From Acidaminococcus hominis (lineage in GTDB: Bacteria > Bacillota > Negativicutes > Acidaminococcales > Acidaminococcaceae): DNA of 64,000 nucleotides. The stretch covers positions 562,639 through 626,638 of the forward strand of contig NZ_OLMM01000005.1 in NCBI RefSeq assembly GCF_900291475.1. Reading direction: 5' to 3'. The notes beneath the pieces were generated by a model. It saw only the letters and a program-made list of their open reading frames with translations. It was not told the DNA's origin and ran no database searches. Of the stretch, positions 1 to 64,000 are shown piece by piece (the stretch's first letter is position 1; the number at the start of each line of letters is the position of its first letter). Position numbers and translations under genes: made by a program.

Positions 1-107
1 CGAAAATCAAAGGAAATATGGGTATCGCCCACTGCGAAGGAACGGTGGACGGCGAGCCGGCGTGCGAAGGGGACTTCTTCTTTGCCCTGGCCGAGAATAA
101 ACAATAA
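1..107 (+). CDS. fabZ: 3-hydroxyacyl-ACP dehydratase FabZ, C-terminal end only
   Basis: The frame is open from the window edge to a TAA at 105-107 and encodes the last 34 residues of a protein whose upstream part lies outside the window. The stretch reading GTVDGEPACEGDFFFAL matches the terminal beta strands of the hot-dog-fold dehydratase FabZ, which acts in type II fatty acid synthesis. It lies 15 bases before lpxA, the usual fabZ-lpxA order of diderm lipid A clusters. A fused LpxC-FabZ protein cannot be excluded because the start is missing. Confidence 0.8.
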   Translation, partial: KIKGNMGIAHCEGTVDGEPACEGDFFFALAENKQ

Positions 108-122
108 AGGTGGAGTGAAAAA

Positions 123-932
123 ATGACAGCAGATTCTACAATGATACATGAGACCGCCATCATTGCACCGGGTGCTGAGATTGGCCCCAATGTCAAAATC
201 GGCCCGTACTCTGTAATTGGGGAACATGTCAAGATTGGCGAAGGTACGGTGATTCATCCCCATGTGGTTGTTACCGGACGGACGATCGTTGGCAAGAATT
301 GCGAATTCTTCCAGGGCGCCAGTGTCGGTGAAGTGCCCCAGGACCTGAAGTACAAGGGTGAAGACACCACCACCATCATTGGTGACCATGTAACCATCCG
401 CGAATGCGCCACCGTCCATCGGGCTGTAGGCGAAGGCAACGAAACCCGCATCGGCAACAACGTACTGATGATGGCCTATACCCATGTGGCCCATAACTGC
501 ATTGTGGGCAACAACGTGATCATGAGCAACGTAGCAACTCTGGCCGGCCACGTAATCGTGGAAGACCGGGCAGTTATCGGCGGGCTCACTGCCGTGCACC
601 AGTTCACCAAAATCGGCCGCAACGCCATGTGCGGCGGTATGAGCCGGATTTCCCAGGACGTGCCTCCCTTTGTGATTGTAGCCGGCAACCCCGCTTACGT
701 AGCAGGGCTCAACAGCGTAGGTATTTCCCGGGCTGGGATTTCCCTGGAAGTCCGGAAAGAACTGAAAAAAGCCTATAAGATTCTCTACAAGAGAGGCCTG
801 TCCCTGCCGGAAGCCATTGAAACCATGGAACAGGAACTGAACAGCTACGAAGAAGTGGAACATTTCATGCGCTTCCTGCGCACGGTAGAAAGAGGCATTT
901 GCCGTTCTTCTTCCCGGGGTCTGCGGGAGTAA
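123..932 (+). CDS. lpxA: UDP-N-acetylglucosamine O-acyltransferase
   Basis: First step of lipid A synthesis in the cytoplasm: transfer of a hydroxyacyl chain from acyl carrier protein to O-3 of UDP-GlcNAc. The 269-residue protein is close to the usual length near 262. Its first two thirds are hexapeptide repeats of a left-handed beta helix (IGPNVKIGPYSVIGE, IGNNVLMMAY). THVAHNC at 120-126 holds the conserved histidines; His124 corresponds to the catalytic base. The helical C-terminal part follows from about residue 195. The start has a GGAG-type site (TGGAGTG) just upstream. It sits between fabZ and lpxI, 6 bases before lpxI, so one transcript is likely. Confidence 0.96.
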   Translation: MTADSTMIHETAIIAPGAEIGPNVKIGPYSVIGEHVKIGEGTVIHPHVVVTGRTIVGKNCEFFQGASVGEVPQDLKYKGEDTTTIIGDHVTIRECATVHRAVGEGNETRIGNNVLMMAYTHVAHNCIVGNNVIMSNVATLAGHVIVEDRAVIGGLTAVHQFTKIGRNAMCGGMSRISQDVPPFVIVAGNPAYVAGLNSVGISRAGISLEVRKELKKAYKILYKRGLSLPEAIETMEQELNSYEEVEHFMRFLRTVERGICRSSSRGLRE

Positions 933-938
933 AAAGGC

Positions 939-1745
939 ATGGATAAAATCTTAGGCGTACTGGCCGGTGTAGGCCACCTGCCGGTGGATGTGGTCCGGGG
1001 CGCCAAAAAGGAAGGGTACCGGACCGTGGTGATTGCCCTGGTGCCCGGCACCCATGAAGACCTGCCCAAAGAAGCAGATGCGTTCTACGCCATCAACATC
1101 GGCAAGGTAGGGAAAATCTTTAAGACCCTCCAGCAGGAAAAGGTGGCCCAGGTCACCATGATCGGCAAGGTCACCAAGGAAATCCTCTACTCCGGGGGCG
1201 TCCTGGTGCCCGACTGGCAGGCGGTGAAACTGCTGATGTCCCTGCCGGACCGCCACGACGATACCATCATGAATGCCCTGGTAAAGAAGCTGGAAGACCT
1301 GAACATCCACGTTATGGACCAGACCCTGTTTCTCCAGGACCTGATGCCCAAGGCCGGTGTGCTCAGTAAACGCAAACCCACCCAGGAAGAATGGGCGGAC
1401 ATGGAATACGGCTTTGACATGGCTAAGAAAATCGGCGGCCTGGACATTGGCCAAACCGTAGTGGTAAAGAACAAAGCCATTTTGGCCGTGGAAGCCATTG
1501 AAGGCACCGATGCCTGCATCCTCCGGGGCGGCAAGCTGGGCAAAAAGGCCATTGTGGCCAAAACCGCCAAGCCGGCCCAGGATAACCGGTTCGATATGCC
1601 GGGGGTGGGCGTGCGGACCATTGAATCCATGATTGAATCCGGCTGTGCCGGGATTGTCATGGAAGCAGGCCGGACCCTTTTGGTAGAACGGGAAAAAGCC
1701 CTGAAACTGGCAGACGACCACAACATTACCGTGGTAGCCAAATAA
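939..1745 (+). CDS. lpxI: UDP-2,3-diacylglucosamine pyrophosphatase LpxI
   Basis: Hydrolyses UDP-2,3-diacylglucosamine to lipid X and UMP, the step done by LpxH in enterobacteria. LpxI (former DUF1009) is an unrelated enzyme with the same role. The 268 residues fit the family: an N-terminal domain beginning ILGVLAGVGHLPVDV and a C-terminal catalytic domain containing KPAQDNRFDMPGVG. An aspartate in this motif is essential in the Caulobacter enzyme. The ATG follows lpxA after 6 bases. A terminator follows the gene, so this first part of the lipid A cluster ends here; lpxB is about 5 kb further on. Confidence 0.93.
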   Translation: MDKILGVLAGVGHLPVDVVRGAKKEGYRTVVIALVPGTHEDLPKEADAFYAINIGKVGKIFKTLQQEKVAQVTMIGKVTKEILYSGGVLVPDWQAVKLLMSLPDRHDDTIMNALVKKLEDLNIHVMDQTLFLQDLMPKAGVLSKRKPTQEEWADMEYGFDMAKKIGGLDIGQTVVVKNKAILAVEAIEGTDACILRGGKLGKKAIVAKTAKPAQDNRFDMPGVGVRTIESMIESGCAGIVMEAGRTLLVEREKALKLADDHNITVVAK

Positions 1746-1761
1746 AGCATTGCATAAAACA

Positions 1762-1796
1762 GAAGGGTCATGGCTGCGGCCATGGCTCTTTTTTGC
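1762..1796 (+). terminator. Rho-independent terminator after lpxI
   Basis: A stem with arms GGGTCATGGC and GCCATGGCTC around a short loop is followed by a run of six T, 17 bases past the lpxI stop. Confidence 0.8.
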
Positions 1797-1839
1797 TTAA
1801 TTTGGAACAGAAATTCGACTGTCTTTCTAGGATATTCTG

Positions 1840-1848
1840 TGGTACAAT
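1840..1848 (+). promoter_or_regulatory. extended -10 promoter for the nitrilase gene
   Basis: TGG-TACAAT forms an extended -10 about 35 bases before the preferred start. No good -35 lies 17 bases upstream, so this rests on the -10 alone. Confidence 0.4.
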
Positions 1849-1882
1849 AGCCCTAATCTAATATACCATGGGAGGGTATGCT

Positions 1883-2803
1883 GTGAAGGAACTTGAAACC
1901 ATCTGTAAAATTGCTTTGATTCAGGCCACCCCGGTGATGTTTGACAAAACCGCAGGCCTCAAAAAGGCCCTTCAGCTCATTGATACCTGTGCCGCCAAGG
2001 GGGCCAAGCTCATTGTCTTTCCGGAACTTTTTATCCCGGGCTATCCCTTTGGGCTGACCTTTGGCTTCCGGGTAGGCAGCCGCAGCGAAAAGGGCCGGGA
2101 AGACTGGAAAACCTACTACGACAATTCCCTGCTGTCTGACGGACCGGAAATGCAGGAAATTATCGACCGGGCGAAAAAATATGGGGTGTACCTGAGCCTA
2201 GGCTATTCGGAAAAGGACGCCGTAACCGGTACCCTGTACAATTCCAATTTGATGATTGCTCCGGATGGCCAGGCCCTGAACCACCGGAAAATCAAACCCA
2301 CCGGCAGCGAGCGGGTGGTGTGGGGGGACGGAAACCAGGATTACTTCCCCGTTATGGAAACTCCCTGGGGCCCCATGGGGAATTTGATCTGCTGGGAAAG
2401 CTACATGCCCTTGGCCCGGGTGGCCCTGTACCAGCAGGGCATCAGCCTGTACATTTCCCCCAATACCAACGACAACCCGGAATGGCAGGATACCATCCGG
2501 CACATTGCCCTTGAAGGCCGTTGCTACTTTATCAATGCGGACATGGTCTTTGGCCGGAAGGATTACCCCCAAACGGTCAGCGGGGAAGCGGAAATTGCGG
2601 CTCTGCCGGACCTGGTGTGCCGGGGCGGCAGCTGCATCATTGACCCCTACGGCCACCCGGTAACGGAAGTCCTGTGGGACAAGGAAGGCATTTTGTACGC
2701 CGATTTGGATATGCAGCAGGTACCTGCCAGCCGGATGGAATTTGACCCCTGCGGTCACTATTCCCGGCCGGATCTGCTCCAATTGACCGTGAAAAAAGGA
2801 TAA
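1883..2803 (+). CDS. nitrilase-family carbon-nitrogen hydrolase
   Basis: A member of the true nitrilase branch of the C-N hydrolase superfamily, which turns nitriles into acids plus ammonia. The catalytic triad is visible: Glu in LIVFPELFIPGYP, Lys in HRKIKPTGSERVVWG and Cys in GNLICWESYMP. I prefer the GTG at 1883, preceded at six bases by GGGAGGG. An in-frame ATG at 1868 lies upstream of that site and would add five residues. Length is about 306 residues, normal for the family. Its substrate is unknown. Beta-cyanoalanine would yield aspartate and so suit the neighbouring aspD-aspT pair, but that is a guess. It is convergent with aspT and shares its terminator. Confidence 0.85.
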   Translation: MKELETICKIALIQATPVMFDKTAGLKKALQLIDTCAAKGAKLIVFPELFIPGYPFGLTFGFRVGSRSEKGREDWKTYYDNSLLSDGPEMQEIIDRAKKYGVYLSLGYSEKDAVTGTLYNSNLMIAPDGQALNHRKIKPTGSERVVWGDGNQDYFPVMETPWGPMGNLICWESYMPLARVALYQQGISLYISPNTNDNPEWQDTIRHIALEGRCYFINADMVFGRKDYPQTVSGEAEIAALPDLVCRGGSCIIDPYGHPVTEVLWDKEGILYADLDMQQVPASRMEFDPCGHYSRPDLLQLTVKKG

Positions 2804-2814
2804 ATCGCAGAAAC

Positions 2815-2880
2815 AAAAGGACGCCCGTCCTCTTACCTTGGCCAAAGCTGGCTGGGGCAGGAGGGCAGGCGTCCTTTTTA
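2815..2880. terminator. bidirectional terminator between nitrilase and aspT
   Basis: Long stem-loop: AAAAGGACGCC at the left pairs with GGCGTCCTTTT at the right, and inner bases extend the stem. T runs occur on both strands, as expected between convergent genes. Confidence 0.85.
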
Positions 2881-2897
2881 GGGAGTTCGCCTAAGGC

Positions 2898-4628
2898 TTA
2901 TTTCAGAAGAGCCACAATCAGGGGTCCCATCACCGTCAGGAGAATGTTCCCAGCGGCATAGGCCGGTGTGTAGCTTAACGCAAAGACACTGGAGTTGGTT
3001 TCTTCCACCAGGCCGTTTAAGCCGGCCGTAATGGTACCAGCCCCGGTTAAGGAGCCGCAGATATCTACGGGGTCCATATGAAGCACGTATTTGCCGAAGA
3101 ACACGCTGATAAAATGGGGCACAAGGGAAATTACCGCGCCTACAAGCAGCACGGACACGCCCATGGATTTCAGGGCTGACAGGAAGTCCGCCCCGGCGGA
3201 CAGGCCCACAATGGCGATGAAAAGGTTCAGGCCCACGCTCTTCAGGAACCACCGGGTAGCTGCCGGCAGCAGCCCCTTATTCTGGTGCTTGCTCTGGTAC
3301 CAGCCAAAGAACAGGCCGGCAAACAGGGCACCGCCGCCGGAACCCAGGGTAATGGGAACCCTGGCAATATTAATGGAAATGGCCCCAATCAAAAGCCCCA
3401 CCACAATACCCAGGGACAGGAAGCTGACATCTGTATCGTCCCCGGTATCCTTGGCGTAGCCCAGCTGCTTCTGGACCTGGGCCACCATCTTGGGCGGGCC
3501 CGCCAGCACCAGCTGGTCGCCTACCGCAAAGGGAGTGCCCTCCGGCAGGGGAGAACCGTTCCGGGTGGCGGAAACGGTGTAGATGCCCAGTACCGTCAGG
3601 TTCTTCAGTACCTCCTGGGAGAAGCCCTGGGTAAGGAAAATGGTCTTTTTAACCAGGGGCAGGGACAGGCTTTGGGCGTCCAGGATTTCCTGGGCCCCGG
3701 ATTTCTCCACGTCCACCATGGAGGCCAGGGAACCCATAAAGGTCACCCGGTCGCCGCTTTGCAGCACCGTGTCCCCTTTGGGGGGAACTTCCTGGCCGCC
3801 GCGGATGAGCTTTTCCACGGTCAGGGTGTTGTTATGATGGGCTTCCAGGTCTGCCACGGTCTTGCCCACAAAGTTGGTCTTGTCGTCCACCACAAAAGCC
3901 CGGGCCTTGATCAGGCTGACGGTCTGGTCGCCGGCGCTGGCTTCCTTATAATGGATGGCTTCAATTTTCTGTTTGGTGGCTTCTTTCAGGTTGACCCCGC
4001 ACAGGGCCGGCACAATATTCCGGATGAAGATGATGACTCCGGCGGTGCCAAACACGTAGGTCAGGGCGTAGGCCACGGCCATGTTGCTTTGGGCCTGGGC
4101 CAGCTGGGTGCCGGACAGCACTTCCTTCAGGGAAGAATCCGCAGTGCCCAGGACCGCCGACTGGGTCAGGGCTCCGGCGATGATGCCGGCAGCTTCCCCA
4201 GCCTCAATGTGCAGCATAGAGCAGACAATATAGGCTGTGGCAAAGGCCACCACCGCAAAGAATACGGAGAAGATGATAATCTTCACCCCGGAACTTTTCA
4301 GGCTGTTGAAGAAGGAAGGCCCCACCTCGTAGCCAATGGAGAAAATGAACAGGCTGAAGAAGATGGTCTTCACCAGGCCGGAAATCTCAAACCGGCCGTA
4401 GGAGGCCAGGGCCAGGCTGATTAACAGGCCGGCCAGCAGGGTGCCTACCGTGGCGCCCACGTTAAAGGAGCCGATTTTGATTTTCCCCACCCAATAGCCG
4501 ATGGCCAGGCAGAGGAAAATCACAATGGCGGCGTTGCCTAGCAGGTAATGTCCCACATCTCCCGGGAGTACCGCAGCTGCGTGCCGGGTAAACTCCAGGG
4601 CCTCCTGGGACCAGAAAGTCAATGTCAT
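2898..4628 (-). CDS. aspT: aspartate:alanine antiporter, AspT/YidE-YbjL family
   Basis: Inner-membrane exchanger. The 576 residues show the family layout: an N-terminal block of membrane helices (about 15-190), a cytoplasmic region with two TrkA-C-like domains (about 205-370) and a second membrane block (about 385-575). Homologues import L-aspartate in exchange for L-alanine; with decarboxylation inside the cell the cycle exports charge and builds proton-motive force. Co-transcription with aspD, 27 bases upstream on the same strand, supports this substrate over the many uncharacterised YidE-like proteins. The start has a GGAAAGGAAG ribosome site. Confidence 0.85.
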   Translation of the reverse strand: MTLTFWSQEALEFTRHAAAVLPGDVGHYLLGNAAIVIFLCLAIGYWVGKIKIGSFNVGATVGTLLAGLLISLALASYGRFEISGLVKTIFFSLFIFSIGYEVGPSFFNSLKSSGVKIIIFSVFFAVVAFATAYIVCSMLHIEAGEAAGIIAGALTQSAVLGTADSSLKEVLSGTQLAQAQSNMAVAYALTYVFGTAGVIIFIRNIVPALCGVNLKEATKQKIEAIHYKEASAGDQTVSLIKARAFVVDDKTNFVGKTVADLEAHHNNTLTVEKLIRGGQEVPPKGDTVLQSGDRVTFMGSLASMVDVEKSGAQEILDAQSLSLPLVKKTIFLTQGFSQEVLKNLTVLGIYTVSATRNGSPLPEGTPFAVGDQLVLAGPPKMVAQVQKQLGYAKDTGDDTDVSFLSLGIVVGLLIGAISINIARVPITLGSGGGALFAGLFFGWYQSKHQNKGLLPAATRWFLKSVGLNLFIAIVGLSAGADFLSALKSMGVSVLLVGAVISLVPHFISVFFGKYVLHMDPVDICGSLTGAGTITAGLNGLVEETNSSVFALSYTPAYAAGNILLTVMGPLIVALLK

Positions 4629-4655
4629 AGTAACCGCTTCCTTTCCAGGCAGAAC

Positions 4656-6242
4656 TTATTTCTGCTTGAGATATTCCTTGTGGTATTCCTCCAGCAGGTC
4701 CAGAATCCGGCGGCCAATCTTGGCGTAGGCTTCATCAGGCAGGTTGGCCTGGGATACCCGCAGGGTGCCGGAGGGCGCATCAAAGCCCAAGCCTTCCATG
4801 AGGACTACCCCTTCTTCTTCGGACAGCCGCATCAGGAAGTCGATCTGTTCGTAGTTCTTTTCCAGATATTCCCGGAAGGGCTTGTCGTATTTCAGTTCGG
4901 CAATCCGGTAAATATCCAAAATGGTGTAGTACTTGGCGTTGGTGGGAGTGTCATCTTCCGGCACGCCCAGGGTCTTGTACAGGGTATGGTAGCGGTTTGC
5001 CACCAGCTTGTCCGCTTCCGTAAAGTACGGGTCCGGGTCCTTGGCCAGCAGGTGGGTCAGGGCGAACAGCCCCATTTGGATCTGCTGGGGCGTGCTGAGC
5101 CCGCTGGTGTGGTACAGGCCGATGGAACGGCTGTCTGCGTTGATCCGGTCCAGCATGGCCATTTTCCGGGGCTCCAGGGTGACAATGGAGTAGTCGGAAT
5201 CCAGGGTTTTCTTGGTGTCCTCCGGCAGTTTGGCCAACAGGTCATCGTACACGTTTACGTCATGGGCAGCAATGAGCCCCAGCCGCCAGCCGGTGCAGCC
5301 AAACAGTTTGGAGAAGGAGTATACCAGGAGGGTATTGTAGGGAGCCACCCCGTAGACGGAGGTAAAGTCCTTGACGAAGGTGCCGTACACGTCGTCGGTG
5401 ATGACAATCAAATCCTTCCGCTGGTCCGTAATGGTCTTGAACCGTTCCAGGGATTCCTTGCCCAAGGCGTGGGAGCCCGGGTTGGAAGGGTTCACCAGGA
5501 AGAAGGCCTTGATGGACGGATCCAGCAGCTTGTTCATTTCCTCATCGGGGATTTCCCACAGATTGTCTTCCGTGGAGGTCACATTGATTTCCGCCAGCTC
5601 AAAATTGGTCAGCCGGGGAATCTGGATATAGGGGGTGAAGATGGGCATGTTGATGGCAATCTTGTCCCCTTCCTTTAAGAGTCCGTTATGCTTTAAGGAA
5701 TCGAAGATATAGACAATGGCTGCCGTGCCGCCTTCCACCGGGAATACCTTGGTGTGCTGGGCAAGGCCCGTGCCCGGGTACAGGGCTTTTTCCAAATAGG
5801 CGTTCAGTACCTTTTCCGTATTTACCAGGCAGCGGCTGGGCACCGGGTAGTTGTTGCCCACAGCCCCGTTGGCAAATTCCAGGATTACTTCCTGCCGGTC
5901 CAGTTTCAGGGTATCCGCCATATAATCCACGGAAGCCTTGATGAAGTTGTTGACGTCATCGTCTTCCCGGAAAAATTCCTGGAACCGGGTGATAATGCCG
6001 TCCCCTTCAATATAGCCGGCCAGATTCCCGTTGTGGATGGTCCGTTCCGATTCCACTACGCCAAATTCCACCCATTTGCTAAAGGCGAGGCGTCCCAAGG
6101 CATTGATCCAGTTGGGGTTGCCCCGGCCTGCGTTCAAAAACGTCTTATGCTTTTCGTTGCCCTGTGCCAATTTCAGCATTTTGCTGCTGACTTCAAAAGC
6201 GCCTAAAGTTTCCATTTCCCGTTCGTATGCCTTGGTAATCAT
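4656..6242 (-). CDS. aspD: aspartate 4-decarboxylase / aspartate aminotransferase
   Basis: PLP enzyme converting L-aspartate to L-alanine and CO2, often with residual aminotransferase activity. Family features: GRGNPNWINA near the N terminus, FLVNPSNPGSHALG in the middle, and the PLP lysine (about residue 312) in VYSFSKLFGCTGWRLG. I place the start at the ATG at 6242, eight bases after GGGAGGT. An ATG two codons earlier is too close to that site, and the open frame further upstream is not supported. That gives 528 residues, usual for AspD. It heads an aspD-aspT operon like the proton-motive aspartate system of Tetragenococcus. Confidence 0.92.
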   Translation of the reverse strand: MITKAYEREMETLGAFEVSSKMLKLAQGNEKHKTFLNAGRGNPNWINALGRLAFSKWVEFGVVESERTIHNGNLAGYIEGDGIITRFQEFFREDDDVNNFIKASVDYMADTLKLDRQEVILEFANGAVGNNYPVPSRCLVNTEKVLNAYLEKALYPGTGLAQHTKVFPVEGGTAAIVYIFDSLKHNGLLKEGDKIAINMPIFTPYIQIPRLTNFELAEINVTSTEDNLWEIPDEEMNKLLDPSIKAFFLVNPSNPGSHALGKESLERFKTITDQRKDLIVITDDVYGTFVKDFTSVYGVAPYNTLLVYSFSKLFGCTGWRLGLIAAHDVNVYDDLLAKLPEDTKKTLDSDYSIVTLEPRKMAMLDRINADSRSIGLYHTSGLSTPQQIQMGLFALTHLLAKDPDPYFTEADKLVANRYHTLYKTLGVPEDDTPTNAKYYTILDIYRIAELKYDKPFREYLEKNYEQIDFLMRLSEEEGVVLMEGLGFDAPSGTLRVSQANLPDEAYAKIGRRILDLLEEYHKEYLKQK

Positions 6243-6282
6243 GTGCATCGACCTCCCATAATGATATTGTATTGATAACATC

Positions 6283-6311
6283 ATCTTACACCTGGAAAGT
6301 TGTAAAAACAA
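6283..6311 (-). promoter_or_regulatory. candidate promoter of aspD-aspT
   Basis: On the minus strand TTGTTT (6311-6306) and TAAGAT (6288-6283) are 17 bases apart and lie about 40 bases before the aspD start. Both hexamers are imperfect. Confidence 0.4.
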
Positions 6312-6730
6312 TAATAACTATTGATTTGTTCACAGAAAAAATTGACTTTACGAAGGATAAAATGTGCGAGAAATGAAGAATTATGTGAAGATAAAAAAAC
6401 TATATATAAGCTAAAGTACAATAGTGATGAATATATCCCGATTTTTCCCGAAATAAGCGGGATTCAGCATTATTAAAAGTGATGATGTCTTGACAGCAAA
6501 CGTGCCTTAAGACGATTTGGGGAAAGAAAACAATTATTCTGGGAGGGGAAAAATTCTTCAGAATTAACGCAGCGAAAATTTTTCGGCTGCCGGAAAAGAA
6601 GGGGACGGTTACCCTGGCAATGGATTTTGCCCCCCAAGGGCACGAACTCCCCAGGCACCCCTGTTGTACCTATGAAAAAAACGCAGGAAATCCGACCATT
6701 TGGCCCAATTTTGATATTTTATGGAAATAT
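6312..6730. other. long gene-free, partly AT-rich interval between aspD and lpxB
   Basis: I find no credible gene here. The left half is AT-rich, unlike the flanking genes. A weak hairpin (GGCAA/TTGCC) lies near 6616-6640. A TTGACA at 6489 has no matching -10. The stretch probably carries control sites for the divergent genes, but I recognise none. Confidence 0.5.
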
Positions 6731-6760
6731 TTGGAATGGGTCGCCCGGATGTGCTAAAAT
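6731..6760 (+). promoter_or_regulatory. promoter of the lpxB-lptF operon
   Basis: TTGGAA (6731-6736), 18 bases, then TAAAAT (6755-6760) preceded by TGC, an extended -10. Transcription would begin near 6767. That lies past the ATG at 6764 and supports the GTG at 6803 as lpxB start. Confidence 0.6.
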
Positions 6761-6802
6761 ATAATGTACACTTATGTTCGAAACGAGAGAGGAGAAAACA
6801 GG

Positions 6803-7939
6803 GTGACGCGAATCTTCATATCAGCCGGAGAAGCCTCCGGAGATCTTCACGCGGCGGCACTGACCCGGGCCATCCTGGCCCAGGACCCCACGGCCCAGGT
6901 ATTTGGCATGGGCGGGGCTGCGCTGCGGGAAGCCGGCGGCGAAGTGCTGTTTGACTATAAGGATTACAGTGTAATGGGGTTTGTAGAAGTACTGAAGCAG
7001 CTGCCCCGGCTTTTCGCACTGAAAAATGCCTTCAAAAAAGCCATGGAAGAACGGAAGCCGGACGTGTTCGTAACGGTGGATTACCCGGACTTCAATATGC
7101 GGGTGGCCAAGGTGGCCAAAAGCCTGGGTATTCCCGTATTTTCCTACATTCCCCCGTCGGCCTGGGCCTGGCGCCGCAGCCGGGCCAAAATGGTGGCTGG
7201 GTTAGCCACCCGGGTGGCCTGCATCTATCCTTTTGCCTATGATGTGTATAAGGCAGCCGGAGCCCCGGTGGAGTTCGTAGGAAATCCCCTGGTGGATATT
7301 GTAAAACCGGTGCTGACCCCGGAAGAACGGAACCGGAAAATCGGCAAGCGGGAAGGGCACCCGGTGGTGCTGCTGCTTCCGGGCTCCCGGGTAAAGGAAA
7401 TTACCGGGGTGCTTCCGGTGATGCTGAAGGCACTGCCGCTGATCCAAAAGGCCAGGCCGGAGGTGGACTTCATCCTCCAGAAAGCCCCGTCCATTGATAC
7501 GGAGTTGCTGGAGAGTATCCTCAGGACTTCCCCCGTGCCTGTCCGGCTGGTGGAGGGGGACGGCTACGACGTGATGAAAGCGTCGGATGCCGCCCTTGCC
7601 ACCAGCGGTACCGTGACCCTGGAATGTGCCCTGTGCGGTCTGCCCAGCGTCATCTGCTACCGGGCCAGTGCCCTGAGCATAGCCATTGCCCGGCACCTGG
7701 TTTATGTGAAATACATCGGCCTGCCCAACATCCTGGCAGGCAAGGAAATCCTGCCGGAACTGATCCAAGAAAAACTGACACCGGAAAACATGGCTTCCTC
7801 CGTACTGGCGTTTCTTGACCCAGTGGAAGGAAAGACCGTACGCGGGGAGCTGGCCCAAGCCGTTTCCAAGCTGGGCCGGCCAGGTGCCGTAGCGCGCACC
7901 GCCGCCTTGATATTACAGACAGCTAAGGAGAACTCATGA
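6803..7939 (+). CDS. lpxB: lipid A disaccharide synthase
   Basis: Glycosyltransferase (GT19) joining UDP-2,3-diacylglucosamine and lipid X into the lipid A disaccharide at the inner face of the membrane. The protein opens with TRIFISAGEASGDLHAA, the signature LpxB start, and carries SYIPPSAWAWR, LLPGSRVKEI and the donor-site region ATSGTVTLECALCG. I choose the GTG at 6803, eight bases after a GAGAGGAGA site; an ATG at 6764 lies before the likely transcript start. This gives 378 residues, close to the family norm near 382. It overlaps msbA by four bases (ATGA) and heads the long LPS operon. Confidence 0.94.
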   Translation: MTRIFISAGEASGDLHAAALTRAILAQDPTAQVFGMGGAALREAGGEVLFDYKDYSVMGFVEVLKQLPRLFALKNAFKKAMEERKPDVFVTVDYPDFNMRVAKVAKSLGIPVFSYIPPSAWAWRRSRAKMVAGLATRVACIYPFAYDVYKAAGAPVEFVGNPLVDIVKPVLTPEERNRKIGKREGHPVVLLLPGSRVKEITGVLPVMLKALPLIQKARPEVDFILQKAPSIDTELLESILRTSPVPVRLVEGDGYDVMKASDAALATSGTVTLECALCGLPSVICYRASALSIAIARHLVYVKYIGLPNILAGKEILPELIQEKLTPENMASSVLAFLDPVEGKTVRGELAQAVSKLGRPGAVARTAALILQTAKENS

Positions 7940-9720
7940 ACCTGTACTTTCGTATTATCCAATTTATCAGACCCTACATCCCCCGGCTGATTGCCGCGGG
8001 CTTCTGTACCATTATGACGGCAGCGGCCAACCTGTACGTGCCCTGGATTGTCCGGGACGTTATCGATAAGGTCTTCTCTGACAAGAACAGCGGCCTATTG
8101 AACCTGATTGCCGTGGGCATTATCGTCATTTTCTTTGCCAGAGGGATATTCTATTACGGCCAGAGCTACCTGATGAACTACGTAGGCGAAAGCATCGTCA
8201 TCGACGTGCGCAGCAAGGTGTTCCGCAAGCTCATGGAACTGGATACCCGCTTCTATGACCGGAACAAACTGGGCACCATCATGAGCTACGTCACCAACGA
8301 CGTGCAGGCCCTTCAGGCAGCTATGGTGGACAACAGCATCGAAATCATCACCGAAACCAGCGTGCTCATCGGCTCCATCTGTGCCATGGTGTACCTGGAC
8401 TGGAAGCTGACGGTCTTTACCTTCTGCACCTTCCCGGTGGTACTGTTCTTTATGGACTTCTTCGGCAAGAAAATCCGTCAGTCCGGCCGCCGGATCCAGC
8501 AGGCCACGGCGGATATCACCAGTGTGCTTCAGGAAACCCTGTCCTCCACCCGGGTGGTCAAATCCTTCGTCCGGGAACCCTACGAAATTGAGCGGTTTGA
8601 CCGGCAGAATCGGGTAAACTTCTATGCCAACATGAAAAGCGCCAAGCTCATGGGCACCCTGTCCCCTGTCATCGAATTCATTGCCGCCCTGGGCGTAACG
8701 GCCATCATCTGGTTTGGCGGGCGCAGCGTAATCAACGACGAGATTTCCGCTGGTTCCCTGATTGCTTTCCTGGTGTACGCCATCAACATTTCCAACCCCA
8801 TCAAGCGGATTGCCCGGGTACTGGGCAATATCCAGCGGGCCCTGGCTGCTGCGGAACGTGTTTTCGGCGTCTTGGACCTGGAAGAAAAAATTCCGGAAAA
8901 GCCCGACGCCATTGCCCTGCCTCCGGTAAAGGGCTATGTGGAATTTAAGGATGTATCCTTTGAATACAATCCCGGTGAACCCATCCTGAAACATTTGAAC
9001 TTTAACGTGGAACCCGGTCAGGCAGTGGCCCTGGTAGGCCCCTCCGGCGCCGGCAAATCCACCATCGCCAACCTGGTGCCCCGGTTCTACGATGTGACCG
9101 GCGGCAGCATCAGCATTGACGGCCACGATATCCGGGATGTTACCGTTGCTTCCCTCCGGGAGCAGGTAGGTATTGTGCCCCAGGAAACCAACCTGTTCAA
9201 CGATACCGTCTACAACAACATCCTCTACGGACGGCTGGATGCCACCCGGGAAGAAGTCATTGCCGCTGCCAAAGCAGCCAATGCGGATGAATTCATCGTC
9301 CAGCTGCCCCAGGGCTACGAAACCCATTTGGGCGACCGGGGCGTGAACATTTCCGGCGGTCAGCGCCAGCGCATTTCCATTGCCCGGGCCATCTTGAAGA
9401 ATCCCCGGATTTTGATTTTGGACGAAGCCACCTCCGCCCTGGATACGGAAAGCGAACGGGTGGTACAGGAAGCCCTGGACCGGCTGATGGTCGGCAGAAC
9501 TTCCTTCGTTATTGCCCACCGGCTGTCCACCATCCAAAACGCCAGCAAGATTCTGGTACTGGATAAGGGCGTCATTGTGGAAGAAGGCACCCACAGCCAG
9601 CTGATGGCTCTCCATGGCCTGTATGCCCACCTCCACGATATTCAATTCAAAGAAAAAAAGGTAGTGAAAAAAGGCGCAGCCCAACAATCCCATGAAACGG
9701 ACGAGGACGCAGAAGACTAA
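7936..9720 (+). CDS. msbA: lipid A export ABC transporter MsbA
   Basis: Half transporter that flips lipid A core from the inner to the outer leaflet of the cytoplasmic membrane. The 594 residues hold a six-helix ABC transmembrane domain (about 10-310) and a nucleotide-binding domain (about 335-575) with Walker A GPSGAGKST near 368, signature NISGGQRQR near 470 and Walker B ILILDEATSALD near 492. The position between lpxB and waaA identifies MsbA among many similar multidrug exporters. It is translationally coupled to lpxB and ends 18 bases before the next gene. Confidence 0.92.
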   Translation: MNLYFRIIQFIRPYIPRLIAAGFCTIMTAAANLYVPWIVRDVIDKVFSDKNSGLLNLIAVGIIVIFFARGIFYYGQSYLMNYVGESIVIDVRSKVFRKLMELDTRFYDRNKLGTIMSYVTNDVQALQAAMVDNSIEIITETSVLIGSICAMVYLDWKLTVFTFCTFPVVLFFMDFFGKKIRQSGRRIQQATADITSVLQETLSSTRVVKSFVREPYEIERFDRQNRVNFYANMKSAKLMGTLSPVIEFIAALGVTAIIWFGGRSVINDEISAGSLIAFLVYAINISNPIKRIARVLGNIQRALAAAERVFGVLDLEEKIPEKPDAIALPPVKGYVEFKDVSFEYNPGEPILKHLNFNVEPGQAVALVGPSGAGKSTIANLVPRFYDVTGGSISIDGHDIRDVTVASLREQVGIVPQETNLFNDTVYNNILYGRLDATREEVIAAAKAANADEFIVQLPQGYETHLGDRGVNISGGQRQRISIARAILKNPRILILDEATSALDTESERVVQEALDRLMVGRTSFVIAHRLSTIQNASKILVLDKGVIVEEGTHSQLMALHGLYAHLHDIQFKEKKVVKKGAAQQSHETDEDAED

Positions 9721-9738
9721 CGAAAACGAGGTCAGAGG

Positions 9739-12273
9739 ATGTATTATTTGTATAATTTCTTGGCGACAGTATTATTTATCATCGTAATCCTGCCGTACTT
9801 TACCTGGCGGTATTTCCGGGAAAAAGGGTTTCCCCGCCGCTTCCGGCAAAGCATCGGCCTGATTCGGGATGACGAGATTGCCGCCGTAGCCCATAAAAAC
9901 TGTATCTGGATCCACGGGGCTTCCGTGGGCGAAATCGTAGCTACCAGCCCGCTGGTGAAGGAAATCCGCAAGGCCATGCCCGACGCCAAGATTCTGGTGT
10001 CCGCCGTGACCACCGGGGGCTACAACATGGCCCACCAGATCATTCCGGAAGCTGATGCCATCATCTACTTCCCCCTGGATCTGCCCTTTGTGTCCGAATC
10101 CTTTGTAAAACGCATTATGCCCCGGATTTTCATGCCGGTGGAAACGGAACTGTGGCCCAACTTCCTGCGGGCCGTGAAGCTCCGCCGGATTCCGGTGATG
10201 ATGGTCAACGGCCGGATTTCCGACAAGTCCGTCAAAAGCTACCGGTACCTGTTTGGCATCTTGGCCGACATGATGGGCAGCGTTACCCGTTTCTGTATGC
10301 AGTCTTCCATTGACGCCGAGTACATTGAGCATCTGGGCGCCGAAAAGCGCCGAATCTTTGTTACCGGCAACACCAAGTTCGACCAGACCTATGCAGAAGT
10401 GACGCCGGAAGATCTGGCTCAGTATAAGGAAGAACTGGGACTGGGCAGCGATTATCCGGTAATTGTAGCCGGCAGCACCCATCCCACCGAAGAAGAAACC
10501 CTCTTTAAGAGCTTTCTGGATATCCAAAAGAAATTCCCCCACGCTCGGCTGATTGTGGCGCCCCGGAAACCTGGCCGCATCCATGAGATTGCCCAGCTGG
10601 CCCAAAAGTACGGCCTGAAGCTGGGACTCCGTTCCAAGCTGAAGGAACTGCCAGCCGGCAGCCGTCCCGTCTACGATGTGGTGCTCATTGACACCATCGG
10701 GGAACTGGGCCGGATCTACGCCGTAGGGGATGCCGTATTTGTCGGCGGCAGCCTGATCCAGCACGGGGGCCACAACGTTTTGGAACCCGCTGCCCATGCC
10801 AAACCCATCATTGTAGGGCCCAGCATGTCCAACTTCAAGGATTCCTTTGCCCTGCTCAGCAAGGTAGGGGCCTGCGTCCAGATTAACAACGGGGAAGAAA
10901 TGACCCAAATGTTCCTGAAAATCTTTAAGGACGATGCCCTGCGCAAGAAGATGGGGGATGCCTCCCTCCAGGTCATCCGGGAAAACCGCGGCGCTGCCGT
11001 GCGGACCATTGCCTACCTGAAGGAGCTGCTGAGCCTGACCGCCACCGAAAGCATGGTGAACAACCACTACAAAATCAATACCCGCAACATCAACGATGAA
11101 ATCAGTCCCCGGATGCGTCCCGGCGACGCCGTAACCCAGTACCTGATTCACCTGTCCCATGGTGAGGACAGCAGTATCCTGGACTGGTGCGTGCTGGCCT
11201 TCCTCCGGGTTCTGTCCGTTTTATACGAAGCCGGCGTACGACTGAAGCTGGGGCTCTATAGCCTGGGCGCCCTGCCCAAGACCCATTTGGACTGCTGCGT
11301 GATTTCCATCGGCAACATTACCGTAGGCGGCACCGGCAAGACCCCTACCGCCCAAAAAGTGGCCCTGATGATCCAGCAGATGGGCTACCGGGTGGTAATC
11401 CTGAACCGGGGCTACCGTTCCCACTGGGAAGAAAAAATCGGCGTGGTTTCGGATGGCAAGAAGATTTACATGACCGCCTACGAAGCCGGCGACGAAGCCT
11501 TCCTGATGGCCAAGCAGCTGCCCGGCATTCCCGTGGTCATCGGCAAGGAACGGTCCATTACCGGCCAATTTGCCGTGGAGAAGTTCCGGGCCGAGGTCAT
11601 CATCCTGGATGACGGCTACCAGCATTGGCAGCTGTACCGGGACCTGGACGTGGTGCTAGTGGATACCCTGAACATGTTTGGCAACGGCAGCATACTGCCC
11701 CGGGGCACTCTGCGGGAACCCCTGGCCAATCTCAGCCGGGCCGGACTGTTCCTGCTTACCAAATGCGACCAGAGTTCCCCCATTTCCCGGGCCACCCTGT
11801 GCGATACCCTGCACAAATACGCCCCCAAGGCGCCCATTGTGGAAAGCATCCACAAACCCTGCGACTATATTGAAATCGCAGATTGGTACAAAAACGATAT
11901 GAGCAAGGCCCTGCCTCTGGAAGCCCTGCGGGGACAGCACGTCATGGTATTTTCCGCCATCGGCAACCCGTCCTCCTTTGAGCAGACCATGACCGGCGAA
12001 GGCCTGAACATTGTAGAAGCCATCCGTTACCCCGACCATCACGACTATGGCATGGTGGAAATGCAGTACATCATGGACAAGGCTATCAGCCGGGGCGTCA
12101 AGGCACTGATTACCACCGGCAAAGATGCCGTTAAAATTCCTACGGAGTTTATCTACCTCCATCGGGATGTACCTCTGTATATTCTGGATATGGAAATTCA
12201 AATTACCAGCGGTGAGGAAGCTTTTGTAGATACCATCAAAGCCGCCATCAAAAAGGAGAAACAAGTAAAATGA
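9739..12273 (+). CDS. fused Kdo transferase (WaaA/KdtA) and tetraacyldisaccharide 4'-kinase (LpxK)
   Basis: One uninterrupted 844-residue frame carries two lipid A enzymes. Residues 1 to about 430 are a complete Kdo transferase with an N-terminal membrane anchor, IHGASVGE (Glu65 matches the catalytic base), PVETELWPNF, VAGSTHPTEEE and GGSLIQHGGHNVLEPA. After a linker of about 35 residues, the region from about 465 is a complete LpxK with an amphipathic N-terminal part, P-loop GNITVGGTGKTP at 525-536, LNRGYRS and VIILDDGYQHWQL. LpxK phosphorylates the 4' position; WaaA then adds Kdo, so consecutive steps are joined. It overlaps kdsB by four bases. No internal stop or frameshift separates the halves. 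Confidence 0.93.
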   Translation: MYYLYNFLATVLFIIVILPYFTWRYFREKGFPRRFRQSIGLIRDDEIAAVAHKNCIWIHGASVGEIVATSPLVKEIRKAMPDAKILVSAVTTGGYNMAHQIIPEADAIIYFPLDLPFVSESFVKRIMPRIFMPVETELWPNFLRAVKLRRIPVMMVNGRISDKSVKSYRYLFGILADMMGSVTRFCMQSSIDAEYIEHLGAEKRRIFVTGNTKFDQTYAEVTPEDLAQYKEELGLGSDYPVIVAGSTHPTEEETLFKSFLDIQKKFPHARLIVAPRKPGRIHEIAQLAQKYGLKLGLRSKLKELPAGSRPVYDVVLIDTIGELGRIYAVGDAVFVGGSLIQHGGHNVLEPAAHAKPIIVGPSMSNFKDSFALLSKVGACVQINNGEEMTQMFLKIFKDDALRKKMGDASLQVIRENRGAAVRTIAYLKELLSLTATESMVNNHYKINTRNINDEISPRMRPGDAVTQYLIHLSHGEDSSILDWCVLAFLRVLSVLYEAGVRLKLGLYSLGALPKTHLDCCVISIGNITVGGTGKTPTAQKVALMIQQMGYRVVILNRGYRSHWEEKIGVVSDGKKIYMTAYEAGDEAFLMAKQLPGIPVVIGKERSITGQFAVEKFRAEVIILDDGYQHWQLYRDLDVVLVDTLNMFGNGSILPRGTLREPLANLSRAGLFLLTKCDQSSPISRATLCDTLHKYAPKAPIVESIHKPCDYIEIADWYKNDMSKALPLEALRGQHVMVFSAIGNPSSFEQTMTGEGLNIVEAIRYPDHHDYGMVEMQYIMDKAISRGVKALITTGKDAVKIPTEFIYLHRDVPLYILDMEIQITSGEEAFVDTIKAAIKKEKQVK

Positions 12274-13055
12274 AAGTTTTATGTGTAATCCCAGCTCGTT
12301 TCGGTTCCACCCGTCTTCCCGGCAAGCCCCTGGCTATGCTGGCTGGCAAGACCGTGATTCAAAGAGTGTATGAGCAGGTTGCCCTGGCCCGGATTCCGGA
12401 TCAGGTGGTGGTAGCTACCGATGACCAGCGCATTGCCGACGCGGTAGAACAATTTGGCGGCACGGCCGTCATGACCTCCCAGGACCATCCCAGCGGCACC
12501 GACCGGCTGGCCGAAGTAGCCCTGAGCTACGAAGACGTGGACGTGATTGTCAACGTCCAGGGAGACGAACCCATGATTCCGCCCCAGGTCATCGATGACC
12601 TGGCCCAGGCCTTTGCGGACAACGACGGCCTGGAAATGGCCACCATCAAGACAGAAATGCAGCCCGAGGATTTCCAGAATCCCAACGCCGTCAAAGTCGT
12701 TACCGACGAGAACGGCTATGCCCTGTATTTCTCCCGGAGTCTGATTCCCTATCCCCGGCATGACCTGCCGGAAGTCAAGGTGTACAAGCACGTAGGCATT
12801 TACGCCTACCGCCGGGATTTCCTGCTGAAGTTTGCTGCCCTTTTGCCCACGCCCCTGGAACGGGTGGAAGGCCTGGAGCAGCTGCGGGCCCTGGAAAACG
12901 GCGTAAAGATTAAGGTGCTGACCTCTGATTTCCAAGGGGTGGGCATTGATACGCCGGAAGACCTGCATAAGGCCAACGAAATTTTCACCCAGCTGGAAGC
13001 CGAAAAGGCCAAGGCTGCGGAAGAAGCCGCCAAGGCGGAAGAAGGAAAGGAGTAA
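12270..13055 (+). CDS. kdsB: CMP-Kdo synthetase (3-deoxy-manno-octulosonate cytidylyltransferase)
   Basis: Activates Kdo with CTP to CMP-Kdo, the donor for the WaaA half upstream. The N terminus [17 protein letters not shown] is the classic nucleotide-binding signature of this family; [15 protein letters not shown] and [11 protein letters not shown] follow as expected. It is 261 residues, slightly longer than the usual 245-255. The extra is a charged alanine/lysine/glutamate tail from about residue 242 ([16 protein letters not shown]). The ATG overlaps the stop of the fusion gene. An SD-like AAAGGAG straddling its stop serves kdsA. Confidence 0.95.
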
Positions 13056-13062
13056 CCCATCC

Positions 13063-13884
13063 ATGGAAAGCGTAACGATTGGATCCTATAAAGTCGGCCA
13101 GGGTCAGCCCCTGCTGATTATGGCCGGCCCCTGCGTGCTGGAAGGCTACGAACGGAGCCTGGCCATCGGCAAACGGGCCAAGGCCATTTGCGAAAAACTG
13201 GGCCTGCCCTATGTATTCAAGGCCTCCTACGATAAAGCCAACCGGTCCAGCCTGAATTCCTTCCGGGGACCCGGTATTGAGGAGGGCCTGAAAATCCTGG
13301 CCCAAATCAAGAAAGACCTGAACGTACCGGTTATCAGTGACGTTCACGAAACCTGGCAGGTGGAAAAAGCTGCCGAAGTGCTGGACATCATCCAGATTCC
13401 GGCCTTCCTGTGCCGGCAGACGGACCTTTTGGTAGAAGCCGCTCGCAGCGGCCGGGTAGTCAACGTGAAAAAGGGCCAGTTCCTGGCTCCTTGGGATATG
13501 CAGAACGTGGTCAATAAGATTACGGGCAGCGGCTGCCAGCAGCTGATGCTGACGGAACGGGGCGTCAGCTTCGGCTACAACACCCTGGTAACGGATATGC
13601 GGTCCCTGCCCATCATGCGGGAAATGGGCTATCCGGTAATTATGGACGTGACCCACAGCGTGCAGATTCCTGGCGGCAAGGGCACTTCTTCCGGCGGCCA
13701 AAGCAAGTTTGCTCCCCATATGGCCCGGGCAGCGGCTGCCGTCGGCGTGGACGGCTTGTTCCTGGAAGTCCACGACAACCCGGCAGAAGCCCTGTCCGAC
13801 GGACCCAACATGATTGCCCTGGATGACCTGGAACAGGTTCTTCAGGACGCCAAAACCATTGACCAGATTGGACGCAGGGAGTGA
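13063..13884 (+). CDS. kdsA: Kdo-8-phosphate synthase
   Basis: Condenses phosphoenolpyruvate with arabinose-5-phosphate to Kdo-8-phosphate. The sequence has [43 protein letters not shown] and [11 protein letters not shown], all standard KdsA motifs. The true start is the ATG at 13063, 12 bases after AAAGGAG; the frame is open further upstream inside kdsB, but that part is only the shifted kdsB tail. Length is 273 residues, typical. It sits in the middle of the Kdo block kdsB-kdsA-kdsD-kdsC. Confidence 0.95.
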
Positions 13885-13889
13885 GTAAA

Positions 13890-14855
13890 ATGCTGGAGAA
13901 AGCCAAAGAAACGTTGAAAATCGAAGCCGCTTCCATTCTGGAGCTGCTGCCCCGGGTGGATGAACATTTTCAGGCTGCCCTGGAAATGATTCTTCACTGC
14001 AAGGGCCGGATTATTGTGACCGGCATGGGCAAATCCGGCATCATCGGCCGCAAGATTGCGGCTACCCTGGCCAGCACCGGCACCCCTGCCTTCTACCTGC
14101 ACCCGGCGGAAGGCATCCACGGGGACCTGGGCATGGTCACCCAAAACGATGTGATCCTGGCCCTGTCCAACAGCGGGGAAACCGGGGAAGTGCTGAATAT
14201 CCTTCCGTCCCTGCGGCGGATTGGGGCGCACATCATCTCCATGGTGGGCAACCCTGATTCCACCCTGGCCAAGAACTCCGATATTGTGCTGAACGTAGGC
14301 GTGCAGAAGGAAGCCTGCCCCCTGGGGCTGGCTCCCACCAGCAGCACTACCGCAGCCCTGGCCTTTGGGGACGCCCTGGCCATGGAACTCCTGAGCGCCC
14401 GGCATTTTACCCCCAACCAGTTTGCCATCTTCCATCCCGGCGGCAGTCTGGGCCGGAAGCTGCTGCTGACGGTGGCCGACATTATGCATAAGGAACAGGA
14501 AAATCCCATGGTGCCTGCGGACATGAGCGTCAAAGATGCCTTGTTTGTGATTACCGACAAGGGCGTGGGCGCCGTTTCCGTAGTGGACGACCAGCATCAC
14601 CTGCTGGGCCTTGTGACCGATGGGGATATCCGCCGGGGTCTGGCCCGGAGTCTGGATTTCCTGAACCGGCCCGTAGCCGAGATGATGACCGCCCATCCTA
14701 CCACCATTGCCCCCAACAAGCTGGCGGCAGAAGCCCTGCACATTATGGAAGCCAACAAACCCCGGCCCATTACGGTGCTGCCGGTGGTGGATGAGGAGCA
14801 CCGGGTGGTAGGTCTGGTGCATATTACCGACTTGGTACATCAAGGAGTGGTATAA
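13890..14855 (+). CDS. kdsD: arabinose-5-phosphate isomerase
   Basis: Interconverts ribulose-5-phosphate and arabinose-5-phosphate, the first dedicated step of Kdo synthesis. An SIS sugar-isomerase domain (about 30-175: TGMGKSGIIGRKIAATLAST, LSNSGETGE) is followed by two CBS domains (about 205-320). The ATG at 13890 is preferred: GGGAG lies seven bases upstream, whereas the in-frame GTG at 13881 overlaps that site. The result is 321 residues, normal for KdsD. kdsC begins one base after its stop. Confidence 0.93.
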   Translation: MLEKAKETLKIEAASILELLPRVDEHFQAALEMILHCKGRIIVTGMGKSGIIGRKIAATLASTGTPAFYLHPAEGIHGDLGMVTQNDVILALSNSGETGEVLNILPSLRRIGAHIISMVGNPDSTLAKNSDIVLNVGVQKEACPLGLAPTSSTTAALAFGDALAMELLSARHFTPNQFAIFHPGGSLGRKLLLTVADIMHKEQENPMVPADMSVKDALFVITDKGVGAVSVVDDQHHLLGLVTDGDIRRGLARSLDFLNRPVAEMMTAHPTTIAPNKLAAEALHIMEANKPRPITVLPVVDEEHRVVGLVHITDLVHQGVV

Positions 14856-15398
14856 ATGATTACAGAAGAGGAATTGGCCAAGATTCGTCTTTTGGCCCTG
14901 GATGTGGACGGGGTTCTCACCGATGGCAGCATTATCATTGGCCAGAAGGGGGAACTGAGCAAGCACTTTGACGCCCGGGACGGCCTGGGCATCAGCCTGG
15001 CCCTGCGCCACGGCATCTACGTGGCACTGATTACCGGCCGCCACAGCGAAATCGTCCTGCACCGGGCCATGGAACTGGGCATCGGTTCCGTCTACGAAAA
15101 TGTGGTGTACAAAGGGCAGGTGCTGGAACAGGCCGCCCAAGAACTGAACGTGAATATGGATGAAACCGCCTTTATGGGGGATGATTTGAACGACTTGCCG
15201 GCCTTCAGCCGGGCCGCCGTTACCTTCGCGCCTGCCGACGCCGCCCTGGAAGTCCGGGAACGGGCCAAGTACGTGACCACCCAGCCCGGGGGTCATGGCG
15301 CCGTCCGGGAAGTGATTGAACGGATCCTCAAGGCCAAGGGCCTGTGGAAGCAGATCGTGGACAGCTATGAAGTCAAAGGACAGGGAGATAAACAGTAA
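14856..15398 (+). CDS. kdsC: Kdo-8-phosphate phosphatase
   Basis: HAD-family phosphatase (C0 type, without cap domain) that removes phosphate from Kdo-8-phosphate. The nucleophile motif LALDVDGVLTDG gives Asp16 and Asp18; ITGRHSEIV and MGDDLNDLPAF are motifs II and III/IV. Length is 180 residues, as expected. The start is tight against the kdsD stop and its own stop overlaps the next ATG by one base, so translation is probably coupled through this part of the operon. Confidence 0.94.
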   Translation: MITEEELAKIRLLALDVDGVLTDGSIIIGQKGELSKHFDARDGLGISLALRHGIYVALITGRHSEIVLHRAMELGIGSVYENVVYKGQVLEQAAQELNVNMDETAFMGDDLNDLPAFSRAAVTFAPADAALEVRERAKYVTTQPGGHGAVREVIERILKAKGLWKQIVDSYEVKGQGDKQ

Positions 15399-16267
15399 TG
15401 CTTTATGCTGTATTAAAAGGAATGAGTCAGTTCCTTTCCGTTCTGCCCTACAAATTCGTAGTGCGGCTGGGAAGGAATTGTGGTAAACTATATTGGTATA
15501 TCGCCAAAAAACAGCGCCTCAGGGCAGAAGCCACCATTCAGGAACGGATGGGTGTTTCAGCCCGGGACGCCCATGCTATTATCCACCGCCTGTTTTTGAA
15601 CCTGGGCATGACCGCCATGGAGATTCTCTACATGCCGGCCCTGAACAAGGAAAACATCCGGGGACTGGTCTCCTTTGACCGGCCCGGCGTCCTGTGGGAA
15701 GCCCTGGCCAAAAAGCACGGGGTGGTGATGCTGGCCTGCCATATGGACAATTGGGAATGGCTGGGCGCTGCCCTGGCCCTGAACGGCTTTCCTTTAAGCG
15801 CCGTGGAAAAACCCCAGCCCAATCCGGTGTACAGCGATTTTATGAATGAACTGCGCCGAGGCGTGGGCCAGGAGATTTTTGCCCGGGGAACCAACGAGAT
15901 TCTGGGCTGTGCCCGGGCCATGAAAAAGGGCCGGATGCTGGGGCTCATTGCCGACCAGGACGGGGGCTACAACGGGATTTTCGTGCCCTTCTTTGGGAAG
16001 ATGGCCTCTACCCCAGAAGGCCCTGCATACTTTGCCCGGAAGTTCAAGGCTCCGGTGGTGCCGATTTTCATCGTGCGCAAACCCAGCGGCTATGGCCACC
16101 AGGTAATTGTGAAAGACCCCATTTATTACGAAGACACCGGCAATCGGGAAAAGGATGATTACCGGATTACCTTACAGATGACCCAGGAAGTAGAAAAAAT
16201 CATCTGGCAGTATCCGGACAACTGGATCTGGTTCCAGCACCGCTGGAATACTCCCTGGCAGGGTTAG
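15398..16267 (+). CDS. lipid A late acyltransferase (LpxL/HtrB family)
   Basis: Membrane-anchored acyltransferase expected to add a secondary acyl chain to Kdo-lipid A at the inner face of the cytoplasmic membrane. The 289-residue protein has a hydrophobic N terminus and the HX4D/E motif as HMDNWE (in MLACHMDNWEWLGAAL); IADQDGGYNGIFVPFFG and the final WIWFQHRWNT are family hallmarks. Whether it attaches lauroyl, myristoyl or another chain cannot be read from the sequence. It closes the synthesis half of the operon; lptC follows after 14 bases. Confidence 0.88.
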   Translation: MLYAVLKGMSQFLSVLPYKFVVRLGRNCGKLYWYIAKKQRLRAEATIQERMGVSARDAHAIIHRLFLNLGMTAMEILYMPALNKENIRGLVSFDRPGVLWEALAKKHGVVMLACHMDNWEWLGAALALNGFPLSAVEKPQPNPVYSDFMNELRRGVGQEIFARGTNEILGCARAMKKGRMLGLIADQDGGYNGIFVPFFGKMASTPEGPAYFARKFKAPVVPIFIVRKPSGYGHQVIVKDPIYYEDTGNREKDDYRITLQMTQEVEKIIWQYPDNWIWFQHRWNTPWQG

Positions 16268-16281
16268 GAAAGGAAGCCGCC

Positions 16282-16830
16282 ATGCGCGAACACAAACGTA
16301 CCATACTCATCATCCTAGGAGCCGTACTGCTTATGGGCGGCGTGATTGCCTGGCTGCTGAGCAGCAAGCCCACCACTGGCAAACAGCAAGCGGCCCCTCC
16401 GGAAACCCTCCAGGAGGTCAACGGCTCCACCATCACCGAAAACAAGGATGGCAAGAAAGTCTGGGAACTGACGGTGGAATCCATGAGCTACAACAAGACC
16501 ACCCAGGTGGACAGCATGAAGGGCATCAAAGGCACGTTCTACGATAAGGACGGCAAGACCATGACCGTCACCGCTGACGAAGGGGAAGTCCGGCTGGATA
16601 CGAAAAATGTTGTTCTGACCAAGAACCCCAAAGGGTCCACCTCCGACGGCGGCACCGTAACTGCGGACAAGATTACCTGGGTGAACCAGGACCAGACCGT
16701 GGTGGCAGAAGGCAATGCCCGCTTGACCAAGGGTGATACCGTTGCCACCGGGGAAAAGGCCACCTTCGATGTGCCCATGAACCATGCCACCCTGGAAAAG
16801 AATGCCAACGTACAGAAGGGGGAATTCTGA
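16282..16830 (+). CDS. lptC: LPS export protein LptC
   Basis: Bitopic inner-membrane protein that passes LPS from LptB2FG to periplasmic LptA. One N-terminal membrane helix (about 8-27) is followed by a periplasmic domain with the repeating beta pattern of the OstA/LptC fold (ADEGEVRLDTKNVVL, GNARLTKGDTVATGEKATFD). The 182 residues are near the usual length around 190. It overlaps lptA by one base. The sequence is weakly conserved as in all LptC proteins, so context carries part of the call. Confidence 0.87.
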   Translation: MREHKRTILIILGAVLLMGGVIAWLLSSKPTTGKQQAAPPETLQEVNGSTITENKDGKKVWELTVESMSYNKTTQVDSMKGIKGTFYDKDGKTMTVTADEGEVRLDTKNVVLTKNPKGSTSDGGTVTADKITWVNQDQTVVAEGNARLTKGDTVATGEKATFDVPMNHATLEKNANVQKGEF

Positions 16831-17681
16831 TGCTGAAAATAAAGAAAACGGCTCTTTTGGGCGTACTGGCAGGCCTTCTGTCCGTAAGCACCGCCTGTTT
16901 TGCAGCTTCGTCCGTAGCCGGCGACCAGGTCCAGTACGATTTCCGTACCGGCCAGGCCATAGCCAGCGGCAATGTGAAGCTGCGTAATGACGACGGTACC
17001 GCCACCGCCCAGGAAGCAGACTACAATACGAAAACCGGCGAAGGCAAACTGACGGGCTCGGTGGTTGCCGACCAAAAGGATGCCCATCTGACCAGCTCCA
17101 CGCTGATTATTGAGCGCCAGGGCCATTACCTGTCCGCCATTGGCAACGCCGTACTGAAAAAAGAAGACAAGACCCTGCGGGCCAACCAGGTAAACTACGA
17201 TTCCGACGCCCAATTTGCGGAAACCGTGGGACCCTGGGCCCAGCTGACCATGGATGACGGCTCCAGCCTGGATTCGTCTACCATGCGCTACAATATGCAG
17301 ACCGGCATTGCCAACGCAGAAGGCAATGTGCGGCTGATCAGCCCTCCCCGGGAACTGACTGCCCGGGCGGACCGTGCCGTGTACAACACCAAGGCAGATG
17401 ACGGCACCATCCAATTGTTCGGCCATGCTACGGCCACCCAAAAGGATGATACGGTCAGCGGGGATACCCTGACCATCAAAGGCGCCGGCGGCAAGATTGC
17501 CATGGGCGAGGGCAACGTGAAGATGGTTGTCATGCCCCAAAACAGCCAGCCGGCTGCTCCGGCTCCGGAACCGTTGTTCTCCATTGCCGGAGATACCCCG
17601 GAACCCCAGAAAATCTATAAATACTTCAATTGGCCCGGATCCCCTATGGAAGTAGGGAGTATGGACACTGATTTGGCATAA
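16830..17681 (+). CDS. lptA: LPS transport periplasmic protein LptA (OstA-like)
   Basis: Periplasmic bridge protein of LPS export. A signal peptide ends at CFA-AS (about residue 25). The rest is a run of beta-jellyroll repeats of the OstA type, e.g. GQAIASGNVKLRNDDGTATAQEADYN and IANAEGNVRLISPPRELTARADRAVYN. At 283 residues it is longer than E. coli LptA (185), with extra jellyroll repeats and a proline-rich C-terminal segment after residue 235. It overlaps lptC and precedes lptB by 12 bases. Confidence 0.88.
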   Translation: MLKIKKTALLGVLAGLLSVSTACFAASSVAGDQVQYDFRTGQAIASGNVKLRNDDGTATAQEADYNTKTGEGKLTGSVVADQKDAHLTSSTLIIERQGHYLSAIGNAVLKKEDKTLRANQVNYDSDAQFAETVGPWAQLTMDDGSSLDSSTMRYNMQTGIANAEGNVRLISPPRELTARADRAVYNTKADDGTIQLFGHATATQKDDTVSGDTLTIKGAGGKIAMGEGNVKMVVMPQNSQPAAPAPEPLFSIAGDTPEPQKIYKYFNWPGSPMEVGSMDTDLA

Positions 17682-17693
17682 AGGGAGTAAAGA

Positions 17694-18413
17694 GTGAAGA
17701 TACGCGCAGCAAATTTGATAAAAGAATACGGCGGCCGCCGGGTTGTCAACGATGTCAGCCTGGAAGTGGAGCAGGGGAGCATTGTGGGCCTGTTGGGTCC
17801 CAATGGTGCCGGGAAAACCACCACCTTCTATATGATTGTGGGCCTGGAGCATCCTGACACCGGCCATGTGTACCTGGACGACCAGGACGTGACCCACCTG
17901 CCCATGTACAAACGGGCCCTGGAAGGCATCGGCTATCTGCCCCAGGAAGCTTCTATTTTCCGGAAGCTCACCGTGGAGCAGAACCTGCTGGCCATTTTGG
18001 AGCAGGTGGAGCCCTCCCAGGAAAAACGCCAGGCCAAAATGGAATCCCTGATTGAGGAATTCCGCATTGGCCATATCCGGAAAAGTCTGGGCAGTGCCCT
18101 GTCCGGCGGCGAGCGGCGGCGGGTGGAAATTGCCCGGGCCCTGGCTACGGATCCGGCTTTTATTTTGCTGGACGAACCCTTTGCCGGCATCGACCCCCTG
18201 GCGGTGGCAGACATTCAGGTGATGGTAGCCCATTTGGCCCAGCGGGGCATCGGCGTACTGATTACCGACCATAACGTGCGGGAAACCCTGAGCATCGTCA
18301 ACAAGGCGTACATTTTAAGCGAAGGCCAGATTCTGGTTTCCGGTACCAGCCAAGAGGTAGCAGAAAACCCCATTGCCCGGGAACATTATCTGGGCGAGAA
18401 TTTCAGGATGTGA
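17694..18413 (+). CDS. lptB: LPS export ABC transporter ATP-binding protein
   Basis: ATPase that powers LPS extraction from the inner membrane. Walker [20 protein letters not shown] starts near residue 34, signature [16 protein letters not shown] near 135 and Walker [13 protein letters not shown] near 157; all are typical of LptB rather than of amino-acid importers. The start is GTG, preceded by AAAGGGAG. At 239 residues it is the usual length. The next gene, lptF, begins 11 bases after its stop. Confidence 0.95.
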
Positions 18414-18423
18414 GGCAAGGCCT

Positions 18424-19515
18424 ATGCGGATATTAGACAAGTACATTTTAAAACAGATGCTGCAGCCCTTTTTCTTCGGGGTTGCTGCTTTTTCCACCAT
18501 TTTCGTGGCCAGTTCCTTCCTGTTTCGGGTAACCCAGTACATTACCCAGTACGGAGCCTCCTACGGCTCCCTGTTTAGGCTGTTTCTGTGCCTGATGCCG
18601 GAAGTCATCAACTACACCTTCCCCATGTCCATGCTGCTGGCTTCCCTGCTGACCATGGGTCAGCTGTCCGGCAACAGTGAAATTACGGCTATGCGCAGCG
18701 GCGGCCTCAGCTTCCGCCGGATTGCCGCCCCCATCCTGGCAGCCGGCTTCATTGTCAGCCTGTTTTCCGTGGTGTGGGCCGAAAAGGTGGTTCCGCCCTC
18801 CAAGACGGAATACGAACGGATTGTCAACCAGGAAATCAAGCGGGACACCAAGCCCCGGACCCAGGACCACGTGCTGATTAAGCAGGTGTCCAAGGGCCAG
18901 CTGGTGCGCCTGACCTATGCCCGGACCTTTGACGAAAAGGCCGGCATGATGAAGGACATCACCATTGAGGATTGGGACAACGGCAACGTGGTCCGGATCC
19001 AAAAGACCCCGGCAGCCAAATGGACCGATGGCGCTTGGATTATGGAAAACGGTACGGTGACCGACCTGACCGGCAAAGACGGCGTCACCCGCACCATGAA
19101 TTTTGACAAGCAGGTGCTGCCCATTACCGAAACTCCCAAGACCATCACTTTGGACCAAAAGGACCCGGATGAAATGACCATTGGGGAACTGAAGATGTAC
19201 ATCGGCATTCTCCAGCGCCAGTACATGCCCACCAGCAAGTACGCTATGGAAATGTACAGCCGGTTTACCGTGCCTCTGGCCAGCTTCTTCTTTGCCCTGA
19301 TTGGGGTGCCCCTGGGCATGCAGTCCCAGCGTACCGGCGCTTCCATGGGCCTGGGCTTTTCCGTAGTGATTATTTTCGTCTACTATTCCATCATGACCTT
19401 TATGACCGGCCTGGGTCAGGGAGGCGTGATTCCGCCACTGTTGGCGGCCATCGTACCCAACCTGCTCTGCGGGGTCTGCGGGTGCTGGATGATCTGGAAG
19501 AAAGACAATTTGTGA
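18424..19515 (+). CDS. lptF: LPS export permease, LptF/LptG family
   Basis: Transmembrane subunit of the LPS extractor. The 364 residues open with MRILDKYILKQ and the first helices, then comes a periplasmic beta-jellyroll region (about 130-260) and the last three helices (about 270-360). YPMSM-like TFPMSMLLASLLTMGQLSGNSEITAMRSGG is the family signature near 60-90. The ATG at 18424 is chosen; the frame extends upstream into lptB without support. Only one such permease follows lptB here, where two genes are more usual, so a second must lie elsewhere or the protein pairs with itself. Confidence 0.9.
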   Translation: MRILDKYILKQMLQPFFFGVAAFSTIFVASSFLFRVTQYITQYGASYGSLFRLFLCLMPEVINYTFPMSMLLASLLTMGQLSGNSEITAMRSGGLSFRRIAAPILAAGFIVSLFSVVWAEKVVPPSKTEYERIVNQEIKRDTKPRTQDHVLIKQVSKGQLVRLTYARTFDEKAGMMKDITIEDWDNGNVVRIQKTPAAKWTDGAWIMENGTVTDLTGKDGVTRTMNFDKQVLPITETPKTITLDQKDPDEMTIGELKMYIGILQRQYMPTSKYAMEMYSRFTVPLASFFFALIGVPLGMQSQRTGASMGLGFSVVIIFVYYSIMTFMTGLGQGGVIPPLLAAIVPNLLCGVCGCWMIWKKDNL

Positions 19516-19541
19516 AAAAACAGCTTTGCTATGGGGCTGTG

Positions 19542-19585
19542 AAAAAATGGCTTGTGAACCAATTTGCGTTCGCAAGCCATTTTTT
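19542..19585 (+). terminator. strong terminator ending the LPS operon
   Basis: Arms of 18 bases (19542-19559 and 19568-19585, one G-U pair) around an eight-base loop, ending in six T. A closely related hairpin occurs at 45271-45326 in the opposite orientation. Confidence 0.9.
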
Positions 19586-19757
19586 ACGTTCGTTTGTGCA
19601 CTAATATAGCCCATACTGGTCATGTGCAAAACGGGTATAGCAAAAGAAATTAGAGTTCGTAGAGGATTGCAATCTCCCTTTTTATCACATAACCAGTGGT
19701 GGATAGGAATGCTTTCTTCAAGCGTGAAGGAAGTGTCGCCGTGAGGCGACGATAGAA
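19586..19757. repeat. short copy of a dispersed intergenic repeat
   Basis: Two blocks here recur in reverse complement and in the same relative order at 44793-45326. One is CCCATACTGGTCATGTGC (19611-19628). The other is GGAAGTGTCGCC plus GGCGACGAT (19729-19752), which forms a small hairpin. The segment between them is about 100 bases here and about 250 there. It codes for nothing I can recognise. Confidence 0.65.
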
Positions 19758-19818
19758 GTTTCGTTATTTCACATTCCCCGGGGGCATTTTTTTCACACCT
19801 TTTCCTGGGGACGGTTTA

Positions 19819-19827
19819 TGATATAAT
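19819..19827 (+). promoter_or_regulatory. extended -10 promoter for the DUF3084 gene
   Basis: TGA-TATAAT is a perfect extended -10 about 40 bases before the start; no clear -35. Confidence 0.55.
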
Positions 19828-19867
19828 AATTATCGAATGCATAAAAACAGAAAGGGGAGGGAGCAGT

Positions 19868-21061
19868 ATGCTGGGCATCACGTTGATCCTGGTGCTTGCC
19901 CTGATGGGCGGACTCATTGCCTATTTGGGAGATAAACTGGGGAGTAAAATCGGCAAAAAAAGACTGCGGTTATTCGGTCTGCGCCCTCACGATACCTCGG
20001 TGGTCATGACCATCGCCAGCGGTATTTTGGTTGCCGCCCTGACCATGACCGTACTGACCATCAGTTCCAAGGAGGTGCGCACGGCGCTCTTTGGCATGAA
20101 ACAAATCCGGGCGGAACTGGCCAGCCTGACCGCCAGCCGGGATAAGGCCAACGCCGAGCTGTCGGCCCAAAGCGCCCAAATCAAGGAATTGGATACGAAG
20201 ATTGCGGAAGCCACCGCAGCAGCGGACGAGGCCCGCCGGCAAAAGGCCCAGGCAGAGGCCCAGATGGCCCAGGCCCAGCAGGACCTGAGTGAGATGCAGG
20301 AGCAGTACAATGAGGCCAGTGAGCGGCTGAAAACCGCAGAGCAGCAGGTGGCCCAGGCAGAAGCAGCCCGGGATCAGCTCCAGCAGGATGTGAAGGACCT
20401 GGAAGACGCCACCAAACGGCTGCGGCAGGGTCTGGTAGCCATCCGGGAAGGCAACGTGGCCTTCCGGTCCGGGGAAATTCTGTACTCCGGGGTCCTCAAG
20501 GGCGGAGACGGCCCAGAAGCCACAAAATTGGCTTTAGAGAAGTTTTTAGGGGAGGCCAATACCCAAGTGGCAGGCCGCATTGGAGTCCAGCCAGAAACCC
20601 AGGTTATCTGGCTCAGCCGGGAGGCCGTGGACAGCGCCGCCAGTACTCTTTCCCAGCATAAGGGAAATATGTACGTGCGCCTTTGTGCTGCCGGCAATAT
20701 TCTTTCCGGCGAAATGGTGGTTAGCCGGCTGGAAATGGTAGGGGACAAAGTGGTGTACCCGGAAGGGACCCTGATTCTCACCCAGGCCATTACCGTAAAG
20801 CCCTACAGCAGTGAAGCGGATCTGGCCCTGATGGCCTTCCTGAAGGATGTGAACCGCACGGCTCAGGCTGACGGCGTGATTCCCAACCCCATTACCGGGG
20901 ACGTAGGCGCCATTACCAGCACGGAACTGTCAGAAGCCAGCGAGAAGATTTCCCGTTTGGGCGGCCGGGTTTCCATTACGGCCAAAGCCCGCCAGGATAT
21001 TACGGTGGCAGGTCCGGTTCTCTTGGATCTGGATGTAAAAAGTATAGGAGCAGACCAATAA
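19868..21061 (+). CDS. DUF3084 membrane-anchored coiled-coil protein
   Basis: A protein of unknown function found next to outer-membrane genes in Negativicutes and also in cyanobacteria. Two hydrophobic segments (about 3-22 and 46-65) are followed by a long alanine/glutamine/glutamate-rich coiled coil (about 75-195) and a globular C-terminal half without a fold I recognise. The start has AGGGGAGGGAG upstream. Its stop overlaps the next ATG. Placement between the LPS export genes and the OmpM porins suggests an envelope role, which is inference. Confidence 0.85.
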   Translation: MLGITLILVLALMGGLIAYLGDKLGSKIGKKRLRLFGLRPHDTSVVMTIASGILVAALTMTVLTISSKEVRTALFGMKQIRAELASLTASRDKANAELSAQSAQIKELDTKIAEATAAADEARRQKAQAEAQMAQAQQDLSEMQEQYNEASERLKTAEQQVAQAEAARDQLQQDVKDLEDATKRLRQGLVAIREGNVAFRSGEILYSGVLKGGDGPEATKLALEKFLGEANTQVAGRIGVQPETQVIWLSREAVDSAASTLSQHKGNMYVRLCAAGNILSGEMVVSRLEMVGDKVVYPEGTLILTQAITVKPYSSEADLALMAFLKDVNRTAQADGVIPNPITGDVGAITSTELSEASEKISRLGGRVSITAKARQDITVAGPVLLDLDVKSIGADQ

Positions 21062-21483
21062 TGAGTGAAAAAAAAGCATATTTAGGCATTGACCCTGGTC
21101 GGGATAAGACCGGGGCCGCCCTGGTTTTAGAAGACGGCACCCTGGTGCGGCAGGCAATCCTGCCCACCCAGGGCTTTTTTGACGCTTTGGAGGACTTTCT
21201 GGCAGGAATCCAGCCCGCCGCCTGCATCATGGGCAACGGCACCACCTCAGAGGCTATGCGCCAGCAGGTAAAAGCCCATTTTCCCCAGCTGCCCCTGGTG
21301 GTGATTGATGAATATAATTCAACCCAGGAAGCCAAGGAGCTGTACAAGGAACTGCACCCGGCCAAGGGGCTGGGGAGGCTGGTGCCCCGGGCTCTTAGAA
21401 GTACGCCGTCCGCAATAGACGGACTGGCAGCGGCGGTGTTGGTGAAACGGTATCTTTGTGGCAAAACCGTGTCAAGTTCATGA
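21061..21483 (+). CDS. YqgF/RuvC-like RNase H-fold protein
   Basis: A 140-residue protein starting AYLGIDPGRDKTGAALV, the first strand and metal-binding aspartate of the RuvC/YqgF resolvase-like fold. EYNSTQEAKELY and SAIDGLAAAVLVKRYL supply the later conserved positions. It resembles pre-16S rRNA nuclease YqgF but is divergent, so the target is uncertain. It overlaps the DUF3084 gene by one base, so the two are probably co-translated; why a nuclease fold is tied to an envelope protein is unclear. Confidence 0.75.
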   Translation: MSEKKAYLGIDPGRDKTGAALVLEDGTLVRQAILPTQGFFDALEDFLAGIQPAACIMGNGTTSEAMRQQVKAHFPQLPLVVIDEYNSTQEAKELYKELHPAKGLGRLVPRALRSTPSAIDGLAAAVLVKRYLCGKTVSSS

Positions 21484-21573
21484 AATATTGACCAAATAGT
21501 CACAAATTGACTGATGAGTATTTACACGAAGCTAGATACAATGTGACTTTTTTGTGGAAAAACACCTATTTTT

Positions 21574-21602
21574 TTGACTTATTTTCTTCCGCGTGCTACA
21601 CT
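21574..21602 (+). promoter_or_regulatory. promoter of the first OmpM porin
   Basis: TTGACT, 17 bases, then TACACT preceded by TGC (extended -10). It gives a leader of about 158 bases. A second TTGACT at 21507 has no well-spaced -10. Confidence 0.7.
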
Positions 21603-21608
21603 AAAACC

Positions 21609-21622
21609 GTGAAGAAATTCAC
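21609..21622 (+). other. stem-loop at the 5' end of the OmpM1 transcript
   Basis: GTGAA-GAAA-TTCAC begins seven bases after the -10, so at or next to the first transcribed base. Each other porin gene of the array has a small dyad at the same place, with different sequence. Confidence 0.5.
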
Positions 21623-21671
21623 CATTGGTCCTCCTGGGGAGCAGCGGCTGGATGCTTTGCAATGTACACGT

Positions 21672-21692
21672 AGAGGAAACAAGGATACTCGC
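21672..21692 (+). promoter_or_regulatory. conserved 21-base leader box of OmpM1
   Basis: The box begins AGAGGAAACAAGG and ends ACTCGC. It is identical in the second porin leader (23254) and differs at two bases in the fourth (27941), although the flanking leader is otherwise divergent. It lies 74 bases before the start codon and does not fold on itself. Confidence 0.65.
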
Positions 21693-21766
21693 CACGTAGG
21701 GATTGCGGAGAAACCGGAAGCCTAACCTTTGGGATGGATACATTTACACAAAGGGAGATTTTAATC

Positions 21767-23011
21767 ATGAAAAAAACGTTAGTTTTTGCAATGGCTATGG
21801 CTCTGGGCGTAAGCGCTACTGCTTTCGCAGCCAACCCGTTCTCCGATGTTCCCGCAGGCCACTGGGCTTACGGCGCAGTTGCCAAACTGGCTGCTGCTGG
21901 TATTGTGGACGGCTATCCTGATGGCACCTTCAAAGGTGAACGCACCATGACCCGTTATGAAATGGCGCAAATCGTAGCCAAGGCTCTGGCTAAGGGCGCT
22001 ATCGGCGCTGATGACAGACTGGTTAGCGAATTCGCTGACGAACTGGACAACCTGGGCGTTCGCGTAGCTAAACTGGAAAAGAACGCAGACATGGTAAAGA
22101 TTACCGGTAACGTTCGTCTGAGCAACGTTCACACCACTGGTGATATTGAAGACGCTAAAGGCGACGCTACTAAACTGCGTACCCGTCTGTTCTTCACTGG
22201 CGAAGTAAACGACAACTGGCATTACGTTTCCATGCTGGAAAACAACCAAACTTTCGATGGTCAGAATGAATCCGGCGATGATGACACCGATTTCCAACGC
22301 GCTTACCTGACCGGTAACCTGGGTGTGGTAAACATCACTGCTGGCCGTTTCGGCGGTTACTATGGCGATGGCAACATCTATGATACTCGTCAAGATGCCA
22401 TCAACGCCAACGTAAAGATGGGCCAAGCTTACCTGGGCGCTACTTGGGGCAAAATGGCTAACCAATCCGCTTACTCCTGGGCTACTAAAGCTTCCAAAGC
22501 TGACACCTTCGTTAATGCTACCCTGGGCGGCAACATTGGCAAACTGAACCTGGAAGCCCAATACCTGAAGGTTGATGATGTTGCAACCGATTGGATGAAA
22601 GGCGATGACACCATCTGGACCGCTGGTGCTACCTATGATACCGGCGACTTCAAACTGGGCGCTATGTACCTGAAAGGCGACAACGATTACGTTGATGACC
22701 AAAACGGTGATGATGACGGCTACGTTGTAACCCTGGGCTACAAAGGCGCTAAAGCTTCCAAAGCTGGTTCTTGGGGCCTGTACGGCAAGTACTACGATCA
22801 GGGCGGCGCTACCTACATCGCTCACACCATGAACGGTGCATACGATGCATTTGATGCTAACGGTTTCAAAGGCTACATGGTCGGCGGCAACTTGGCCCTG
22901 GCTAAGAACATGGTAGCATCCGTTGAATGGTATGACCTGAAGGGCAAAGGCGGCGACCTGGATGGCCAACACGCTCGTACCCTGTGGTCTCAAATGGTTG
23001 TAACGTTCTAA
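21767..23011 (+). CDS. SLH-domain outer-membrane porin, OmpM type (copy 1)
   Basis: Major porin that spans the outer membrane and holds peptidoglycan through an SLH domain. A signal peptide (1-22, ending AFA-AN) leads into one SLH domain (about 24-80: NPFSDVPAGHWAYGAVAKL, GYPDGTFKGERTMTRYEMA), a short helical linker and a beta-barrel of about 300 residues ending in phenylalanine (WSQMVVTF), the usual barrel-insertion signal. The start is the ATG at 21767, after AGGGAG. Unlike nearby genes, codons such as GCT, GGT and GTT dominate, which suggests very high expression. Strong promoter upstream, terminator downstream. Confidence 0.92.
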   Translation: MKKTLVFAMAMALGVSATAFAANPFSDVPAGHWAYGAVAKLAAAGIVDGYPDGTFKGERTMTRYEMAQIVAKALAKGAIGADDRLVSEFADELDNLGVRVAKLEKNADMVKITGNVRLSNVHTTGDIEDAKGDATKLRTRLFFTGEVNDNWHYVSMLENNQTFDGQNESGDDDTDFQRAYLTGNLGVVNITAGRFGGYYGDGNIYDTRQDAINANVKMGQAYLGATWGKMANQSAYSWATKASKADTFVNATLGGNIGKLNLEAQYLKVDDVATDWMKGDDTIWTAGATYDTGDFKLGAMYLKGDNDYVDDQNGDDDGYVVTLGYKGAKASKAGSWGLYGKYYDQGGATYIAHTMNGAYDAFDANGFKGYMVGGNLALAKNMVASVEWYDLKGKGGDLDGQHARTLWSQMVVTF

Positions 23012-23032
23012 GTAAGTTTACAAAAAGTTTTC

Positions 23033-23067
23033 AAAGACGATTCCCTTGGGGGAATCGTCTTTTTTTG
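23033..23067 (+). terminator. terminator after OmpM copy 1
   Basis: AAAGACGATTCCC pairs with GGGAATCGTCTTT and continues into a T run. Confidence 0.9.
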
Positions 23068-23155
23068 TGCGCTTTGCCTAGGCAGAATGCGGGTTTGTGA
23101 TTTATTTAACATTGTTAATAACTTTTCTCATATTTGCGATTACTCATATTAGTGG

Positions 23156-23185
23156 TTGCACGGTGCAAAATAGTTGTGTTAAAAT
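23156..23185 (+). promoter_or_regulatory. promoter of OmpM copy 2
   Basis: TTGCAC, 18 bases, TAAAAT preceded by TGT (extended -10). Confidence 0.6.
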
Positions 23186-23191
23186 AGGCAC

Positions 23192-23209
23192 GTGACAAAA
23201 TGTTGTCAC
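23192..23209 (+). other. +1 stem-loop of the OmpM2 transcript
   Basis: GTGACAA-AATG-TTGTCAC, a perfect seven-base stem starting seven bases after the -10. Confidence 0.6.
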
Positions 23210-23253
23210 AAAACCAAATACGATTCCTAGTGGCAGCGGACCATGGATAGACC

Positions 23254-23274
23254 AGAGGAAACAAGGATACTCGC
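23254..23274 (+). promoter_or_regulatory. conserved 21-base leader box of OmpM2
   Basis: Identical to the box at 21672-21692, here 63 bases before the start codon. In this leader the AGAGGA end could pair with TCCTCT about 50 bases downstream, but the other copies lack that partner. Confidence 0.65.
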
Positions 23275-23337
23275 GGTACAGATCGGTGGAAAGCTTCCAG
23301 GACGGAATCCTCTCTGATTTCCTAAGGAGGAATTCAC

Positions 23338-24579
23338 ATGAAAAAGTCTCTGGTTTTTGCAATGGCAATGGCTTTGGGCGTAAGCGCCACCGCTTTTGCT
23401 GCTAACCCCTTCTCCGATGTACCCGCTGGCTCTTGGGCCTACGGCGCTGTAGCCAAACTGGCTGCTGCTGGTATTGTGGACGGCTATCCTGATGGCACCT
23501 TCAAAGGTGAACGCACCATGACCCGTTATGAAATGGCTCAAATCGTAGCCAAAGCTCTGGCTAAAGGCGCTATCGGCGCTGATGACAGACTGGTTAGCGA
23601 ATTTGCTGACGAACTGGACAACCTGGGCGTTCGCGTTGCTAAACTGGAAAAGAACGCTGACATGGTAAAGATTACCGGTAACGTTCGTATCCACAACGTT
23701 CATAACTCCGGCGACATCAAAGCCGCTGACGCTTCCAAAGTTCGTACTCGTCTGTTCTTCACCGGCGAAGTAAACGACAACTGGCATTATGTTTCCATGC
23801 TGGAAAACAACCAAACCTTCGATGGCCAAAACGAATCCGGTGATGATGACACCGATTTCCAACGCGCTTACCTGACCGGTAACATCGGCGTTGTAAACCT
23901 GACCGGCGGCCGTTTCCAAGGCTACTACGGCGATGGCAACATCTATGATACTCGGCAAGATGCTATCAATGCCAACGTAAAGATGGGTCAAGCTTACCTG
24001 GGCGCTACCTATGGTAAAATGGCTAACCAATCCGCTTACAGCTGGTCTACTAAAACTTCCAAAGCTGATACTTTCGTTCAAGCTACCTTGGGCGGCAACA
24101 TCGGCAAACTGAACCTGGAAGCCCAATACCTGAAAGCCAATGACATTGTAACGGACTGGATGACTGGCGATGACACCATCTGGACTGCTGCTGCTACCTA
24201 TGACACCGGCGACTTCAAACTGGGTGCTATGTACCTGAAAGGCGATAACGACTCCGTTGACGATGCTAAAAATGGCGATGATGACGGCTACGTTGTAACC
24301 CTGGGCTACAAAGGCGCTAAAGCTTCCAAAGCTGGTTCTTGGGGTCTGTACGGCAAGTACTATGATCAGGGCGGCGCTACCTACATCAACCACACCATGA
24401 ACGGTGCATACGATAAATTCAATGCTGCTGGTTTCAAAGGCTACATGGTTGGCGGCAACCTGGCTCTGGCCAAGAACATGGTAGCTTCCGTTGAATGGTA
24501 TGACCTGAAAGGCAAAGGCGGCGACCTGGATGGCCAACACGCTCGTACCCTGTGGTCTCAAATGGTTGTTACGTTCTAA
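23338..24579 (+). CDS. SLH-domain outer-membrane porin, OmpM type (copy 2)
   Basis: Paralogue of copy 1 with the same architecture: signal peptide ending AFA-AN, SLH domain (about 24-80), helical linker, barrel ending WSQMVVTF; 413 residues. Long stretches are identical to copy 1, including the SLH segment and the last 60 or so residues. Differences gather in putative loops (e.g. VHNSGDIKAADASK against VHTTGDIEDAKGDATK). The pattern fits recent duplication or gene conversion with diversification of exposed loops. AAGGAGGAATTC precedes the ATG. It has its own promoter and terminator. Confidence 0.92.
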   Translation: MKKSLVFAMAMALGVSATAFAANPFSDVPAGSWAYGAVAKLAAAGIVDGYPDGTFKGERTMTRYEMAQIVAKALAKGAIGADDRLVSEFADELDNLGVRVAKLEKNADMVKITGNVRIHNVHNSGDIKAADASKVRTRLFFTGEVNDNWHYVSMLENNQTFDGQNESGDDDTDFQRAYLTGNIGVVNLTGGRFQGYYGDGNIYDTRQDAINANVKMGQAYLGATYGKMANQSAYSWSTKTSKADTFVQATLGGNIGKLNLEAQYLKANDIVTDWMTGDDTIWTAAATYDTGDFKLGAMYLKGDNDSVDDAKNGDDDGYVVTLGYKGAKASKAGSWGLYGKYYDQGGATYINHTMNGAYDKFNAAGFKGYMVGGNLALAKNMVASVEWYDLKGKGGDLDGQHARTLWSQMVVTF

Positions 24580-24597
24580 TTCCTTTAGAACTGTTAA

Positions 24598-24632
24598 GAA
24601 GACGATTTCCTCGGAAATCGTCTTCTTTTTTT
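24598..24632 (+). terminator. terminator after OmpM copy 2
   Basis: GAAGACGATTTCC / GGAAATCGTCTTC with a two-base gap between arms, then a run of T. Confidence 0.9.
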
Positions 24633-24740
24633 ACCTTGTTTTATCTCAAACGAATACTTTTAAAAGCCAGTGTCTGTAAAGCCTTGCTTTGTACCAACTG
24701 CTACAGTGTGGATAAATATACAAGGAAATGCATGAAAAAC

Positions 24741-24770
24741 CTGTACAATACCGCCCAGGCTGTGTATACT
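24741..24770 (+). promoter_or_regulatory. possible promoter of the RocB-like gene
   Basis: CTGTAC, 18 bases, TATACT, ending 50 bases before the start codon. The -35 is weak. Confidence 0.35.
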
Positions 24771-24819
24771 GGAAGACAGTTATTTTCCTAACTCAATTTG
24801 TCTGAAAGGGGAATGTGCA

Positions 24820-26370
24820 ATGGTAGAGAAAGAACGGGTGCTTACCCTCCTTCGGGAGCTGATGGCCATAGAAAGTGAAACGGGCACGGCAAAAGAAGCT
24901 GAGGCAGAACAATATCTGGCAGAGATAATTGGCAAAATGGAGCATGGCGTCCAGCTCCATACCTTTCCGGTACCGGAGGATGCCCAGGGCCGGGCGGTAA
25001 TCTGCGGCTTGCTGCCGGGGAAAAAGCCGGATACGGTGATTTTTCTGAACCACCATGATGTGGTCAGTACGGAAATCTATGGCCCCCTGCGACCCCTGGC
25101 CTGTACGCCGAATCAGCTGCTCCAGGGTCTTTTGTCAACGGAAACGGATCCTGCCGTCCTGGCGGACCTCCAAAGTGGAAAGTGGCTGCCCGGCCGGGGC
25201 TCCGCCGATATGAAGGGCGGGGCAGCGGCCCAGCTGGCTGTGCTGGAAGCCTATGCCAAGCAGGGCGGGGGAGACGTTGGCCTTCTCTTTGTGTCCCTCC
25301 CCGATGAGGAAGCCTATTCCGCAGGGATGCGTGCGGCACTGCCGGCTCTCCGGCAGCTTCAGCAGCAATTTGGCCTGAAATACCGGGCGGCCATCAACTG
25401 CGAACCCGATGAAAAGGAAGCTGGTAAACTGGTGGCTTTTACCGGGTCCGTGGGCAAGCTGCTGCCGGTAGTGCTGGTCCAGGGCAAGTCCGTTCATGTG
25501 GGCTCCTACCGCCAGGGGGTGAACCCCTTGGGGGTGATGGCCCGGATCATTGCCGCTACCGAAGGAAACCCGGCCCTGGCCGATACCTGGGAAGGGGAAA
25601 GCACGCCGCCCCCTGCCTGGGTGTACCTGAGAGACCGGAAGGAAGTGTACGACGTGTCCACGCCCCAAAGGGTGATGGCCTGTGCCAATTTCCTGACGTA
25701 TACCAAGACTCCGGAAGACCTGCTGGCCCTTTTAACGGAAACTGCACAGCAGGCTGCCCAGGAAGCCCTGGCCCAGGTGAACAACGGCCTTTCCATGGAA
25801 GTGCTCACCAGTGCCCAGCTGCTGGAACGGGCCCAAAACTTGCCGGGCTTTTCTGCCTTTTACGAAAAGCTGCTGGCGGACAGTTTTGCCAAGCTGCAGC
25901 AGGGAAAGTCCAGCTATGCCCAGGAAACCATTGCTGTTTTGGAAGCCGTTTTGGACTTTACGGGCTTTACCCAGCCCCTGGTGCTGCTCAGTTTTGCTCC
26001 TCCCTATTACCCGGCGGCCAACAGCAAGACCGTGGCCAAGGAGGACTTTGCCGGACTTTGTAAAACCCTCACCCAGCTGACGCCCCTGCGCTTTGACCCT
26101 TACTTTAATGGGGTGTCCGATTGCAGCTACTGCTGCGTAGATCCTACACTGGACGGGAAGGTCCTGGCAAAGAATATGCCCCTGTGGGGGAAGGCCTATT
26201 CCTTTGACTTTCCAGCCATTGCCCAGCTGCAGATTCCCTTTTTGCTGCTGGGGCCCTGGGGTGTGGATCTCCACCAGCGCACCGAGCGGGTGAATGTGGA
26301 AAGCGTTTCTGTTACCCTGCCCCAGCTGCTGGAGAGGGTTTTGGCCTATATGGCAGAGACGGCTGAATAA
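24820..26370 (+). CDS. M20-family peptidase, RocB-like
   Basis: A 516-residue zinc hydrolase of the M20 family resembling RocB, a protein linked to arginine use in Bacillus whose reaction is not established. Metal-site motifs are present: FLNHHDVV, GRGSADMKGG, SLPDEEAYSAG and, late, GPWGVDLHQRTERV. The protein is longer than ordinary dipeptidases of the family, as RocB proteins are. AAAGGGGA precedes the ATG. It stands alone inside the porin array, with normal GC-rich codon choice unlike the porins, so it looks like an insertion into the array or a remnant of the older gene order. Confidence 0.82.
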   Translation: MVEKERVLTLLRELMAIESETGTAKEAEAEQYLAEIIGKMEHGVQLHTFPVPEDAQGRAVICGLLPGKKPDTVIFLNHHDVVSTEIYGPLRPLACTPNQLLQGLLSTETDPAVLADLQSGKWLPGRGSADMKGGAAAQLAVLEAYAKQGGGDVGLLFVSLPDEEAYSAGMRAALPALRQLQQQFGLKYRAAINCEPDEKEAGKLVAFTGSVGKLLPVVLVQGKSVHVGSYRQGVNPLGVMARIIAATEGNPALADTWEGESTPPPAWVYLRDRKEVYDVSTPQRVMACANFLTYTKTPEDLLALLTETAQQAAQEALAQVNNGLSMEVLTSAQLLERAQNLPGFSAFYEKLLADSFAKLQQGKSSYAQETIAVLEAVLDFTGFTQPLVLLSFAPPYYPAANSKTVAKEDFAGLCKTLTQLTPLRFDPYFNGVSDCSYCCVDPTLDGKVLAKNMPLWGKAYSFDFPAIAQLQIPFLLLGPWGVDLHQRTERVNVESVSVTLPQLLERVLAYMAETAE

Positions 26371-26434
26371 AAGGCAGTAAAACGTAAAACTCCTGCAATA
26401 AAAAGATTCATATCTTGCATAAGTCACTTTAAAA

Positions 26435-26469
26435 CGCACATAGGTGTTAGTAAAACATACCTATGTGCG
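26435..26469. other. perfect inverted repeat after the RocB-like gene
   Basis: CGCACATAGGT and ACCTATGTGCG surround a 13-base loop. No T run follows, so a classical terminator is doubtful; an operator or RNA-stabilising hairpin is possible. Confidence 0.5.
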
Positions 26470-26536
26470 CTATTCATGTACAAAATTATAGAAATTATGC
26501 AGAAATAAATTTAATGTGAAAATTATTGTCATAATA

Positions 26537-26545
26537 TGCTACAAT
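26537..26545 (+). promoter_or_regulatory. extended -10 promoter of OmpM copy 3
   Basis: TGC-TACAAT without a recognisable -35. Confidence 0.45.
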
Positions 26546-26552
26546 ACAGTTA

Positions 26553-26568
26553 GGACATGATTTTGTCA
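26553..26568 (+). other. +1 dyad of the OmpM3 transcript
   Basis: GGACA-N6-TGTCA begins eight bases after the -10, as in copy 2. Confidence 0.45.
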
Positions 26569-26631
26569 CATTTATAGAACAGCTTCTGCTGCCAGGAGTG
26601 CGTATCAGGAAACTTGAAGGGGGAATGGGTC

Positions 26632-27684
26632 ATGAAGAAGCAAAGCGTTCTTGCTATGGTTTTGGCATTGGGCATCAGTTCCAATGCCTATGCAGTGAAC
26701 CCATTTTCCGATGTGCCTAAAGGTTCCTGGGCCTATGGCGCTGTAGCAAAATTGGCGGCTGGCCTGGAGAGCAGAGAATCGACTGGCACCTTCCCGGGAA
26801 AGTATCCTGAGACCCGTTACGAAATGGCCCAAATCGTGGCAAAAGCATTGGCCCAAGGAACCATCGGTGCAGATAACAGGCTGGTCCGGGAATTTGCCCA
26901 GGAACTGGACCTGCTGGGCGCCCGGATGCCCCTGCCGGAACGGCCTGCTGGAAGCGGCAAAACTACCAGCAGCCTCAGGGAAGGTGCTTTGCGCCCCAAC
27001 GTGGAGCAGGGCAAATTGGACGGGGAAACGGCCCCGCAGCTCCGGCCCTGGTTTTTAGGGACAGAGAACGCCAAAGTGCAGTTTGGTCAAACCTACCTGG
27101 CGGCCTTCGGCAGCAGGGCGGGGCAGCCGGTCTCTGGCTGGACCGCCCAAACAGAAGGCAAAACAGCCACAGAGGACGGCTTCACCGGCGCTGCCTTGGG
27201 CGGCACCCTTGGCAGCCTGAGCCTGGAGGCCCAGTACCTGAAAGCTTCGCCCCAGACTGCCCCCTGGGTTCCAGAAGAAGATACCCTTTGGACAGCAGGC
27301 GCCGCCTATCACTTTGGGCCTGTGAGCGTGGGCGGAATGTATCTGAAAGGCGGCAGCGATTCCGCAGCTGAACCTGGCGCTAGTGACGAGGGCTACGTCA
27401 TCAACCTGCGCTACAAAGGCGCAGAGGCGGCCAAAACCGGCAGTTGGGGCCTTTTCGGCAATTACTACGACCAGGGCGGCACTGCCTATCTTTCCCGTAC
27501 CCTGAATGGAGCCTACAGCGCCTTTGAGCCCCAGGGCTTTACCGGCTATATGGTGGGCGGCAATTTGACCCTGGCCAAGAATATGGTGGCCCAGGTGGAA
27601 TATTATGATCTCCAAGGGAAGGGCAACGGCCAGGAAGGCCAGCATGCCCGGACCCTGTGGTCGCAAATGGTGGTCACTTTCTAA
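26632..27684 (+). CDS. shortened, divergent OmpM-type porin (copy 3)
   Basis: Related to the neighbouring porins but only 350 residues. The signal peptide (ending AYA-VN) and the first SLH half (NPFSDVPKGSWAYGAVAKLAA) are kept. The DGYPDGTFKG motif is replaced by ESRESTGTFPGKY, and about 65 residues of the first barrel strands are missing or scrambled (residues about 100-140). The second half of the barrel and the terminal WSQMVVTF are intact. Codon use is ordinary GC-rich, not the biased set of copies 1 and 2. The leader lacks the 21-base box. I start at the ATG at 26632, after GAAGGGGGA. The frame is open, so a functional small variant is possible, but it looks like a decaying copy. Confidence 0.75.
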   Translation: MKKQSVLAMVLALGISSNAYAVNPFSDVPKGSWAYGAVAKLAAGLESRESTGTFPGKYPETRYEMAQIVAKALAQGTIGADNRLVREFAQELDLLGARMPLPERPAGSGKTTSSLREGALRPNVEQGKLDGETAPQLRPWFLGTENAKVQFGQTYLAAFGSRAGQPVSGWTAQTEGKTATEDGFTGAALGGTLGSLSLEAQYLKASPQTAPWVPEEDTLWTAGAAYHFGPVSVGGMYLKGGSDSAAEPGASDEGYVINLRYKGAEAAKTGSWGLFGNYYDQGGTAYLSRTLNGAYSAFEPQGFTGYMVGGNLTLAKNMVAQVEYYDLQGKGNGQEGQHARTLWSQMVVTF

Positions 27685-27690
27685 ATAGGT

Positions 27691-27724
27691 AAAAGGAGCT
27701 ATCGTTCGGAATAGCTCCTTTTTG
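27691..27724 (+). terminator. terminator after OmpM copy 3
   Basis: AAAAGGAGCTAT pairs with ATAGCTCCTTTT, followed by further T. Confidence 0.85.
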
Positions 27725-27858
27725 TTATGCAGAAAAGTAATTTAAAAAACAAAAACAATTAATAAAAAGCATAAAGTGGATGAACTGTAGCTTTTTATAC
27801 AATTTTTAGAGGTTACTTCGCCTAAAAGTACCGCAAAATCAAAAAAATAGCTAAAAAA

Positions 27859-27888
27859 TTGTCCGGAAATTTCTTTTTGTGATAGAAT
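27859..27888 (+). promoter_or_regulatory. promoter of OmpM copy 4
   Basis: TTGTCC, 18 bases, TAGAAT preceded by TGA (extended -10). Confidence 0.65.
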
Positions 27889-27894
27889 TGAAAA

Positions 27895-27910
27895 AGACAA
27901 ATTTCTGTCA
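27895..27910 (+). other. +1 dyad of the OmpM4 transcript
   Basis: AGACA-N6-TGTCA starts seven bases after the -10. Confidence 0.45.
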
Positions 27911-27940
27911 AACTTTGGCTTTGCAGCTGCCGGACCGAAC

Positions 27941-27961
27941 AGAGGAAACAAGGCGACTCGC
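27941..27961 (+). promoter_or_regulatory. conserved 21-base leader box of OmpM4
   Basis: Same box as at 21672 and 23254, with CG in place of AT at positions 14-15. It lies 45 bases before the start codon. Confidence 0.65.
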
Positions 27962-28006
27962 GGGAGGAAGGGCAATGCAGGCCAAACCATTCAAGGAGGA
28001 ATTCCC

Positions 28007-29254
28007 ATGAAAAAATCCCTGGTATTTGCCATGGCCATGGCTCTGGGCGTAAGCGCCACTGCCTTTGCGGCCAACCCCTTCTCCGATGTGCCCGCAGGCT
28101 CCTGGGCCTACGGCGCTGTAGCCAAACTGGCTGCTGCTGGTATTGTTGACGGCTACCCTGATGGCACCTTCAAAGGTGAACGCACCATGACCCGTTATGA
28201 AATGGCCCAAATCGTGGCCAAGGCCCTGGCCAAAGGCGCTATCGGCGCTGATGACAGACTGGTCAGCGAATTCGCTGACGAACTGGACAATCTGGGCGTG
28301 CGCGTAGCCAAACTGGAACGCAATGCGGACAATGTGAAGATTACCGGTAACGTTCGTCTGAGCAACGTTCATACCACTGGTGATTACGGTAAATCCGATG
28401 CCACCAAACTGCGTACCCGTCTGTTCTTCACCGGCGATGTAAATGACAACTGGAACTACGTTGCTATGATTGAAAACAACCAAGTATTTGATGGTCAAAA
28501 CGAATCCGGCAATGATGACACCGATTTCCAACGGGCTTATCTCACCGGCAACATCGGTGTAGTCAACGTAACTGCCGGCCGTTACGACACCTACTACAGC
28601 GACGGCAACGTGTACGATGACCGGGTAGATGCAGTAAACGCCAAAGTGAAATTTGGCCAAACCTACCTGGCTGCTACCTACGGCAAAATGGGCAACGCTT
28701 CCACCTATTCCTGGTCCACTGACGGCACCAGACAGGGCGTAGGCGACAAATTCGTCCAAGCTACTCTGGGCGGGGACATCGGCAAATTGAACCTGGAAGC
28801 TGCCTACCTGAAAGCCGACGACATCAACACCACCTGGATGACCGGTGATGACAAGATCTGGACGGCTGCAGCCAACTATAACTTTGGGGATGCCAGCCTG
28901 GGTGCTATGTACCTGAAGGGCGACAATGACTCCGTGGATAAGGCCAACGGCGATGATGACGGCTACGTCATCAGCCTGAACTACAAAGGCGCAGAAGCTG
29001 CCAAACCCGGCACCTGGGGCCTGTTTGCCAAATACTACGACCAAGGCGGCGCAACCTACATTGCCCACACCATGGATGGCGCTTACGATGTCTTCGATGC
29101 CAACGGCTTCAAAGGCTATCAAGTAGGCGGCAACCTGACCCTGGCCAAGAACATGGTAGCCCAAGTGGAATACTATGATCTGAAGAGCAAAGGCGGCACC
29201 TATGACGGACAACACGCCCGCACCCTGTGGTCTCAAATGGTAGTAACCTTCTAA
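28007..29254 (+). CDS. SLH-domain outer-membrane porin, OmpM type (copy 4)
   Basis: Full-length paralogue (415 residues) with signal peptide ending AFA-AN, SLH domain almost identical to copies 1 and 2, helical linker and a barrel ending WSQMVVTF. The barrel is more divergent than between copies 1 and 2 (RYDTYYSDGNVYDDRVDAV, STDGTRQGVGDKF). Codon use lies between that of copies 1-2 and ordinary genes: the 5' part shared with the other copies keeps the biased codons, as gene conversion would leave. AAGGAGGAATTC precedes the ATG, as in copy 2. Confidence 0.92.
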   Translation: MKKSLVFAMAMALGVSATAFAANPFSDVPAGSWAYGAVAKLAAAGIVDGYPDGTFKGERTMTRYEMAQIVAKALAKGAIGADDRLVSEFADELDNLGVRVAKLERNADNVKITGNVRLSNVHTTGDYGKSDATKLRTRLFFTGDVNDNWNYVAMIENNQVFDGQNESGNDDTDFQRAYLTGNIGVVNVTAGRYDTYYSDGNVYDDRVDAVNAKVKFGQTYLAATYGKMGNASTYSWSTDGTRQGVGDKFVQATLGGDIGKLNLEAAYLKADDINTTWMTGDDKIWTAAANYNFGDASLGAMYLKGDNDSVDKANGDDDGYVISLNYKGAEAAKPGTWGLFAKYYDQGGATYIAHTMDGAYDVFDANGFKGYQVGGNLTLAKNMVAQVEYYDLKSKGGTYDGQHARTLWSQMVVTF

Positions 29255-29283
29255 GCAGCACTTCTCAGCTGCTAAGCTGAAAC

Positions 29284-29341
29284 AAAAGACGAAGAACGGG
29301 AATCCTTCCGAAAAGGAGGAAACCGGTTCTTCGTCTTTTTT
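29284..29341 (+). terminator. long terminator after OmpM copy 4
   Basis: AAAAGACGAAGAAC pairs with GTTCTTCGTCTTTT and encloses a second inner hairpin; a T run follows. Confidence 0.9.
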
Positions 29342-29360
29342 GTGTGAGAGGCAGGACCAA

Positions 29361-29545
29361 GAAATTTAACATGCTGGTAACATGCTTTTTGCATTGGAAA
29401 AGAGCCGGTAAGTCTGGGAAAGCCGCATGAAAGCAGGGAAATTTAACATGCCGGTAACATGCTTTTTTGCGTTGGAACAGAATCAGTAAGTCTGGAGAAG
29501 CCGCATGAAAGCTGGATAATCTAACATGCTGGTAATTTGCTTTTC
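29361..29545. repeat. tandem repeat of 77-78 bases, about 2.3 units
   Basis: The block AATTTAACATG...GGTAACATGC recurs at 29363, 29440 and, with changes, 29518. Units 1 and 2 also share TAAGTCTGG and AAGCCGCATGAAAGC. The third unit breaks off after about 28 bases. It lies between two terminators and has no open frame of note. Confidence 0.8.
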
Positions 29546-29555
29546 CCTACAATAC

Positions 29556-29586
29556 AAAAGCCGTCAGCGATTTTGCTGGCGGCTTT
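29556..29586 (-). terminator. probable terminator after threonine aldolase
   Basis: AAAGCCGCCAGC and GCTGACGGCTTT form a stem on the minus strand just past the gene. The T run is short. Confidence 0.6.
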
Positions 29587-29600
29587 GTGTTACCCTGTCC

Positions 29601-30647
29601 TTATAACTCCTTAATTACCTGGCACAGTTTGTCCGTGTCTTCCTGGGTGGTGGCCCAGCTGGTGCAGAAGCGGATGATGGAGTGGGACCCATCATATTTT
29701 TCGCCGAAGTTGTACACGGCGTATTGGCCCAGTTTTTCCATTTTCCCATTGTCAATGATGAAGAAAATCTGGTTGGTGGGGGAATCAAAGACTAGTTCAT
29801 ACCCAGCGTCCACCAGAGCTTTCTTGATTTGCCGGGCATAGGTGATGGCGCTTTCCCCAATATGCAGGTACAGGTCGTCCTTCAGCAGCTCGTCAAATTG
29901 GATGCCCAGTACCCGGCCCTTGGCCAGGAGTGCACCGTCCTGCTTGATGATGGTGAAGAAATGGGGAATCAGGTCCGGATTGGGGAGGACAATGGCTTCG
30001 CCCAGCAGGGCGCCGCATTTGGTGCCGCCAATGTAGAATACGTCGCACAGTCGGCCCAGGTCTGCCAGGGTCACGTCATTTTCCGGGCAGGCCAAGGCGT
30101 AGGCCAGACGGGCTCCGTCCACAAACAGGGGAATGTGGTGTTCCCGGCATACCTGGCTGATGGCCTCTAATTCTTCCAGGGAGTACAGCACGCCAAATTC
30201 GTTGGGGTGGGACAGGTAGACCATCCCCGGCATCACCATATGGTACCGGTTGCCGTCCTGCTCGTAGTCCGCCAGGCACAGGGCAACTCCGGCGGCGGAA
30301 ATTTTCCCTTCTTCAGAGGGAATGGCCAGGACTTTGTGGCCGCCTGCCTCAATGGCACCGGCTTCGTGTACGCTGACGTGGCCGCTGTCAGCAGAAATGA
30401 CGCCCTGGTAGGGCCGGAGTACAGCACCAATTACGGCTGCATTGGCCTGGGTGCCGCCGCTGACAAAATGGATGGCTGCGCTAGGGGTGCCGCAGGCCTT
30501 CCGGATTCGCTCCCGGGCAGACTCACAGATTGCGTCCGTGCCGTAGCCCGGGGTTTTCAGCAAATTGGTATCCAGCAGCCGCTGCAGGATGGCCGGATGG
30601 GCCCCTTCCTGGTAATCGCTGGCAAAATACAGTTTTTGGTTTTCCAT
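29601..30647 (-). CDS. low-specificity threonine aldolase / beta-eliminating lyase family
   Basis: PLP enzyme of fold type I that cleaves threonine or allo-threonine to glycine and acetaldehyde, or a related beta-hydroxy amino acid. The 348 residues carry HFVSGGTQANA (cofactor phosphate site), FVDGARLAYAL (Asp177 on the PLP ring) and GGTKCGAL with Lys210 as the Schiff-base residue. GAGGAGA precedes the ATG. It is divergent from a LysR regulator, the usual sign of control by that regulator. The exact substrate cannot be told from sequence. Confidence 0.87.
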   Translation of the reverse strand: MENQKLYFASDYQEGAHPAILQRLLDTNLLKTPGYGTDAICESARERIRKACGTPSAAIHFVSGGTQANAAVIGAVLRPYQGVISADSGHVSVHEAGAIEAGGHKVLAIPSEEGKISAAGVALCLADYEQDGNRYHMVMPGMVYLSHPNEFGVLYSLEELEAISQVCREHHIPLFVDGARLAYALACPENDVTLADLGRLCDVFYIGGTKCGALLGEAIVLPNPDLIPHFFTIIKQDGALLAKGRVLGIQFDELLKDDLYLHIGESAITYARQIKKALVDAGYELVFDSPTNQIFFIIDNGKMEKLGQYAVYNFGEKYDGSHSIIRFCTSWATTQEDTDKLCQVIKEL

Positions 30648-30691
30648 ATTATCTCCTCGTTTCTTGACAGGCTTAGGGTCAAATTAATTTT

Positions 30692-30720
30692 ATTGTACTC
30701 CAGGCAGGGAGCGGGAGCAA
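30692..30720 (-). promoter_or_regulatory. promoter of threonine aldolase
   Basis: Minus strand TTGCTC (30720-30715), 17 bases, TACAAT (30697-30692), 45 bases before the start. Confidence 0.6.
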
Positions 30721-30762
30721 GCCGGAAAACAGCTCCAGGAAAGGCTTCTGGTATACCGTTGG

Positions 30763-30791
30763 TTTACATTTCCCTTTTCAGGCTGTAGAAT
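30763..30791 (+). promoter_or_regulatory. promoter of the LysR-type regulator
   Basis: TTTACA, 17 bases, TAGAAT. The palindrome GGTATACC lies just upstream (30750-30757), where a LysR protein could bind and affect both divergent genes. Confidence 0.5.
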
Positions 30792-30839
30792 GGGAAAGAA
30801 TAGGGGAGTCTGTTTGAATCTGCCGAAGGGGGAACTGCC

Positions 30840-31727
30840 ATGAACTTGCTCCAACTCCAATACTTTGTGGAAGTCTGCCGGGAAGGAAACTTCACCCGGG
30901 CAGCTGTCAATATTCACGTCACCCAGCCCACCCTGACCAAAGCCATCAAGGAACTGGAAAAGGAATTTCAGGTATCCCTGCTGTACCGGGGCAAAGGGGG
31001 CGTCATGCCCACCCCGCCGGGGCAGGATCTCCTGCGCATGGCCAAACCGGTGCTCCAGGACGTGGACCATATCCAGCGGGTCATGGAAAGCTATGGCTCC
31101 AGCCAGCAGGTGCTGCGGCTGGGAACCACCTTTATGACCAACGCTTCCTGCTTTCCTGATTTTTACCAAAGCCTCCACGCCCGCTTTCCGGAAATCGACG
31201 TGGAAGTCACCTCCGAACTGGTGCCCAGCCTGCTGCAAAAGCTGGAAGACCGGCAAATCAACCTGCTGCTGGTGCCCTATACCCCGGAGAATAACCACTT
31301 CCCGTACTTTCTCTGGTGCCGCCGGCGCTTCCTGTTTGTGGTGCCGGAAAACCATCCCCTGGCCCAGCGGAAAACCGTGGGCTTTCGGGACATTTGCCAT
31401 GAACCGCTGATTTCCTACTTTGGGGACCAATTCCTGATGCGCCAGGGCCTGCCGGAAAAACTCCAGAGGGCTGGCGGAGAGCTGAAGATTGTCCACCGCT
31501 GCAACCAGATTCAGGTCATGCAGCAGCTGATCCAAAAAGGCATGGGCTGCGGCTTTATGATGGAAGACTCCTTTACCCAGGGCGGCGGGGTAGTGGGTAT
31601 CCCTATGGAAGACGAATTCACCGTGGACGTGTACGCCATGTGGAACAAGGACTTCGAAAAGATTTTCCTGTTCAAGGACGTGGTTCAATACCTGAAACAA
31701 CAGGCCGAGAAAAACCTGGCCCAATAG
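30840..31727 (+). CDS. LysR-family transcriptional regulator
   Basis: 295 residues. The winged helix-turn-helix occupies residues 1-60 (LQLQYFVEVCREGNFTRAAVNIHVTQPTLTKAIKELEKE), followed by a linker helix and a periplasmic-binding-like effector domain (about 90-290). GAAGGGGGA precedes the ATG. It is divergently transcribed from threonine aldolase, with 192 bases between the starts; LysR proteins usually control such a neighbour. The inducer is unknown. Confidence 0.88.
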   Translation: MNLLQLQYFVEVCREGNFTRAAVNIHVTQPTLTKAIKELEKEFQVSLLYRGKGGVMPTPPGQDLLRMAKPVLQDVDHIQRVMESYGSSQQVLRLGTTFMTNASCFPDFYQSLHARFPEIDVEVTSELVPSLLQKLEDRQINLLLVPYTPENNHFPYFLWCRRRFLFVVPENHPLAQRKTVGFRDICHEPLISYFGDQFLMRQGLPEKLQRAGGELKIVHRCNQIQVMQQLIQKGMGCGFMMEDSFTQGGGVVGIPMEDEFTVDVYAMWNKDFEKIFLFKDVVQYLKQQAEKNLAQ

Positions 31728-31740
31728 CCATAAAAAATAA

Positions 31741-31775
31741 CCGGACGCTTCCTGTGGGGAGAGTCCGGTATTTTT
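31741..31775 (+). terminator. terminator after the LysR gene
   Basis: CCGGAC and GTCCGG arms with a 16-base loop, followed by TATTTTTG. Confidence 0.65.
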
Positions 31776-31863
31776 GATAAAATCATGTATAGATATAAGA
31801 TATAATTGATGGACGGAATACCACAGCGGGTGGTTTCCTGCAATCTGCACTATTGCAAAATAA

Positions 31864-31924
31864 TCATATTGACAAATATCGATTTGATACCTACAATGTA
31901 TTTATCATATTGATAATAATCGAT
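31864..31924 (+). promoter_or_regulatory. arsenic operon promoter with two ArsR operator copies
   Basis: TTGACA (31869-31874), 17 bases, TACAAT (31892-31897) is a near-consensus promoter. Two 20-base direct repeats start at 31864 and 31905 (TCATATTGA...ATCGAT; 17 of 20 bases equal). Each is an imperfect palindrome. The first covers the -35 and the second the transcription start, so ArsR bound to either would block initiation; arsenite or antimonite would release it. Confidence 0.8.
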
Positions 31925-31963
31925 GGGACGCTGCCGCAGCCCATTGGGAAAAGAGGTATTACG

Positions 31964-32281
31964 ATGAATGCAATAGATGCAGCGCTGGTGTGCAAAGCCT
32001 TGGGTGACAGTCATCGGATGCAGATTGTCCAGCTTTTGACTCAGGGGGAATTGTGCGCCTGCAATTTGTTGGAACATTTTCAGATTGCCCAGCCCACCTT
32101 GTCCCACCATATGAAGGTGCTGACGGAATGTGCCTTGGTCCAAAGCCGGAAAGAGTGGAAGAACACCTATTATTCCCTGAACTGCGATACCCTGCTGGCC
32201 TTTCGCAGTTTTATTGACTCTCTCCAATGTGGGGAGGCCTGTTATCGCAGGGCGGAACCCTGTCAGGAGGTGCAGCCATGA
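31964..32281 (+). CDS. arsR: ArsR-family metalloregulator
   Basis: 105-residue winged-helix repressor. ELCACNLLEHFQIAQPTLSHHMKVL contains the cysteine pair that binds As(III)/Sb(III) at the start of the recognition helix. I start at ATG 31964, behind AAAGAGG; the frame is open further upstream across the operator and promoter, which cannot be coding. It overlaps the permease gene by four bases (ATGA). It is expected to repress its own operon through the repeats upstream. Confidence 0.9.
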   Translation: MNAIDAALVCKALGDSHRMQIVQLLTQGELCACNLLEHFQIAQPTLSHHMKVLTECALVQSRKEWKNTYYSLNCDTLLAFRSFIDSLQCGEACYRRAEPCQEVQP

Positions 32282-33324
32282 CCCAGGCAAAACCCGGTAT
32301 TTCTTCTTTCCAAAGTCATCTCAGCTGGTGGGTGCTGGGCTGTATGGTGATTGGCGTAGTCCTAGGCACCGCGGTCCCGGCGCTGCCGGAGGCTTTGGGC
32401 AAGCTTCAGCTGGCGGGCATTTCCCTGCCCATTGCAGTGCTGATTTGGGTCATGATTTATCCCATGATGATAAAAGTGGATTTTAACAGCATCCGGGCTA
32501 TCGGCGAGAATCCCAGAGGTCTTTTTGTGACCTGGGTGGTGAACTGGCTGATTAAACCCTTTACCATGTACGGCTTTAGCTGCCTGTTCCTTTATGGGCT
32601 GTTTCGCATCTGGATTGCCCCGGATCTGGCTACCCAATATTTAGCGGGAATGGTGCTTCTGGGAGCCGCTCCCTGTACGGCCATGGTCTTTGTCTGGAGC
32701 ACCCTGACCCACGGAAATCCGGCCTACACCGTGGTGCAGGTTGCCACCAATGACCTGATTATCCTGGTGGCCTTTGTGCCTATTGTTTCCTTTCTGTTGG
32801 GCGTTTCCCAGGTATTTGTGCCGTACAGTACCCTGTTTGTGAGCATCTTCCTTTTTGTGGTGATTCCCCTGGTTTTTGGCGTGGCCACCCGGGCCTATGT
32901 TACCCGCCGTTACGGGCAGCAGTATCTGGAAGAAACGTTTCTGCCCAAATTTGACGGCATTACCACCCTGGGCCTTTTGCTGACGCTGGTGCTGATTTTC
33001 AGCTCCCAGGCTGGGGTGATTTTGGCAAACCCCGTCCATATTGTACTTCTAGCAGTTCCTTTGGTGGTGCAGACCCTGTTTATCTTCGGGCTGGCCTATG
33101 CCCTCTGTTGGTTTTTGCGGCTTCCTTTTGCTATTGCTGCTCCCGCCGGTATGATTGGAGCCTCCAACTTTTTTGAACTGGCAGTGGCAGTGGCGGTGGC
33201 TCTCTTTGGCACCACCAGTCCGGCTGCTTTGGCTACTACCGTAGGTGTACTGACAGAAGTGCCTGTCATGCTGCTTTTGGTGCGTTTTGCCAATGCTACG
33301 AAAGGGTGGTTCTCCCATGACTAA
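32278..33324 (+). CDS. acr3: arsenite efflux permease, ACR3 family
   Basis: 348-residue inner-membrane protein with about ten hydrophobic segments. GAAPCTAMVFVWSTLT contains the conserved cysteine of ACR3 arsenite exporters; PAGMIGASNFFELAVAVA is the family motif in the penultimate helices. The ATG at 32278 is preceded by AGGAGG, and the upstream extension of the frame lies inside arsR. Exports As(III) made by the reductase encoded next. Overlaps at both ends show a single translational unit arsR-acr3-arsC. Confidence 0.92.
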   Translation: MTQAKPGISSFQSHLSWWVLGCMVIGVVLGTAVPALPEALGKLQLAGISLPIAVLIWVMIYPMMIKVDFNSIRAIGENPRGLFVTWVVNWLIKPFTMYGFSCLFLYGLFRIWIAPDLATQYLAGMVLLGAAPCTAMVFVWSTLTHGNPAYTVVQVATNDLIILVAFVPIVSFLLGVSQVFVPYSTLFVSIFLFVVIPLVFGVATRAYVTRRYGQQYLEETFLPKFDGITTLGLLLTLVLIFSSQAGVILANPVHIVLLAVPLVVQTLFIFGLAYALCWFLRLPFAIAAPAGMIGASNFFELAVAVAVALFGTTSPAALATTVGVLTEVPVMLLLVRFANATKGWFSHD

Positions 33325-33748
33325 GCCAGTGATTGCCTTTGTATGTGTCCATAATGCCTGCCGCAGCCAGTTGGCGGAAGCCCTGGCAAGGAAACTGGCG
33401 GGGGACGTATGGACCAGCTGCTCGGCAGGAACCCAGCCCGCCAAAGAAATCGATCCGGAAGCCTGCCACCTTTTGGCCAAGCTGTACCAGATTGATATGA
33501 AGGCCCAAGGCCAGTATTGCAAAACCTTGGACCAGCTGCCGCCCCTGGATGGGGTGGTGACCATGGGCTGCGGCGTCCAGTGCCCAGCCCTGCCGGCCCG
33601 CTGGCGTGAAGACTGGGGTTTGGAAGACCCCACCGGCAAAGGAGAGGAAGCCTATCGCCAGACCCTGGAACGCCTAATAGAGAAAATCCAAGCTTTGAAA
33701 GTGCGGCTGGAAGCGGAAAAGCAAAAAGAATTGAACGGCAAAGCCTAA
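33317..33748 (+). CDS. arsC: arsenate reductase, low-molecular-weight phosphatase type
   Basis: 143 residues. FVCVHNACRSQ is the CX5R phosphate loop (Cys10, Arg16), and TMGCGVQCP supplies two further cysteines (85 and 89) that fit a thioredoxin-linked reduction relay. In the Staphylococcus aureus enzyme the second pair is spaced wider, so the exact relay is inferred. Reduces arsenate to arsenite for export by ACR3, with which it overlaps by eight bases. Confidence 0.88.
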   Translation: MTKPVIAFVCVHNACRSQLAEALARKLAGDVWTSCSAGTQPAKEIDPEACHLLAKLYQIDMKAQGQYCKTLDQLPPLDGVVTMGCGVQCPALPARWREDWGLEDPTGKGEEAYRQTLERLIEKIQALKVRLEAEKQKELNGKA

Positions 33749-33768
33749 CAGAAAAGCTTATAGCAACA

Positions 33769-33803
33769 AATCCCCCGGTGCGCATCGCAGCAGGGGATTC
33801 TTT
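33769..33803 (+). terminator. terminator after arsC
   Basis: AATCCCC and GGGGATT arms with inner pairing; a short T run follows. Confidence 0.65.
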
Positions 33804-33829
33804 AGTTTGGAGGACAGCTTCTCTCCAGT

Positions 33830-34702
33830 TTATAAGCTGGTTACTACCGGGTTGTTCAGATAATCGTACACCCGCCGTACTTCCTTGACGTTCCGGGTGT
33901 CTAGCATTTGGGGCCGGCCCAGGTCCAGGCTGGCAATCTGCTGCATTTCTGCGTCCGTCAGGGCAAAGTCCCAGATGGCCAGGTTCTGCTCCATCCGTTC
34001 CTTATGGACGGATTTGGGGATAATCACCACGCCCCGCTGTACGTTCCAGCGCAGGATGACCTGGGCAGTAGTTTTGCCGTGGGCCTCGGCAATGGCGGAG
34101 AGCACCGGGTTGGTGAACATACCGTTCATGCCTTCGGCAAAGGGCGCCCAGGCCTCCGGCTGCACGCCGTATTCCTTGAGCAGGGCCAGTTCGTCAGCCC
34201 GCTGGTAGAAGGGATGCAGTTCCAGCTGGTTCACCGCCGGCACAATATCCGTATTGAAGCACAGGTCCACCAGCCGGTCGGGCAGGAAGTTGCAGACGCC
34301 GATGGCCCGGATTCGTCCGGCCTGATAGAGCTCCGTCATGGCCCGCCAGGACCCGTAGTAATCCGCCAGGGGCATATGGATCAGGTACAGGTCCAGGTAA
34401 TCCGTCCCCAGTTTCTTACAGGACCGGTCAAAGGCTTCCTTGGTCTTTTCGTAGCCCATTTCCTGCATATAGGCCTTGGTGGTCAGGAAAAGTTCCTGCC
34501 TGGGAACGCCGCTTTCCTTGATGGCGGCGCCCACCGCTTCCTCATTCTGGTAGCTGCTGGCTGTGTCCAGCAGCCGGTAGCCCAAGTTTAGGGCGTCCTT
34601 CACCGCCTGCTTGCACTGTTCCAGGTCCGTGACCTGGAACACCCCAAAGCCTTCCTGGGGCATTTTTACACCATTATTTAGCGTTACAAAAGGGATAGTC
34701 AT
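33830..34702 (-). CDS. aldo/keto reductase
   Basis: NADPH-dependent oxidoreductase with a TIM-barrel fold, 290 residues. The catalytic tetrad can be placed: LLDTASSYQNEEAVG (Asp and Tyr), LTTKAY (Lys) and LIHMP (His). The NADPH-binding end reads IIPKSVHKERMEQNL. The start is the ATG at 34702, about ten bases after GGAGCT; the frame extends 11 codons further without a ribosome site. It belongs to the group that includes 2,5-diketogluconate and methylglyoxal reductases; substrate unknown. Confidence 0.88.
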   Translation of the reverse strand: MTIPFVTLNNGVKMPQEGFGVFQVTDLEQCKQAVKDALNLGYRLLDTASSYQNEEAVGAAIKESGVPRQELFLTTKAYMQEMGYEKTKEAFDRSCKKLGTDYLDLYLIHMPLADYYGSWRAMTELYQAGRIRAIGVCNFLPDRLVDLCFNTDIVPAVNQLELHPFYQRADELALLKEYGVQPEAWAPFAEGMNGMFTNPVLSAIAEAHGKTTAQVILRWNVQRGVVIIPKSVHKERMEQNLAIWDFALTDAEMQQIASLDLGRPQMLDTRNVKEVRRVYDYLNNPVVTSL

Positions 34703-34745
34703 AAAAGCATAGCTCCTTTCCTTGCAAACCTGCAATTGCTTGCTG

Positions 34746-34781
34746 ATTATACCTTAACACTAAAGTCCAGTTGAAGGTCAA
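34746..34781 (-). promoter_or_regulatory. candidate dyad promoter of the aldo/keto reductase
   Basis: On the minus strand TTGACC (34781-34776) and TATAAT (34751-34746) are 24 bases apart, too far for ordinary RNA polymerase. The space holds an imperfect dyad, ACCTTCAACT...AGTGTTAAGGT. Long-spaced promoters over a dyad are typical of MerR-type activators, but those are usually 19-20 bases, so this is tentative. Confidence 0.3.
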
Positions 34782-34879
34782 GAGCTGGAAGAAAGTGAAA
34801 TTATGAATTCCAATTGGCTAAAAACCATGCGTTTTTTGTTATGCCAGATTCCAGGCAGCGGCAGGCTTTCCGCCGTCAT

Positions 34880-34908
34880 TTGTCCTGGCTGGCCTTTGCC
34901 GCTATAAT
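34880..34908 (+). promoter_or_regulatory. promoter of the UvrA paralogue
   Basis: TTGTCC, 17 bases, TATAAT. The leader is about 88 bases and contains a small GGGGT/ACCCC hairpin. Confidence 0.65.
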
Positions 34909-35002
34909 AAAAGCAGTGACCGTCCAGCAGACGGCCCGGGGTCAGCACCCCTAAACGCAATAAACCTGGTGCGGCCCAGCTATTCTCTGCGAGGTGATTT
35001 TC

Positions 35003-37492
35003 TTGTCTTCCTCTCCTAAAATGATTCAGGTCCGGGGCGCCCGGGTCCATAATCTGAAAAATATCAATGTGGATATTCCTTTACACAAAATTGTGGGTAT
35101 TGCCGGGGTGTCCGGTTCGGGGAAATCCTCCCTGGCACTGGGCATCCTCTATGCCGAAGGCTCTCGACGGTACCTGGAGTCCCTGTCCACCTATACCCGG
35201 CGGCGAATGACCCAGGCCCAGCGGGCAGATGTGGACGAGGTGCGCTACGTGCCGGCCGCCCTGGCCCTCCACCAGCGGCCTGGGGTGCCGGGTATCCGCA
35301 GTACCTTTGGCACCCTCAGTGAGCTGTCCAACAGCCTGCGGCTGATGTTCTCCCGGCTGGCCAGCCACCGCTGCCCCAACGGCCATTATGTGCCGCCCTC
35401 CCTGGCGGTAGCCGCCATGCAGGAAATTACCTGCCCGGAGTGCGGCGCCAAATTCTACGGGCCAGGGGCCGAAGATCTGGCCTTTAACAGCCGGGGCGCC
35501 TGTCCCACCTGCGGCGGTACGGGCATCGTGCGGACGGTGAACCAGGCCTCCCTGGTGCCCGACGAGAACCTGACCATCGACCAGGGGGCCGTGGTGGTGT
35601 GGGGGACCCTGATGTGGTCCCTGATGAAGGAGGTGTGCCGGGAAATGGGGGTGCGTACGGACGTGCCCTTTAAGGACCTGACGCCAAAAGAAAAATGGGT
35701 CGTTTACCACGGCCCGGCGGAGAAAAAGCACATTCTCTACATCAACCCCAAAACTCAGCAGAGCACCGAGCTGGATTTTACCTATTACAACGCCAACTAT
35801 ACCGTGGAAAATGCCCTGGCCAAGGTCAAGGATGAAAAGGGCATGAAGCGGCTGGAGCGGTTCCTGAAGGAAGGGGTCTGCCCGGACTGCCACGGCTCCC
35901 GGATGTCGGAAGCTACCCGGGCGCCCCGGCTCCGGGGGATTGGCCTGGACCAGGCTTCCCAAATGACCCTGGACGACCTGGTGGTCTGGGTCCGGGGAGT
36001 GCCCGCTTCCCTGCCGGAAGAAATGCGCCCCATGGCCCAAAGCATCTGCGAAGCCTTTTTGGACACGGCCAAACGGCTGAGGGACCTGGGGCTGGGGTAC
36101 CTGTCCCTGGACCGGGCTTCCGGCACCCTGTCCACCGGGGAGCGGCAGCGGGTCCAATTGGCCCGGGCCGTGCGGAACCGGACCACCGGGGTACTGTACG
36201 TGCTGGACGAGCCCTCCATTGGGCTCCATCCCTATAACCTCCAGGGGCTCACGGCGGTGCTGGACGACCTGGTGGCGGACGGTAACTCGGTGGTGCTGGT
36301 GGACCACGATACCCAGGTTCTTTGCCACAGCCAGTATCTGCTGGAAATGGGACCGGGGGCCGGGGCTGACGGCGGAAAGCTGGTAGCCCAGGGCACAGTG
36401 GCGGAGCTGGAGCAGAATCCCCAGTCCCTGATTGGCCCCTACCTGCAAAAGGAGGAAAAGCCCCACCTGCTGCCCCCGGGACTGCCCCAAAAAGAACTGT
36501 TTGCCAAGGGAACCCTGCACCTGGCAACGGACCAGCTTCACACGGTGCAGCCCCTGGACGTCAAGCTGCCGCTAGGGCGCCTCACGGTGGTCACCGGGGT
36601 TTCCGGCTCCGGGAAGACCACCCTGGTACTGGAGAGCCTGATTCCTGCCCTGAAGGCTGCGATAGAAGGCACGCCCCTTCCGGCCCACGTGAAAAGCGTG
36701 GAAGCCCCGGGCATCTCCCAGGTGAAGCTCATCGATGCCACCCCCATCGGCATCAACGTCCGCTCCACCGTGGCCACCTACGCCGGGATTCACGACGAGC
36801 TGCGGAAGGTGTACGCCCGCACCGAGGACGCCAAAGCCCTGGGGTACAAGGCCGGGGACTTTTCCTATAATACCGGCAAACTCCGCTGCCCTACCTGCGA
36901 CGGCACCGGGCAAATCTCCCTGGACGTGCAGTTTCTGCCGGACGTGGACATTCCCTGTCCGGACTGCCGGGGCTCCCGCTACAGCAAGGAGGCACACGCC
37001 ATCCATCGGAAGGCCAAGGACGGGCATAGCTACAGTCTGCCGGAGCTGATGAATATGAGCGTGGACCAGGCCCTCCTTGCCTGCAAGGGACTCAGCCTGC
37101 TCCAGCGCCGGCTTCAGGTGCTCCACGACCTGGGCCTGGGGTATTTGACCCTGGGCGAAGAAACTCCCGGTCTTTCCGGAGGCGAAGCCCAGCGGCTGAA
37201 ACTGGCCAGCGAAATGGGCAGGGGCCAGGGGGATACGGTCTTTGTGTTTGACGAGCCCACCATAGGCCTCCACCCCAAGGACGTGGAAACCCTGCTGGGG
37301 GTATTCCATCAGCTCCTTGACCTGGGAGCCACGGTGCTGGTCATCGAGCACGACCTGGACGTGATTCGTGCCGCAGACTACCTGGTGGATATGGGGCCCG
37401 GCGGCGGCAAGGCTGGCGGCCGGATTGTGGCCCAGGGCACGCCCCAGGAAATCCGCAGCTGCCTGGACAGCGTAACGGGACGCTTTATCTGA
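35003..37492 (+). CDS. UvrA-like ABC-class ATPase (UvrA paralogue)
   Basis: 829 residues, shorter than genuine UvrA (939, encoded at 51831). Two ATP-binding halves are present: Walker [10 protein letters not shown] near the start and GVSGSGKTT near 535, signatures [14 protein letters not shown] and [14 protein letters not shown], and cysteine pairs (CPECG/CPTCGG, CPTCDG/CPDCRG) that can bind zinc. Paralogues of this kind lack part of the UvrB-interacting region and have been tied to DNA-damage tolerance or resistance to DNA-binding drugs. I choose TTG at 35003, six bases after GAGGTG; a GTG at 34994 overlaps that site and an ATG at 35021 has none. Confidence 0.85.
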
Positions 37493-37496
37493 ACGC

Positions 37497-37540
37497 AAAA
37501 AAAGATGTTTCTCTGCACCCGCAGAAAAACATCTTTTTTT
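37497..37540. terminator. bidirectional terminator
   Basis: AAAAAAAGATGTTT and AAACATCTTTTTTT arms with inner TCTGC/GCAGA pairing lie between two convergent genes. Confidence 0.9.
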
Positions 37541-37548
37541 TATCAAGC

Positions 37549-38193
37549 TCAGGCCAAGCCTTTTTCCCTGACCAGCTGCAAAAAGTTGTGCAGGACTCTG
37601 GCGGTAATGCCCCAGATCATCTTGTCCTTCCAGGGATAGAAGTACACTGTGTAGTCAAACTGGGGCTTCCAGCCCGGCTTGACCGGTGCCACCAGGCCCT
37701 CTGGGAAATCGTCTTCCCGGTGGGTACCAATCTGGATGGTGCCCGTTTCCGGGGTCATGGCCAGCAGGTCCTTCAGGGGAACGGCAAATACCTCGCCCAC
37801 CTCCTCAGGGTCCACGGTCAGCTCCTGGCCTTCCTGGAGAATCCCTGCAAAGGGGAAAATCAGGGGACCCATGGGGCCGTAGAAATAGGGCAGGGGGCCC
37901 AGCACCTGGACGGAGGAACGGGGAATCCCCAGTTCTTCTTCCGTTTCCCGGAGCGCCGTATAGAGCAGGGTGGGGTCGCTGTCCTCCCGGTGGCCGCCAG
38001 GAAAGCAGATATCCCCGGGCTGCCAGGTCATGGTGGAAGCCCGCACCTCAAAAAGAATCTCCCAGCCCTCCTGCCCCCAGCGCAGGGGAAGAAGCACGGC
38101 GGATTCCCAAATCTTCAGGGTCCGGTCTGCTTTCAGGCCCTGGTCCGTCCAAAGGGCTGCCAGCTGCTGCCGCCCCGTTGTTTCGTTTGTCAT
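37549..38193 (-). CDS. Nudix hydrolase, CoA pyrophosphatase-like
   Basis: 214 residues with a complete Nudix box at 66-89 (GGHRED...LRETEEELG). The preceding PGDICFPGG and the length resemble the NudL/YeaB group that cleaves coenzyme A and its derivatives. Substrate assignment rests on this resemblance only. GGGAGGA precedes the ATG. A perfect CGGGG/CCCCG hairpin (38209-38222) abuts the ribosome site on the 5' side. Confidence 0.82.
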   Translation of the reverse strand: MTNETTGRQQLAALWTDQGLKADRTLKIWESAVLLPLRWGQEGWEILFEVRASTMTWQPGDICFPGGHREDSDPTLLYTALRETEEELGIPRSSVQVLGPLPYFYGPMGPLIFPFAGILQEGQELTVDPEEVGEVFAVPLKDLLAMTPETGTIQIGTHREDDFPEGLVAPVKPGWKPQFDYTVYFYPWKDKMIWGITARVLHNFLQLVREKGLA

Positions 38194-38379
38194 AGTGATG
38201 TATCCTCCCGGGGAAATCCCCGCTGTTATGCCTTGCTATTTTGTCCCGCCCAAAGGCAGGAAGCACTTCTTTCTAGTGTACAATATTTCACGGCTGGCGG
38301 CAATATCCCCCTGGGCAGCTTCCTTTATGGTTATGATTTTCTAACTTATAGCCGCTACGCTTACCCCTTCCCAACTTTC

Positions 38380-38408
38380 TTGACAATGGCCCGGGCTGGC
38401 CTTAGACT
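38380..38408 (+). promoter_or_regulatory. promoter of the CDF transporter
   Basis: TTGACA, 17 bases, TAGACT. Transcription would start near 38415, 88 bases before the gene. Confidence 0.65.
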
Positions 38409-38435
38409 AGTAACTAAGTAGAAGAATATCGCCAG

Positions 38436-38474
38436 CACTTGTGGGGCCAGCCGTTCCTCAGGTGTTCTTTTTTT
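38436..38474 (+). terminator. terminator-like hairpin inside the CDF leader
   Basis: CACTTGTGG and CCTCAGGTG pair (one G-T pair, one mismatch) around 11 bases and are followed by TTCTTTTTTT. It lies between the promoter and the ribosome site, so it could attenuate the gene. The RNA before it is only about 20 bases, too short for a known riboswitch from this promoter. Confidence 0.55.
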
Positions 38475-38502
38475 ACTGAAATTTAGATTCCAGGTGGTTA
38501 TT

Positions 38503-39438
38503 ATGAGTAATCCTACCCAAAGCAGCAGCGATGTTGCCATGCACGTTTCCTATGTGAGCATTGTCATCAACCTGATGCTCAGCACCTTTAAATTCCTGGC
38601 CGGGATTTTTGGCCATTCCGCCGCCATGATTTCCGATGCCATCCACTCCGCTTCCGATGTGTTCAGTACCATCATCGTGATTTTCGGGGTGGTGCTGTCC
38701 AGCCGGGCCTCCGATGAGGACCACCAGTACGGCCACGAAAAGCAGGAGTACATTGCCACCCTGTTCCTGGCCTTTATCCTGCTGTTCACCGGCCTGGGCA
38801 TTGGCTACGAAGGCGTGACCACCATTATCCATAAAACCTATGTGAACCGGGAAGCCCCGGCCTTTATTGCCCTGGCCGCTGCCGTGATTTCCATTGTCAC
38901 CAAGGAAGCCATGTTCTGGTACACCAAGCACGCCGCAGACGAAATCCACTCCGGTGCCCTGATGGCCGATGCCTGGCACCACCGCAGCGACGCCCTGTCC
39001 TCCATTGGTTCCTTTATCGGTATCTTTGGGGCCCGGATGGGGTATCCCATTATGGATCCCCTGGCCTCCATTGTCATTTGCCTGATGATTATCTACGCGT
39101 CTGTGGGCATATTCCACGATGCCTCCGACAAGCTGGTGGACCACGCCTGCAACGAAGAAACCATTCAGGATATGCGCAACCATGTCATGGACCAGCCCGG
39201 AGTCCGGGGCATTGACTCCATCAGAACCCGCCTTTTCGGCGCCAAATTCTACGTGGACATTGATATTACCGCCGACGGGAACCTGAGCCTGTTCAAGGCC
39301 CACCATATTGCCGACGAGGTCCACGATACCATCGAGCAAAACTTCCCGGAAGTCAAGCACTGCATGGTCCATGTATCCCCCGACCCCCATATCCCCTGCA
39401 AGGAAGATATCTGGGACCACCGGCCGGACGATAAATAG
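38503..39438 (+). CDS. cation diffusion facilitator (CDF) metal exporter
   Basis: 311 residues: six membrane helices (about 15-210) and a C-terminal cytoplasmic domain (about 215-300) that senses metal. The metal site is seen as HSASD (helix II) and HHRSD (helix V). The H/D pairs are those of zinc/iron/manganese exporters; the metal is not certain, though DxxxD-type manganese exporters differ at these positions. The ATG at 38503 has AGGTGG five bases upstream; an in-frame GTG at 38494 lies within that site. Confidence 0.9.
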   Translation: MSNPTQSSSDVAMHVSYVSIVINLMLSTFKFLAGIFGHSAAMISDAIHSASDVFSTIIVIFGVVLSSRASDEDHQYGHEKQEYIATLFLAFILLFTGLGIGYEGVTTIIHKTYVNREAPAFIALAAAVISIVTKEAMFWYTKHAADEIHSGALMADAWHHRSDALSSIGSFIGIFGARMGYPIMDPLASIVICLMIIYASVGIFHDASDKLVDHACNEETIQDMRNHVMDQPGVRGIDSIRTRLFGAKFYVDIDITADGNLSLFKAHHIADEVHDTIEQNFPEVKHCMVHVSPDPHIPCKEDIWDHRPDDK

Positions 39439-39449
39439 GAAGGCACAAG

Positions 39450-39498
39450 CAAACAGCCGTTCCCCACTCCTAGGAGAGTGGAGGACGGCTGTTTTTTT
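39450..39498. terminator. bidirectional terminator between CDF gene and secretin gene
   Basis: AAACAGCCGT pairs with ACGGCTGTTT; the stem continues with CACTC/GAGTG and a T run follows. Confidence 0.9.
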
Positions 39499-39503
39499 GC
39501 AGT

Positions 39504-40778
39504 TTAGGGCTGGGCTGCCGGTTCCTCCCCCTGGGGCAAAGCTGCGGGGGCAGAGGAGGCTGGCTGGTGTCCTGCCCGGGCTTCCTGTTCGGCCGGCCCA
39601 TAAATGCTGGGGGAATGGCCGGGCTCTGTGATATAAGGCGTCAGCAGCATACAGACTTCTGTCTTACTTTTGCTCCGGGAGCGGAACTTGAAGAATTCGC
39701 CTAAAAGCGGCAGCTTGGACAACAGGGGCACGCTTTCCAGCCGCCGCTGCTCCTGCTCGCTGATGAGACCGCCAATCACCAGGGTTTCCTTTTCCCGCAT
39801 ACGCACGTGGGTGTCTGCGGTGCGGCTGGTAATCCGGTAGTTCTTCAGCTTGGAAATCAGGGTGGGGGTGCTGACTTCCGTATGGACCTGGGCGGTAATC
39901 AGCCCGTCCTGGCTGAGAATGGGGGTGTAGGACAGCCGGATGCCGGCGTCCACGTATTCCGTTGTGGTACTGGTGGTGGAATTGGTAACCTTTTCCGTGA
40001 CGACGGGAATATGGTCGCCGATGAAGATGCTGGCTTCCTTGCCCGGCAGGGTAATAATCCGGGGCGTGGCCAGAATTTTGGCCTTCCCCTCCTGGCACAG
40101 GGCGGACAGCACAGCCTGGAACTGGGTGGAATAGCCGTGGCCCAGGTGGATGCGCCCGGCGTAGGTTTTCTGGCTGCCGCTGTCCTCCGTTTGGTCGGTA
40201 CTTTTCGTGGGCAGGGGACCCCAGTTCCATTGCAGCCCCAGCTCCCGGGAAGCGTCTTCGTCCAGGGAGAGAATCCGGGCTTCCAGGGTAATCTGCCGGG
40301 TGGGGCGGTCCAGGGTTTCCAAAGCCTTGGCCAGCTGCCGGTCCTGGGCCGGGTCGCCGCCAAATAGCAGGGTGTTGGTGACGCTGTCGTAGGATAGGGG
40401 GCCAGTAAACAGGGGCCGTAGGGTTTCCGCCGTTTCCTTTGCTGGAATGTATTCCAAAGGGTGCAGGGACAGGCTGCCAAAGCGCTGCTTGAACCGCTCT
40501 GGAGTGGACACCAGATAGAACTTTCCCTCCCGGCGGCAGCTAAGGCCACTGCTTTGGGTAATCAGGTCCAAAGCTTCCTCAAAGGGCAGCTCGTGAAGCT
40601 CCAGGGAAACCGTCTGCCGCAGCTCCGGGTCTGTGATGATGCTTTGTCCGGACAGGGAGGCCAGGGTTTGGAGCACGTCTCGCACCGGTGCCCGGTCCAC
40701 GGACAGGGAAATGGGCGGAGCGGCCAGCACCAGGCGTGGAAGCAGCAGAAAGCAAAGTGCCAAAAACAGGGCCTTCAT
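39504..40778 (-). CDS. secretin of a type IV pilus / type II secretion-like system
   Basis: Outer-membrane pore subunit. Signal peptide MKALFLALCFLLLPRLVLA, then an STN domain (about 22-100: DVLQTLASLSGQSIITDPEL), a secretin N domain (about 105-190) and the secretin barrel domain (about 210-385: ILATPRIITLPGKEASIFIGDHIPVV, VIGGLISEQEQRR, LLTPYITE). A proline/alanine-rich tail follows. At 424 residues it is smaller than PilQ or GspD, with a single N domain. GGGGAGGTGC precedes the ATG, which overlaps the stop of the upstream PilP-like gene. Confidence 0.88.
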   Translation of the reverse strand: MKALFLALCFLLLPRLVLAAPPISLSVDRAPVRDVLQTLASLSGQSIITDPELRQTVSLELHELPFEEALDLITQSSGLSCRREGKFYLVSTPERFKQRFGSLSLHPLEYIPAKETAETLRPLFTGPLSYDSVTNTLLFGGDPAQDRQLAKALETLDRPTRQITLEARILSLDEDASRELGLQWNWGPLPTKSTDQTEDSGSQKTYAGRIHLGHGYSTQFQAVLSALCQEGKAKILATPRIITLPGKEASIFIGDHIPVVTEKVTNSTTSTTTEYVDAGIRLSYTPILSQDGLITAQVHTEVSTPTLISKLKNYRITSRTADTHVRMREKETLVIGGLISEQEQRRLESVPLLSKLPLLGEFFKFRSRSKSKTEVCMLLTPYITEPGHSPSIYGPAEQEARAGHQPASSAPAALPQGEEPAAQP

Positions 40779-41313
40779 GGCAGCACCTCCCCAAGGGCCA
40801 CTTCCCCCTGGGTGGTGGTTAGGGAGCGGGAGCCGATGGCGGTAATCCTGCTGCCATTGGGAAGGGTATCCCCTTCCTGGGTGCGGAGTACCCCCTGGGC
40901 TGTGGACCACAGGGCCTGGTGCTTGCCCTGGCAGGACAGGAGCCCCAAAAGCCGGGGCCGGAGGCTGCTGGCTGGGGCGCGGCCGCAGTGCCGCTGCTGG
41001 GAATTGAAATTGCACCTGTTTTGGGGGCAGCGGTTTTGGGCACCGTCGGAGAAACGGTTACTGGATGGTTTAAGGGCCGGAACGGGTCCCGCTGGGGGGA
41101 CACTCGGTTCTTTTGTACTTGTAAGGTGGAGGCTGGGAGTTGGGGCTTTGTCTGCTGGGTTTTCACTTTGGGTACCGGGGGCACGTCCGGATAGGGCAGG
41201 GGACGGCTGTATAGGTACAGGGAAAGTGCCGTGCAGCCCAGCAGCAAGGGAAATACCAGGTGGACAGGTCGGAGTTGGGGCAGGGAATAGGTGGAAAGAA
41301 AAGCGGTGAGCAT
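40775..41313 (-). pseudogene. PilP/GspC-like pilus assembly gene with a frameshift
   Basis: The 5' part (41313 to about 40960) encodes a membrane helix, a proline-rich linker and RDPFRPL, a motif of PilP/GspC proteins. Continuing in that frame gives arginine/proline-rich nonsense to 40819. Moving to the neighbouring frame near 40954-40957 (a CCCC run on the coding strand) gives RLLGLLSCQGKHQALW...GVLRTQEGDTLPNGSRITAIGSRS, a typical PilP C-terminal domain. That frame ends at a TGA (40777-40775) which overlaps the secretin ATG as ATGA. One missing C would restore the gene. Either a real mutation or a sequencing error. Confidence 0.8.
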
Positions 41314-41353
41314 AAGCGGTCCTCCTTGGAAAAAATGTGGCCTTCTCCCGATT

Positions 41354-41414
41354 ATTATAAAAGAAAACCCGTTTATTTCAATAACTTTGAAACGAACGGG
41401 TTATTTGGCATAAT
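41354..41414. promoter_or_regulatory. divergent pilus promoters built on one dyad
   Basis: Arms 41366-41381 and 41387-41402 (AACCCGTT...TTTCAA / TTGAAA...AACGGGTT, 14 of 16 bases paired) are separated by five bases. Each arm ends in a TTGAAA -35. To the right, CATAAT lies at 16 bases (41409-41414) for the pilB gene; to the left, TATAAT lies at 16 bases (41359-41354) for the pilP-secretin operon. One factor bound here would control both. Confidence 0.7.
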
Positions 41415-41444
41415 AAAAGGGAAATCAAGCTTTAGGAGGACGCA

Positions 41445-42707
41445 ATGGGACTATCAATTTCCACTTCACAAAGCCACTTTATTCTATTGTCTACGCACGC
41501 GCTGCCGGAAGAAACGGGCGGGGCAGCTTCCCCGGCCATTGCCCTGGCAGAAACCCTGCTGAATCAGGGCCTGGGCCTGGGGGCCAGCGATATCCATTTG
41601 GAACCGGGCAAGGACGGACTTCAGGTCCGCTGCCGGATTGACGGGGTGCTCCAATTTCTTACCCTGGTGCCCAAACATCTCCAGGAACCGCTGTTGTCCC
41701 GGTTTAAGATTATGGCGGGACTGGATATTGGGGAAAAACGCCTGCCCCAGGATGGCCGGTTCCAGGGAGAATGGGAAGGCCGCCTGGTGGATATCCGTGT
41801 TTCCTCCCTGCCTACGCTCTACGGGGAGACACTGGTGCTCCGGCTGCTGGACCGGCAGCGGGTACGGCTGGAATTGGGCGCCCTGGGCTTTCCCCAGCAC
41901 AATCTGGCCCAGTTGCGCCAGGCCGTACTGCAGCCCCATGGGCTGATTCTGGTTACCGGGCCTACGGGCAGCGGCAAATCCACTACGCTGTACGCTCTCC
42001 TCAGCACCCTGGACCGCCAGGGGAAAAATATCATTACCGTGGAAGACCCGGTGGAGTACCAGCTGGACGGCATCAGCCAGGTGGCGGTGAACCGGAAGGT
42101 GGGCCTAGATTTTGCCCGCTCTTTGCGCACCATTCTGCGCCAGGATCCGGACATTATCATGTTGGGGGAAATCCGGGACCGGGAAACGGCCGCCATGAGC
42201 ATCCAAGCGGCCCTGACCGGACATTTGGTGTTCAGCACTCTGCACACCAATACGGCAGCAGGAGCGGTGACCCGGCTGCTGGATATGGGGGTGGAGCCCT
42301 ATCTGTTGGCGGCTGCTTTGCAGGCAGCTGCTGCCCAGCAGCTGGTGCGGGTGCTCTGTCCCCATTGCAAAAAACAACTGCCCCAGGCAGCTGGCTGGGA
42401 GCGCAGCTATCTGGGGGTCTCGGAACAGGTGCCTCTCTATACGGCGGCGGGCTGTCCCCATTGCCGGCATACGGGCTACCAGGGGCGGCTGGCTCTCCAG
42501 GAAGTCCTGCTGCTGGATGAAGGTCTGCGCCGGCAAATCCTTCAGGGGGCCGGGGAACAGCAGCTGGAACAGGCGGCCTGCGCCGCCGGTATGACCACCC
42601 TGTGGGAGGATGGCCGGCAGAAGGTGCTCCAGGGAATCACCTCCCCGGAGGAGCTGCTCCGGGTGTTGGGACCCCGGCCGGGCTTAGCTGCTGGCCAGGG
42701 CCTTTAG
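41445..42707 (+). CDS. PilB/GspE-type assembly ATPase
   Basis: Cytoplasmic hexameric ATPase for pilus or pseudopilus extension. The 420 residues contain ASDIHLEPG (about 47-55), Walker A GPTGSGKST at 172-180, Asp box VEDPVEYQ, Walker B MLGEIRD, a His box (STLHTNTA) and a zinc-binding pair of CPHC motifs (305-308 and 337-340). The N-terminal regulatory domain of PilB/GspE is absent, as in ComGA-like forms. TTTAGGAGGA precedes the ATG. No platform protein (PilC/GspF) or pilin follows; a convergent LysR gene overlaps its 3' end by 24 bases. Confidence 0.9.
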   Translation: MGLSISTSQSHFILLSTHALPEETGGAASPAIALAETLLNQGLGLGASDIHLEPGKDGLQVRCRIDGVLQFLTLVPKHLQEPLLSRFKIMAGLDIGEKRLPQDGRFQGEWEGRLVDIRVSSLPTLYGETLVLRLLDRQRVRLELGALGFPQHNLAQLRQAVLQPHGLILVTGPTGSGKSTTLYALLSTLDRQGKNIITVEDPVEYQLDGISQVAVNRKVGLDFARSLRTILRQDPDIIMLGEIRDRETAAMSIQAALTGHLVFSTLHTNTAAGAVTRLLDMGVEPYLLAAALQAAAAQQLVRVLCPHCKKQLPQAAGWERSYLGVSEQVPLYTAAGCPHCRHTGYQGRLALQEVLLLDEGLRRQILQGAGEQQLEQAACAAGMTTLWEDGRQKVLQGITSPEELLRVLGPRPGLAAGQGL

Positions 42708-43571
42708 CTCGGAACAGATGGCCCGGTGCTCGTCAGAGAAAATGCTGTTGCGCACCCAGATAAAGTCAAAATCGTGTTCCATGGAAAAATCCTGCAAATG
42801 GAGCTGGTGGCAGCTGCCCTGGGCCAGCTCCTTTTCTACGGCAATCCGGTACAGGAAGGTGATGCCGCAGTCCTGGCACATCAGCCCAATAATGGTATGC
42901 ATATTGCCCACCTGGATATAGTGGGCGAAATCGGTGATGGTCAGGTCTTGCAGGGCCAGGTTCCGCTCCAGGATGTTCCGGGTACCGGAGCCGGGCTCCC
43001 GGACAATCAGCCGTTCGCAGAGCAGATCCCGCAGCCGCCGGGGTTCCCGGGCAAACTGGTGGGAGGCGGCGCACACTGGCACAAAGGCTTCCGTACTGTA
43101 GGGCATATGGTCAAATTGGTTGGCGGGATAGTATCCCTCCACCAGGGCAAAGTCCAGCTGGCCCTGTTCCAGCAGCTCCAGCAGTTCCTTGGTGTTGCCA
43201 AAAACCACTTTGATATTTTTTTCCGGGTGGCGCTTGCAGTAGGCGGCCAGGGGCTGGGTCACGGCGTATTCTCCAATGGTCATGGTGACCCCGAAAAACA
43301 GCTGCTGGGAGGGGGCCTCCGCTGTCTGCATCCGGCGGCGCACCTCGGCCTCATCGTTGCGCATGACGGAAACTGCCGACCGCAGGACCTTTCCGGCCGG
43401 GGTCAGGCGCAGCCGGCGGCCGTCGTGGATAAACAGGGGCATTCCGTACTGTTTTTCCAAAAACCGGATATGCTGGGATACAGCGGGCTGGGTCAGGTTC
43501 AGCTGCTCGGCGGCCCGGGTAAAATTCATGGTCTGGCAAACACATAAAAACGTTTCTAACCGTGGTTCCAT
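42684..43571 (-). CDS. LysR-family regulator, probably of the YeiH-like transporter
   Basis: 295 residues with the LysR helix-turn-helix at 1-60 (RLETFLCVCQTMNFTRAAEQLNLTQPAVSQHIRFLEKQ) and an effector domain similar to CysL/YeiE-type regulators. The ATG at 43571 follows GGAGG; an ATG four codons earlier overlaps that site. It is divergent from the YeiH-family gene, a pair seen in many bacteria (yeiE-yeiH), so regulation of that gene is likely. Its 3' end overlaps pilB. Confidence 0.88.
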   Translation of the reverse strand: MEPRLETFLCVCQTMNFTRAAEQLNLTQPAVSQHIRFLEKQYGMPLFIHDGRRLRLTPAGKVLRSAVSVMRNDEAEVRRRMQTAEAPSQQLFFGVTMTIGEYAVTQPLAAYCKRHPEKNIKVVFGNTKELLELLEQGQLDFALVEGYYPANQFDHMPYSTEAFVPVCAASHQFAREPRRLRDLLCERLIVREPGSGTRNILERNLALQDLTITDFAHYIQVGNMHTIIGLMCQDCGITFLYRIAVEKELAQGSCHQLHLQDFSMEHDFDFIWVRNSIFSDEHRAICSELKALASS

Positions 43572-43637
43572 AAGCGCCTCCATAACAATAATTTATAGGC
43601 TCATTATAAAACATAATTTTTTATTTCGGAAGACCTC

Positions 43638-43646
43638 TGCTATAAT
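43638..43646 (+). promoter_or_regulatory. extended -10 promoter of the YeiH-family gene
   Basis: TGC-TATAAT, a perfect extended -10, 67 bases before the start. AT-rich partial dyads upstream (43590-43620) may bind the divergent LysR protein. Confidence 0.55.
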
Positions 43647-43712
43647 AATGAGCGAACTTTCAAAAAACTACTTGGGGCGCCGGGAAGCCGGGGCCTGGAA
43701 CGGGGGAGAAAC

Positions 43713-44750
43713 ATGGGTCAAACAAAAACAAAAGGAATCCTGGTCTGCCTGGCCATTGCCATTCCAGCCTGGATCTGCGGGAAGCTGTTTCCGGTAATCG
43801 GGGGTGCTGTCATTGCCATCTTGCTGGGTATGGTGATTACCATGCTCTGGACGGACAAGGGCAATGCGGAACCGGGCATCAAATGGACGTCCAAAATCAT
43901 TTTGCAGGCGGCCGTAGTGCTGCTGGGCTTTGGCATGGACCTGAACGTGGTGGCTGCCACCGGCAAGCAGTCCCTGCCCATTATCGTCTGCACCATTTCC
44001 ACTTCGCTGATTTTGTCCTACCTGCTGCACAAGGCCATGAACATTCCTACCAAGATTTCTACCCTGATTGGGGTGGGGTCTTCCATCTGCGGGGGTTCCG
44101 CCATTGCTGCTACGGCGCCGGTGGTCCATGCGGACGATGAAGAAGTGGCCCAGGCGATTTCTGTTATTTTCTTCTTTAATGTACTGGCCGCCATTCTGTT
44201 CCCCATGCTGGGGGCTGCATTGGGCTTTAGTACGGTCAGCGGGGAAGGGTTCGGGATCTTTGCCGGCACCGCTGTCAACGATACCTCCTCGGTAACCGCT
44301 GCCGCTGCTACCTGGGACAGCATGTGGAACCTGGGGAACGCCACCCTGGATAAGGCTGTGACGGTAAAGCTTACCCGGACCCTGGCCATTATTCCCATTA
44401 CGGTGGCCCTGTCCCTGTATTATGCCAAAAAGGAAGAAGACCTGGAAGCCAAGGAAGGGAAGAAGAAACTGAGCATTTCCTCCCTGGTTCCCAAGTTTAT
44501 CATCTACTTTGTGCTGGCTTCCATTGTGACCACCATTGCCCTGCATATGGGGGTGGGCCACGAGGTCTTTGGGCCGTTAAAGACACTGAGCAAATTCATG
44601 ATTGTCATGGCCATGGCCGCCATTGGGCTAAACAGTAACATCGTCAAGCTGGTGAAAACCGGGGGCAAGCCCATCTTGCTGGGGGGCTGCTGCTGGATCG
44701 GCATTACCGTGGTCAGCCTCTTGCTGCAGCATATGATGCATTTGTGGTAA
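43713..44750 (+). CDS. YeiH family (UPF0324) membrane protein, putative sulfate exporter
   Basis: 345 residues with about ten membrane helices. GVGSSICGGSAIAATAPVV and AGTAVNDTSSVTAAAA are hallmarks of this family (former UPF0324, named after a putative sulfate exporter). Function is not settled; links with sulfite or taurine breakdown have been proposed for relatives. CGGGGGAG precedes the ATG. It is divergent from the LysR gene just described. Confidence 0.85.
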   Translation: MGQTKTKGILVCLAIAIPAWICGKLFPVIGGAVIAILLGMVITMLWTDKGNAEPGIKWTSKIILQAAVVLLGFGMDLNVVAATGKQSLPIIVCTISTSLILSYLLHKAMNIPTKISTLIGVGSSICGGSAIAATAPVVHADDEEVAQAISVIFFFNVLAAILFPMLGAALGFSTVSGEGFGIFAGTAVNDTSSVTAAAATWDSMWNLGNATLDKAVTVKLTRTLAIIPITVALSLYYAKKEEDLEAKEGKKKLSISSLVPKFIIYFVLASIVTTIALHMGVGHEVFGPLKTLSKFMIVMAMAAIGLNSNIVKLVKTGGKPILLGGCCWIGITVVSLLLQHMMHLW

Positions 44751-44792
44751 GGAATAGGAGAAAATAAAAAGGGGTTGGGAAATAATAAAACT

Positions 44793-45270
44793 TCCATCGT
44801 CGCCTGCGGCGACACTTCCCGAGCGGTTCGCAGCACTCCAGTCAGTTTCGCCCACAGGGCTCACTTCCTGGACGGCTATCGCATGGGCCTTATTAACCAA
44901 ACAGCCTCTTACAGAATTTGTTGGGCTGTTTGGATGCGGCCGCAATGCTTGCAGGAAGCGTTCCAGACCTCTACTGGTCAAGTGACAGCGAAGGGTAGTG
45001 TCTAGTATTTACATACTGTGATTTCTTCTCAAAACTTGTTTAGCACACGACCAGTATGGGTCTAAGACTAGCCCGGCAAAGCGTTGCGCTCACATCCAAG
45101 AGCATGTCAGTTTATCAAAATGCTCTTGGCTAATGTGAGCCATGTGATAGCAGCCCAAGAAGCAAGCCCGCGGGGCGCGGCTGATTGGAGTGCCGCGAAC
45201 CACTAAGGGGCCGTCAGTCCGCAGGACTGACTGAGGAAGTTTATTAGGATACATTAGGATATGTCTATAA
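44793..45270. repeat. long copy of a structured dispersed intergenic repeat
   Basis: No credible gene. The segment holds several perfect hairpins: GTCGCC-TGC-GGCGAC (44799-44813), a compound stem at 45088-45140, and GTCAGTCC-GCA-GGACTGAC (45213-45231). Two blocks (44791-44819 and about 45045-45064) recur in reverse complement at 19586-19757 in the same order. Short open frames in it have no recognisable protein features. Confidence 0.65.
45088..45140. other. strong compound hairpin within the repeat
   Basis: GCTCACAT plus CCAAGAGCAT pair with ATGCTCTTGG plus ATGTGAGC, with a three-base bulge and a 14-base loop: 18 base pairs in all. Confidence 0.75.
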
Positions 45271-45326
45271 CGAACAAAAAATGGCTTGCGAACTAGGTTG
45301 AGTTCGCAAGCCATTTTTATTGTTCG
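45271..45326. terminator. terminator after cfa, related to the one after lptF
   Basis: Near-perfect 24-base arms (CGAAC...ATGGCTTGCGAAC and its complement) around eight bases, with T runs on both strands. It serves the minus-strand cfa gene. Confidence 0.85.
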
Positions 45327-45349
45327 TTTTGCAGTGCGCAAAATCGTTT

Positions 45350-46537
45350 TTAATACCACCGGGTCATGGGCAGGTCGTTGTTGGTGCCCTTGGTGAACAG
45401 CAGCTGATGTACGTCGATGTAGCCAATGTAGAAGGCTGCGGCGCAGCCGCACAGATACAGTTCCCACATCCGGACGAAGTCTTCGCCCCGGTGGGCAGCA
45501 ATCTTTGCCTTTACCTTCTGGAAGTTGGCATTCCAGCATTGCAGGGTCTTGGCGTAGTGCCGCCGCAGGCTTTCGGCGTCCAGCAGCTGGAAGGGGCCTT
45601 TGTCCCCCAGTTCGATGATTTCGTAGATGGTGGGCAGGGTGCCCCCCGGGAAAATGTATTTTCGCATCCAGGGGTTGCTGTTGATCTGGTCCCGGCCGTT
45701 GATAAAGTGCAGCAGGAACAGGCCGCCTTCCTTCAGCACCTGGTCCACCACGGTCATGTACTGTTCGTAGTGGGAGCGGCCTACGTGTTCCAGCATGCCT
45801 ACGCTGACCACCCGGTCGAAGGTAAGGCCCTTTTTGGGCAGGTCCCGGTAATCCAGGAGCTCAATGCGTACCTGGCCTTCCAGGCCCAATTCCTTGATCC
45901 GTTTTTGCCCCATGGCCCACTGTTCCTTGCTCAGGGTGCAGCCATAGCCTCTGACCCCGTAGAGCTTGGCTGCTTCCAAAAGCAGATAGCCCCAGCCGCA
46001 GCCAATATCCAGTAGGCTCATGCCCTTTTCCAGATGCAGTTTTTCCAGGATGTAGTGGACCTTGTTTTTCTGGGCCTGTTCCAGGGTGTCGTCCGGGTTC
46101 TTGAAATAGGCACAGGAATAGCTCAGGGTAGGATCCAGCCACTGTTCGTAGAACTCATTGCCCAGGTCATAATGGGAGCAGACTTCTTCCCGCTGGGTGG
46201 ATTTGTCTTCGGAAGGGTAGAGCAGGTGGTTCACTGCTTTCCGGTCCAGGGAGAACCGGTCCATCTGCTCCAGGAGGCATTTCAGCACGGTGAACAGATC
46301 CCCGTCCACTTCAATATCCCCCCGCATATAGGCTTCGCCCAGGGCCATGGTGGTGGAAGTCACTAGTTCCTTTTTTGGTACATCTTTGTGGATGATGATC
46401 CGGAACAGGGGCTTGCCGGTGCCGATGGTGTAGGTCTTGCCCTTCAGGTCCAGCTCGAAACAGTATTTGTCAAAGCGCTGGAGATAATAGGCCATAAAAT
46501 CATCCATCAAATGCATGTTCACAGCAATCGCCTTCAT
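45350..46537 (-). CDS. cfa: cyclopropane-fatty-acyl-phospholipid synthase
   Basis: Transfers a methylene group from S-adenosylmethionine to unsaturated chains of membrane lipids. LLDIGCGWGYLLLEAAK is the SAM site; YSCAYFKNPDDTLEQAQ, SVGMLEHVGRSHY and FLLHFINGRD are family motifs, and the region before residue 100 is the usual N-terminal domain. The start is uncertain: I take the ATG at 46537, but it lacks a close ribosome site; ATG 46516 or a GTG at 46522 are alternatives. The open frame further upstream runs through a hairpin and is not supported. About 395 residues. Confidence 0.9.
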   Translation of the reverse strand: MKAIAVNMHLMDDFMAYYLQRFDKYCFELDLKGKTYTIGTGKPLFRIIIHKDVPKKELVTSTTMALGEAYMRGDIEVDGDLFTVLKCLLEQMDRFSLDRKAVNHLLYPSEDKSTQREEVCSHYDLGNEFYEQWLDPTLSYSCAYFKNPDDTLEQAQKNKVHYILEKLHLEKGMSLLDIGCGWGYLLLEAAKLYGVRGYGCTLSKEQWAMGQKRIKELGLEGQVRIELLDYRDLPKKGLTFDRVVSVGMLEHVGRSHYEQYMTVVDQVLKEGGLFLLHFINGRDQINSNPWMRKYIFPGGTLPTIYEIIELGDKGPFQLLDAESLRRHYAKTLQCWNANFQKVKAKIAAHRGEDFVRMWELYLCGCAAAFYIGYIDVHQLLFTKGTNNDLPMTRWY

Positions 46538-46600
46538 TTCTATAGATTTGAAGTCCTTTTGCGTCCGGCAGGCCACTTCCAGCCAGCAGATTCCGCAAAG

Positions 46601-46630
46601 CAAAAAGCCCATTCCTCAAGAGAAATGGGC
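46601..46630 (-). terminator. terminator-like hairpin in the cfa leader
   Basis: Minus strand GCCCATT...AATGGGC followed by TTTTTGCTTT, about 135 bases after the likely transcript start and 65 before the gene. It suggests attenuation or a short leader RNA. I do not recognise a known riboswitch before it. Confidence 0.6.
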
Positions 46631-46768
46631 AGCATTCCGGAGCACGAACAAGATGCAGTATGGGAAATTTTAGAGTTAGAATTTGGGCTTCTGGGGGTTT
46701 GTAAAAGAAAACCGGCAGAACAACCCAAGTGAGGAAGTGCTGCAGGTGTAAAAGGATTTCTAAAGAAT

Positions 46769-46796
46769 ATTATAGCACGGTACATAAAATTTTCAA
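46769..46796 (-). promoter_or_regulatory. promoter of cfa
   Basis: Minus strand TTGAAA (46796-46791), 16 bases, TATAAT (46774-46769) preceded by TGC. It predicts a leader of about 225 bases. Confidence 0.65.
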
Positions 46797-46875
46797 CAGC
46801 CCGCAGGGACGAAATAAGTCCCACAACGGGACGGGAGCTTTTTTGCAGGAACTTTCTGACGCAGCGGGATTTTTA

Positions 46876-46884
46876 TGGTATAGT
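46876..46884 (+). promoter_or_regulatory. extended -10 promoter of the TRIC-family gene
   Basis: TGG-TATAGT, 36 bases before the start; CTGACG lies 17 bases upstream as a possible -35. Confidence 0.5.
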
Positions 46885-46920
46885 AGAGAAGACAAAAATG
46901 TCCGCTGAAGGAGGACGGTT

Positions 46921-47571
46921 ATGGGACTCATCTGGAATGCCTTTGAACTGGCAGGAACCATATCTTTTGCCCTATCCGGCGCCATTGTGGGCCTGGTTAA
47001 GGATATGGATGTATTTGGCATTGTGGTGCTGGCGGTACTGACCGCAGTGGGCGGCGGTATGATCCGGGATGTACTGGCAGGGCAGACCCCGCCGCTGACC
47101 CTGATCAGCCCGGCCAATCTGTTTCTGTCCATTGCCATTGCCCTGGCGGCTTCCTACTATTTCTCTTGGTTCCGGATCCGGGGCCGGCGGAAACGGGTAC
47201 TGAATTTCTTTTACGCCCTGGCGGATACCGTGGGCTTGGCTTCCTTTACGGTAACGGGAACCATGATGGGTCTGGCCCAGGGGGAACCCCATTCCTATGT
47301 GTATCCAGTGCTTTTGGGGCTGGTTACCGCCGTAGGGGGTGGGGTGCTCCGGGACCTGATGGCCCAGCGGGTGCCGGTGGTGCTGGTGGCAGATGTGTAC
47401 GCCACGGCCTCCATTGCCGGCAGCCTGCTCCAGTGCCTGGTGTGGCACTTGGGCTATACCGAGCTGGCCCCCTGGGTAGATGCGGTGAGCATTATCCTGC
47501 TCCGGCTGTTGGCCATGAACTACAAATGGCAGCTGATGCACCCCATTGAGCGGCGGAAACGGATTCGGTAG
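46921..47571 (+). CDS. TRIC-family cation channel (YicG/UPF0126)
   Basis: 216-residue membrane protein made of two similar three-helix repeats plus a final helix. Both repeats show the family glycine motif: TAVGGGMIRDVLAG (about 40-53) and TAVGGGVLRDLMA (about 139-151). Bacterial relatives form trimeric potassium-permeable channels; the physiological role in bacteria is unclear. GGAGGACGG precedes the ATG. It is divergent from cfa. Confidence 0.88.
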   Translation: MGLIWNAFELAGTISFALSGAIVGLVKDMDVFGIVVLAVLTAVGGGMIRDVLAGQTPPLTLISPANLFLSIAIALAASYYFSWFRIRGRRKRVLNFFYALADTVGLASFTVTGTMMGLAQGEPHSYVYPVLLGLVTAVGGGVLRDLMAQRVPVVLVADVYATASIAGSLLQCLVWHLGYTELAPWVDAVSIILLRLLAMNYKWQLMHPIERRKRIR

Positions 47572-47611
47572 GGAAGTTTCATTATTTCACACCTCTTTTT
47601 ATAAGGTAAAT

Positions 47612-47658
47612 AAAAAACAGCCTCTGTCCCAGAGTTTTCTGGGGCAGGGGCTGTTTTC
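47612..47658. terminator. bidirectional terminator between the TRIC-family gene and yajQ
   Basis: AAAACAGCC pairs with GGCTGTTTT; the stem continues through CTG/CAG and CCC/GGG. Confidence 0.85.
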
Positions 47659-47667
47659 TTCTGTTTG

Positions 47668-48159
47668 TCAGCGCATATTGATGAACTGTACGTCGATGCC
47701 GAAATCCTGGCTCTTGACCAATTGGATGACGGCTTGCAGGTCGTCCTTTTTGGGACCGGAAACCCGGACCTGTTCGTCCTGCTGCTGGGTGGTGACTTTA
47801 ATCTTGGAAGCTTTGATGGCCGCGATGATTTTCTTGGCCGTTTCCTTGTCGATGCCTTGCTTCAGTTTGATGGTTTGGCGCACGGTGCCTTTGGCGGCGG
47901 GTTCAATTTTGCCCGGCTCCAGGGCACGCAGGGACAGGTCCCGTTTGGCCATACGCTGGCGCAGAATGTCCAGAATGGCGCCCAGCTTGTACTCGTCTTC
48001 GGCAGCCAGTTTCAGGTCGCCGTCAGAGAGTTCAATGCTGGCTTCGGAACCCCGAAAGTCGTAGCGCTGGGAGATTTCCTTGCGGGTTTGGTTCAGGGCA
48101 TTGTCCAATTCCTGCATATCCAGTTGGGAAACAATGTCGAAAGAGCTGTTTTTGGCCAT
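47668..48159 (-). CDS. yajQ: YajQ family nucleotide-binding protein
   Basis: 163 residues, the exact family length. It begins AKNSSFDIVSQLDMQELDNALNQ and has RYDFRG, TTQQQDEQVRVSGPKKDDLQ and a final DFGIDVQFINMR. In Xanthomonas a member binds cyclic di-GMP; elsewhere tRNA or nucleotide binding has been reported, so the role here is open. The ATG at 48159 has AGGAGGA upstream; the longer open frame runs back into the DUF4127 gene. It follows that gene by 16 bases and is probably co-transcribed. Confidence 0.93.
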   Translation of the reverse strand: MAKNSSFDIVSQLDMQELDNALNQTRKEISQRYDFRGSEASIELSDGDLKLAAEDEYKLGAILDILRQRMAKRDLSLRALEPGKIEPAAKGTVRQTIKLKQGIDKETAKKIIAAIKASKIKVTTQQQDEQVRVSGPKKDDLQAVIQLVKSQDFGIDVQFINMR

Positions 48160-48175
48160 GAGATGGTCCTCCTTT

Positions 48176-49732
48176 TTACTTGACCCGGATATCCACTTCA
48201 AACATACGGTTCCAGGGAAATTCAACGGTGTAGCGGGTGCCCCGCAGAGTGGGTTCATCGTCCACGTATTGCAGGAACAGGCGGTTGGTGTCGGAAAGAA
48301 TCCGGTTGTAATACTTGCCCAAGTCGTACTTGAGCTTGAAATCGTGCTGGTCAATGCCCAGGGAAATCCGGTAGCGGATGTTGGCCTGGTAGATCCAGTC
48401 GTCCAGCAGCCGGGTCTTCAGCAGCCGCAGCCGCTGTTCCGGCTTCATCAGGCTGCCCAGCATGCCCTGGCTGATGGCGTAGCCTACGGCGTTGTCCGCC
48501 GTGTTCCAGCCGTTGTAGGCGGTCAGGTCCAGCAGCGCCTTCTGGTTGGTGAGGGCCAGCATAAAGCCGTTGTCTGCGCCGTTGCTGTAGGAAATGTCTG
48601 CTACGGAAACGGGTTTGCGCTTTTCCAGCTGGGCAATTTCCTTGGCAAAGGTCTTGTTGGCCTGGTTGCTGTAGGGGGCGTTGTCATCGCTGGTGGAATC
48701 CCGGCAGACGCCGTCGTCGGGGGTGTTTACTGCCAGCACTAGGTCGGCCTTTTTCTCGTGGACCGTTTCCCGGCCGCCGGCAGCAATAATCTGGTTGTGG
48801 ACGGACTGGGCTGCGCTTTCGTCGGAGTATTGGGGCACGGTGGCGCCGCCCACTCCGGGGGCAAAGACCGGGTAGACCCAGGGCTTGTCCCCCCGGGCTT
48901 CATTGATGGCTCGGGTGACCAGGAGCAGTCCCAATTGGTCCACCCCGGGAAGAATCTGGAACTGTTTGTCGCTCATGCCGCTGCCCACGTAGGCCAGGTG
49001 CCGGGCTTCCATATGGGTTGCCGACAGGGGGGAGTCATCGTCCTTGCCCAGGGCAAAGTAGTGGAAGACGCCGTTCTGGTCCAGGCGGATTAACCGCTTG
49101 TTGGTCTGGAAGTTCATCAGCCGGCGGGTATTCCAGTCCTGCCAGATGCTGTTGGGAATCTGGGCCAAAAGGGTCTGCTGTTCGGCGATTTCCTTGCCGG
49201 ACAGGCCTTCCAGGTCGGCCTTGTCCTGGAGCTGGGACAGTCGGAAAATGGTGGGCCCAAAATGCTGGTAGTAATCCGGCTCCACCTTGCCGATGCTCTG
49301 CTGGGGCGTGCGCATAATGGTGCTGAAGGCATAAATCTTCAGCCCAGGGTTGTCCTTTTTCAGCCGTTCCAGCCGGGTTACCTTGTTCTTCAGGTACTTC
49401 TCCAGATGGTCATGGGTGCGGGATGCCACCAGACCGCCGTAGTTCAGGCTGTCCGTGGCAATGACCGCGGCTTCTGCATGGGGTGCTTCTTGTTCTAGCC
49501 AGGTCCAAAGTTTTTCGTTGTCCCCTTGACTGGACTGATCGGACAGGTATTTTACAGGAGGAGTCGTTACAGGATAACCGGCCGCTTTGGCCGTGTCAAC
49601 GGTATATTCCAAACACACCGGACGGTTGTCCAGGGGAATATACAAGATTTTGGGAGAGGCTGCTGCCTGACGGTGAAGCAGGGTCAGGGCCAGGAGTCCG
49701 CTTCCCAAGAGAATTTGGAAAAAACGTTTCAT
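48176..49732 (-). CDS. exported DUF4127 protein
   Basis: 518 residues with a signal peptide (about 1-25, ending AAA-SP) and then ILYIPLDNRPVCLEYTVDTAKAAGY, the characteristic start of DUF4127, a Firmicute family without known function. VIATDSLNYGGLVASR and LVLAVNTPDDGVCRDST are other conserved blocks with acidic and polar residues that could form an active site. The ATG at 49732 follows AAGGAGGA; the same frame stays open far upstream, antisense to uvrB, which is chance. yajQ follows in the same transcript. Confidence 0.85.
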   Translation of the reverse strand: MKRFFQILLGSGLLALTLLHRQAAASPKILYIPLDNRPVCLEYTVDTAKAAGYPVTTPPVKYLSDQSSQGDNEKLWTWLEQEAPHAEAAVIATDSLNYGGLVASRTHDHLEKYLKNKVTRLERLKKDNPGLKIYAFSTIMRTPQQSIGKVEPDYYQHFGPTIFRLSQLQDKADLEGLSGKEIAEQQTLLAQIPNSIWQDWNTRRLMNFQTNKRLIRLDQNGVFHYFALGKDDDSPLSATHMEARHLAYVGSGMSDKQFQILPGVDQLGLLLVTRAINEARGDKPWVYPVFAPGVGGATVPQYSDESAAQSVHNQIIAAGGRETVHEKKADLVLAVNTPDDGVCRDSTSDDNAPYSNQANKTFAKEIAQLEKRKPVSVADISYSNGADNGFMLALTNQKALLDLTAYNGWNTADNAVGYAISQGMLGSLMKPEQRLRLLKTRLLDDWIYQANIRYRISLGIDQHDFKLKYDLGKYYNRILSDTNRLFLQYVDDEPTLRGTRYTVEFPWNRMFEVDIRVK

Positions 49733-49804
49733 GGAGTCCTCCTTTTTTGCATACCAGTTATTATACACTATCCTGAACCAGGAAATAAAGACTTTGGAGG
49801 TTTG

Positions 49805-49813
49805 TGATATAAT
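49805..49813 (+). promoter_or_regulatory. extended -10 promoter of uvrBAC
   Basis: TGA-TATAAT, 31 bases before the uvrB ATG. I see no GAAC-N4-GTTC type LexA site nearby. Confidence 0.5.
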
Positions 49814-49843
49814 AAAGTATTGCAATATATAAGGAGAATCATT

Positions 49844-51830
<1,987 letters not shown>

Positions 51831-51841
<11 letters not shown>

Positions 51842-54650
51842 TTATATTGTGATCCAGGGTGCCCGGCAGCACAACCTGAAAAACATTTCCTTAAAAATTC
51901 CCCGAAACAAGCTGGTGGTCATCACCGGCCTGTCCGGCAGCGGCAAGTCCTCCCTGGCCTTTGATACCATTTATGCCGAAGGCCAGCGCCGCTACGTGGA
52001 GTCCTTGTCCGCCTATGCCCGGCAGTTCCTGGGCCAGATGGACAAACCCGATGTGGACTATATTGGCGGCCTGAGTCCCGCCATTTCCATTGACCAGAAG
52101 ACCACCAGCCGGAATCCCCGGTCCACGGTGGGTACGGTGACGGAAATCTACGACTACCTGCGGCTGCTGTTTGCCCGGATTGGGATTCCCCATTGCCCCA
52201 ACTGCGGTAAGGTCATTGAGCGCCAATCCCCCCAGCAGATTGCGGACAAGGTACTGGAACTGCCGGAAGGCACCAAGTTCATGATTATGGCTCCGGTCAT
52301 CTGGGGCCGTAAGGGCGAGCACAAAAACGTCCTGGAATCCGTCCGCCGGGCGGGCTATGTCCGGGTCAAGGTGGACGGGGAAATCCGGACCCTGGACGAA
52401 GACATTGTCCTGGACAAGAAAAAGAAACATTATATCTCCGTGGTGGTGGACCGGCTGGTGGCCCGTCCGGGACTGGGCAGCCGGCTTACCGACTCCCTGG
52501 AAACGGCTCTGAAACTGGGGGAGGGCACCGTGGCCATTGACCTGATGGACGGTACCAGCCAGGTGTACAGCGAAAAGTTTGCCTGTGCCGACTGCGGCAT
52601 CAGCCTGCCGGAAATCGAGCCCCGGTTGTTTTCCTTCAACGCCCCCTACGGGGCCTGCCCGGACTGCATGGGCCTGGGCCAGCATATGGAATTTGACCTG
52701 GACCTGGTGATTCCGGACAAGACCAAACCCTTTGACCAGGGGGCCATTGCTGCTGTCAGCTCCAACGTCAAATCCTATTTCCTGTGCCAGCTGGCTTCCG
52801 TGCTGAAAAGCCGGGGCTATTCCCTGGCCAATTGTTGGAAGGACCTGCCTAAAGGGTTCCAAAAGGAGCTTTTGGAAGGGATTCCTGACGAAACCTTTAC
52901 TTTTGAATATGAAAACCTCATGGGCGAAACCCACGAGCACAATACGCCCTTTGAAGGGATTATTCCCCTTTTGAAGCGCCGGCTGAAAGAAGCCATGAGC
53001 GAAAGCCAGCGGCTGGACTACGAGTCCTTTATGACCGCCATTGAATGCTCCACCTGTCACGGGGCCCGGCTGCGGCCGGAAGTCCTGGGCATTACCGTAG
53101 GGGATAAGAACATCCAGCAGGTGTGCGAGATGCCCGTCCGGGAAAGCCTGGAGTTTTTCAATACCCTGAAGCTGTCCGACCGGGACGCTTTTATTGCCGC
53201 CCAGATTCTCAAAGAAATCCGGGCCCGGCTGTCCTTCCTGAACAATGTGGGCCTGGACTACCTGACCCTGTCCCGGGCTGCGGCCACCCTGTCCGGCGGC
53301 GAAGCCCAGCGCATCCGTTTGGCCACCCAGATTGGCTCGGGACTGGTGGGAGTGCTGTACATTTTGGACGAGCCCAGCATCGGCCTGCACCAACGGGACA
53401 ACGACAAGCTCCTGGCAACCCTGAAGAACCTGCGGGATATGGGCAATACCCTGATTGTGGTGGAACACGATGAGGATACCATGTACGCCGCCGACCAGAT
53501 TATCGACATCGGGCCCGGCGCCGGGGAAAACGGGGGCTACGTCGTGGCCCAGGGCACGGCGGAAGAAATCTGCCAGGTGCCCGATTCCGTTACCGGCCAG
53601 TACCTCAGCGGCCGGAAGAAGATTGAAGTGCCCAAAGTGCGCCGCAAAGGAACGGGAAAAAAGATTACCATCAAGGGGGCCCGGGCCAACAACTTGAAGA
53701 ACATCGACGTGTCCATTCCCCTGGGCACCCTGACGGTGGTCACCGGGGTCAGCGGCAGCGGCAAGTCCACCCTGGTAAACGACATTCTCTACAAGGCCCT
53801 GGCCAAGGAGCTCATGGGCGCCCGGGAGCGTCCCCTGGCCCACGACAAGATTCTGGGGCTCAAGAACATCGACAAGGTCATCAACATCGACCAGAGCCCC
53901 ATTGGCCGGACGCCCCGGTCCAATCCGGCTACCTATACCGGGACCTTTGACCTGATTCGGACCCTGTTCAGCACCACCAACGATGCCAAGCTCCGGGGCT
54001 ACAAACCCGGCCGCTTCAGCTTCAACGTCAAGGGCGGCCGTTGCGAGGCCTGCCACGGGGACGGGTTGCTGAAAATCGAAATGAACTTCCTGCCGGACGT
54101 GTACGTGCCCTGCGAGGTCTGCCACGGCACCCGCTACAACCGGGAAACCCTGGAAGTACACTATAAAGGAAAGAACATCGCCGACGTGCTGAACATGACC
54201 GTTACCGAGGCCTGCCAGTACTTCAGCAACCAGCAGCGGATCCTGCGCAAGCTCCAGGTCCTGGAAGACGTGGGCCTGGGCTACATCCGGCTGGGGCAGG
54301 CGGCTACCACCCTGTCTGGGGGCGAAGCCCAGCGGGTGAAACTGGCCACGGAACTGGCCAAGGTGAACACCGGCAAGACCCTGTACATTTTGGACGAACC
54401 CACCACCGGCCTGCACATGGCCGACGTGCACAAGCTGCTGGAAGTGCTCCAGCGCCTGGTAGATGCGGGCAGTACCGTGGTGGTCATCGAGCACAACCTG
54501 GACGTGATCAAGTCCGCGGACTATCTCATCGACCTGGGTCCCGAAGGGGGCGACCGGGGCGGCACCGTAGTGGCCACCGGCACGCCTGAAGAACTGGCCC
54601 AGATTCCGGAATCCTATACCGGACAGTATGTAAAGAAGGTTTTAGTATGA
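51831..54650 (+). CDS. uvrA: excinuclease ABC subunit A
   Basis: DNA-damage sensor ATPase, 939 residues. The first Walker A (GLSGSGKSS) is near residue 31 and the second (GVSGSGKST) near 640; both ABC signatures ([26 protein letters not shown]) are present. Cysteine pairs ([31 protein letters not shown]) give zinc modules. The UvrB-interacting region after the first Walker A ([27 protein letters not shown]) is intact, unlike in the shorter paralogue at 35003. It is embedded in uvrB-uvrA-uvrC with overlaps on both sides. Confidence 0.97.
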
Positions 54651-56473
54651 ATCAGGCCATCGCCGATACCCTGGCCGTCTTGCCGGAGGCCCCAGGGGTC
54701 TACATTATGCACGACAGTACCGGCAAGGTGATTTACGTAGGAAAGGCCGTTATCCTGAAAAACCGGGTGCGCAGCTATTTCCGGAAGTCCACCCAGAGCT
54801 CTCCCAAGGTCCGGGCCATCAATGCCCACGTGGCTTCTATTGAAACCATTGTTACGGCCAGCGAAATGGAAGCCCTGATTCTGGAATGCAACCTGATCAA
54901 GAAATACCGGCCCCGGTACAATATTGACCTGAAGGACGACAAGACGTATCCCTACCTGAAAATTACCGTGGAGGAAGCGTACCCCCGGATGGTGCTGACC
55001 CGGCGGGTGCTCCAGGACGGGGCCAAGTACTACGGGCCTTTTGCGGACGCCGGCGCCCTGCGGGACACCATGAAGCTGATTCGCACCATGTTCCCCCTGC
55101 GCCATTGCCGGAACATGAATGTGAAGCGGCCCTGCCTCCAATACCATCTCCATCGCTGCCTGGCGCCCTGTACCGGCAAGGTGCCCCTTACGGAGTACCG
55201 GAAACTGGTGGACCAGGTACTGCTGCTGATGGACGGGAAGGTGGGGGAACTGAAAAAGGACCTGACGGAAAAAATGCTCCAGGCTTCCGAGGCTATGGAG
55301 TACGAAAAGGCCGCCCACTACCGGGATTCCCTCCAGAGCCTGGAACGGCTGGAAGAAAAGCAGAAGGCCACCACCGAAGGCGGGGACCGGGACGTGATTG
55401 GCCTGGCTTCCGACGAAACCGGGGTCTGCGTTCAGGTGTTCTTTGTCCGGGGCGGCAAGATTTTGGGCCGGGACAGCTTTTTCCTGGACCAGGAAGTGGG
55501 GGAGCCCGGAGGGGATATTCTGTCGGACTTTATGAAGCAGTACTACACCAAGCAGCACCAGCCGCCTAAGGAAGTCCTGGTGAGCCAGGAGCTGACGGAC
55601 AGCGACCGGGTGCTGCTAGGCCAGTATCTCAGCACCCTGGCGGAAAAGACCGTGAACCTGTTGGTGCCCCAGCGGGGCTTAAAGCACGATCTGGTGCTCA
55701 TGGCCGTAAACAACGCCAAAAAGAACCTGGAAGAACGGCTGCGCCGGGGCCACGCGTCCTTAAAGACAGACCTGGATGCCGCCGAAGAACTGCAAAAGGC
55801 CCTGGGCCTGTCCCAGCCCCTGGAGCGCATGGACTGCTTCGATATTTCCCACAACCAGGGCCGGGAAACCGTGGCCTCCATGGTGGTGTTTCGCAATGGC
55901 AGCCCCAGCAAAAAGGACTACCGCCGGTACAAACTCCGGTCCACAGAAGGCAAGCCCGACGACTTCAAATCCATGCAGGAAGTGGTGTACCGCCGCTACA
56001 AGGACCTGGAAGATCTACCTAGCCTGATCATCATCGATGGGGGCAAGGGCCAGCTGAGCTCCGCCCTGGAAGTAATCCGGGGCCTGGGGATTTCGGACGT
56101 GCCCGTCATTGGCCTGGCCAAGCGGGAAGAAGAGATCTTTAAGGAAGGGGAGCATACCAGCATCCTCTTGGACAAGATGTCCCCGTCCCTGCACCTGATC
56201 CAGCACATCCGGGATGAGGCCCACCGGTTTGCCATTACCTACCACCGGAAGCGCCTGGGGAAACGGAACCTGGTTTCCGTGCTAGACCACCTGGAAGGCA
56301 TCGGCCCCAAACGCCGGGAGGCCCTGTGGAAACGGTTCGGCACCCTGGACGCCATGAAGCAGGCTTCCCTGGAGGATCTTGCTGCGGTGGAGGGCATGAA
56401 CAAAAGCGCTGCGGAGAAGGTGTACGCCTTCTTGCAGGGAACCCTGTCGGAGAAGCAGGACCTGGTGCAGTAA
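54647..56473 (+). CDS. uvrC: excinuclease ABC subunit C
   Basis: Dual endonuclease that incises on both sides of the lesion. The GIY-YIG domain is at the N terminus ([18 protein letters not shown]), a UVR domain that contacts UvrB is near 205-240, the RNase H-like C-terminal nuclease includes [17 protein letters not shown] and IDGGKGQLS, and a tandem helix-hairpin-helix ends the protein (about 545-600). 608 residues. It overlaps uvrA by four bases. No clear terminator follows before the rubredoxin promoter. Confidence 0.97.
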
Positions 56474-56541
56474 TACATAAAGTAGTACATATAAGCATAT
56501 ATTATTTATCGATAATTTTTATTAAAATTTGCCGAAACCTA

Positions 56542-56570
56542 TTGTAACTCCTCCGGTACTTTGGTATAAT
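56542..56570 (+). promoter_or_regulatory. promoter of the rubredoxin gene
   Basis: TTGTAA, 17 bases, TATAAT preceded by TGG: one of the best promoters of the window. Confidence 0.75.
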
Positions 56571-56614
56571 CACAGTAAATCAAGAAAGTAATTACAGACT
56601 AGGGGGAATATAGA

Positions 56615-56773
56615 ATGAAAAAATACGTTTGTGGCGTTTGCGGTTATGTATACGACGAAGCTGCTGGTGATCCTGAACACGATATCGCTCCGGGCACCAA
56701 ATTCGAAGACCTGCCGGATGATTGGGTTTGCCCCATCTGCGGTGTAGGCAAGGATCAATTCGCCGAAGAATAA
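56615..56773 (+). CDS. rubredoxin
   Basis: 52-residue iron protein. Cysteines 6 and 9 (VCGVCG) and 39 and 42 (VCPICG) bind a single iron; [10 protein letters not shown] and [14 protein letters not shown] are standard rubredoxin sequence. It carries electrons to oxygen or superoxide reductases in anaerobes. AGGGGGAA precedes the ATG. The gene is a single-gene unit with a strong promoter and terminator, and its codons resemble the highly expressed porins. Confidence 0.96.
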
Positions 56774-56783
56774 GAGAAATGAA

Positions 56784-56815
56784 CAGTCCTGCCCGGCGGC
56801 AGGACTCTTTTTTTG
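56784..56815 (+). terminator. terminator after rubredoxin
   Basis: AGTCCTGCC-CGGC-GGCAGGACT followed by a T run. Confidence 0.9.
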
Positions 56816-56837
56816 TGTCTGCCAAGGAGGAAAGTGT

Positions 56838-57659
56838 ATGAAACTGAAAATGATTGCCCTGGATTTAGACGATACCCTGTTAAATCCAGAGAAGAATATT
56901 GCCCCGTCCGACGCCCAAGCGGTCCGGAACGCCATTGCTGCCGGGTACTATGTCACCCTGGCCACCGGCCGGATGTACCGTTCCGCCCTGCCCTACGCCA
57001 ACGAACTGGGCATCATCAACCCCTTGGTGGTGTATAACGGTGCCCTGCTCCGGGACCCCCTGAGCCATAAGGACCTGGGAGCCTGGCCCCTGCCCCGGGA
57101 AATTGCCCAGCCGGTCATCGACGACTGCCTCAGCCGGGGCATCTACATCCAGGCCTACGTCAACGATACCCTGTGGACCAAGGCGGACTGCGAGGAAGTC
57201 CAGTACTATTCCAAATTTGCCCGGGTGCCCTATGAAGTGAAAGGGGAGGAAATCCACCATTTGCCGGAGGATCCCCACAAGCTGCTGATTGTAGCCCGGG
57301 AGCCCGGCCAGACGGACCTTTTGCGGCAGGAACTGACGGAAAAGTACGCCGGTAAAATCAAGATTGTCAGCTCCTCCAAGGGCTTTTTGGAAATTACCGC
57401 CCCGGCTACCAACAAATGGAATGCCCTGCGGACCCTGGCCCAGAAGGAAGGCATCAAGGACCAGGAAATCCTCTGCATCGGGGATTCTGACAACGACCTG
57501 GAAATGATCAAGCACTGCGGAATCGGCTGCGCCATGGGCAATGCCTCTGACGCCGTGCGGGAAGCGGCCACCGTCATCACCGGGCCCAATACCCGGCAGG
57601 GAGTCAGCTGGATTATCCGGGCCGTAATGACCAAACAGCTGGACGTACCGGAAGAATAA
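56838..57659 (+). CDS. Cof-type HAD phosphatase
   Basis: 273-residue HAD hydrolase of the Cof/YwpJ group with a C2 cap. Motif I is LDLDDTLL (Asp9, Asp11), motif II LATGRM, motif III the lysine in ATNKWNALRTL, and motif IV GDSDNDLEMIKHCG. Relatives dephosphorylate sugar phosphates, phosphorylated B6 or flavin intermediates; no specific substrate can be given. AAGGAGGAAAG precedes the ATG. It stands alone between the rubredoxin terminator and the rapZ promoter. Confidence 0.88.
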   Translation: MKLKMIALDLDDTLLNPEKNIAPSDAQAVRNAIAAGYYVTLATGRMYRSALPYANELGIINPLVVYNGALLRDPLSHKDLGAWPLPREIAQPVIDDCLSRGIYIQAYVNDTLWTKADCEEVQYYSKFARVPYEVKGEEIHHLPEDPHKLLIVAREPGQTDLLRQELTEKYAGKIKIVSSSKGFLEITAPATNKWNALRTLAQKEGIKDQEILCIGDSDNDLEMIKHCGIGCAMGNASDAVREAATVITGPNTRQGVSWIIRAVMTKQLDVPEE

Positions 57660-57711
57660 AGAAAACTTCATGCCTTCCAGGCATAGGAGATTTGCTTTTG
57701 CGTAAATTTTT

Positions 57712-57740
57712 TTGCAGGAACGGATAGTACATAGTATAAT
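57712..57740 (+). promoter_or_regulatory. promoter of the rapZ-yvcK-whiA operon
   Basis: TTGCAG, 17 bases, TATAAT. Confidence 0.7.
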
Positions 57741-57781
57741 TAAAAACACGATTTGCAATGCTGCAAGGGGGTAGATGGAAG

Positions 57782-58639
57782 ATGGCGAGAACGCTGCTGA
57801 TTACCGGAATGTCCGGCGCGGGGAAGACGCAGGTCATGCGTACGCTGGAGGATCTGGGCTATTTTTGCGTAGATAATCTTCCCCCCACGTTTATTCCGAA
57901 ATTCATTGAGCTTTGCCGCAAGAAGGACGACAATACCAAACTGGCTTTGGTGGTGGACATCCGGGGCGGCAAATTCTTCAATGCCTTTCATGAGGTGCTG
58001 GACCAGCTGACCCAGAAAGGGGTCTCCTATGAACTGGTGTTTCTGGACGCTGAGGACAGCACCCTGATCCGCCGCTACAAGGAAACCCGGCGCCGCCACC
58101 CGCTGGCCGGCCGCAAGGGTCTCAGCGCGGATATCCAAAAAGAGCGGGAAATCCTCAGCCAGGTACGGCAGAGGGCAACCACCATTATCGACACCACCAA
58201 AACCACCACCAAACAGCTCCGCCAGGAGATTATCCAAAAGTTTGGCACGGAAGGCGAACTGCCGCCCATGAACATTGTGGTCCAGTCCTTTGGCTTCAAG
58301 TACGGCCTGCCCCTGGACTGCGACATGGTCTTTGACGTGCGCTTCCTGCCCAACCCCTTCTACCTGCCGGAACTGAAGGAGTTGTGCGGCAACGACCAGC
58401 CTGTGGTGGACTATATCAATGACAAACCGGTGACCCAGGAATTTTTGACCAAGCTGTTTGACCTGGTGAAATTCCTGCTGCCCCAGTATACCCAGGAGGG
58501 CAAAAGCCAGCTGATGATCGGCGTTGGCTGCACCGGGGGCCGGCACCGGTCCGTCTTTGTGGCCAACCGGCTGTGCCAGTTCATTGAACAGTGCGGGTAT
58601 GGTGCCCAGGTGATGCATCGGGACCTGATCAAGAAATAG
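57782..58639 (+). CDS. rapZ: RNase adapter protein / nucleotide-binding protein RapZ
   Basis: 285 residues. The P-loop GMSGAGKT is at 9-16, GYFCVDNLPP follows, and the C-terminal domain carries GVGCTGGRHRSVFVANRL, a site that binds an aminosugar phosphate in E. coli RapZ. There it steers RNase E to regulatory RNAs; in Firmicutes (YvcJ) the role is less clear. I use the ATG at 57782 behind AAGGGGG; the open frame begins eight codons earlier without a site. First gene of the conserved rapZ-yvcK-whiA operon. Confidence 0.93.
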   Translation: MARTLLITGMSGAGKTQVMRTLEDLGYFCVDNLPPTFIPKFIELCRKKDDNTKLALVVDIRGGKFFNAFHEVLDQLTQKGVSYELVFLDAEDSTLIRRYKETRRRHPLAGRKGLSADIQKEREILSQVRQRATTIIDTTKTTTKQLRQEIIQKFGTEGELPPMNIVVQSFGFKYGLPLDCDMVFDVRFLPNPFYLPELKELCGNDQPVVDYINDKPVTQEFLTKLFDLVKFLLPQYTQEGKSQLMIGVGCTGGRHRSVFVANRLCQFIEQCGYGAQVMHRDLIKK

Positions 58640-58650
58640 GAGAGATGCCT

Positions 58651-60027
58651 ATGAAATGGATAAAGTGGTTATACCCGGGCCTCAACCTGAAACGCTGGCT
58701 GTTTGTTTTTGCTCTGGGCGTTATCATGGCCTGTGTAGGAGTCACTTTAATCTTCAATTACCAATTTGTGGGACTTATTGAGGCTCTGGTTTTCAACTTC
58801 ATCAATTATGTGGGCGGGGAATACTACCAGTCCACCATGACGGCAATCGGCGCCTTCAACGTGGCCGCCGGGATCCTCCTGATGTTCTACGGAGCGGCCC
58901 GGGTCATCAAGACCGTAATCAATGCCGTTATGCCCGGGGAGAAGGAATCCCTCCGGGAACTGATTTTTACCCAGCAGAAACTTCATAAAGGGCCTTCCGT
59001 GGTAGTGATTGGCGGCGGCACCGGACTTTCCGTGCTGCTCCGGGGCATCAAGCTGATTACCAACAACTGTACGGCGGTGGTAACCACGGCCGATGACGGC
59101 GGTTCGTCCGGCCGGCTGCGCAAGGAAATGGGCATTATCCCTCCCGGGGATATGCGCAACTGCCTGGTGGCCCTGGCCGATACGGAACCCTTGATGGAGA
59201 AAGTCATGCAGTACCGCTTCCACGACAGTTCTTCCCTGAGCGGGCACAACCTGGGGAACCTGTTCATTGCCGCCATGAGCGACGTGGAAGGGGGCAATAT
59301 GGAAGAGGGGCTGGCTGCCACCTGCGAAATCCTCAAGGTGCGGGGCCACGTCTGGCCCAGTACCGCCGAGAACATCCAGCTGAAAGCCCAGATGGACGAC
59401 GGCAGCACGGTCATTGGGGAATCGGCCATTACCGCCTCTCCCCATAAGATTGTGAAGCTGATGACCGAGCCGGAAAACCCCAAGGCCTCCCAGCGGGCGG
59501 TGGACGCCATTATGCACGCCGACGCCATTATCCTGGGACCGGGCAGCCTGTACACCAGTGTGCTGGCCAGCCTGATTGTTCCCGGCATCAAGGAAGCCGT
59601 GATCCACTCCAAGGCAGTGAAGATTTACGTGTGCAACGTCATGACCCAGCCCGGGGAAACCGATGGCTACGGCGCCTACGAGCACGTCCAGGCCCTGATT
59701 CGCCACATGGGTACCCAGTGCCTGGATTACGTGGTGGTCAACGAGCAGAAAGCCTCCCCGGACCAGATTGCCAAGTACGGGAAGGAAGGCTCCGAGCCGG
59801 TGACCCCGGATGTGGAGAAAATCGAAAAGCTGGGCATCGACTGCGTGCCGGCCAAGCTGCTAAACGACAGCGACCTGGTGCGGCATAACCCCCAGAAACT
59901 GGCCAAGACTATCATCGGCCTGATCTACCGGCTGCAGCTGTTTGGCCGGGGCATTCGTTTCTTTGATTACTTCTTTGCCCGGCAGACCATGCAGGAACTG
60001 CGGAAACACGCCAAAAAGGAGTCTTAG
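58651..60027 (+). CDS. YvcK / CofD-like gluconeogenesis factor
   Basis: 458 residues. Two N-terminal membrane helices (about 15-40 and 60-90), absent from Bacillus YvcK, precede the CofD-like domain starting VVVIGGGTGLSVLLRG, with TTADDGGSSGRLR, PPGDMRNCLVAL and GHNLGNLFIAA. YvcK binds UDP-sugars and helps balance carbon flow and wall synthesis. The membrane anchor is seen in a subset of homologues. The ATG at 58651 follows AGGAGAG; rapZ ends 11 bases earlier. Confidence 0.92.
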   Translation: MKWIKWLYPGLNLKRWLFVFALGVIMACVGVTLIFNYQFVGLIEALVFNFINYVGGEYYQSTMTAIGAFNVAAGILLMFYGAARVIKTVINAVMPGEKESLRELIFTQQKLHKGPSVVVIGGGTGLSVLLRGIKLITNNCTAVVTTADDGGSSGRLRKEMGIIPPGDMRNCLVALADTEPLMEKVMQYRFHDSSSLSGHNLGNLFIAAMSDVEGGNMEEGLAATCEILKVRGHVWPSTAENIQLKAQMDDGSTVIGESAITASPHKIVKLMTEPENPKASQRAVDAIMHADAIILGPGSLYTSVLASLIVPGIKEAVIHSKAVKIYVCNVMTQPGETDGYGAYEHVQALIRHMGTQCLDYVVVNEQKASPDQIAKYGKEGSEPVTPDVEKIEKLGIDCVPAKLLNDSDLVRHNPQKLAKTIIGLIYRLQLFGRGIRFFDYFFARQTMQELRKHAKKES

Positions 60028-60029
60028 TC

Positions 60030-60959
60030 ATGTCCTTTTCCACTGATGTGAAAAACGAAGTAGCCCGGCTGGAAGGGGAAGAAAAAAGCTGTGAGCAGGC
60101 TGAACTGTTTGGCCTGTTGCGGATCAGCGGTTCCATTTCCCTGAGCGGCCGTAAGGTGGGCATCCATTTCACCACGGAAAATGCCGCCCTGGCCCGCCGG
60201 ACCCTGCGGCTGCTGAAAAACAACTTTTCCGTCCAGACGGAAGTCATCGTAACCCGGTCCCGGCGCCTGAAAAAGAACAACCGGTACCAGATTCACGTGC
60301 TTCCCTCGGACGAAGCCCGGGCGGCCCTCAGCCACCTGCGGCTGCTCTCCCCGCCGGAAGAGGCGGAAAAAGTCCTGCTGAAAAAGGAGGACTGCAAGAA
60401 AGCTTTCCTCCGGGGAGTCTTCCTGGCCGGCGGTTCGGTGAACAAACCCATTGCCGACTACCATCTGGAGCTGCTCAGCGACAATTTGGACCTGTGCCAG
60501 TTCATCCAGAAAATCATGAAAGGTTTCGGTCTTCCCGCCAAGGTGGTGGACCGGAAAAACAGCTACATTGTGTACCTGAAGGAAGGAAATTCCATTGCCA
60601 ATTTCCTGTCCCTGATCGGGGCCCACAACGCCTACCTGGAATTTGAAAATGTGCGGGTCCTGAAGGATATGCGCAACAAGGTCAACCGGGTGGTCAATTG
60701 TGAGACCGCCAACCTGAACAAGGTGGTAAAAGCCTCCGTGCGCCAGATTACGGCCATTCACACCATTGATGAGACCATCGGTCTGTCCGCCCTGCCTGAT
60801 TTGCTGCAGGAAGCGGCCCGGCTGCGGCTGGAACATCAAGACCTGTCCGTAGGGGAGCTGGCAGCACTTACCGAAGAAAATATCGGAAAATCCGGATTAA
60901 ACCATCGTTTTAAGAAAATCGAAAAAATAGCGGAAGAACTGAGGGAAGGGAAATGCTGA
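60030..60959 (+). CDS. whiA: WhiA, LAGLIDADG-like DNA-binding protein
   Basis: 309 residues: an N-terminal degenerate homing-endonuclease fold with two LAGLIDADG-like stretches (ELFGLLRISGSISL, AFLRGVFLAGGSVNKP) and a C-terminal helix-turn-helix (about 230-305: SVGELAALTEENIGKSGLNHRFKKI). In actinobacteria WhiA regulates sporulation division genes; in Firmicutes it binds DNA and affects division and chromosome segregation. It follows yvcK by two bases and overlaps the deacetylase gene by seven. Confidence 0.94.
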   Translation: MSFSTDVKNEVARLEGEEKSCEQAELFGLLRISGSISLSGRKVGIHFTTENAALARRTLRLLKNNFSVQTEVIVTRSRRLKKNNRYQIHVLPSDEARAALSHLRLLSPPEEAEKVLLKKEDCKKAFLRGVFLAGGSVNKPIADYHLELLSDNLDLCQFIQKIMKGFGLPAKVVDRKNSYIVYLKEGNSIANFLSLIGAHNAYLEFENVRVLKDMRNKVNRVVNCETANLNKVVKASVRQITAIHTIDETIGLSALPDLLQEAARLRLEHQDLSVGELAALTEENIGKSGLNHRFKKIEKIAEELREGKC

Positions 60960-61783
60960 AAAAGGTAATCATATTCTTAATCGTACTGGCCCTGTTGATT
61001 TTGGGAGGCATGAAATTCTTTGAGGCGGACTACGCCCGTTTCTGTGACGAGACCGTGCCTATTTTCGCCTATCATCGGGTGGAATATAAGGATGACGTGT
61101 ACACTATGCCTCCAGAGCAATTCGACCAGCAGATGCAGTATTTGAAGGAGCAGGGCTACCAGACCATCAAATTGGAAGACTACGTGCAGGGCCGCCGGGA
61201 AGGGAAAGTGTTCCACAAGACCTGCGTGGTGATTTTTGATGATGGCTATCTGGACAACCTGACCTATGCAGCCCCCATTATGCAGAAGTACGGCTTCGTG
61301 GGCAATATGTTCATGGCAGTCAAGTTTGAAGGCTGGCCGGGCTACCTGGACTGGCATACCCAGCACGACCTGCTGCGCTATGGCTGGGCTGAAGGCTCCC
61401 ATACCTTTGATCATGAACCCCTGACCAAAATGTCTCCGGAAGAAGTGGACTACGAACTGGAACGTTCCATGAAATACGTCCGGGGCATCTATAATCCTGC
61501 CATCGGCATTGCCTTCTCCTATCCCAACGGCGCCTGCAACGACCGGATTGCTGCCCAGGTGGAAAAGGCCGGCTACATTGCCGGGGTGGCTGGGACGGTG
61601 GGCGTCAATACCAATAAGGTGCCCCTGATGCAGCTGCGCCGGGTAAACGTATTCCAAAACAAGCCGGAGGATATCGGCTGCTTTATCTACGAACTCCATA
61701 AGGCCCAGCTCATCAGCTACATTGCCCAAACGGGCATCGATCCTGGCTGGCTCCTTGCTTGGTACCACCGGATTCGCGGCTAG
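60953..61783 (+). CDS. polysaccharide deacetylase (CE4 family), membrane-anchored
   Basis: 276 residues. An N-terminal membrane helix (about 4-22) anchors an extracytoplasmic deacetylase domain: IFAYHRV, VIFDDGYLDN (the catalytic Asp and a metal-binding Asp), EGSHTFDHEPL with the HxxxH metal motif as H-T-F-D-H, and FSYPNGACN. It could act on peptidoglycan or an exported polysaccharide; nothing here settles which. It overlaps whiA, an unusual addition to the rapZ-yvcK-whiA operon. Confidence 0.9.
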   Translation: MLKKVIIFLIVLALLILGGMKFFEADYARFCDETVPIFAYHRVEYKDDVYTMPPEQFDQQMQYLKEQGYQTIKLEDYVQGRREGKVFHKTCVVIFDDGYLDNLTYAAPIMQKYGFVGNMFMAVKFEGWPGYLDWHTQHDLLRYGWAEGSHTFDHEPLTKMSPEEVDYELERSMKYVRGIYNPAIGIAFSYPNGACNDRIAAQVEKAGYIAGVAGTVGVNTNKVPLMQLRRVNVFQNKPEDIGCFIYELHKAQLISYIAQTGIDPGWLLAWYHRIRG

Positions 61784-61786
61784 GTC

Positions 61787-61815
61787 TTGCGTTCTTGGCC
61801 AAAACAATATAAAAT
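61787..61815 (+). promoter_or_regulatory. promoter of the SCIFF precursor gene
   Basis: TTGCGT, 17 bases, TAAAAT (overlapped by TATAAA), 33 bases before the start. Confidence 0.55.
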
Positions 61816-61847
61816 AAATAGAAAATCTTAGAATAGGGGATGAAACT

Positions 61848-61991
61848 ATGTTGAAAAGAATTAAGACTGTCAATAAAGAGATGCTGAAAAAGACTCTGAG
61901 AACTGGCGGTTGCGGTGAATGCCCTGCTTCCTGCCAATCTGCCTGCAAGACTTCCTGCACGGTAGGCAATCAGGTCTGCGAAAAAGCCTAA
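61848..61991 (+). CDS. scfA: SCIFF ranthipeptide precursor (six cysteines in about 45 residues)
   Basis: A 47-residue ribosomal peptide. Six cysteines at 22, 25, 29, 33, 37 and 44, with the conserved core CGECPASCQSACKTSC, identify the SCIFF family (TIGR03973), found across Clostridia and Negativicutes. The basic leader (MLKRIKTVNKEMLKKT) is what the maturase recognises. In characterised relatives a radical SAM enzyme links a cysteine sulfur to a threonine side-chain carbon (a thioether); the ACKTSCT segment provides candidates. AGGGGATG precedes the ATG. A terminator separates it from its maturase, so the precursor should be made in excess. Biological role unknown. Confidence 0.95.
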   Translation: MLKRIKTVNKEMLKKTLRTGGCGECPASCQSACKTSCTVGNQVCEKA

Positions 61992-62008
61992 GCGGTAATG
62001 CCATTGTG

Positions 62009-62043
62009 GAAGCTCCTCGCTTTGCGCGGGGAGCTGTTTTTCT
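62009..62043 (+). terminator. terminator between SCIFF precursor and maturase
   Basis: AGCTCCTCGC and GCGGGGAGCT-like arms followed by GTTTTTCTT. Partial read-through would give low maturase and high precursor levels. Confidence 0.8.
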
Positions 62044-62064
62044 TATAAGAAGGGCGGAACTATT

Positions 62065-63471
62065 TTGTTGATTCATAGAATGCATTTAGACGATAACTAC
62101 GTAGTGCTGGACGTGAACAGCGGTGCCGTGCATATCATTGATAAGATGATCTACGACCTGCTGGGCTTTTATGACGGCACCAACGCAGAAGCCACCAAGG
62201 AACAGTTTAAGGGCGTATACCCGGAAGCCGACGTGGCGGAAGCACTGGACGAATTACAGGAACTCCAGGCCGCTGGCCTTTTGTTCTCTCCGGAATTCCC
62301 CGTACCGGATACCTTCCGGGAAGAACCGGTACTGAAATCCCTGTGCCTCCATGTGGCCCATGACTGCAACCTGCGCTGCCGGTACTGCTTTGCCGACACC
62401 GGGGACTTTGGCGGTCACCGTGCCCTGATGAGCAACGAAGTGGCTGACAAGGCCGTGGAATTTGCCATCAAAGGTAGCAAGCAGCGCCACAACCTGGAAC
62501 TGGATCTGTTTGGCGGGGAACCGATGATGAACTACCCGGTGGTGCAGCACATTGTGGAATACGTGCGCAAAAGAGAAAAAGAAACCGGCAAGAACATCAA
62601 ATTGACCCTGACCACCAACGGCACCCTGCTTACCGATGAGAACGTGAAGTTCCTGAACGATAACCATGTGATGCTGGTGCTGAGTCTGGACGGCACCCAG
62701 AAGACCCACGACTATATGCGGCCGTACCCGGGCCACAAAGGCTCCTACGAAATGGCCGTCAAGGGCTTCAAGAAGGTCATCGATTCCCGGAAGGGCAAGA
62801 ACTACTACCTGCGGGGCACCTATACCCATTTCAACCCCCATTTCACCGAAGACGTGCTGAGCATGCTGGAAGTGGGCTCTGAAATCTCCATGGAACCCGT
62901 AGTGGGCACCGATGAACCCTATGTGCTCACCGAAGAAGACTGGCCGATTCTGGATAAGGAATATGAGAAGCTGGCCCGGGCTTACCTGGCCAAGAAACGC
63001 GCTGGTGAACCTTTTGACTTCTTCCATTTCAACGTAGCCCTGGACAACGGCCCCTGCGTAGCCAAACGTCTGGCAGGCTGCGGCGCCGGCCACGAATACT
63101 TTGCCATTACCCCGGAAGGGGATATCTATCCCTGCCACCAGTTTGTAGGCCGGGAGCAGTATAAGATGGGCACCCTGGACACCGGTATCCAGAAAAAGGA
63201 TATGGTCCAGTACTTCCGTCATATGCACGTCATGAAGAAGGAAGAATGCTCCCAGTGCTGGGCCCGGTTCTTCTGCAGCGGCGGCTGCCATGCCAATGCG
63301 GATCTGGCCAACGGAACCATTGAAAAAACCTATGAATACGGCTGCCGGATCCAGAAGAAGCGCCTGGAAATGGCCATTATCTTGCAGGCACTCCTGACCG
63401 AAGACGTTCAGGAAGGGCTGGAAGATCACCGTCCTCATATCGACAACTTCAAATACCAAGTAGAAAAATAA
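62065..63471 (+). CDS. scfB: SCIFF peptide maturase, radical SAM/SPASM enzyme
   Basis: 468 residues. The N-terminal part (about 8-85: YVVLDVNSGAVHIIDKM) forms the RiPP-recognition region that binds the leader. CNLRCRYC (101-108) holds the radical SAM 4Fe-4S cluster; FGGEPM and TTNGTLL are core motifs. The SPASM region after about 345 has many cysteines for auxiliary clusters (GPCVAKRLAGCGAGHE, YPCHQF, ECSQCWARFFCSGGCHA). It makes thioether links in the SCIFF peptide. The start is TTG at 62065, about eight bases after AAGGGCGG; TTG 62068 is an alternative, and ATG 62080 lacks a site and would cut conserved sequence. Confidence 0.95.
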   Translation: MLIHRMHLDDNYVVLDVNSGAVHIIDKMIYDLLGFYDGTNAEATKEQFKGVYPEADVAEALDELQELQAAGLLFSPEFPVPDTFREEPVLKSLCLHVAHDCNLRCRYCFADTGDFGGHRALMSNEVADKAVEFAIKGSKQRHNLELDLFGGEPMMNYPVVQHIVEYVRKREKETGKNIKLTLTTNGTLLTDENVKFLNDNHVMLVLSLDGTQKTHDYMRPYPGHKGSYEMAVKGFKKVIDSRKGKNYYLRGTYTHFNPHFTEDVLSMLEVGSEISMEPVVGTDEPYVLTEEDWPILDKEYEKLARAYLAKKRAGEPFDFFHFNVALDNGPCVAKRLAGCGAGHEYFAITPEGDIYPCHQFVGREQYKMGTLDTGIQKKDMVQYFRHMHVMKKEECSQCWARFFCSGGCHANADLANGTIEKTYEYGCRIQKKRLEMAIILQALLTEDVQEGLEDHRPHIDNFKYQVEK

Positions 63472-63490
63472 AAAAAGTTGCAAAAAGCAC

Positions 63491-63519
63491 TTGCTAAATA
63501 CCGGAAAATCTGGTATTAT
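63491..63519 (+). promoter_or_regulatory. rRNA promoter P1
   Basis: TTGCTA, 17 bases, TATTAT preceded by TGG. Confidence 0.65.
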
Positions 63520-63610
63520 CTTATCTCGTCAACGGCGTTGGATTTTTCTTGAACGTTCGGCTGGAAAGCCGAAACAAAAGAAAATGAAAAAAAGAGTTGA
63601 CGAGATAAGA
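63519..63610. repeat. 15-base inverted repeat linking the two rRNA promoters
   Basis: TCTTATCTCGTCAAC (63519-63533) is the exact reverse complement of GTTGACGAGATAAGA (63596-63610). The left arm begins at the last base of the P1 -10; the right arm contains the P2 -35. Between them lies a smaller TTCGGCT-GGAA-AGCCGAA hairpin. Confidence 0.85.
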
Positions 63611-63625
63611 AAAAAGTGCTATTAT
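63597..63625 (+). promoter_or_regulatory. rRNA promoter P2
   Basis: TTGACG, 17 bases, TATTAT preceded by TGC: a strong promoter about 175 bases before mature 16S. Confidence 0.75.
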
Positions 63626-63805
63626 AACAAAGTCGTCGGTGAGTAAGAATGCTGACAACGCAGTACCTTGAAAACTGAATATTGATTGACAGATGTGCGG
63701 GTCAAGTCACCTTTACGGTGATGAGATCGAGTCACTTCGAGACAACGAAGTAAAAAAATCAAAGCTAGTATTTTCAAGAGCCAAGCGGCTTTTCAAAATA
63801 ATTCT
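63626..63805 (+). other. 16S rRNA leader
   Basis: Transcribed spacer with small hairpins (TCACC/GGTGA; ACTTCG/CGAAGT), the sequence CCTTGAAAACTGAATA common in Firmicute rRNA leaders and spacers, and CAAAATA/TATTTTG (63794-63811) folding right over the 16S 5' end. Confidence 0.7.
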
Positions 63806-64000
63806 ATTTTGGAGAGTTTGATCCTGGCTCAGGACGAACGCTGGCGGCGTGCTTAACACATGCAAGTCGAACGGAGAATTTATTTCGGTAAATTCTTAGT
63901 GGCGAACGGGTGAGTAACGCGTAGGCAACCTGCCCTCCAGTTGGGGACAACATTCCGAAAGGAATGCTAATACCGAATGTGATCCCTTTTCCGCATGGAG
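63806..64000 (+). rRNA. rrs: 16S ribosomal RNA, 5' part
   Basis: GGAGAGTTTGATCCTGGCTC at 63811 is the universal 16S start, followed by GGACGAACGCTGGCGGCGTG and AGTGGCGAACGGGTGAGTAA. The gene runs off the right edge. The mature 5' end is set about five bases before GGAGAG by analogy with E. coli. The V1 region (AACGGAGAATTTATTTCGG) looks like Acidaminococcaceae. Confidence 0.98.

Follow-up and report, generated by a model that had tools for sequence, protein, structure and literature searches.

In members of the cyanobacterial Yfr2 family a long stem, bulged at position -4, carries a loop of 12 nt. Voss et al. proposed protein or RNA partners for them, the idea of a protein being based on the loop in combination with the bulge (PMC2662882). 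Yfr2 binds Yfr1 by means of its own 5' motif (PMC6778093); Yfr1 in turn targets porins, TonB receptors and Omp85 in Nostoc (PMC6974561). A stabilising precedent for leaders of outer-membrane protein (OMP) mRNAs is the 5' UTR of E. coli ompA (PMC2777011). For OMP leaders of diderm Firmicutes, the literature searched contains no mention of an RNA element.

Porin genes and leaders of Acidaminococcus hominis

The window, a 64-kb stretch of Acidaminococcus hominis contig NZ_OLMM01000005.1 (forward strand) that was analysed as a whole and to whose positions all coordinates refer, contains four OmpM-type porin ORFs, all of them, like their leader features, on the plus strand. Copies 1 (21767–23011), 2 (23338–24579) and 4 (28007–29254) combine a barrel with an SLH domain recognised by Pfam. 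Copy 2 matches PDB entries 8bys and 8bym, which are solved S-layer homology porins (V. parvula OmpM, PMC10628300). Copy 3 (26632–27684) represents a shortened OmpM; its frame is open, the barrel is reduced and Pfam recognises no SLH domain. Immediately 3' of porin 4 lies a 78-bp tandem repeat (29361–29544; 2.4 copies, 85% match), and the start of a 16S rRNA gene is situated at the window edge (63806–64000).

The -10 hexamers of copies 1 to 4 read TACACT, TAAAAT, TACAAT and TAGAAT, with extended -10 elements in copy 1 (TGc TACACT, hexamer at 21597–21602) and copy 2 (TAAAAT, 23180–23185), both identified by sequence and genus comparison. With transcription starts placed from the -10 elements alone, a dyad begins 6–8 bases further down in each of the four leaders, as the initial annotation had described. 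These dyads are GTGAA/TTCAC in copy 1 (21609–21622; fold z -3.9), GTGACAA/TTGTCAC in copy 2 (23192–23209; fold z -3.0) and GACA/TGTC in copies 3 (26554–26567) and 4 (27896–27909), the last of which folds weakly (z -1.7). Across the genus, a -10 element and, at the right offset behind it, a stem of 4 bp or longer are found together in 23 of 27 leaders, compared with 11–15 at control offsets and 8 in shuffled sequences. The expectation that the pairing is kept while the sequence changes, as in an RNA structure, agrees with six differing paired stems in the genus: GTGAA/TTCAC, GTGACAA/TTGTCAC, GCAAGA/TCTTGC, GTAAGC/GCTTAC, CAGCGGA/TCCGCTG and GTGG/CCAC.

Further down, copies 1, 2 and 4 carry the 21-base box AGAGGAAACAAGGNNACTCGC as an exact match at 21672–21692, 23254–23274 and 27941–27961, respectively, and no additional match within 3 mismatches exists in the 64 kb (chance expectation 0.02). 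One more good copy lies in the same genome, 14.6 kb beyond the end of the window and in front of another OmpM gene, and the box pattern is matched in all nine genomes of the genus (9/9). The leader of copy 3, which had been noted as lacking the box, indeed contains neither a box nor a match to the covariance models described below; the only remnant is AGGAAAC at 26607–26613, and model search and folding place no leader hairpin behind its dyad. Loss of the hairpin with retention of the dyad fits an element that serves working porin genes, in this single case.

Rearranged boxes were observed in one relative (G008). At one locus (G008:C6:1443132) the 3' half of the box is broken and followed by unrelated sequence without a porin, a break that looks like an insertion or rearrangement. 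At another, two boxed porin leaders lie 1.1 kb apart and one porin gene is without its start, which reads as a deletion between tandem porins.

A predicted hairpin with a near-invariant loop

Alignments and covariance models (R1, built from the 27 genus copies, and R2) place the box at the apical tip of a long, irregular RNA hairpin of about 79 nt. The R2 model locates this predicted hairpin at 21643–21721 in copy 1 (42.0 bits, E 3.3e-11; fold z -2.9), at 23225–23303 in copy 2 (41.1 bits, E 6.8e-11; fold z -2.3) and at 27912–27990 in copy 4 (41.3 bits, E 6.3e-11; fold z -1.5). The box itself comprises the 12-nt apical loop GAAACNNGGNNA and the closing helix GAG/CUC; aligned with its relatives, the box of copy 1 also includes the 3' bulge. 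The helix below is divided into four parts. P4, 3–4 bp long, closes the loop, and a single 3' base bulges out just below it. Further down come P3 (3 bp), a first internal loop (about 3x3 to 4x4), P2 (about 8 bp), a further internal loop and P1 (about 6 bp).

The initial annotation had considered the box not to be base-paired in a conserved way, a view that the alignments contradict. In the 27 genus copies the 12-nt loop is closed by the box termini, GAG and CTC, and the flanks lengthen the helix by covarying columns that hold U-A, C-G, G-C or A-U at the same positions. A fold test was carried out on 80 non-redundant copies, in which the core was held and shuffled flanks served as control. The flanks fold across the core with a mean z of -2.07 (z below -1 in 86% of copies), and at least 10 flank-flank pairs are formed in 78 of the 80. 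In a plain MAFFT alignment, not fitted to the structure, 395 pair changes affect both sides, compared with 251 after shuffling; the covariation score of 0.325 exceeds that of every slid control (0.221 at most). P3 and P4 were found unaided by RNAalifold. Against a null simulated along a tree, P3 and every P2 pair stand out at p values of 0.003–0.04, which are rough due to a tree built from the same short alignment, and P1 and the outermost P4 pair give mixed results.

The closing helix changes while the loop stays the same. AGAG/CUCG, whose lowest pair is an A-G mismatch, is the commonest form in the genus, and AGAG/CUCU, UGAG/CUCA, GGAG/CUCC, UAAG/CUUA, AAAG/CUUU and GAAG/CUUC occur in the wider set. 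Among 79 tabulated loops, positions 2–5 (AAAC), 8–9 (GG) and 12 (A) are invariant and position 1 is G in 77. Positions 6, 7, 10 and 11 vary, also among the leaders of one genome; one genome (G013) has four loop variants, all with GAAAC, GG and A. The same arrangement was found inside unrelated flanks in the new copies retrieved by the R1 search. This pattern bears on the alternative that the box is an operator bound in the DNA by a transcription factor. A conserved sequence at a fixed place after the promoters would speak for that. A conserved loop between covarying arms is the reverse of a DNA palindrome, and the counterpart in cyanobacteria is a transcribed RNA, so that an operator is hardly credible.

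From the end of the loop core to the start codon the distance is about 70 nt, and the hairpin does not include the Shine-Dalgarno sequence. This placement ahead of Shine-Dalgarno sequence and ORF points to a leader rather than a separate transcript. An upstream ORF through the box was rejected, as it is in frame in copy 2 only, copies 1 and 4 offering other frames or no ATG, and the variable loop positions alter codons. The copy 2 frame starts with ATG and runs for about 25 codons across the box within 23244–23320; it is not conserved in copies 1 and 4. A CsrA site (GGA, ANGGA) was not supported either: part of the GGA is taken up by the closing helix, and neither the fixed GAAAC nor A12 would be accounted for.

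Distribution and downstream genes

R1 matched 49 of 59 family genomes and 127 of the 300 genomes sampled from the class; R2 matched 298 of 380 Negativicutes genomes, representing 80 of 102 genera. Lack of the box in related genomes, which the initial annotation had named as a refutation, was therefore not observed. The element is confirmed in genus and class as a common property of porin leaders, and it is very probably read by a trans-acting factor, as had been suggested. In a phylum-wide sample, R2 matched 35 of 199 genomes, including Halanaerobium sp. MA284 and Candidatus Frackibacter WG13. Two more phylum-level groups, sampled around bacterium RA.bin91 and Candidatus Cloacimonadota, carry the element in front of SLH porins and one non-SLH barrel candidate. 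The control phylum, that of a Neokomagataea MAG (Alphaproteobacteria) and hence taken as Pseudomonadota, gave R2 matches in 5 of 200 genomes, none below E 0.0039, which is close to chance.

A genome-wide scan with one variant of P4 yielded 33 stretches. The ones from Sporomusa, Pelosinus, Selenomonas, Halanaerobium and Frackibacter stand before OMP genes and most others look like chance; matches to the pattern that lack an OMP gene, as in Bacteroidota and Limosilactobacillus among others, do not exceed the chance level. When 18 genomes were scanned more deeply, the significant matches were OMP leaders, and the five exceptions that were read (L195, L197, L198, L199 and L202) are weak (E 0.005 to 0.3).

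As judged from the predicted products, nearly every genuine copy of the element appears to stand before an outer-membrane protein gene. Within the class, an SLH porin follows 82 of the 85 copies with a readable gene. The three others are a TonB-dependent receptor (L023), the deleted porin gene at the tandem locus described above (L021) and a gene that is really a porin, for which the automatic reading had taken the wrong frame (L089). The phylum-wide set comprises 22 SLH proteins and 13 with a signal peptide and no SLH domain, Pfam naming Porin_4 in several of the genes. Signal peptides and barrel-like starts are likewise present in two further genes that the automatic reading had missed (L124, L137), and two matches (L111, L129) look like false positives. 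The unnamed signal-peptide genes may accordingly be regarded as candidate barrels. The TonB-dependent receptor leader (L023/L205, G002:C1), in which the element adjoins the inverted repeat TTAGTTATAACTAA, belongs to a genome of the genus, where the element is thus found on a non-porin OMP gene.

The +1 hairpin does not share this breadth. As a general partner of the element it was rejected: outside the genus, stems of at least 4 bp occur in 36 of 67 leaders, compared with 33–39 at control offsets. The box hairpin extends across the class and further and serves outer-membrane genes in general, whereas the +1 hairpin is a separate, genus-level layer. By analogy with ompA, the likely role of the +1 hairpin is protection of the 5' end; the mRNAs of the genus appear to begin at or near this hairpin, which would shield them as the ompA stem-loop does. 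Common to both systems would be an OMP mRNA with a 5'-terminal stem-loop, which in the genus is predicted, together with further structure in the leader and an expected post-transcriptional control. The ompA 5' UTR differs in lacking a conserved apical loop of the GAAACNNGGNNA kind and belongs to a different phylum. To our knowledge, no sequence related to the leader hairpin has been described for ompA.

The leader hairpins might likewise be intrinsic stabilisers only, which block entry of a 5' exonuclease or RNase and need no trans-acting factor. Such a function would be in keeping with the length of the hairpin and the abundance of the encoded proteins, with the +1 hairpin added in the genus and with the ompA precedent (PMC2777011). 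However, a stabiliser has no need for a 12-nt loop that is fixed across phyla while the stems all change, which renders this explanation quite improbable.

Likeness to Yfr2 and a possible reader of the loop

No Rfam 15 family reaches its gathering score in the leaders. Cyano-1 (RF01701), which we take to be Yfr2 and whose description agrees with that of Yfr2, scores 36.5, 30.3 and 26.5 bits on the element at three loci. Run blind on 379 genomes of the class, it exceeded the gathering cut-off of 41 in none (0/379), with 38.8 bits as best score and 2.5e-5 as best E per genome in Negativicutes. All ten of the best Cyano-1 loci in the class coincide with R2 elements; nine stand before a readable start of an outer-membrane gene and one at a contig end. 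In the reciprocal direction, plasmid and phage records contained no match to the consensus of Cyano-1.

Both RNAs share a 12-nt loop fitting GAAACNNGGNNA, a 3-bp closing helix and a one-base 3' bulge and, further down, a 3-bp helix, a 3x3 internal loop and a variable lower stem. The leader hairpin thus shows the design of the Yfr2 family, in which a long stem ends in a loop of 12 nt and is bulged three to four pairs beneath it. Cyano-1 is a free small RNA of cyanobacteria, in contrast to the Negativicutes hairpin, which is part of outer-membrane gene leaders. Moreover, the 5' motif by which Yfr2 pairs with Yfr1 is absent from these leaders, so that only the stem-loop is common. In the control of cyanobacterial outer-membrane mRNAs by Yfr1, too, a conserved RNA network touches OMP genes, there porins, TonB receptors and Omp85; however, Yfr1 pairs with its targets in trans, whereas the Negativicutes element is a cis hairpin for which no Yfr1-like partner was found.

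Porin and other OMP mRNAs are classic targets of small RNAs, as in E. coli. The loop could in the same way be the target of a trans-acting small RNA pairing with GAAAC..GG, and the precedent of Yfr1 in cyanobacteria (PMC6974561) as well as a loop that is single-stranded in the model agree with this. However, the variable positions 6, 7, 10 and 11 interrupt a continuous seed. The suggested small RNA with a complement to the box did not emerge: on the opposite strand of the own genome, a search allowing up to 3 mismatches returned a single 3-mismatch match before an unrelated gene. With 1 mismatch allowed, the Yfr1-pairing motif GTGAGGAG / GUGAGGAG is present in 6 of 127 leaders, compared with 2.8 in shuffled sequences (maximum 8), and is not clearly enriched. 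A small-RNA target site is therefore an unlikely explanation. The loop might also pair with another part of the leader upon ligand binding, as in a small riboswitch or pseudoknot; this is still less probable, and by a wide measure. Short loop complements are slightly in excess (3.7 vs 2.8 nt downstream, 4.0 vs 3.5 upstream), but this excess is small, a second conserved block is not apparent by eye in the leaders and the Shine-Dalgarno sequence is not in the hairpin.

A fixed loop and bulge on freely changing stems argue for a reader of the loop. We favour the view that the leader hairpin regulates in cis, as a site to which a conserved trans-acting factor docks, the most likely candidate being an RNA-binding protein, and assign this reading a probability of roughly 0.6. 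A protein is considered more likely than a small RNA because four loop variants occur in the one genome mentioned above; intrinsic folding or RNA-RNA contacts could also account for the invariance of the loop. The protein would read loop and bulge, and the factor would set translation or decay of these abundant mRNAs jointly. In Yfr2/Cyano-1, where the same hairpin exists in trans, the same factor may act.

The likeness between Yfr2 and the leader hairpin may reflect either common descent or convergence. More tentatively, and as a possibility that we consider doubtful, the hairpin might be an ancestral, protein-read regulatory RNA of OMP genes, and Yfr2 the same module freed as a trans decoy; this reading covers diderm Firmicutes and other diderm lineages retaining the hairpin.

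RNA-level control of OMPs in diderm Firmicutes is unstudied as far as the literature search shows. Comparison of the leaders suggests that control over outer-membrane protein production probably has in this hairpin a point that is both old and shared. A leader RNA common to Negativicutes, Halanaerobiales and further groups provides a single testable entry point to this control and bears on whether the outer membranes of these lineages come from a common ancestor. By its tie to outer-membrane protein genes, it also offers a role for the loop of Yfr2/Cyano-1.
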